Positions 1 through 29,630 of a stretch of DNA of 29,630 nt are shown here, one piece after another; the first letter of the stretch is position 1; each line of letters opens with the position of its first letter. This DNA is from a virus: IMG/VR virus record IMGVR_UViG_3300032334_002765, positions 1 to 29,630 of that record; one strand, given 5' to 3'. The translations under genes were made by a program, and so were the position numbers. The notes below the pieces were generated by a model that was not told the DNA's origin, did not search any database, and saw nothing but the letters and a program-made list of their open reading frames with translations.

Positions 1-2067
1 ATCCTCAGCACCATTCTTAAAAGACTTTGAATTCAGACAGCAACTTTCATAAGTGTAATTAGATATAGAGGCTGAAGCAACACATGTATCAACTTCAAAA
101 CTGCTATTTGAAGCAGCCACAGTTGTTGGATCTCCACAGTCTTTTTTATTTACACATGTATCAATATTAGCGCCCTTGTTGCCAAGCATAAAATAAAGAT
201 TATCACCCGAAGAAAAGCCTACCCAACCCCACTGTCTTGTTATGCTTGAACCTAAATAATAGGAAGAATACACATCATAAAAAGCATTATATTTTTGGAG
301 ATATACTCTTTCATAAGAAGTGGGATCAACATCCTTACGTCCAGTAGCCCAAAACATCAATCCGCAAGAGTCTTTGTCGCCAGAGCCATAGTTATCCATT
401 TTTGCAAAACCATTATTTCTTTCAAACTCTCTTATAACTCTGCATTTTTCACTGTATGAATAACAATTGTCACAGCATTTTGTTCCGCAATCACAACCTT
501 CTTTTGTTATTGGATCAAAATCTGGTTTTACAGTCCCTAAAAAGCTACTATTAAAATTGCTTTTTATATTGCAAGAATTATTTAAAGATTTGAAAGTTTC
601 ACTTATCAATCCAAATTCATGAGAAGAAATATTATTATCTGAACCTTTTGTCCAAAGACATAGATTTGAATTTTCTATTACATCTATACTTGATTTAAAA
701 TTTGTGATCCTATAGTTTCCACTATTTGTATCCGTTCTTAAAACAACATCATAAATACCACCAACGCTAAAAGAAGCAGTTGTGTAGTTTTGGTTTAGAT
801 GAGATAAATCGTCGCTTATTCCCCATGTATAAGAATTTATTGGATCTGAAGAATTTTGACCATTTTTTAAAACACCATTATCATATGCAGCAACATTCAT
901 TGAAATGTATGTGTTTATTGGAGATGTGATTCTATATAATCTTTTATTAACTTTTTCTCCCGTCAAAGATTCTATTGATATTTCTTGTCCCAAGAAAGTC
1001 TGAGAGTTACTAGCTACAAACTCTATTTCCGCTTCTGATGGGCAAAAATCTCTAACATTTACTACATTTTTAAGAACACATGTGTCTTCTCCAAAGTCGT
1101 TAGTGACTGTCAAAGACACATCATTGAACCCAGAGTTTTCATATGTGTAAATAAGCTTGTCTTGATCTAGGTTCAGATAAACAGTAAGACCTCCGAGCTT
1201 ATCTCCTCCTTCTCCTATTAACAACCTGTATTGTGGATTAACTATTGTAGAAGAATATGTTATACTAAAAGATTCTTCGTTTCCCACATCATTATGTGTA
1301 GCCCAATCATCGGTAGATTTTTGTAGAATATAATTTTTTTGTAAGAAATTTTCTGTCAACTTCACATCAACAGTTGTTAAAACCTCACCTGTTCCAAGTG
1401 TTTTAAAACTAAGAGATTTTTTATACGCAAAATAATCCGCAGAGCCATAGTTGAAATTCCACTTATGTTCCGTAAATCTACTTGAACCATCGGTGCCAAG
1501 TCTGAAACTTAGATCGGTAAATGTTACCACGCTTGGCTTTAATCCTATTTTTTTGTCTACACTAAACCAAGCTTTTGGAGCCAAAGCCAAATATCTTATG
1601 TAATTGGTTCTTTGTTCGATTGTGCCTTCCAAGGGTTTAACTGATCTCTCTCCCCGAACTCCAGCGAATTTTTCTATATTTAAAACAGCATCTTTAAGAG
1701 AATTATGATGCTCAGCCATTACGTTTTGAGTAATATTTGTTATATCTTTGTATTTTTTAACATCTTCAAATCCGGGAAGAATTTTAAGTCCGCTAAAATA
1801 TGCTGTTGTTGAAGATGTTGTTGTTTTTGTTGTGTAATAAAAAGATATAGCTCTTTGTTTTATTTCTTCGCACTGATCGGTAAGTGTTATTATTCCACCA
1901 CCTCTAGATTGATCAGGAAATCTTTCTATTGCTTCTGTTGTTCCATATACATATATTTCCTTGGATCCTGGGATATAATCTTCAGCCAAATGTAATCTCA
2001 GATAATCATGAACCTCGTAAAGGTTTTTATTTGTATCAAAATTTTCTGGATATTTACTGAGACTCAT
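1..2067 (-). CDS. PKD-type virion/adhesin protein, C-terminus cut by window edge
   Basis: An open frame runs from the ATG at 2067 to base 1 with no stop, so at least 689 residues are present and the C-terminus lies outside the window. A short AGGA lies just before the start, overlapping the stop region of the preceding gene 7 bases away. The N-terminal part is a paralogue of the next gene upstream: both share LYEV near residue 17 and the block AEHHNSLKDA (AEHHNAVKDA in the neighbour), followed by a PKD-like segment with VVTFTDLSFRLG and WNFNYGS. Further along is a Cys-rich stretch near residues 518-536 (C-x-C-x3-CC-x2-C-x7-C) and later two DTCV motifs and a CC pair. Position after the baseplate and fibre genes suggests an external virion adhesin or decoration protein. 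The function is inferred; the paralogy and Cys pattern are seen directly. Confidence 0.8.
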   Translation of the reverse strand, partial: MSLSKYPENFDTNKNLYEVHDYLRLHLAEDYIPGSKEIYVYGTTEAIERFPDQSRGGGIITLTDQCEEIKQRAISFYYTTKTTTSSTTAYFSGLKILPGFEDVKKYKDITNITQNVMAEHHNSLKDAVLNIEKFAGVRGERSVKPLEGTIEQRTNYIRYLALAPKAWFSVDKKIGLKPSVVTFTDLSFRLGTDGSSRFTEHKWNFNYGSADYFAYKKSLSFKTLGTGEVLTTVDVKLTENFLQKNYILQKSTDDWATHNDVGNEESFSITYSSTIVNPQYRLLIGEGGDKLGGLTVYLNLDQDKLIYTYENSGFNDVSLTVTNDFGEDTCVLKNVVNVRDFCPSEAEIEFVASNSQTFLGQEISIESLTGEKVNKRLYRITSPINTYISMNVAAYDNGVLKNGQNSSDPINSYTWGISDDLSHLNQNYTTASFSVGGIYDVVLRTDTNSGNYRITNFKSSIDVIENSNLCLWTKGSDNNISSHEFGLISETFKSLNNSCNIKSNFNSSFLGTVKPDFDPITKEGCDCGTKCCDNCYSYSEKCRVIREFERNNGFAKMDNYGSGDKDSCGLMFWATGRKDVDPTSYERVYLQKYNAFYDVYSSYYLGSSITRQWGWVGFSSGDNLYFMLGNKGANIDTCVNKKDCGDPTTVAASNSSFEVDTCVASASISNYTYESCCLNSKSFKNGAED

Positions 2068-2074
2068 TTTTTTC

Positions 2075-3451
2075 CTAATCTATCGTTATTTCTTCTTTTA
2101 AAAATGCTTTTTTAATTGTTTGGTTGTTAAATAAAACAAACACAGAAGGATTGTAAACAGAAGATGGATGATTTATTTTATACATAAAATTTATAGTATG
2201 TATGTTTGGATCTGTCTCCGTGTATGTTCTGACTATATCTGGATGCCATTCATTTTTAGAGTCATAACTTCCTATTATTGGTCCAAGCTTACCACCTGAT
2301 ATTCCCGATAAATCAATTCCATTTACGCTAATGTTTAAGCCATCACTAGGGATATCAGATACGCTTGCCAGTACAGTTTTTGTTTTTCCATCTTCATCAT
2401 AATATACAAACACTACGCCTTGTTTGAAATTTAAAATTTTTCTCATATCATCTTTGAATTTGAGTGCGTTTCCATTTACATCACATGAATAAAACTTTTT
2501 AATAACACAACCATCTCCATTAAAATTCCAATATCTTTCTTTTACATCGCCATCTGTTTGATCAACAAATTCAAAAACAGTTGGTTTTTCACCAACTGGG
2601 CTTTCTTTTTCATCAAGAGAAAAAGAAAAACCACTTGTCATATTGGGGGTTGTTGTTAAAACATCAAATCCATCTGGAGAATTTTTAACATAAAAAAATG
2701 GAGATCTTAATGTATCATCTACTATTATATAATTGTTTTTTGTTACTATTCCTTGTCCTCCCAACACACTTACAACCACCAATTCAACAGAATACGATCC
2801 TTCTTTTGTATATGTGTGCACAGGATTTTTTTCAGTAGATGTTGTTCCATCTCCAAAATCCCAAAAACATCTAATTAAAGGTCCATTTAATTTGTTGGGA
2901 GCCATACCAAGGCTAAAATTCTGAAAAGAAACAGTTAGTGGAGCACCACCAGAAACAGGATATGCTCTAAATAATGGCTTTGGTGTAAGAAATCTATTTT
3001 CTTGAGTTTTTAATATACCATTTAAAGAGATATCATCAGGACTTGATTTTAAGCCCAAATTAATTTCTGTTTTAATAATAGCATCCTTCACAGCATTGTG
3101 ATGCTCTGCACTCACTGAATTTGTCACATTGCTACCTAAATTCCATTGATTCTGCCTAGATCCTGCAAAACCACGAACCAAGTTATTAAAAGTGTTTCCT
3201 GTCCTATTTGCATAATAAATCAATTCACCAGAATTAATTTTTTTATTTGTAATTCTTATTAATCCCTGAGGAGGAAAACCAGAAGCATCTTCAACTATGA
3301 TTTTTTTGGCAGAATAGCCAACACTTTGTTTTAAGACAGTTGTTGCGTTGTTTCTAACTTCATACAAACTATCTTTATCATCAACAGCTTCAGGATATAG
3401 AGAAAGATCTCCTGTTATATATCCTGAGTTTAAACTATCAATTCTTGCCAT
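2075..3451 (-). CDS. PKD-domain virion protein (fibre/adhesin class)
   Basis: The protein has 458 residues from the ATG at 3451. A classic PKD domain lies at about residues 160-246, with the core WDFGDGTTS at 197 and the HTYTKEGSYSVELVV strand after it. A second, degenerate copy has WNFNGDG near 308-314. PKD domains are Ig-like beta folds common in extracellular adhesins and in phage tail decorations. The N-terminal 150 residues match the start of the downstream gene (LYEV and AEHHN-x2-KDA blocks), so the two are paralogues. The frame extends to a GTG at 3460, but TTAGGTG sits 6 bases before the ATG at 3451 and would overlap the GTG start, so I prefer the ATG. The start overlaps the preceding coiled-coil gene by 14 bases, which suggests translational coupling. 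A role in host contact is inferred from fold and position. Confidence 0.85.
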   Translation of the reverse strand: MARIDSLNSGYITGDLSLYPEAVDDKDSLYEVRNNATTVLKQSVGYSAKKIIVEDASGFPPQGLIRITNKKINSGELIYYANRTGNTFNNLVRGFAGSRQNQWNLGSNVTNSVSAEHHNAVKDAIIKTEINLGLKSSPDDISLNGILKTQENRFLTPKPLFRAYPVSGGAPLTVSFQNFSLGMAPNKLNGPLIRCFWDFGDGTTSTEKNPVHTYTKEGSYSVELVVVSVLGGQGIVTKNNYIIVDDTLRSPFFYVKNSPDGFDVLTTTPNMTSGFSFSLDEKESPVGEKPTVFEFVDQTDGDVKERYWNFNGDGCVIKKFYSCDVNGNALKFKDDMRKILNFKQGVVFVYYDEDGKTKTVLASVSDIPSDGLNISVNGIDLSGISGGKLGPIIGSYDSKNEWHPDIVRTYTETDPNIHTINFMYKINHPSSVYNPSVFVLFNNQTIKKAFLKEEITID

Positions 3452-4112
3452 TTGATGCACCTAATTTTTTAGTATATTCATTTTGTAAATTAATCATATT
3501 AGCCTGCAAAGCATTAAGTTTATTTAAAACTTGTTGCTTTATTGGTATGTCATCCGGTAGAGACAAAACAGTTTCGACTAACTCTATATCTATATTATTT
3601 TCAAGTAAAATTTTAAGATTCATTTTCTCTAAAAGTTTTGTTCCCCAATATTCTTTTTGGGCATCAATGTCGTCAAAATTTTTAATAGGTTCTATTTTTT
3701 CAATATTATTGTATGTTTGTAAAAAGAATTCACACTCTTCTTCTATAAATCTTTGCTTTTCTTGAAGATCAAGTATTGTATTTTTAACTCCTTCCATCGC
3801 TCTGTTTAATTGTCTTTGTTTTACAACTAATTCCTTAGCTGTAATTTCATCTATTTCTTGATCTTTTAATTTATTTAATTTAATTATATTAATTTCATGA
3901 AGCTCTAGCTTGTCTTTTTCTTCTTCAATTTGTAATAATAAATTTTTTAAATTGTCTTTCCTTAGCTTCAGCTCTCTTAAACACTGCCACATCTTAGCTT
4001 GATTTGTTGGCTCTTTTCCAATTAGGAAATATTTTAGCTGAAAATAACTGTGTCTTGAAACAACATCGTTTTTCAATAAATCATCCATTTTTTTAATTAA
4101 TTCGGTGGACAT
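3438..4112 (-). CDS. Coiled-coil protein of unknown function in fibre region
   Basis: The protein has 224 residues and is almost entirely helical and charged. Long heptad-like runs rich in Lys, Glu, Leu and Ile cover roughly residues 45-125 (for example NLLLQIEEEKDKLELHE) and again from about 160 to 215. There is no signal peptide or membrane segment. It sits between a propeller-tipped fibre and the PKD paralogues. The gap before it holds a hairpin, and its end overlaps the next gene by 14 bases. Small coiled-coil proteins beside fibre genes can be fibre-assembly chaperones or connector rods, but nothing in the sequence decides this. The GAGTGA before the ATG is a weak ribosome site. I do not recognise the family. 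Confidence 0.75.
   Translation of the reverse strand: MSTELIKKMDDLLKNDVVSRHSYFQLKYFLIGKEPTNQAKMWQCLRELKLRKDNLKNLLLQIEEEKDKLELHEINIIKLNKLKDQEIDEITAKELVVKQRQLNRAMEGVKNTILDLQEKQRFIEEECEFFLQTYNNIEKIEPIKNFDDIDAQKEYWGTKLLEKMNLKILLENNIDIELVETVLSLPDDIPIKQQVLNKLNALQANMINLQNEYTKKLGASNGKN
3458..3464 (-). promoter_or_regulatory. Ribosome binding site choosing the start at 3451
   Basis: The minus strand reads TTAGGTG, then six bases, then ATG at 3451. The competing in-frame GTG at 3460 lies inside this motif, so the ATG is the better start. The site lies inside the end of the upstream coiled-coil gene. Confidence 0.6.
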
Positions 4113-4143
4113 TCTTCACTCTCTTTAAAAGGTTTTTGCTTCT

Positions 4144-4165
4144 CTAATATAGTAAAATATATTAG
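4144..4165. other. AT-rich perfect inverted repeat in intergenic gap
   Basis: The arms CTAATATA (4144-4151) and TATATTAG (4158-4165) are perfectly complementary around a six-base loop. They lie in the 55-base gap between the 789-aa fibre gene and the coiled-coil gene. No U-tract follows, so it is not a typical intrinsic terminator. On the minus strand the inner arm reads ACTATATTA, promoter-like and about 32 bases before the ATG at 4112. It could be a phage promoter, an operator or an RNA processing hairpin. Confidence 0.4.
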
Positions 4166-4167
4166 GA

Positions 4168-6537
4168 TCAATAACCTATTGAGTAAATGGAGCCGGTGCT
4201 GGTGTTAGTTATTACAAATTTACCATTACCATACGCGACAGATGACCATGTAGCTGAAAAAGGGAGATTGATTTCAATCCAATTTACGCCATCGCTAGAC
4301 ATGGCAGCTATAGAAGAAGGTCCGCCAACGGCTATCCATTTTCCATTTCCATAAGCTATACTCGTCCAGTTTAAAGTGGCTGGCATCCTGATAGTAGTCC
4401 AGTTAACTCCGTTTGATGTGGTGGCTGCATAAAGCCCATTCGCCACAGCAACAAACTTTCCGTTTCCATGTGCAATGCCGTTCCATAAAGCTCTAAATGG
4501 AAGTGTTGTTGCCGTCCAGTTAATTTGATTTGTTGATATTAACCCCTTATCGGTGATCGTGGGTGAGTTCGCTAAATTTCCAAATATTCCCCGACCAACA
4601 GCAACGGACAAATAGGAACCATCAGCAAATCCATTGGCAAGTCCTCTGACTTCACATAAATCTGTGCGAGCGGTAGCGCCGTTAAAACCATCAACATACA
4701 CAAGCCCACTCACCGCCCCTTTTAACCAATTGGCTCCATCTACAGAATGAAACACAACAACATTTTTTGCGGTTCTTTGCCCTATGGTTGAAATAAATCC
4801 GAAAAATCTACCGTTAGCGAATGATAACTCTTGAGTGCCTATCACACTGTTAACATTAGTGGGCGTACCGACCCAATAGGTTCCATTTGTTACTGACGTT
4901 ACAGCCATAGTAGGCTGAGCAGACCAATTAATGCCATCTGGACTGGTAAGTGGCAGGACTGAGCCAACAACACGCTTCCAAGCTACCCAATTGCCGCCAC
5001 CAAATGCAGGTGTGTTAGAACTGGAATTTGTACTCCCAGTTGACTCTAACGCTGCACTTCTTGCCCAAGTGATTCCATCGGAAGACATCTTCCCGGCAAG
5101 ACCAGAAAACTTATTGTTCCAAAAATTAATTTTAACAGCAGCACTTCCACCATTGTTCCAAGAAGGAGCCGCAGTAGCCGTTGGTGTTGGTGTTCTTGTT
5201 GGTGTTGCTGTGGCTGTGGGAGTATTAGTAGGTGTAGATGTTGGAGTTGCTGAAGCTGTAGGAGTTGGAGTCTTTGTTGGTGTTGGAGTTGCCGTTGATG
5301 TTGGAGTTGCTGTTGGAGTCTTTGTTGGTGTTGGTGTAGCTGTTGGGCAAGAAGGGATATTGTTGCTTCCACAACAATTGTCATATGCAAAAGTATAGTC
5401 TCCTTCTGCACCATATGGAACAGTTCCTATTGTGCAGCCACATATTAACTTTCCATCACGTTTAAGATAACTTCTTATATTAAAAGCACCTGAATTTCCG
5501 TTAAAGTTTTGCTGAACTATTCTGACGTTTATAGTATTAATTCCGCTTTTTATTGAGTTTGGGCTAAATCTTTTAATACTTATAGGCAAACCAGGACTAG
5601 TGCCGTAGCAACTAGGTATAGATGACTCGCTTGCTTCTAACGTAGCATCTTGGTCTGATATTAAGAAATATCCGTTTCTTTCGTCTTTACTGAAGTCAAG
5701 AACATCCGCTATTATAGTACCATTTAAAGTTACTCTTATGTTGTCATCTCTTGAAGCATTTGCATTACAAACTTCTATAACAACGACTCTATCCGGGCAG
5801 TAAGGCTTAGTAGATGTAGGTGTGTTTGTTGGTGTTGCCGTTGGTGTTGGAGTCCTTGTTGGTGTCGGAGTTCTTGTTGGTGTTGCTGTGGGAGTTGGAG
5901 TCCTTGTTGGTGTTGCTGTGGGAGTTGTTGTGGGTGTTGGGCTCGCGGTAGCGGTGGGGAATATAAACCCTGTTGGTGTTAAGGTAGGCGTAGGGGTTGT
6001 AGTAGGTGTTGGGGTTGGCGTAGCTGTAGGATCTACGGATAATCCTAAATCATAATTAATTGATTTACTTATAAACAAATATGTTTTATCTGTTTGAATA
6101 ATAGAATTAAAAGAAGAATTAGTTGGACTCCACAACAGTAAAGATAACCCTGAGATAGACTCTGAGTATACTGCTGATATATTATTTTTAACACTTTGAT
6201 TTAAACTATTTAAATTAAAATTAATACTGTTTCTATAAGTAATAAACTGATATATTTTTGAAATATATCCATTTTGATTTGGGGTATATGTGTCTATGGC
6301 AATAGAGTAAGAAGAAAAACCTGCGCTATTACTTGAAATATAATAAGTTTTTCCACTTTGAAGAGTATTAAAGCTGGATGCTCTACCAGGACGCCAATAT
6401 AAAAGAGAATTGCCACTTGGTGAGTCCGTTTGTATCGAAGATATCTTGTTTTTGATCTCTGTAGACAAAGAATCTAAGGAAAAATTTTCAATTCCGGAAT
6501 ATGAAAAAAATTGATTTATTTTTGTTACAACCAACAT
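4168..6537 (-). CDS. Tail fibre with Thr/Pro stalks and beta-propeller-like tip
   Basis: The protein has 789 residues. Its start at 6537 follows a strong AAAGGAG. Order of parts: two copies of an approximately 70-residue module (about 10-80 and 98-166, sharing [17 protein letters not shown] versus [17 protein letters not shown] and a later SGKTY/TDKTY); a Thr/Pro stalk at 170-244; a Cys-containing beta-rich domain at about 245-396 ([10 protein letters not shown] and then CGC, CCG); a second Thr/Pro stalk at 397-458; and a C-terminal domain at 459-789 with six S-x-DG-x-NW-type motifs ending at W491, W538, W604, W674, W713 and W753, several preceded by AYGNGKF/W. Such repeats are typical of beta-propellers. 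Position next to the baseplate genes argues for a fibre whose propeller binds a host surface ligand. The ligand is unknown, and no catalytic residues can be assigned. Confidence 0.82.
5164..5349 (-). repeat. Thr/Pro-rich tract 2 of the 789-aa fibre
   Basis: This encodes residues 397-458, almost wholly alternating TP units such as [13 protein letters not shown]. The DNA is a degenerate short tandem repeat (GGTGTTG / GGAGTTG on the plus strand). It probably forms an extended, stiff linker between the Cys-containing middle domain and the propeller tip. Confidence 0.85.
5806..6030 (-). repeat. Thr/Pro-rich tract 1 of the 789-aa fibre
   Basis: This encodes residues 170-244, with repeats of the type [10 protein letters not shown] interrupted by a short GFIFP segment. 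Near-identical DNA blocks recur within it, which would allow slippage or recombination to change stalk length. Confidence 0.85.
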
Positions 6538-6552
6538 CTAGACTCCTTTGGA

Positions 6553-8334
6553 CTATGCGGGAGAAATTACTACATCACCATCTGAAAAAGTTCCTGTATA
6601 CCTGGCATGATCATAAATTAAATCAAAATGGCTTCCAATATAAGAATTGGGAGCGGAAAGTACAGCAATATTTTCTGAACCTAAATAAATATTCATTGCG
6701 AAACCGATTCCAGTATCGCCAGTATAATTAAATATTAAAACACATGAATTCGTAGAACTCGTAAGATTTAAGCCAACTAACTCTCCAAAATAATAAATGT
6801 TTGAAGGATTTGTAGGATCAACCATCTCATGTGTTAACAAATTTTTATTATAAGAAGAAGTTGATGACGAACTAACTATATTGAATGTGTCAACTAACAT
6901 ACCACTGTATGTGACGCCATCTTTTATTACAACAAAAGGACCTCCGCCATAATCTGATAAATAAGTAACAGCAGCAGTTAGATTATTATCAAAAAGCAAG
7001 TTTGTGGATGAACCTTGACCACCTTTTCCCGAATCATACACAAACCCAAACACAAGTTTGTCGCATGATGGAACCGCTCCTCCTAAGCCCGTATTGGAGC
7101 AAGCCAAGGACATGTGCTCACCTATTCCTGCGTCATATTTACAAGTTAGATCTTTTGGTGGATTGCTTACATCGCAACTTCCATACACATATTTATAAGA
7201 AACAGCAATTCCGGGTGTAGCTGTAGGTGTGGCAGTTGGAGATGCACCAGGAGTTGAAGTAGGTGTGGCAGTTGGAGATGCACCAGGAGTTGAAGTAGGT
7301 GTGGCAGTTGGAGATGCACCAGGAGTGGCGGAAGGCGTTCTTGTTGGTGTAGAAGTTGGAGAAGAAGTGGGCGTAGCAGCAGGTGTTCTTGTTGGTCTTG
7401 GTGTTCTTGTTGGTCTTGGTGTTGATGTTGGAGGATATGTAAAACCTGGAGGGGTCGCCGTAGGTGCTGGTTTTAACCCTGTTGCTATATCAAAATCTAC
7501 AACTATTGTGTTCATAGAACTTATAGAAGTCGGTAAACTCCCTCCACCGTCCTGACTGGGAAGAACTAAACTGAAGCCATCATAATTGTCATTTTCTATA
7601 AAATTAATCCTCCCCCAAGAAACTACTGTGACCAAATTATCTACATCTGATATAATTGGATAATAAGAAGGCGTTTCATACTCATCTAATTTAAATATTC
7701 TATATCCATTTACATATACTCTTAAAGTTCCTGATTTAAAATTATGCCCAGTAAGTCCCCCGGTTATACCTGATTTATCTTCTGTTAAGATTAATTTATC
7801 TTCTATGAGATTTACTTGATAAAAATGTTGATGATAGTCTGCCGCTCCTGGCACTATTAAATTTGCCCTAACTATATTGTTATTTAATTCCCATGTAACA
7901 CCCTCAGAGTTTTTAAATATTAGATTGCCATCATTCACTGAACCTAAACTAATATCATTTTTATTCTTAAATTCTACTGTAATTGCAGAAGCAAGCTTTA
8001 TTCTTTCTGCATCAGTCATCCTCACATAACCGTCAGAATCTACGTGTTCAGATATTCGATGCACAGACAAATCAACTGCATCTGCTTTTAATGTACCGTC
8101 TAAATTTATAGACACAGCCAGTCTGGCTAACAAATCTCCTAAATCTACACTTGTATTTTGTAATATTATCGATAAATTATTTACTTGCTGTGATATTATC
8201 TCGTCTCTTTTTGCCAAAGACCGCAGAGGCTTATTATCATACTCCCAGTGATAAGGATCTCCTGGTTGATAAAGAGGGGGGTCTTGATTGCTTAAATTTA
8301 AAGATTTAAAAGATTTATCATCATTGTTTTGCAT
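6553..8334 (-). CDS. Tail fibre with Thr/Pro stalk
   Basis: The protein has 593 residues. The N-terminal part contains DGTLKADAVD near 79-88 and SEHVDSDGYVRMTDAERIKLA at about 95-115, a signature I associate with the proximal, baseplate-attached region of fibres in large myoviruses. A beta-rich region follows (about 130-285), then a Thr/Pro stalk at 289-375 containing [12 protein letters not shown] repeats, and a C-terminal globular domain of about 215 residues that begins with a Cys-containing segment (GSCDVS, then LTCKYD). That tip is presumably the receptor-binding part; I do not recognise its fold. It shares its stalk type with the next gene, 15 bases downstream. The ribosome site is weak: AAGG lies about 13 bases before the ATG. 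The fibre role is inferred from architecture and position. Confidence 0.8.
   Translation of the reverse strand: MQNNDDKSFKSLNLSNQDPPLYQPGDPYHWEYDNKPLRSLAKRDEIISQQVNNLSIILQNTSVDLGDLLARLAVSINLDGTLKADAVDLSVHRISEHVDSDGYVRMTDAERIKLASAITVEFKNKNDISLGSVNDGNLIFKNSEGVTWELNNNIVRANLIVPGAADYHQHFYQVNLIEDKLILTEDKSGITGGLTGHNFKSGTLRVYVNGYRIFKLDEYETPSYYPIISDVDNLVTVVSWGRINFIENDNYDGFSLVLPSQDGGGSLPTSISSMNTIVVDFDIATGLKPAPTATPPGFTYPPTSTPRPTRTPRPTRTPAATPTSSPTSTPTRTPSATPGASPTATPTSTPGASPTATPTSTPGASPTATPTATPGIAVSYKYVYGSCDVSNPPKDLTCKYDAGIGEHMSLACSNTGLGGAVPSCDKLVFGFVYDSGKGGQGSSTNLLFDNNLTAAVTYLSDYGGGPFVVIKDGVTYSGMLVDTFNIVSSSSTSSYNKNLLTHEMVDPTNPSNIYYFGELVGLNLTSSTNSCVLIFNYTGDTGIGFAMNIYLGSENIAVLSAPNSYIGSHFDLIYDHARYTGTFSDGDVVISPA
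7210..7470 (-). repeat. Thr/Pro stalk with 36-bp tandem repeat
   Basis: This encodes residues 289-375 of the 593-aa fibre. Inside it, a 36-base unit repeats exactly: 7225-7260, 7261-7296 and a partial third copy at 7297-7326 (30 bases). Each unit encodes 12 residues including [12 protein letters not shown]. The exactness of the copies points to a recent tandem expansion. Smaller repeats (GTTCTTGTTGGTCTTG) occur around 7383-7420. Confidence 0.9.
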
Positions 8335-8376
8335 AGAGATATATACCTTATAAGTATCAAAAATGGAGGCAGAAAA

Positions 8377-8850
8377 CTATAGAAAATTAATTCTCCAATT
8401 CCATGTTATTTGCATGTTCTCAGTTTTTGTTAAATTTGGAAATGTAACCATACTATAAAGATTGCCATTATTCATCTCTAAAGCCATTTCATTTATAACA
8501 GATCCATTGATTTCTGAATACTTTATTACAGACGTAAAAACAACCTGAGACGTTATTGAAGGGTCTATATTAGCTATTATCGGCTTGGATATCACTTTTT
8601 GTCCAAAAAGTGAACTTCTATCACCATCTACTATTTTTGGAGAAGAATTTAAAGCTCCACCATCTCCAAATATCATTTTTGAGATATAAAAAGAGTACAT
8701 ATCACCGATCTCATTAGCCAAACTCATGGCTAACGCTTCTTTTCCTTTTTTTAATATTGCATTTTGCATTGTATAGAAAACTTTGTTTTTGTTTAAATCT
8801 TCTATACAAACGTCAACAAAACCCTGTACTCTCTGATTTTCGTCTTTCAT
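8377..8850 (-). CDS. Small virion protein between wedge and fibre genes
   Basis: The protein has 157 residues. Its ATG overlaps the stop of the preceding gp7-like gene as ATGA, and AAGGGAG lies about 7 bases upstream, so expression should be good. The C-terminal half is beta-rich and ends in the pattern TFPNLTKTENMQITWNWRINF. That ending (aromatic, K-T-x-x-x-x-I/L-x-W-x-W/I-x-F) is common in phage tail-associated proteins of this size. It may be a connector between wedge and fibre or a fibre-base protein. There is no signal peptide or membrane segment. Family assignment is tentative. Confidence 0.7.
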   Translation of the reverse strand: MKDENQRVQGFVDVCIEDLNKNKVFYTMQNAILKKGKEALAMSLANEIGDMYSFYISKMIFGDGGALNSSPKIVDGDRSSLFGQKVISKPIIANIDPSITSQVVFTSVIKYSEINGSVINEMALEMNNGNLYSMVTFPNLTKTENMQITWNWRINFL

Positions 8851-11800
8851 ATTTCTCCCTTTTCTTTACTTCCATCCAAAGTTGTTATTTCGAAGCTAAC
8901 GCCTTCTTTTTGAGACATATAGTTCGTGAAGCCCGAGCTATCTTTTACTGTTCTGTTAATAATCTCTTTTCCGCTTCTATTTATTGAGAATTGTTCTTGC
9001 GGTAAGCCTAGGTAATCCTCATTTATCACGGCATTATTTTTTGTATATTTGTAAATTTCCACTTGTATTTCAATGCCTTCGGTGCCAAAATTCTCAAAAA
9101 GACCAGACAGCCAAATTGTTGAGCCATCTATCTCTGATATAAAGTAGTAATTATCATAAGAATTCAAAGTTATATATGGATCATCATATGTTTCTCTGAT
9201 TGAAATCGAAAAGTCTTCTTTGAAGCTATCCGATTCTTTTTTGGTAATAGAAGTGCTGTTTTTCCCGTTGACTATGCCTAAATCTTGCTCAAGATTTGTC
9301 GTGCAAATAGCCTGCAGACCAATATATGAAAGATATCCCTCGGAAGAAGGTAGTAAAATTTGTCTATACTCTAAATTGGTAGAGCCCAAATTGCCACCAT
9401 CATATGTATCAATATACAAAACATCATCAGCAGTGGAATATCCTATTACTTTACACAAATAAGCTTTTCCGGATACAGTAAAGAACACATAGTTATTATT
9501 GTTCTTTAAAATTGACATTTTTTCTGTATTATTAAATTTAACTTTTGATCTATTTGAGTGAGATATATTGCAATTACTTGTTTTTTCCTCGCCCTTTAGA
9601 GATATGGCATCCAAATTACCATCTAATATTGAATATGCTTTATTTGTTATATTTGAATTTAATAAATTGCTATTATTGACTAATAATAATTTATTATTTG
9701 GCAAAATTTCTTTTATATCAAAATTATGATATGATCCGCCTATATCAATTTTTACTTTAAAATTATTGTCATTTGGCAATGTTGTTATATTTAAATCTTT
9801 AAAATAAACAGTAGAATCAGATAGTTCTATTATATCATCTTTTGTTACAAACTCTGTGTCGTAACTAAATAGTTTATTGTATAACTTGAAATTAAATGGT
9901 GCTGTGCTAAGAGGCTCTAATATCCCATCAACAGTCAAAAATTTCCCAACTTTGCTTAGTAGGTATTCACCAAAGTTCAACCCAGAAGTCACTGCCAGAT
10001 AACAATTTTCAGATATTGGCATGTCCGCCAAATTTAAATCAGAGCTAAACAATGCTATTTTTTCATTTTTAAATGTTAATCTACCAGAAAATTTCAGCTC
10101 TTTTGATGTCATATCGCTTCTTATTTTTAATTGTCCTCCTGGAGCTGGTGTTGCTGAGGGATTATCTCTATTTGATTTGTCTATTTGATTTAATAATTTA
10201 TTTCTATAAAACCACAGCTGAGTGGCACCAGCTATAACAGACTCTTGATTTGTGTTTTCAATCAGTATGTCATAATCTTCTATTGGCGGAGCAACAAATT
10301 CATTTTGACCACCATATAAATTTATTGTTTTTAGTATCGAGTGAAAAGGAGTGTTCTCTGAAATAATTTCTCTAACTTCAGAAATCCTATCATCAGATAG
10401 ATTCTCTATCTCTAAATCTATATCAAACTTTCCACTTCTACAATATGAGCAAGAATCCAGAAAATCTTTATCTATATCACATGGATCTAAAGAGTCTCTT
10501 GTAGAATTGTGAGAAACTATGCCATTGGAAATATAGGAAGATGTATCCTCTACATTCAAGGGGTCAAAAACATACTCATAAGTACTGGGGGAAATATCTT
10601 TAATTTTTTCAAAAAACCAATCATTATCAACATAATCTCCAATAAATTTTGCTTCCAAACCGTTTATTTTAAATTGTTGAATTTTTTGATGTATTTCAGA
10701 AACTATATTGTCCGGAATTGTTTTTTGATAACCCTGTTTCAGCCTTGTTATTAAAGTGATTACTCTTTTTTCTTCTCTTGTTCTGTCTGCTACTCTTGCT
10801 TTTGACACCCTTTTCCTAAAAGGAAAAATGTTTTTTATTATCTTATCTCCAAAAGGAATTATAGTACGGTCGGCTTCTAAAATTGAATTTTTCTCCAACT
10901 CAATAGCATCAACTAAAGATTTATTTTTAGCGGATGAATTAAATCCTATTTTATTGACAAATAAATTTCTACTATTCTTTCCTACAATTCTAACTCTAAA
11001 ATATTTTCTTCTTCTACCCTTCCAAGAAACCCTATAGCTAGTAACAGAAGAAATAATTCCAATTATTAGTAGTAAGTTTTGAATTTCTTGTGCTAAATTC
11101 TTCCATTTTGTCGTCAACAAAGGTTGTCTTTTTTGTATGCCTCCATCCGTGTCAAAAATACCCTTTAGAAAAGAGCAAATTTGTTCTTCACCGCTTTGCC
11201 ATATCAAAGCGGGTAATGATCTTCTCCATCTTCCTTTTGTTTCATATTTTGGTATAATTTGATCCAAAATAGGAACCTCAACACTAGAACTACAGATTCT
11301 ATGTAGATCTTCGTTACATTTAAAATTCGTGTGTTTTTGATGTTTAATCTTATCGATACAAAATATATGAAATTTTGCATTATTATTTTCTAAAATTTTA
11401 GAAATTAATTCTTTTATTTCTGGTTCTTTTTCAGAAATTAGCCATCTGAAAGATCTGGCATTATTATTTTTTTGATACAAATTTCCATCTCCGTAGAGAT
11501 GCCCAGCTAAATACCACAAATCTTTATCTAAACCTTTGTTTTTTGGAATAGAATTACAATTTCCCTTTTTACATAAAACATAATCCCCCACACCTAGTTG
11601 AGAAGACTCTTTCCAATTAAGTCCGCTTTCACTTAAAACTTTAAACTTATGATTAGGTGTTACAGAGATGCTTCTTCCCAAATTAGTGGTAATTTTGAAT
11701 GTTTCTTTTTTGCCTTGATTTTTTAGTTCTTCGAATAATTTAAATCCAAATTCTGTCATAATAAACTTATCATCTTTTATATCTTTTATTTTTTTAATTC

Positions 11801-13472
11801 CATTTTCAGTCACAACCAGAGTCGAGCCAACACAACAGCCATTGTACTCATCCATATTATAAACATTTTCACTATATGGGAATTCTGTTCTTATTTTACC
11901 AAAAACTACATTTTTAATAAAAGGATGTCTTTTTGTAAGTATAGAGCTGACCATTGGATCATTCTCGGACAGTAGTCTCACATTCCAGTTTTTCAAAGGT
12001 ATAGTTAAAACACTTTGCCCATCAACAATGGTTTTCTCTTCTCTTTCATCCACAAACTGAAGATTTTTTATATAATCATCAACCGATATTTCTGCCTCAC
12101 CAGAGGGTATTTTAAAATAATATGAGAATCTAATAGTGTCACCAGGACACAAAAATGAAGGTCCCCCAACTTTACATTTATTGAAATCAACATCGGACAC
12201 TTGAACAAAAGATTCACCATATTCATTTTCAAAAACTTTAACTTTAGATATATCAACATTTATTGCTTCTGTGCTATTATTCTTTGTTAAGTATATTTCA
12301 AAATGATCTGTTATTAACGAAGCTGGTTTTTTAGATAGCTTAAAAGTATCTGTGTCTGAAACAAAGAATGACTCTTGTATAAAAAACGGAGAAGTTATTT
12401 GCCAAAAATTCTGCAAGCCTATCAGTCTCATTCCAGCCTGAGAAAAGCTATCCTTTAATGACCCAAGAGTTCCTTTTCTTTTATAAAGAGGAACTGCTTC
12501 CTTGATTTGTCTTCTCCACAATGTAGGATCCTGACTCTTTAGTTTTACATCCAATGTATTGCTTAGGTAAGTCATCATATACTCACCTACAGCGTTAGAA
12601 TCTAACAAGTCTACAATCTGATTCCCAATGTCCTCTAGAGCGGTGAAGCCCTGAGCTATAGAGTCATTGAACTTTTTAAGAACATCGGGAGATCTATCTG
12701 TATCGGTGAGTATCACCTTATACATTTCTGGCAAGTATCTGTCTAATAGAGTTTCATATTTATCAGGGGCTGTGTGGTGAGCAGGAGATGTTGTAGAAAC
12801 AGCGTTTGAAGAACTAAGATTAAATTTAATATTATCTGAAAAAAGATCTTGTCCTATTCTTGGAGCCCAACTCCAACATACAAAATAGTCTCCTTCTCTC
12901 ATCCCAACGGGATTCCAAGTAAATTCAAAGTGCCCGATAGAATCAGTTTTTGTTATTAAGCTCTCATTTATATCTTCCGAAAACCACGCCGGATTTGTGC
13001 CAGTTCCTATATTTTTAACTTGTATTACGCTTTTATAATAAAAAGTATCAGAATACACAGGATCAATTGAAGATGTATCGCTAAACTTCAGAGAAGCTCC
13101 TGCCAAAGTTTTAGAGGCAGGGTAAGAAAGCATTATTGATGTTTTGCTTAAAACATACGAAATAGTTGTTCCTGCCTTTATCCCATCGCCTTCAACAAGC
13201 ATCCCAACTTTTAAATTTGTATTATATGCTAAGTTGTCTACTATTCTCGTCTCAGAGTTCAAATTCCCCGTTATTACCAATGAAGGATTTTTGTTTATTT
13301 CAAAATTATATTCTTTTTGTTCTGTGTCTCCAAAATCTCTTTCTACAAAGTAGATCTTTACGCTTTCAACTTTGTATGGATCTATTAAATTATTATTTTC
13401 GTCTGTTGTTTTTAAATTAAACAGAACATTATCTGCAACAGATGGATTTTGATCTATTGTTAAAGTTTTCAT
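8847..13472 (-). CDS. Baseplate wedge protein (T4 gp7 / P2 gpI type) with an intein
   Basis: The frame has 1541 codons. Residues 1-220 form a beta-rich N-terminal region. Residues about 236-356 resemble tail protein I of P2-like phages: a helical segment ending in RRQIKEAVPLYKRKGT, then G-x-LKDSFSQAG. T4 gp7 is the structural counterpart of gpI in the wedge, and here the gene directly follows gp25- and gp6-like genes as in T4. Residues 547-989 are an intein with homing endonuclease (listed separately). Removing it leaves 1098 residues, close to T4 gp7 (about 1030). After the insertion comes a Cys-rich stretch (C998, C1008, C1011; C546 lies before the intein) and then more than 500 residues of mostly beta structure. 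The start overlaps the gp6-like stop as ATGA. The wedge role is well supported by order and the gpI-like segment; detailed domain borders are inferred. Confidence 0.82.
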   Translation of the reverse strand: MKTLTIDQNPSVADNVLFNLKTTDENNNLIDPYKVESVKIYFVERDFGDTEQKEYNFEINKNPSLVITGNLNSETRIVDNLAYNTNLKVGMLVEGDGIKAGTTISYVLSKTSIMLSYPASKTLAGASLKFSDTSSIDPVYSDTFYYKSVIQVKNIGTGTNPAWFSEDINESLITKTDSIGHFEFTWNPVGMREGDYFVCWSWAPRIGQDLFSDNIKFNLSSSNAVSTTSPAHHTAPDKYETLLDRYLPEMYKVILTDTDRSPDVLKKFNDSIAQGFTALEDIGNQIVDLLDSNAVGEYMMTYLSNTLDVKLKSQDPTLWRRQIKEAVPLYKRKGTLGSLKDSFSQAGMRLIGLQNFWQITSPFFIQESFFVSDTDTFKLSKKPASLITDHFEIYLTKNNSTEAINVDISKVKVFENEYGESFVQVSDVDFNKCKVGGPSFLCPGDTIRFSYYFKIPSGEAEISVDDYIKNLQFVDEREEKTIVDGQSVLTIPLKNWNVRLLSENDPMVSSILTKRHPFIKNVVFGKIRTEFPYSENVYNMDEYNGCCVGSTLVVTENGIKKIKDIKDDKFIMTEFGFKLFEELKNQGKKETFKITTNLGRSISVTPNHKFKVLSESGLNWKESSQLGVGDYVLCKKGNCNSIPKNKGLDKDLWYLAGHLYGDGNLYQKNNNARSFRWLISEKEPEIKELISKILENNNAKFHIFCIDKIKHQKHTNFKCNEDLHRICSSSVEVPILDQIIPKYETKGRWRRSLPALIWQSGEEQICSFLKGIFDTDGGIQKRQPLLTTKWKNLAQEIQNLLLIIGIISSVTSYRVSWKGRRRKYFRVRIVGKNSRNLFVNKIGFNSSAKNKSLVDAIELEKNSILEADRTIIPFGDKIIKNIFPFRKRVSKARVADRTREEKRVITLITRLKQGYQKTIPDNIVSEIHQKIQQFKINGLEAKFIGDYVDNDWFFEKIKDISPSTYEYVFDPLNVEDTSSYISNGIVSHNSTRDSLDPCDIDKDFLDSCSYCRSGKFDIDLEIENLSDDRISEVREIISENTPFHSILKTINLYGGQNEFVAPPIEDYDILIENTNQESVIAGATQLWFYRNKLLNQIDKSNRDNPSATPAPGGQLKIRSDMTSKELKFSGRLTFKNEKIALFSSDLNLADMPISENCYLAVTSGLNFGEYLLSKVGKFLTVDGILEPLSTAPFNFKLYNKLFSYDTEFVTKDDIIELSDSTVYFKDLNITTLPNDNNFKVKIDIGGSYHNFDIKEILPNNKLLLVNNSNLLNSNITNKAYSILDGNLDAISLKGEEKTSNCNISHSNRSKVKFNNTEKMSILKNNNNYVFFTVSGKAYLCKVIGYSTADDVLYIDTYDGGNLGSTNLEYRQILLPSSEGYLSYIGLQAICTTNLEQDLGIVNGKNSTSITKKESDSFKEDFSISIRETYDDPYITLNSYDNYYFISEIDGSTIWLSGLFENFGTEGIEIQVEIYKYTKNNAVINEDYLGLPQEQFSINRSGKEIINRTVKDSSGFTNYMSQKEGVSFEITTLDGSKEKGEI
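10506..11834 (-). other. Intein with LAGLIDADG homing endonuclease
   Basis: This spans 443 codons inside the wedge gene, residues 547-989 of the precursor. Numbering from the intein: block A starts CVGSTLVVTENG with Cys1; block B has T59-P-N-H62 (the TxxH motif); block C is LAGHLYGDG at 109-117 with acidic D116; block E is GIFDTDGG at 225-232 with D230; block F is YVFDPLNVEDTSSY around 421-434; block G is NGIVSHN ending in H442-N443. The first downstream extein residue is Ser990. All residues needed for class 1 protein splicing are present, and both LAGLIDADG acidic residues are intact, so splicing and endonuclease activity both look possible. A basic segment (GRRRKYFRVR, about 273-282) could help DNA binding. 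Precursor residue 546 is also Cys; the second Cys is preferred as Cys1 because Val follows it. Confidence 0.93.
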
Positions 13473-15028
13473 TGTTGTATTTGTTCATATTGGAAGTTTA
13501 GAGTGATAGTTCCTGGTCTAATTATTTCATTGAACTTAGGAACAATAATTGAAGCAGCAGCTTCCATATCATTTGTAAAAGAAACTTCGTAGTGATCCGG
13601 CTCCTTTATGTCAGATAGTTTTTTGATAACATCTACATCTCGTATTGTTTTGCCATAATCCCAATTACTTAATAAGAATAGATCTGATAATCTTCTTGTG
13701 ATTTTTTCTCTTATTTCATCCTCAAATTTTCTATAGAGCCTGTCTATGAAAATATCCACAGAAACATCAACCGATATTATTGATCCATCTCTTATACAAA
13801 TAAAATCTGTTATCATTTTATTTGCTTCTATATATGTTTTAAGTTCGCTCTTGAGCTGATCATTTGCTTTTTCTAAAGTTTGTTCATTTTGTTTCGCCAA
13901 AATATAAAGATCTACTATATTTGCTGAACAGCCATAATTTCTCAAAGAGGCAACAGATTTTCCAATTTGTCCCTGATAAGGACTAACAAACTGCTCAGAT
14001 AATGTTTTATAATCAAGACCGGTAACAGCTCTGTTTTGTGTTCTCAGATATTGAGGGAGCTTTCTTCTTATGTCATCTATGGTATCCCCATTATAACCAT
14101 GTTGTCCCTTTGTATAATTGTTAAAAGTAACAGGAACGCTAATTTCATAATTTGGAGGATTAATTAAAGTTTGAGTTGTAACGCTTCCGGCAACTATATT
14201 ACCGATCGAACCACCACCTGAACGATATGTTACAACTATTTGAGACCCTTGTGATGGCAAAAGCCCAGCTCTATTATTTCCAAATATAATATAAGCAGTA
14301 TATGTTGAATCAAATTCTACTCTGTATTCTCTTCTTGGTTGAGAGTCTGTAAAGTAGTCTACTCTTTCCCATCTAACTCCATCCACAGACACTCTTATAG
14401 AATCATATATAACTGGAAGATAACTTAATTTAACAGTTTGTCCAACTTGTCCTGTGCCATCAACAGTGTCGTTTCTTGTTGCTCCTTCAAGACCGATGAT
14501 ACTGGCGTTTACGAAATTACCAGATGGTATTATTATATCATCATCAAAAATAGGATTATTATCGGCATCTGATGGGAATAGCTCTATTCTTATTAAAGTA
14601 TCTCCACTAACCGTCTCTACATCAAAAGGTGTTGGTATAACAAGATCAAAATCTAAAGTATTATTTATAGTTGCTGTCCATAAAGAAGTCGCACTTATTG
14701 GAGGTTGAGGCTGAAACCCAACAAGTTTAGATAATCTAAATGCGTTTTCTAATTCTGTCACTGTATCTATAAATATTTCATTGGCAATTTGATCAATTTT
14801 AAAACTTAGAGTATCTGCTATAAAAGCCCAGTTTTCTATCAACATGACTGCAACTGAAGATTCAACAAAATCATTAAACTCTGTTGAATATTTTTGTCTT
14901 ATAAACTCAACTAACCTGGTCTTCATTGACCAGAAGTCTTGATTTGTATAATTTAAATTAAAAATATTTGGTTTTTTAATGTTTTGCGATTGTGCATACG
15001 GCGTTATATCAAATGGACAGTTGCTCAT
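13469..15028 (-). CDS. Baseplate wedge protein, gp6 / gpJ family
   Basis: The protein has 519 residues. The N-terminal helical part (about 25-105) has the layout of Baseplate J-like proteins, including ELENAFRLSKLVGFQPQPP near 92-110. A beta-rich middle domain follows (about 110-290), with the SGGGSIGNIVAGSVT turn. The C-terminal region after QNRAVTGLDYKTL is also typical of gpJ/gp6. This family forms the iris of the inner baseplate that triggers sheath contraction. It lies between gp25- and gp7-like genes, the conserved order. There is no clear ribosome site before the ATG; instead AAACTATATTA lies only five bases upstream. Confidence 0.88.
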   Translation of the reverse strand: MSNCPFDITPYAQSQNIKKPNIFNLNYTNQDFWSMKTRLVEFIRQKYSTEFNDFVESSVAVMLIENWAFIADTLSFKIDQIANEIFIDTVTELENAFRLSKLVGFQPQPPISATSLWTATINNTLDFDLVIPTPFDVETVSGDTLIRIELFPSDADNNPIFDDDIIIPSGNFVNASIIGLEGATRNDTVDGTGQVGQTVKLSYLPVIYDSIRVSVDGVRWERVDYFTDSQPRREYRVEFDSTYTAYIIFGNNRAGLLPSQGSQIVVTYRSGGGSIGNIVAGSVTTQTLINPPNYEISVPVTFNNYTKGQHGYNGDTIDDIRRKLPQYLRTQNRAVTGLDYKTLSEQFVSPYQGQIGKSVASLRNYGCSANIVDLYILAKQNEQTLEKANDQLKSELKTYIEANKMITDFICIRDGSIISVDVSVDIFIDRLYRKFEDEIREKITRRLSDLFLLSNWDYGKTIRDVDVIKKLSDIKEPDHYEVSFTNDMEAAASIIVPKFNEIIRPGTITLNFQYEQIQQ

Positions 15029-15051
15029 AATGTTAATATAGTTTTTATTTT

Positions 15052-15468
15052 TTAAGTTAATGGAATCTGTAATCTTAATTCTTGAACCTCAGATATTTTC
15101 TCTGGATCTACGAATTTTATATTAATATATAAAATATTATCTACATCTTCTCTTGGATCCATTGGGTTCAAGCTGCTACCTGGAATTTCTCTGGAAACTT
15201 CTATCTGACTAACTGCTATTCTGGGCTCCCACTTAGATATAGACTCAGATATCATATTTTTTGCAGTTGCCTCTAACACAGCATCATTTTGTTCAAATAT
15301 TAACCTTTTTAGAGGTGTTCCAAAATCTGCAAGAAAAACACGTTCTCCTGGATTTGTTAGCAATAAAGACAGTAAATCTGATTTTATTTGAGATATTCCA
15401 CTTTGTGTTTTAAAGAAACCAAGTGGATTTTTCACTACAGGATATGGTAAGCCGAGAAAATTAGCCAT
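15052..15468 (-). CDS. Baseplate wedge protein, gp25 / gpW family
   Basis: The protein has 138 residues, the usual length for GPW/gp25 proteins. Motifs: NPLGFFKTQSGISQIKSDLLSLLLTNPGERVF near the start, then FGTPLKRLIFEQND, and a C-terminal beta segment ending LRLQIPL. The LLLTNPGERVF-x(4)-FGT block is diagnostic of this family. T4 gp25 joins the wedge core to the sheath and was once misnamed a lysozyme; no enzymatic role is expected. The next gene downstream is gp6-like, as in T4 and P2. No Shine-Dalgarno-like sequence precedes the ATG. Instead the leader has a 10-base palindrome ATAAGCTTAT (15476-15485). Confidence 0.92.
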   Translation of the reverse strand: MANFLGLPYPVVKNPLGFFKTQSGISQIKSDLLSLLLTNPGERVFLADFGTPLKRLIFEQNDAVLEATAKNMISESISKWEPRIAVSQIEVSREIPGSSLNPMDPREDVDNILYINIKFVDPEKISEVQELRLQIPLT

Positions 15469-15495
15469 ACACTATATAAGCTTATTATTTTTTAT

Positions 15496-17781
15496 TTAAA
15501 TCCCAGAAGCCTGATTTTCTGATGCTTCGCCTGAAGTAATAGCTTGTTTTGCCCTTAGTGTACCTTCATCTGCAGCTTTATCTGCAGGAGTTCCAGCAGT
15601 AGATGTGCAGCAAGGATCGGTTGGACACTGAACTAGTGGCGACATACTGAATATACTTGCTGCCGGAGCAGTGCAGCTTGCACTTGCATACACCCTATCA
15701 CTTAATCTTAAGCATCCACCTACATACACAACAACCGGTCCCAAACATGGAATACAACCATCATCGTTATTTTTTGGCTGGCAATCTTTACCAGCAAGCA
15801 ATAAAATATTCTCATTTGCTACAAAAACATGTGATTTTTTAGTAACATTCACATAATAATCTTCGGTAGAAACAACTTTTAATCTACTTATTATTTCCAC
15901 ACAATCAGATGGATTTTTTTCTGGGTCTCCAATTATTGAAACTTTGTCTTTACATGTGGAGACAACATAACGACCCCCAGAACGCAAAAATATATAAGAG
16001 TTTTCAGAGTTAGTGCTTTCCTGCATTCTTATTATATGAGGTCCACAACTGCCTGTTTTTGTTTTCTGAGGAGCAAGCAACTGAATGTATTGTTGCTGTG
16101 TTTCTTCTTGAGAAGAGGAATCATTCATCATTATTTCCAAACCATATCCTGTTCTCATTTTAATATAAGCTTTTTTAGCCTTAGCTTTTGGACTAGCCCC
16201 TTCTTTCCGAGTCTCAGAGCATTGTTCATTTGCCTCATCACACATGTCTAGTGTATGATTAGATGTACTTTGTATATGTATTCCTCTTCTTGATCCTGCT
16301 GTACAAGGGGCGATTGTGTGATCGTTTAATTCTACTTTATTGCCGGTAGCAGTTTTCAACATTATATAATTATTCTCACTTCTAGCTGGTGTGTCCCCGC
16401 TAGTTTCCAGATCACTAATTTCTATCGAATGACCTGTTGCGCTTTTAAGATACATTCTTCCTGCAAAAGTATTATTACAACCAAAATCAAAAGCTTTTGT
16501 AGATCTAGACCAACCCATATCGCCCGATGGTTCTTCTACACTATCATCCATAACAAAAGTGTGCCCAGATATACTCATGAACTGTATTCCAGTTTGTGGT
16601 AAATCACACTTATTGTTTTGTGGTGTGCTTGGACCCTTATAAGGTCTACACTCATTCTCATGTTTGAAATAAGGATTATCACCAACCTGACTATCAGAAT
16701 ATTTAGAATTTGGGCTGCCTGTGCTTGGATGTCCTCCTATTATTTTTTTGTTGCTAGTTTTACCATCACAATCCATTTTTTCTTTTGCAATATAGCTTTG
16801 TGCGCTTGTGTTGGTGGTGTTTGCATCATTAACCCTGCCTGCAACTGTTCCAAAAATAGCTTCTGTGTCAATGCCCTCGCCAGTTAGTAATTGATACCTA
16901 CTTATTAGTCCATATTGTTTGGTTGTATCGTCTTCTGGACTTCCTTCATCTTGACCTTGAACACAACTCACATCCCCAGGCTTGGCTCCGCAACTTGTGT
17001 GTGCCCATTGACCACTATAGTGCAGGTGATCATCTTTAAACATCATCCAGTTACCACAACTAGACATCAATTCCATTCTTTTCCATTTTCTATTACACTT
17101 GGCATCTCCATCCACCATTTTAAGCATGTGTTTTTCTGGTGTTTTAAAGCCGTATATATTTGGATATGTTATTCTTTTTTGAGCTTCTGGATCACTAGAA
17201 AAGTCCACAATAGAATTAAGATCAAATCCATTGTAGCTTTCCGTGTTCCAAGGAGGGAGAACTTGACTCTCATCGTTAGCTCCAACTAAATAACCTTTTC
17301 TTTTTCCTTCATATATTTCTTTATATTCACTTTTTGGTCCACCCATTGAACTGTATAGCCAATTATGTTTTCCTTCTGGTCCTCTGTTTCTATGCCAAAC
17401 AGTCCCTAAGTAATAAGGAGAATTTCTATCTCCGTTTTCAAACATAATAGCAACAGTGCTACCCGCCGGAGGAACCCAATTTAATCCACAATCGTCAAAG
17501 CCACCCATGCTTGATATTGGATATGCCCAAGGAAATTCTTTCAATGGTCTGTATGGATTGTGAATAAAAGGACAAAAAAATCTTATTCTATTCATTTTCC
17601 ATATATCAATTGTGTCAATACAAAAAGCAAGATAAACTCCATTTAAAGTTTCTTCTTGCACAAGAACTTTAACACCGTCATTTAAAGTGCTTTGAACCAC
17701 CGCTGCTGTGTTGTATAAAAAGTTTGAAAATCTACCCTCTATAGCCCTCAGCTGAGTTTCATAATCTTTGTAAATGCTCAT
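15496..17781 (-). CDS. Central spike protein, gp5/VgrG-like OB-fold, Cys-rich
   Basis: The protein has 761 residues. An OB-fold domain at about 60-132 resembles the T4 gp5 N-terminal domain: RIRFFCPFIHNPYRP, then PWAYPISSM, GLNWVPPAGSTVAIMFENGD and YYLGTVWH. The rest has repeating beta segments with the pattern hydrophobic-x-T/S-x-x-G-x-x-hydrophobic (for example IMLKTATGNKVELND, IKMRTGYGLEIMMND), as expected for a trimeric beta-helix spike. I find no lysozyme-like segment between them, unlike T4 gp5. About 25 Cys are present, with a cluster near the C-terminus (GCIPCLG, QCPTDPCC). The AAGGAA before the ATG is a fair ribosome site. It follows the hub gene and precedes gp25, which fits a membrane-piercing spike. 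Confidence 0.87.
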   Translation of the reverse strand: MSIYKDYETQLRAIEGRFSNFLYNTAAVVQSTLNDGVKVLVQEETLNGVYLAFCIDTIDIWKMNRIRFFCPFIHNPYRPLKEFPWAYPISSMGGFDDCGLNWVPPAGSTVAIMFENGDRNSPYYLGTVWHRNRGPEGKHNWLYSSMGGPKSEYKEIYEGKRKGYLVGANDESQVLPPWNTESYNGFDLNSIVDFSSDPEAQKRITYPNIYGFKTPEKHMLKMVDGDAKCNRKWKRMELMSSCGNWMMFKDDHLHYSGQWAHTSCGAKPGDVSCVQGQDEGSPEDDTTKQYGLISRYQLLTGEGIDTEAIFGTVAGRVNDANTTNTSAQSYIAKEKMDCDGKTSNKKIIGGHPSTGSPNSKYSDSQVGDNPYFKHENECRPYKGPSTPQNNKCDLPQTGIQFMSISGHTFVMDDSVEEPSGDMGWSRSTKAFDFGCNNTFAGRMYLKSATGHSIEISDLETSGDTPARSENNYIMLKTATGNKVELNDHTIAPCTAGSRRGIHIQSTSNHTLDMCDEANEQCSETRKEGASPKAKAKKAYIKMRTGYGLEIMMNDSSSQEETQQQYIQLLAPQKTKTGSCGPHIIRMQESTNSENSYIFLRSGGRYVVSTCKDKVSIIGDPEKNPSDCVEIISRLKVVSTEDYYVNVTKKSHVFVANENILLLAGKDCQPKNNDDGCIPCLGPVVVYVGGCLRLSDRVYASASCTAPAASIFSMSPLVQCPTDPCCTSTAGTPADKAADEGTLRAKQAITSGEASENQASGI

Positions 17782-17795
17782 TTTTTTTAAATTCC

Positions 17796-19304
17796 TTATT
17801 TTTGTTCCGGAGCCGTCTTAATATCCAGTGTTGGTCCGCCGCTATCCTTGCCACCAATTGGATCATCAATATCCAGTTGTACGTTCGGCACCGGCAGATA
17901 AACTTTATAGGTGGTTTTATAAGAGCCTGCGCTTATTTGGTGATCAACACCTTTAATCTCCCAAAATCTATTGCTGAATGTCGCATTACAAATAGGTTCT
18001 GCCAACCACTCAGGACAACCTGAGTTTTTTGGTCTGAGATGATATGGGTTTATTACTATTATTGACATAACATCTCCTCCGTTTAATTGATCTGGGAAAA
18101 CAATTCTTGGATCTCCCAAAACAGTTAATTCTGCCTCTATAGCATTACGTCCTTCTAAGGGTCCTAATGCTATTTCATTGGCAGCATCTGCACGTTCAGA
18201 TTTTGCTGCAGCCTCATCAGGCGCAAAATAATTTGTAGTACCAGCAGCTGTTACACCTGAGGCAGCACCCACTTTATCATTTTTGTTTGGCTTTCCGCAA
18301 ATTAAACCTTCCTTTTTCTTTCCAGCTCCGCTTGCAGGCGATGATGATCCGCCTGTTCCGCTCGACCCCGATAAATTCCAATCTATTTCTGGAGCAAATT
18401 CTATAACATTACTATTTTTTCCACCATTAACAATATAGGTCCCAATAGATTGTGGGCAACGGTTGGTTTCGGCACATTTATCTGGGGCTGGGTTCTCCCT
18501 CAGCACAACCTTACCAGTTCTTTCATATTCTATTATTATCCCTTTATCATTCGAAGTTCTTAATGGATTTATCCACCTTCTTAGTGTTGCGAGTTTATTT
18601 TGCTGCATTGATAACCAAACACTTTTTGGACCAAGCTTTCCGCCTTCAGAATTTTTGAAATCAAATTCTTTTGTCGGATCGTCTGCCGATGCAAACTCTA
18701 CATCTAGCATAGGAGGAGGAAGTCTTTCTTTCATAAATTGTTTAATGGCTTGCTTCAATGGAACTTTAGCATCATCTCGCCCAATGCTAGCTTCTACTCT
18801 TGCTTCTGCCACTCTATTCAATTTATCCTGAGACTCCAAAGTGTATCTTGTTGTTCCTTGACCGTATGAAACTTTCATTGATCTTGGTATTAAATTAATA
18901 AAACTTCCAGTTTCTGTATAAACAGAAATTTTCTTAATACCACTGGAGCTTTTTGTGTTACACTTTGGCTCAATTATCCACCCAAAATCCAACTCAAAAG
19001 CTTCTAATTCTTTATCTACGTTTCCAAGACCTTTATTTAAAGCTTCAAAAGATTTTGAAAAAGTTCCACCTTCTTCATCTACTATTTCTATTACAGCACC
19101 ATTTCCTGAAGATGCACCATATTGTAAAGATGTGATGCAAGCGGTATTGTATGGAGGTCTTGATTTGTTTCCTACGCTAACAATCATTCCTTGTATTTTA
19201 AGCTTTAATTCTACGAAAGTTGCAAAAGAATAACCTTCATTTGGTAATTCTTCGTTTAAACCGCACGAGTATGCTGTTTTACAAGTGGCTAAAAAATCAG
19301 CCAT
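17796..19304 (-). CDS. Probable baseplate hub protein (gp27 / gpD-like)
   Basis: The protein has 502 residues. It lies between the LysM/gp53-like gene and the spike gene, exactly where gp27/gpD hub proteins lie in contractile tails. Sequence features: a beta-rich N-terminal part, GSFINLIPRSMKVSYGQGT around 133-151, a helical stretch around 158-195 (DKLNRVAEARVEASIGRD, QAIKQFMKERLPPP), a Gly/Ser/Ala-rich linker at about 311-329, and a C-terminal beta domain with YLRPKNSG-like loops. The identification rests mainly on position and general layout, since motif similarity to gp27 is weak by eye. AGGGG lies about 8 bases before the ATG. The stop is 14 bases from the spike start. Confidence 0.65.
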   Translation of the reverse strand: MADFLATCKTAYSCGLNEELPNEGYSFATFVELKLKIQGMIVSVGNKSRPPYNTACITSLQYGASSGNGAVIEIVDEEGGTFSKSFEALNKGLGNVDKELEAFELDFGWIIEPKCNTKSSSGIKKISVYTETGSFINLIPRSMKVSYGQGTTRYTLESQDKLNRVAEARVEASIGRDDAKVPLKQAIKQFMKERLPPPMLDVEFASADDPTKEFDFKNSEGGKLGPKSVWLSMQQNKLATLRRWINPLRTSNDKGIIIEYERTGKVVLRENPAPDKCAETNRCPQSIGTYIVNGGKNSNVIEFAPEIDWNLSGSSGTGGSSSPASGAGKKKEGLICGKPNKNDKVGAASGVTAAGTTNYFAPDEAAAKSERADAANEIALGPLEGRNAIEAELTVLGDPRIVFPDQLNGGDVMSIIVINPYHLRPKNSGCPEWLAEPICNATFSNRFWEIKGVDHQISAGSYKTTYKVYLPVPNVQLDIDDPIGGKDSGGPTLDIKTAPEQK

Positions 19305-19314
19305 ATTTTAACCC

Positions 19315-19641
19315 CTATAATAGATTAGAATCAGGTATCCTCAAATTAACGCCAGTTTTAAAATCAAATATGTCTTTTATGCCATTGACTTCCATGATCT
19401 TCCACCAGAAGTCGGGCGATCCATAAACCATCTGTGAAATTAAATCTGGTCTGTACTCATATCCAGGAGATATGACCATAAATTTATCATTCTTACTTGT
19501 AACAAAATTTTTCTTCTTATATATGTTGAAGGTTAAAAGTTTATTCTCTGTGTAATAAACAACAGTCGATTCGGAGTATCTACTTCCAAAACTTACAAAT
19601 TTACTAGGTTTGATTTTTGTTGCTTCATAATAATTAGACAT
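19315..19641 (-). CDS. LysM/gp53-like baseplate wedge protein
   Basis: The protein has 108 residues. The C-terminal half reads RPDLISQMVYGSPDFWWKI, then EVNGIKDIFDF, TG and LRIP. This matches the pattern of T4 gp53 and LysM-type tail proteins (helix with YG-x-x-x-LWW-I-x-x-x-N, then a proline- or aspartate-containing turn and L-x-IP). These proteins clamp wedges to the hub. The ATG overlaps the stop of the gene before it as TAATG, with GGGGGAGAA upstream. Together the two genes look like a split version of the tube-LysM protein that is one polypeptide in many phages and injection systems. Confidence 0.82.
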   Translation of the reverse strand: MSNYYEATKIKPSKFVSFGSRYSESTVVYYTENKLLTFNIYKKKNFVTSKNDKFMVISPGYEYRPDLISQMVYGSPDFWWKIMEVNGIKDIFDFKTGVNLRIPDSNLL

Positions 19642-20234
19642 TAGAAATATTCTCCCCCCATTATCTTCTCCTGCCCAGGCAAATTTTCACTACTATAAAC
19701 TACTTCCCACTGCATATCTACGCTAAATTTATACGGAATTTTAGTTGATTCGTCCCAAGCAACATCAGTAGGATACTTCACAGAATATGATCTTAAAATT
19801 ACACATGTATCACCATTTTCTCTTAATAATTTTCCACAACGAATAGAACAGACAGGAGGAGGTGCATAGGGAGCGGCAGATCCCCCACTTCTTGGATAAA
19901 CGGCACTCTGTATTAGTCTTAAATAAAATAAATTAGTCTCAGCTGTTTGAGAGCGAATGCTTTTATCAGGTGATAAAGAATCAATGAGGGCACGATCATT
20001 CGTGTTTTCTTGTGTTATCATAAAATAAGCAGTCCAACTTATCGTCCTAATGCCAGAGTTCGAAAATGTTTTTATTGGAGTGCTTCTACCTATTACCGGA
20101 GTGTCCGAATATTCAGCACTTTTACCGTCAGATATATCCGGTAATATATACATAGGTATCTTATAGCCAGATATATTTATATGACAATCCTCTATCGGAA
20201 TTAAACTTCCTCCTGAACCGGTAGATTTTGTCAT
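19641..20234 (-). CDS. CIS-tube-like / baseplate hub adaptor protein
   Basis: The protein has 197 residues. The segment VIGRSTPIKTFSNSGIRTIS, followed by a WTAYFMI strand, resembles the N-terminal part of CIS-tube proteins (Afp7, XkdP type), where G-R-x-x-P-x-x-F-x-x-G-x-R-x-I-S-F is typical. The later PPPVCSIRCGKLLRENG and ILRSYSVKYPTDVAWDESTKIPY correspond to the second half of that beta sandwich. In those relatives a LysM domain follows in the same protein; here it is the next gene, overlapping by one base. The likely role is to join the tail tube and tape measure to the baseplate hub. The ribosome site TAGGAAAA precedes the ATG. Confidence 0.62.
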   Translation of the reverse strand: MTKSTGSGGSLIPIEDCHINISGYKIPMYILPDISDGKSAEYSDTPVIGRSTPIKTFSNSGIRTISWTAYFMITQENTNDRALIDSLSPDKSIRSQTAETNLFYLRLIQSAVYPRSGGSAAPYAPPPVCSIRCGKLLRENGDTCVILRSYSVKYPTDVAWDESTKIPYKFSVDMQWEVVYSSENLPGQEKIMGGEYF

Positions 20235-20266
20235 GTTTAATTTTTCCTATGCTAAAATAGTTAACT

Positions 20267-23200
20267 CTAACCAGTTTGAGAAGCATTTTTTATTTGTTTG
20301 CTTGCGCTCTGGACGTACTTACCAGTGGATAGAGGATATGTTCGTATGGGTTTTTTAGGAATTTCATTCATACTTGCTAAGGTTGCAGCATACGAAGTGC
20401 TCCCCTCAGATTGTGTCATATTCTCAAGCATTGATTGTAATATCCCAACCATTTGATCTAGTTTTTCTACTTGAGTATCTGAAGATTCGGCTATTGCTCC
20501 TAATTCTGGTCCGCCTACACTTGCCATTTCTGGTTCTGATGTTGCTAAATCTCTCTGAACTCTTTCGTCTATCGTTGTTCCAGCAACTGGTGAAGCTACT
20601 GTTTGAGAAGTAGAAACCGGGCTCATTCCTGTCAAACCTTGTACTGCAGCCCCAGTCAAATCAAATCCTGTTAAACTTTGTACTGCACCACCAATTCCAA
20701 ATGGATCTATTGTTCTCTTCAGAACGTCGCTCATGGCAATAAGTTCTGCATTGTCCATTCCGACATTAACAGCCTTCTGGCTAAACCCTAATTCTTTTTT
20801 CCCCAGCATTTCTTGTGTTTTGGCTGCACCAAAAACACGACTAAAAGACTCTTCATCGATCTCGATTTTTGGTTGTTCAATTGCAGCAACAGCAGCTTCG
20901 GTAGGAGATTTAGCTTCTGGAGTTTTAGCTTCTGGAGTTTTAGCCTTGCCTCCACTAGTTCCCGATATACTATCAATTAGCCATCCCAAGCCAACACTTG
21001 AAGCAGCAGAATATAAAGCATTAAATAGTTTTTCTGGAATTGAACTAAAGAAATTATATAGCCACTTAAAAGGAGCGTATATGAATTTAACTACGTCAGA
21101 AATAACTTTTCCTACATAACTTATTGCTTCCACAAAACCATTGAGTAAAGTTCCAACAACACTCCACAGCGGCTCGATTAAAGAAGAAATTGCAGATGTC
21201 AATAAATTAACAAACCATATTACGGGCTGCAAAACCAGAGCCAGCCCCCTAAATATTAATTGAATTGGAGCCAGAGCTGATCTTATTACAAAACCAATAG
21301 CTGAAGATAATCCATAGATAATACTTTTTAGAAAACCCATAGATTCACCTGCACTTTCACTACTGCTAAACAGCGATCCTATGGCATCAAAAAGAAAATA
21401 TACAGGTTCTAATAGTAAATTGACTGCATTAAATAATTCATCAAAAGCAGAGTAAAGCACACCCAATGCTTCATTTATTGGAGCAAGTATATCTAAGAAA
21501 GGCTGAAATATAGGTCCAACCCAATCATTGCTCGCCAAAGAAGTTAATCCACTCCACACAGCATCAAATATCATTTTGGGAATACCCATTAAAAATATTG
21601 GAAGTTGAATATACAAAAGTTTAAAAGCATTCCAAAAAATACTTAAAAGATATTGTGGAATCTGAATAAACAATAAATTAAAAGCAACTGTAAAAACACT
21701 TAATAATAATCTTGGAATATGTAAAAGTGATGCAGATATCATTGTCCACAACCCGCTACCTATTTTGCCGAAATCAAGAGTGGCTATGCCTTCAAGAACT
21801 TTAAATAAACCCATAAAATAATCAAAAAAGCTTTTAAAAACTGTTCCGATAATAGTAGCAACACCACCCAATAGATGACCAACAAGTGTTATGGCTGGAT
21901 TCAAAAAGGTTGTTACTATTCTTATGAGAAATCCTATTGTTCGACCAATAGCCCCGAAAACACCTCTAATCACTTTGCCTATACTTGCAAATATATTACT
22001 AAACATTGTAAATACAGTGCCTGTTTCACTCAGTGTAGTACTAAATCCAAATAACGGACCCAATGCTGTGGAAATAGCATCTCCTATGGTGGTAAAAACC
22101 TCGCCTATCGGCTCAAGAATATAATAAAACATTTCAAAAGGAGCGATTATGATGTCGATTATGCTTCTTCCTATTCCATAAATAGCTCCGCCTATTGCGT
22201 CGAAAACCATCATGACAGCAGACATGATTGGTATCATTTTGTTAAATTGAGCAAGAGCTTTGGTTATTGTGCCTTCTGCTCCAATGAAAGAATCAAAAAA
22301 ACCAAAAGTAAGAGTATTAAGCCATCCTGTTAAAAAGCCTGCCCCCTTCGCAGCATAATATTCTGCGGTTGTTACATCTTCCATATTCTTATCAAAAAGA
22401 GCTCCAGCTTTTTCTCCACTCTTAGCTGCTTGTGAAAACATGCCCCACAAGCCAGCCACGACGGCAGCAAGTGCTACTGCAGGAGCTATTGCTGTTAAAA
22501 ATCCTGCCACCACGCCCCCGATTGGTGCAAGTAGTGCCCAAAAACCAGCGGCTGCAGCCCCAAGAGATGGAACAGATGCCCAAGAACTAGTGACCAAGCC
22601 CCATAAAGACGCGGACGCCGCACCAAAAGACACCGTTGCCACACCGCCAGCCGTCGTCACAAATCCCATCTGAACAGCTAAAAGGGCTAAAGTAAGCCCA
22701 AGTTGAGTATACTCTAAAACAGAATCGAGTACATAGCCAGCAAAGCTTCCACCTACAGAAGCAAGAGTGGTTATAAACCCTAAAGACTCTCCAAACACAC
22801 TATTCATCATTGAGCTGATAGCGGTTTGAGTTTTTCCTCTCAATGTATCATTGAGCTGCTCCATACTTGTTCTTAATTTAGTCATCGGATCAGCAGCATT
22901 TTTTTGTGCTACTGCAAGTTCGGCATTTCCATCATTTATTTGTTTTCTAACTTTTTCAAGTTCTTTCGGATCCTTTAAAGCTTTTGCTATATCCTTTGCT
23001 CCTATAGCCAGACCACTCTTGCCCGCTTTTTTCAATCCCTCATTCACTCCCTTGATAGAAGCCTCAAGAGCACCCTTTATGGCACCACCCGCATCTTTTG
23101 AATCTATTCCCATTGCTTTAAGATCAGCTGAGAATCCACTCAAATCAACGCTCGACAAAGCTTTCTTCATTCCCTCAGCTCCATCACCAGATATCTTTAA

Positions 23201-24895
23201 TTGCTCATCAAGTTTTGTGAGAGCACCTAAGGCTGTGCTTGTTTTTAAAGTTCGTTCTTCTTCTATTTTGGCAGCCATTTCTTCTGCGTTTAAATTTTTC
23301 TTTTTTTGCTCTCCTATTTTTCTAAGTTTTTCTGCAAGTGGCTCAGCATTCTCATTTAAAGATTTTGTCATCTGTCCTATTTCAGTCGCAGTAGCTCCAA
23401 ATGCATTTTTCATAGACAAATTAATTCTCTGTTTAGTCCCAGCATCTAATTTATCGAATTCTTCTATGGTCTTAGCTGCTCCTCCCGACATGGTTGCTAT
23501 CAGTCCATCTAGACCATCTGATAAACCTTTTATGCCCTCTTTGGTTTGTAGTAAAGTTCCATTTCTCATCTGCTCCATAAGCGCGGCATCATGACCAAGA
23601 GCGTTAGAGATCAAAGATTTCATTTCGGAATTAGCATCTTTAAAGCCAGACATTCCTTGAGACAATGTTCCCAGAAGGTTACTTGCAAGCTCGCCCGCAC
23701 CAAATTTCTCGGCACTGGCTGTAACTCCCACAACATTGGATGCTGCTTCTGCGGTTAAAGTTCCAAACTTTCGCATGTTTTTAATAATGCTCTCACTAGA
23801 CTTAACGGCGTTAGCCAAAGCCTCCCCAGTAACACCAGTGTTTCTGGAAACTTCTTGTACACCTCTGCCGAACTCTGACATTTGAGAGGTGTTCATCCCC
23901 ATCTTCAAAGACATATCTGAGAATGTGTCGCCCAAAGCTCCCGCTTCTACACCTATCATTCTTTCTGTTTGAAGTTGCGTTCTAGATACGCTTAAAGCAG
24001 ACTTTTGATCTCTAAGTCCTTTCTTTAAATTGGCAAGATAGGCATTTGTAGTTTTTGTTCTATCGAAGCCTGTTTTTGCTGCTGATTTTCCTATATCTTC
24101 AAAGCTTCTTTGTAGCCCATGTGACTCTGATGTTGCCCCAGAAATTTCATACGCTATTTGTCTTGCATTGATGGTAAATTCTCTCTCTTTTTCCAAAAGT
24201 CCATCAAACACAACTTCTGTTCCACTGAAACCATATATTGTTTTTTGAAGCTCGCCGGCAGCATTGCCCAAATCCCTCATTAACTGAAGAGGTATTAAAC
24301 CCTTCTGAACTTCTTCTAGATGCTTTGCTTGTTGCTTCTTTAATATGTTTATCGGATCATTTTCTTCTTCTGTTGCTTTTCTTGCTTCCTCTCTTGCTGG
24401 ATCTGCCAACAAATTAGCCATCTCTTGGTTCTCTTTAACAATTTCATTTAAAGCATCAGCTAGAGCTTGACGATCACTTTCATTTTTGCCTGTTTTCATT
24501 TCAAGCCGCATTGCCTTCAGCTCCAGATTGTTTATTCTAGCTGCTTTTTCCAAATAAACATCGTGTGTGTATATGCTTCCTGGTTCAGAGCCTCTTTTCA
24601 AAAACTTCAACCAAGGCTTCATCAAAGCATTCATGCTTTTATCTGCATTATTTGCAATTTTTTCATTTTTTGCAGCACTACCACTTTTTTTGCCACTCAT
24701 GAAATTTTTAAGAAGATTTACCAATTTATCAAGCTTTTCTGCAAACGCTGGTGGTATAGACGAGCTTGCATCTTTTTTGTCGTTAACTGTTGTATTGAAA
24801 CGCTTTGCAGGTCCTACTTTACCTTTTAGAGACTCAGCAACTCCTTTGAGTTGCTCAGGATTCATATCAATTTGTCTTCCTACGTTGTCTGGCAT
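20267..24895 (-). CDS. Tape measure protein
   Basis: The protein has 1542 residues and is the longest uninterrupted polypeptide here. The N-terminal 650 or so residues are helical and charged (about 100-190 and 500-660 are coiled-coil-like). Ala/Gly-rich hydrophobic stretches follow from about 700 to 830, and hydrophobic, amphipathic helices from about 880 to 1300. The C-terminal 230 residues are soluble, with a PEAKTPEAKSP linker. That layout, and the place just before the tube/LysM/hub/spike genes, fits a tape measure that sets tail length and later enters the cell envelope. At the usual rule of about 0.15 nm per residue, the tail would be around 230 nm. No peptidase or lysozyme motif was recognised. 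No ribosome site is visible before the ATG at 24895. Confidence 0.88.
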   Translation of the reverse strand: MPDNVGRQIDMNPEQLKGVAESLKGKVGPAKRFNTTVNDKKDASSSIPPAFAEKLDKLVNLLKNFMSGKKSGSAAKNEKIANNADKSMNALMKPWLKFLKRGSEPGSIYTHDVYLEKAARINNLELKAMRLEMKTGKNESDRQALADALNEIVKENQEMANLLADPAREEARKATEEENDPINILKKQQAKHLEEVQKGLIPLQLMRDLGNAAGELQKTIYGFSGTEVVFDGLLEKEREFTINARQIAYEISGATSESHGLQRSFEDIGKSAAKTGFDRTKTTNAYLANLKKGLRDQKSALSVSRTQLQTERMIGVEAGALGDTFSDMSLKMGMNTSQMSEFGRGVQEVSRNTGVTGEALANAVKSSESIIKNMRKFGTLTAEAASNVVGVTASAEKFGAGELASNLLGTLSQGMSGFKDANSEMKSLISNALGHDAALMEQMRNGTLLQTKEGIKGLSDGLDGLIATMSGGAAKTIEEFDKLDAGTKQRINLSMKNAFGATATEIGQMTKSLNENAEPLAEKLRKIGEQKKKNLNAEEMAAKIEEERTLKTSTALGALTKLDEQLKISGDGAEGMKKALSSVDLSGFSADLKAMGIDSKDAGGAIKGALEASIKGVNEGLKKAGKSGLAIGAKDIAKALKDPKELEKVRKQINDGNAELAVAQKNAADPMTKLRTSMEQLNDTLRGKTQTAISSMMNSVFGESLGFITTLASVGGSFAGYVLDSVLEYTQLGLTLALLAVQMGFVTTAGGVATVSFGAASASLWGLVTSSWASVPSLGAAAAGFWALLAPIGGVVAGFLTAIAPAVALAAVVAGLWGMFSQAAKSGEKAGALFDKNMEDVTTAEYYAAKGAGFLTGWLNTLTFGFFDSFIGAEGTITKALAQFNKMIPIMSAVMMVFDAIGGAIYGIGRSIIDIIIAPFEMFYYILEPIGEVFTTIGDAISTALGPLFGFSTTLSETGTVFTMFSNIFASIGKVIRGVFGAIGRTIGFLIRIVTTFLNPAITLVGHLLGGVATIIGTVFKSFFDYFMGLFKVLEGIATLDFGKIGSGLWTMISASLLHIPRLLLSVFTVAFNLLFIQIPQYLLSIFWNAFKLLYIQLPIFLMGIPKMIFDAVWSGLTSLASNDWVGPIFQPFLDILAPINEALGVLYSAFDELFNAVNLLLEPVYFLFDAIGSLFSSSESAGESMGFLKSIIYGLSSAIGFVIRSALAPIQLIFRGLALVLQPVIWFVNLLTSAISSLIEPLWSVVGTLLNGFVEAISYVGKVISDVVKFIYAPFKWLYNFFSSIPEKLFNALYSAASSVGLGWLIDSISGTSGGKAKTPEAKTPEAKSPTEAAVAAIEQPKIEIDEESFSRVFGAAKTQEMLGKKELGFSQKAVNVGMDNAELIAMSDVLKRTIDPFGIGGAVQSLTGFDLTGAAVQGLTGMSPVSTSQTVASPVAGTTIDERVQRDLATSEPEMASVGGPELGAIAESSDTQVEKLDQMVGILQSMLENMTQSEGSTSYAATLASMNEIPKKPIRTYPLSTGKYVQSASKQIKNASQTG
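20911..20940 (-). repeat. 15-bp tandem duplication in tape measure gene
   Basis: Two exact copies of a 15-base unit (20911-20925 and 20926-20940) encode the duplicated TPEAK in the C-terminal linker. A third, diverged copy (SPTEA) follows in the protein. It is a small in-frame expansion in a flexible region. Confidence 0.9.
21605..21718 (-). repeat. 19-residue hydrophobic repeat in tape measure protein
   Basis: Two adjacent 19-residue units (IPRLLLSVFTVAFNLLFIQ and IPQYLLSIFWNAFKLLYIQ) are followed by a weaker third beginning LPIFLMGIP. Each starts with a Pro and is long enough to form one membrane-type helix. The DNA copies are diverged, so the duplication is not recent. Confidence 0.75.
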
Positions 24896-24930
24896 AGTTT
24901 AAAATATTGTTTTAAGAATTTTTCTTTTTC

Positions 24931-24950
24931 AAAGAGTATATAGTCTCTTT
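24931..24950. promoter_or_regulatory. Dyad element in divergent gap before tape measure gene
   Basis: AAAGAGTATATAGTCTCTTT has six-base complementary arms around a TATA centre. It lies in the 107-base gap between the tape measure gene (minus) and the TPR-like gene (plus). On the minus strand it reads ACTATATA about 42 bases before the ATG, a position suited to a promoter or operator. The function is inferred. Confidence 0.4.
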
Positions 24951-24975
24951 TTCTAAAATAGTGTTTGAGAAAATT

Positions 24976-25001
24976 GAAGTTTCTTAATCAAGAAGTTTCT
25001 T
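24976..25001 (+). repeat. Direct repeat pair before the TPR-like gene
   Basis: GAAGTTTCTT occurs twice, at 24976-24985 and 24992-25001, start to start 16 bases apart. The second copy ends just before the GTG at 25003. Paired 10-mers at about 1.5 helical turns can be protein binding sites; no other copy was noted nearby. The role is unknown. Confidence 0.45.
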
Positions 25002-25002
25002 C

Positions 25003-25638
25003 GTGGTACGCTTTGTTGTTGACAACAGTAGTCTTCCAACCATACAATCAGACAATATGTTCAACGACACAAAAGAACCCGCAGAATTTCCTGCTTTCCA
25101 TAAAAAAAATATATTCAAGAAATCAGCCGAAAAAGAAAACTTAGAGGTTGAAAAGCCCCTTGATTTAAAAGAGAATATCGAAAACAAATTCGATTATCCT
25201 TTTGAGTTTTTATCTTGGCATTCTGGGAACGATTTCTACCCAGAAGTAGATGCTGCCGTAGAGTTTTATAACCAAAAACGATACAAAACAGCACTGGATA
25301 TGTTTGAAGGTCGCCCCGCAGATCCTGCCCGTGGCTTCAAAAACCTTATTTGCACTTTTCACGGACCAATTGGGTGGCTGCTTATGGCAAACACCAAATT
25401 AGCAAAAGATAAGTTTTTGAATTTCTGCATAGCGAACTGTTACTACAAAATGGGAGAATACTCAAAAGCACTATCATCTTTGAAAAACGATGAAAGCGAA
25501 AGAGTTTTGTATTTAAGAGCTTGGTGCGAATACAAATTGGACAAACACGACGAAGCCAAAGAAAACTTCAAAAAGGTGTTTTATTCGAACCCCAGATTTT
25601 TAAAATACAAAAATCCTTATGGAGAAGATTATAAGTAG
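25003..25638 (+). CDS. TPR-like helical-repeat protein
   Basis: The protein has 211 residues if the GTG at 25003 is used. An ATG at 25057 (residue 19) is a possible alternative, and neither has a clear ribosome site. The C-terminal half has tetratricopeptide-type helix pairs: AVEFYNQKRYKTALDMF (about 85-101), FCIANCYYKMGEYSKALSSL (141-160) and LRAWCEYKLDKHDEAKENFKKVFYSNP (171-197), each with the expected A, Y and G/A spacing. The N-terminal 70 residues are charged and probably disordered. TPRs mediate protein contacts. The gene is the only plus-strand gene between the unknown-protein block and the tape measure gene, and it abuts the convergent 149-aa gene with no gap. A role as a tail-assembly chaperone or a regulator are both possible; neither is shown. 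Confidence 0.78.
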   Translation: MVRFVVDNSSLPTIQSDNMFNDTKEPAEFPAFHKKNIFKKSAEKENLEVEKPLDLKENIENKFDYPFEFLSWHSGNDFYPEVDAAVEFYNQKRYKTALDMFEGRPADPARGFKNLICTFHGPIGWLLMANTKLAKDKFLNFCIANCYYKMGEYSKALSSLKNDESERVLYLRAWCEYKLDKHDEAKENFKKVFYSNPRFLKYKNPYGEDYK

Positions 25639-26088
25639 TCACCTGACTATCTGATTGGTTATCTTGGTCAACTGTTCGTTAACAGTTTTTCTTATTGCTT
25701 CTACTTCGTTTGGCGATACAGCCCTTACACTTCCAAGCAAATTCAATATAAAATCACAGTCTAGTTGTTTTAATCTTCTTATGCCGCTTCTTTTATATTG
25801 CCTGAAAGAAGATACAAGAAATTTATCAGCTTTTATTGTTCTATAGCTGAAGTTTGGATTGTTACAATTTGCTTTTAATAAATTTCTTATATATGGAAAT
25901 GTAAGATAGTGTATATTTAATCCTCTTATATATAATTGATTCACATCTGTAACTATTACATTTGGAAACGGATCATGCCCAGCTTTATGAAACATGTAAT
26001 TGAAGGAAACTAAACTCCCTTTTTTGACATTTCGCAAAAAAGCATCATCTTTTTGAGGGATATTTTTGAATACAAGGTTAAGATCCAT
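25639..26088 (-). CDS. Conserved phage protein with a GLNIHYL signature
   Basis: The protein has 149 residues. Its core reads KKGSLVSFNYMFHKAGHDPFPNV, a short strand, then RGLNIHYLTFPYIRNLL. I recognise this layout (a short beta segment, D-x-FP, then G-L/I-N-x-HYL and a helix) from proteins of unknown role in T4-like and related myoviruses. The C-terminal part is helical and basic (FRQYKRSGIRRLKQLD). It starts 2 bases after the stop of the 158-aa gene, which reads TAATTATG, so the two are probably co-translated. Function is unknown; a virion or DNA-packaging role would fit the setting. Confidence 0.75.
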   Translation of the reverse strand: MDLNLVFKNIPQKDDAFLRNVKKGSLVSFNYMFHKAGHDPFPNVIVTDVNQLYIRGLNIHYLTFPYIRNLLKANCNNPNFSYRTIKADKFLVSSFRQYKRSGIRRLKQLDCDFILNLLGSVRAVSPNEVEAIRKTVNEQLTKITNQIVR

Positions 26089-26090
26089 AA

Positions 26091-26567
26091 TTAAAACTTA
26101 GAGTAAACACTGGAGCTATAATCTGTTCCACCCGATCTTGTCATCAATTTATTATCATCACCTTTTTCTATTTTATTCTGAGCGTTAGAGCTCATTTTAA
26201 AAAACCTCTTTATTTCATCAACAAGAGTATCGGCAACTTTCCCCCCAGCCTTTTCTTCGTCTGCACCTTTTTCAGACATAAAAGTATTGAATATATTTTC
26301 AAAATCTAAAAGATATGCTTTTCCGTATGGGTGTGTATCAATTCTATTTTGAATCTTAAAAGCTATACTTCTGCCTATGGAGTATATTCTTATTCCTTCA
26401 AAGTCACACTCTGGATCTGTTGAATAAACAAACAAAAATGGATCATCAACATCCAAAAACATTTTGCTTTTGATTTTATTTAGCTTTAAAATATGGTAAA
26501 TTATTTTAAGCTTTCTTTTTGCTCCAAGAGCATTTCTGTTTATGTAATCAAAGAATTTGTGCTTCAT
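26091..26567 (-). CDS. Unknown small phage protein
   Basis: The protein has 158 residues and its family is not recognised. The N-terminal 35 residues are strongly basic (GAKRKLKIIYHILKLNKIKSK). A mixed alpha/beta middle part follows (FLDVDDPFLFVYSTDPE, GIRIYSIGRSIAFKIQNR). The C-terminus from about residue 100 is polar, Lys/Glu/Ser-rich and probably flexible. There is no membrane segment. The start overlaps the stop of the previous gene by one base (TAATG). Co-transcription with structural genes hints at a virion or assembly role, but this is only context. Confidence 0.72.
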   Translation of the reverse strand: MKHKFFDYINRNALGAKRKLKIIYHILKLNKIKSKMFLDVDDPFLFVYSTDPECDFEGIRIYSIGRSIAFKIQNRIDTHPYGKAYLLDFENIFNTFMSEKGADEEKAGGKVADTLVDEIKRFFKMSSNAQNKIEKGDDNKLMTRSGGTDYSSSVYSKF

Positions 26568-26899
26568 TATTGTTTTGGTCTCAAGGTGTTAACCGCCGAA
26601 TGCCCAGCTTGGGAACTTGCGTTAGCAACTGTGTCAATTAACTGTGCAAACAAATCCAACATCTGTTTATTTCTACCTAAGTAGTTTACAAGCGGTAGAT
26701 AGTATTTCTTTTCTTGTTCTGTCAGTTTGCTTGTTATTCTCTGAACTGTCATACTAACGTTCGATTTAGTGTAATGTGGACCTCCGGCGTCTGATGCTCC
26801 ATAAGGAGCCAGAGTAAGTCCTGAGTTATCAGAGGGATTTGCTCCTGTAGCAGGATTAACATCGCCTTCCATTATTCTACATAGTTTACTGAATTCCAT
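26567..26899 (-). CDS. Unknown small phage protein
   Basis: The protein has 110 residues. The N-terminal half is Gly, Pro and Ser-rich (NPATGANPSDNSGLTLAPYGA) and is followed by a helical segment from about 49 to 95 (MTVQRITSKLTEQEKKYYLPLVNYL, then NKQMLDLFAQLIDTV). AAGAAAGG lies 9 bases before the ATG. It lies between the 437-aa gene and the 158-aa gene in one tightly packed set. The family is not recognised. A small helical adaptor is plausible, with no direct evidence. Confidence 0.72.
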   Translation of the reverse strand: MEFSKLCRIMEGDVNPATGANPSDNSGLTLAPYGASDAGGPHYTKSNVSMTVQRITSKLTEQEKKYYLPLVNYLGRNKQMLDLFAQLIDTVANASSQAGHSAVNTLRPKQ

Positions 26900-26924
26900 G
26901 AATTAACCTTTCTTGTAATTGTAT

Positions 26925-28238
26925 TTAGCAAGTTCTGAGTAAAATTTCTTGTGCCGATGGCACACATCTTTGTAATACCAATAAATCACTGGGATTACCG
27001 TTGTAGGGAGTTTCCTTCACCACAACACCAGGAAAGCTTCCTGAAGCTTCCTTTATAGTTTTCATTTGAGCTGTTAAGAATAGCATTCCATCTATTCTTT
27101 CTAAAAAGTCACTTTCCCCCTTTTTTGGAAATCCATTTTCATCAACCTCGCCAGTATCATAAAGATACTTTACTTTAAGATCAACAAATGGAACTAAATT
27201 TCCATCGTCATCTATCATGGCTTCACTATTGTCTGATTGAATAATTCTTACGCTAAGCTTGCCTTCTGAATAAGCCGCATCCAAACAGCTAGCTAAATCC
27301 AAGCCCAAAGAGTATACTGTTCCATCATTTCCAACAACATTTATTAAAAAGCTTCGTTGTTTGAAATAGTCAGATATGCTCTCCATTATAACTCTTCTTC
27401 TCAGAACATCTTTTTCCTCAGGACTTCCATCCTGAAGTCTTTTGAGTTCAGGATCCTCTAGAAACTTTTCTGGGTCATCCTCTCTTAGAGCCCATTTTCC
27501 AAGATCAATTCTTCCCCATTTTTCATTGAATCTTGTTGATATTTTTATTGAATATTTTCTTTCATTATAAATAAGATCTTCGCTGTTTGATCCATTACCA
27601 ACTTGAACAGCACCGAGTAAAGCAGCCATATACTTTCTGTGAAGATCACCCTTCATTCCAAGGGTGCCCTTTAGTTTTATGAAAACATTATTTAGCTCAC
27701 TCATTGGTTGAAGAGCTGTAAAAATATGTTTTGCTAAAGACACAGAAGGATTATTTTGATCTAACTCTTGCCGTATTAGCCTTCTTATTTCTTTGTTGGC
27801 TTTTTCTATGTTTGAGTTTTGTCTAAGAAATAAAACTTGTAAATTATCTTCTACAAACTTCCTTGGGTAAGAATCTAACTCAGAATCTCTTATGGAATGG
27901 ATTCCATCCAATAGTGTTTTAACATCACCCTTTGCACTATTTTTAAAATACTCTGTTTTCCAAGTTTCGAAATTTTCTTCTGGTTTGCTTTCTTCTTCTG
28001 GCATATCTGGAGCAACAGGATCTTCAACTTGTTGCTCTGGATTTTGTTGAGCATCCTGTGACTGACCTTGTTGTTGAGAAGGATCTGGTTGTTGAGAAGC
28101 ATCTTGAGGCTGTTCTGCTGGATCTGCAGCCGGAACTTGCATTCCAGAAGAAGAATTTGCAGGAGGTTGGTTTGCTGCAACCTCACCCGGATTCTCAATA
28201 TCCTCGCTTAACCAGTAATTCATAGTGTTAAATTTCAT
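26925..28238 (-). CDS. Protein with Pro/Gln-rich N-terminus, unknown function
   Basis: The protein has 437 residues. Residues about 15-90 are low complexity (Pro, Gln, Ala, Glu; for example QQPDPSQQQGQSQDAQQNPE) and must be disordered. The rest is globular. A helical part at about 90-200 includes NIEKANKEIRRLIRQELDQN. A mixed part contains YSIKISTRFNEKWGRIDLGKW, and a C-terminal alpha/beta part contains LVPFVDLKVKYLYDTGEVDENG. GAGGAAGG precedes the ATG at 28238, which overlaps the end of the previous gene by 11 bases. I do not recognise the family. Head, neck or scaffold functions fit the neighbourhood, but the sequence does not show which. Confidence 0.78.
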   Translation of the reverse strand: MKFNTMNYWLSEDIENPGEVAANQPPANSSSGMQVPAADPAEQPQDASQQPDPSQQQGQSQDAQQNPEQQVEDPVAPDMPEEESKPEENFETWKTEYFKNSAKGDVKTLLDGIHSIRDSELDSYPRKFVEDNLQVLFLRQNSNIEKANKEIRRLIRQELDQNNPSVSLAKHIFTALQPMSELNNVFIKLKGTLGMKGDLHRKYMAALLGAVQVGNGSNSEDLIYNERKYSIKISTRFNEKWGRIDLGKWALREDDPEKFLEDPELKRLQDGSPEEKDVLRRRVIMESISDYFKQRSFLINVVGNDGTVYSLGLDLASCLDAAYSEGKLSVRIIQSDNSEAMIDDDGNLVPFVDLKVKYLYDTGEVDENGFPKKGESDFLERIDGMLFLTAQMKTIKEASGSFPGVVVKETPYNGNPSDLLVLQRCVPSAQEILLRTC

Positions 28239-28713
28239 TTCGACCTTCCTCTTTTTTCTTATTTAGTGATTCTAAGAACTGTCTTTTATTATTTCCTGAA
28301 TTAATATTTATTGTATTGTTTTGATTTGCTGCTAAGTATTTAGGGAAGGTATCCTTATCTTTTAATTTAATTCTTGTCATTAAATCTGCTATTTTTGCCA
28401 TCTTGTCAGAAGTATCATGTTTGAGCTTGAGCAAATTGACAAGAGCTTCTTTACTGGCGCTTGTAGAGTCTCCTTCATTTATAACTAAGTCTGCGAAGTT
28501 ATTTATGAATTCGTCTGTTTGTTTTCTATCTTGTCTTATGTTTTCCAGAACTTCTTGATAAACATCAACAAGCTGTTCGTCACTTACTATGTTGGACAAA
28601 CTGTTTTCCGAGTCTTGCACGCTTAAAGAGGTGACATTCATACTGGGAATCACCTCACCAGCGATAGCCAAATCTTCTTTTGCTTCATCTAAAATAGGAT
28701 CGTTTTTACCCAT
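28228..28713 (-). CDS. Small helical protein, possibly small terminase subunit
   Basis: The protein has 161 residues, close to T4 gp16 (164). The middle is helical (VDVYQEVLENIRQDRKQTDEFINNFADLV, then KEALVNLLKLKHDTSDKMAKIADLMTRIKLKD). The C-terminal tail is polar and begins NNTININSGNNKRQFLESL. Small terminase proteins of T4-like phages have a similar plan: a central two-helix oligomerisation region and a polar tail with N-x-x-I/F-x-x-G/S-x-x. No large terminase gene is in the window to support this, and sequence resemblance is only general, so this is a weak call. A palindrome occupies the leader directly before the start. Confidence 0.7.
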   Translation of the reverse strand: MGKNDPILDEAKEDLAIAGEVIPSMNVTSLSVQDSENSLSNIVSDEQLVDVYQEVLENIRQDRKQTDEFINNFADLVINEGDSTSASKEALVNLLKLKHDTSDKMAKIADLMTRIKLKDKDTFPKYLAANQNNTININSGNNKRQFLESLNKKKEEGRNEI

Positions 28714-28714
28714 A

Positions 28715-28730
28715 TACTCTATATAGAGTA
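28715..28730. promoter_or_regulatory. Perfect 16-bp palindrome before the 161-aa gene
   Basis: TACTCTATATAGAGTA is a perfect palindrome one base before the ATG at 28713. It replaces any ribosome site, since no Shine-Dalgarno-like sequence is visible. A DNA-binding protein could use it as an operator, or the RNA hairpin could mask the start codon. Confidence 0.5.
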
Positions 28731-28746
28731 ATATTAAATATCTTTG

Positions 28747-29088
28747 TCAGTCACCTTTTATTATTCTGATTGAGTCTTCTTCAAAATGTTGTGTTGAAAA
28801 TTCAAACAACTCACTTTCTTCCAAAGCTATTATTTGATGTCTTGTTCCTCTTGGTATATCGATTTTGTCACCTGGGTTTAATACTATTTCGTCAGAATCT
28901 TCTATATTATTTGTTGACCCAATCTTCAATAAAACTTTTCCAAATTGTAAATAAAATGTCTCAAGTTTTAGTATGTGCATATGGTATGAACATTTTTTGT
29001 GATTATTGAAATGCAATATTTTGCCACAATACTCATTGTTATTAACAATGATTTTTTCATAACCCCATCCTTTTTTAATGATTTCCAT
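28747..29088 (-). CDS. Cupin-fold protein, phosphomannose isomerase-like
   Basis: The protein has 113 residues. Both cupin motifs are present: motif 1 as H36-x-H38-x4-E43-x6-G50 (YHMHILKLETFYLQFG) and motif 2 as G73-x5-P79-x-G81-x2-H84 (GDKIDIPRGTRH). These give the usual 3-His/1-Glu metal site. The start WGYEKI and the later FEFST also match the C-terminal cupin domain of type II mannose-6-phosphate isomerases and related sugar-nucleotide cupins. It could act on a sugar phosphate or modify glycans, or bind a small ligand. No sugar-biosynthesis neighbour is present, so the substrate is unknown. No ribosome site is visible; ACTATATAATAGT lies just upstream. Confidence 0.87.
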   Translation of the reverse strand: MEIIKKGWGYEKIIVNNNEYCGKILHFNNHKKCSYHMHILKLETFYLQFGKVLLKIGSTNNIEDSDEIVLNPGDKIDIPRGTRHQIIALEESELFEFSTQHFEEDSIRIIKGD

Positions 29089-29091
29089 AAT

Positions 29092-29104
29092 ACTATTATA
29101 TAGT
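29092..29104. promoter_or_regulatory. Dyad TATATAA element before cupin gene
   Basis: The minus strand reads ACTATATAATAGT, with five-base complementary arms around ATA. It ends 4 bases short of the ATG at 29088. It resembles the elements near 24931 and 28715. A promoter or operator role is inferred; the very short distance to the ATG would imply a near-leaderless message if it is a -10 box. Confidence 0.3.
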
Positions 29105-29143
29105 TTTTGTTTTAAATTGCAAAGCTAAAATATAAATATAACT

Positions 29144-29494
29144 ATGGATCAATTAACAAAAGAAAAATTAAACAATCTTGAAAAAAGTCAAGATAAAGTT
29201 TTGCAAAAAATAGATGAATTTAAAAAAGAAATTATTGAATTTGAAAAATTATTAAATTCAAAAGATTCTAAAATCAGCTTGTTACAAAGCAAAATAAAAG
29301 ATTTAAAAGAAGACGTAGATATTTTTTGTGAAAAAGTTCAAAATTTTGAGGTGAAAATAGAATCTATTCACATAAGAACCGCAAGCACAGAAAGCAAGTG
29401 GTCAAATATAATTGAATTTTTTGTTAAAATATTCTGGGTTATTATGGTGTCATACTTATTGTATAAATTGGGCATTCAAGGACCACCAGCATAA
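29144..29494 (+). CDS. Coiled-coil protein with C-terminal membrane anchor
   Basis: The protein has 116 residues. Residues 1-78 are a coiled coil rich in Lys, Glu, Leu and Ile (KLNNLEKSQDKVLQKIDEF and on). One membrane segment lies at about 88-107 (NIIEFFVKIFWVIMVSYLLY). A short PPA tail follows. The order, an N-terminal coiled coil and then W followed by one transmembrane helix, resembles XhlA-type lysis proteins, but it also fits other single-span membrane proteins, so a lysis role is a possibility only. No ribosome site is visible; an AT-rich TATAAATA lies just before the ATG. It diverges from the cupin gene. Confidence 0.75.
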   Translation: MDQLTKEKLNNLEKSQDKVLQKIDEFKKEIIEFEKLLNSKDSKISLLQSKIKDLKEDVDIFCEKVQNFEVKIESIHIRTASTESKWSNIIEFFVKIFWVIMVSYLLYKLGIQGPPA

Positions 29495-29515
29495 ATTTTT
29501 TAAAAACTCCCAATA

Positions 29516-29549
29516 TATAATATACTATCTTTATATAAAGGGAATAACT
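29516..29549 (+). promoter_or_regulatory. Candidate promoter and ribosome site for the edge gene
   Basis: TATAAT (29516-29521) is followed 7 bases later by a 12-base perfect palindrome CTTTATATAAAG (29529-29540), whose end merges into the ribosome site AAAGGGA (29537-29543) 6 bases before the ATG. No good -35 box is visible. Spacing from TATAAT to a start of transcription near 29528 is reasonable. Confidence 0.4.
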
Positions 29550-29630
29550 ATGCCAGGAAAATTTAGCGACTACATTTCTATCCGAGAAAACAAAACCCCA
29601 GTCCTGTCGAAGGTAAAGCTATCCAGATCG
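29550..29630 (+). CDS. N-terminus of a gene running off the right edge
   Basis: Twenty-seven codons are present (MPGKFSDYISIRENKTPV and on) with a well-spaced AAAGGGA. The fragment is polar and basic. It is too short to identify. The good ribosome site and intact frame to the edge support a real gene. Confidence 0.6.
   Translation, partial: MPGKFSDYISIRENKTPVLSKVKLSRS

Follow-up and report, generated by a model that had tools for sequence, protein, structure and literature searches.

A probable homing intein at a conserved site of a gpI-type baseplate gene in a large tailed phage

Results

The baseplate module and its interrupted gene

We have analysed a 29,630-base virus record, referred to as the window throughout, in which the ORF at 8847–13472 on the minus strand reads 1541 residues without a break. 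The gene belongs to a baseplate module, whose members are as follows.

15496–17781, minus strand: gpV-like spike/OB protein, the upstream baseplate gene (PF04717 Phage_base_V)
15052–15468, minus strand: gpW/gp25-like wedge protein (PF04965, phrog_261)
13469–15028, minus strand: gpJ/gp6-like wedge protein, whose end is overlapped by the start of the gpI gene (phrog_219)
8847–13472, minus strand: precursor ORF of a gpI-type (Tail_P2_I) baseplate protein with an intein, 1541 aa (PF09684, PF14890, PF14528)
8377–8850, minus strand: gpH-like tail-collar fibre N-terminal protein, downstream of the gpI gene (PF12571, just below cut-off)

According to the Pfam and PHROG matches in the window, the gene order of the module is V, W/gp25, J/gp6, I and H-like, and the order in P2 is V, W, J, I, H. 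PF09684 (Tail_P2_I) was matched at precursor residues 270–360 with an E-value of 5e-5 (23.5 bits, against a Pfam cut-off of 20.6). Since the order is P2-like and Tail_P2_I is matched in 32 of 36 relatives of the precursor, the host gene is that of a P2 gpI-type baseplate protein. With regard to T4 gp7, the precursor gave no PHROG match, its family matched no PDB sequence, and the fold search returned nothing significant. An earlier note on this DNA had called the host "gp7/gpI-type"; the gpI part agrees with the above-cut-off domain match and the V-W-J-I-H neighbours, while T4 gp7 found no support in the PHROG, PDB sequence or fold searches.

Several other features were seen around this gene. 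Positions 4168–8334 of the window encode two predicted tail or surface proteins without a Pfam match, whose long Thr-Pro repeats are encoded by tandem DNA repeats with units of 18–72 bases, and two more proteins, with PKD domains, adjoin the baseplate genes at 2–3460. In the relatives L074 and L079, the gpI-like gene is split into several frames, by sequencing errors, decay or introns.

Anatomy and boundaries of the insert

Within the precursor, we have located the following parts.

11838–13472, minus strand: N-extein, residues 1–545, ending ...ENVYNMDEYNG, from alignment with intein-free homologues
10506–11837, minus strand: intein, residues 546–989, 444 aa (C1 to N444), from profile matches and allele comparison
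11649–11660, minus strand: splicing block B, TPNH (T60 and H63 of the intein, invariant in six alleles)
11484–11510, minus strand: first LAGLIDADG motif, LAGHLYGDG
11139–11162, minus strand: second LAGLIDADG motif, GIFDTDGG (PF14528 at residues 764–843)
10506–10571, minus strand: C-terminal splicing blocks F and G, VFDPLNVEDTSSYISNGIVSHN (D425, H443 and N444 invariant)
8850–10505, minus strand: C-extein, its first residue being the +1 Ser of STRDS

In the Pfam search, PF14890 (Intein_splicing, E = 8e-16) and PF14528 (LAGLIDADG_3, E = 4e-12) both matched the precursor above their cut-offs, and the alignment to NCBIfam TIGR01445 (intein_Nterm) begins at residue 546. We compared six distinct alleles, namely those of the window, L002, L004, L082 (the same allele as L083), L086 and L088. 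All of them keep C1, T60 and H63 of block B, D425 of block F, H443 and N444, and all are followed by Ser at +1. Both LAGLIDADG motifs are present and their acidic residues, D117 and D231, are likewise invariant. That is, the insert has the N-terminal Cys nucleophile, the block B TxxH, the penultimate His, the terminal Asn and the +1 Ser of class 1 inteins; it lies in frame, and its exteins align across the junction with intein-free homologues. A class 3 intein was ruled out, as C1 is invariant, the block F position is occupied by D425 and the WCT signature is absent.

The endonuclease part shows two motifs with catalytic acidic residues, the PF14528 match, and fold matches to PI-PfuI and I-DmoI. 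In the PDB, the best fold matches of the predicted intein model, which is of low confidence (mean pLDDT 52), are PI-PfuI, TliVMA and PI-SceI, and the profile of the intein family finds PI-PfuI (1dq3) among the PDB sequences with an E-value of 1e-7. Overall, the insert is an intact class 1 LAGLIDADG intein with putative splicing activity. The earlier note had claimed just such a complete intein with two intact LAGLIDADG motifs, and the searches with intein (Hint) and LAGLIDADG models, both matched above cut-off, bear it out, together with the TIGR01445 match and the invariant D117 and D231.

The boundary on the N-terminal side needs a correction of one codon. Two adjacent Cys residues stand at the intein start in five of the six alleles, and the allele of L088 has one only (NG^CVVSST). 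Because the junction is free of Cys in the empty alleles and carries a single one in L088, the start is fixed at Cys546, where the usual block A spacing presumably places it as well. We rejected a start at Cys547, since empty homologues read NG-S, L088 has its single Cys, and TIGR01445 aligns from C546. Thus, of the extent claimed before (10506–11834), the end at 10506 stands and the start moves upstream to 11837. The ligated junction should read ...DEYNG^STRDS..., and the peptide predicted earlier, GC^STRDS, has to be given up, as the intein-free homologues read NG-S without Cys.

Empty sites and the place of insertion

With the N-extein as query, 78 relatives were collected from viral contigs. 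The insert-free ones continue across the site as ...FPYSENVYNMDEYNG-S-x-R-[DE/N/P]-[S/T]..., so that empty alleles cross the junction as NG-S and match the corrected boundary. This is the alignment of relatives with and without the insertion by which the earlier note had proposed to judge the site. The nearest empty allele is that of L003, whose N-extein shares 87% identity with that of the window; another close relative, L005, is also without the intein. We further scanned for the site pattern and removed a few chance matches. Among the matches listed, at least ~126 distinct contexts have Ser at the site and six have Cys, and all six Cys contexts are inteins; in other words, the intein occupies 6 of ~132 distinct contexts among these matches. 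In a scan of the genome collection for the site motif, only chance matches and one empty relative, L093, were found. The latter is a baseplate gene on a contig filed under a Neisseriaceae MAG, which is either a prophage or a misbinned phage.

Across the whole protein, as aligned for 36 intein-free relatives, conservation is highest in the twenty-residue stretch spanning the site, IRTEFPYSENVYNMDEYNGS. Homing inteins usually choose a constant target that is intolerant of faulty excision. The conserved site here would likewise offer a nearly constant DNA target with no tolerance for an unspliced insert. In the predicted structure of the empty-site protein of L003, which as a whole gave no significant match in the PDB, residues 516–564 have no secondary structure and a pLDDT below 50 in the monomer. 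As this segment (RTEFPYSENVYNMDEYNGSxR, residues 516–564 of L003) is the most conserved of the gpI-like protein yet has no predicted fold in the monomer, a baseplate partner may bind to it. In addition, L003 and L005–L007, the nearest intein-free relatives, have Met at +2, a position at which Thr is found in near relatives with the intein and in the outgroup L075; Met at +2 is possibly a homing-resistant allele.

Disagreement between the histories of intein and host gene

Between the window and L082, the inteins are 79% identical while the N-exteins are only 39% identical; for the neighbouring genes the values are 59% (gpJ), 55% (gp25) and 45% (gpV). On the other hand, in all host genes compared the window is more similar to L086 (gpJ, 72%) than to L082, while the intein of L086 is more distant (69%). 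The histories of intein and host genes therefore disagree. The same tendency is seen in the synonymous divergence of closer relatives: dS from the window is 0.07 for the intein of L002 and 0.53 and 0.58 for its exteins, and 0.33 for the intein of L004 and 1.29 and 1.33 for its exteins. For the less divergent pairs, the dN/dS of the intein is 0.07–0.23; the ratios of distant pairs are rough owing to saturation in some of the dS values. Judging from these small ratios, the intein is under purifying selection.

The extein tree needs five changes of intein state, at least four of them forced by the starred branches. A single clade of intein-bearers is rejected (p-AU 5e-43), and so is the window clade plus L082 as one group (p-AU 5e-18). 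The six distinct alleles sit at the identical codon and are scattered among empty relatives. Actually, in one sample (3300037189), an empty allele (L036) occurs together with intein-bearing alleles from two lineages that are distant from each other (L004 and L083). Reaching the same site in unrelated backgrounds is what a LAGLIDADG homing endonuclease is expected to do, and the pattern shows repeated acquisition at one site and horizontal spread between distant phage lineages.

Two further comparisons concern the arrival of the intein in L082. When co-conversion was examined in 45-base bins, the 45 bases on each side of the L082 intein resembled the window only a little more than they did the clade of L082 itself. 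The GC content is 0.29–0.30 for the intein and 0.29–0.38 for the hosts; as a sign of recent arrival it is suggestive in L082 alone, where the intein has 0.292 and the host 0.376.

Comparison with known inteins

The baseplate intein shares blocks A, B, F and G, two LAGLIDADG motifs and in-frame insertion at a conserved site with the class 1 LAGLIDADG inteins PI-PfuI, PI-SceI and TliVMA. Unlike theirs, its host is a virion subunit rather than a nucleic-acid or ATPase enzyme, and the gpI baseplate protein is not known to bind nucleic acid. Inteins found at other sites share at most ~25–30% identity with the baseplate intein. The named matches in 50,697 phage records lie in helicase, terminase, RecA and reductase genes, the distant profile matches are terminase and ribonucleotide reductase inteins, and the search with the profile of the baseplate intein found no other intein in baseplate loci.

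A survey of mycobacteriophages (Kelley et al. 2016, PMC5050341) has described inteins in terminase, portal and DNA or nucleotide enzyme genes, and in no tail or baseplate gene, and has stated that nucleic acid is bound by every phage protein with an intein. Those inteins are also phage-borne, mobile and placed at conserved sites, and the portal among their hosts is a virion protein, but the host here is the gpI baseplate protein. A cryoconite phage (PMC7468147) offers a similar case, an environmental phage with an intein in a structural gene, that of a minor head protein; this intein differs in lying in a head gene and in being reported as a metagenome coverage gap, without allele comparison. 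Papers on jumbo, huge and crAss-like phages give terminase, polymerase, helicase and reductase genes, and according to reviews and surveys most phage inteins are found in nucleic-acid enzymes. Among the open-access papers examined, we found no published baseplate intein. Hence the earlier view that an intein is unusual in a late structural gene holds as far as the baseplate is concerned, though not for virion genes in general, given the two published cases and the portal gene of the relatives described below. Overall, the element itself is of a known kind, and its host gene, baseplate gpI, and its site are new.

A portal mini-intein in the same phage group

Eight longer relatives (L225, L226, L227/L228, L230, L231/L232, L233) carry an intein in a T4-like portal gene. 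It has 230–234 aa, all class 1 residues and no LAGLIDADG motif, and is located between DEA and CQ; a conserved GW.HERxFVDxW... stretch lies between its splicing blocks. Among the 80 best portal relatives (L234–L313), the intein was scored in 77; two of the other three end before the site, and one has an intein-like sequence missed by the rule and is probably positive as well. The motif search for an empty portal site returned only a chance match. When 50 distinct alleles were compared pairwise, the extein was more similar than the intein in 99.8% of pairs, and in no pair did the intein exceed the extein by more than 10 points. Because of this, the portal intein appears to be vertically inherited with its host gene.

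The portal mini-intein (L225, L227, L230, L231, L233) thus resembles the baseplate intein in being of class 1, in a virion gene and in the same phage group, while it differs from the mobile one in being endonuclease-free and present in all relatives inspected. Other inteins were also noticed in this search. A large relative, L229 (G008, a 435,946-base contig), has a thymidylate synthase with a LAGLIDADG intein, and a distant relative, L224 (LR756511.1, 595,163 bases), has a ribonucleotide reductase with intein and LAGLIDADG matches, in which more than one intein-like stretch lies in one frame.

Discussion

Based on the above analyses, we consider the insert to be a mobile class 1 LAGLIDADG homing intein, lying in frame between Gly545 and the +1 Ser (Ser990) of a gpI-type protein, with a probability of about 0.93. 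The precursor would be translated whole, as extein, intein and extein; the intein would then excise itself and join NG to STRDS. This would make the best-conserved segment continuous again, without which the baseplate protein would presumably not work. When two phages share a cell, the endonuclease would cut intein-free alleles of the same gene, and repair would copy the intein into the cut empty allele. Splicing and DNA cleavage are here inferred from the intact residues, the purifying selection and the pattern of spread. The reading of homing with splicing is preferred because the intein dS is below the extein dS, intein identity is far higher, and the alleles are scattered.

A different view would make the intein a regulatory switch, which times or restricts the assembly of the baseplate by conditional splicing, e.g., with the C1-C2 pair responding to redox conditions. 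Loss of the segment would disable the protein, so that splicing gates function in principle, and the adjacent Cys pair in five of six alleles would provide the sensor. However, the intein is sporadic, in 6 of ~132 contexts among the matches listed and absent from L003 and L005, L088 has no second Cys, and the alleles diverge in the manner of a mobile element rather than of a common control device. We therefore regard such a switch as quite improbable. Nor did we find support for the proposal of the earlier note that splicing efficiency controls tail production; since the intein is found so sporadically, tail assembly does not need it. It is unlikely, if somewhat less so than the switch, that virion assembly has splicing built in, with the fixed portal intein and the mobile gpI intein gating head and tail assembly, respectively.

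Vertical inheritance with many losses, homing having ceased, is slightly less credible than the switch. Counts of changes alone cannot separate gain from loss, but the intein dS is far below the extein dS between near relatives, intein identity is about twice extein identity between distant ones, and both nuclease motifs are retained, so this reading is already disfavoured. Less credible again is an insert that stays unspliced or only cleaves, leaving a mature protein that is unspliced or of two chains. Splicing is predicted here from the sequence, which leaves some room for it, but neither the splicing residues nor the +1 Ser vary among the alleles, the intein is under purifying selection, and the insertion splits the most conserved segment of the protein. 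As the source is a metagenomic contig, a 29.6 kb fragment, one may also suspect an assembly artefact in which the intein was joined from another gene. Against this, the codon-exact same insertion recurs in contigs that are independent of one another, come from several samples and differ in their flanks, and the reading frame is intact on both sides; the artefact is already refuted, with a negligible chance left to it.

The homing intein that we favour is thus real and mobile but of a conventional type, placed in a gene of a large tailed phage that is uncommon as an intein host, and the portal mini-intein is the more interesting by-product. With it, a tail baseplate protein joins the list of phage intein host genes, and the view that phage inteins reside solely in nucleic-acid-binding enzymes is weakened. 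Filled and empty alleles occur naturally, once in one sample, which makes the site a good system for homing between distant phages. In addition, the mobile baseplate intein and the apparently settled portal intein can be compared in virion genes of one lineage. What counts for an intein host gene seems to be a conserved, essential site.
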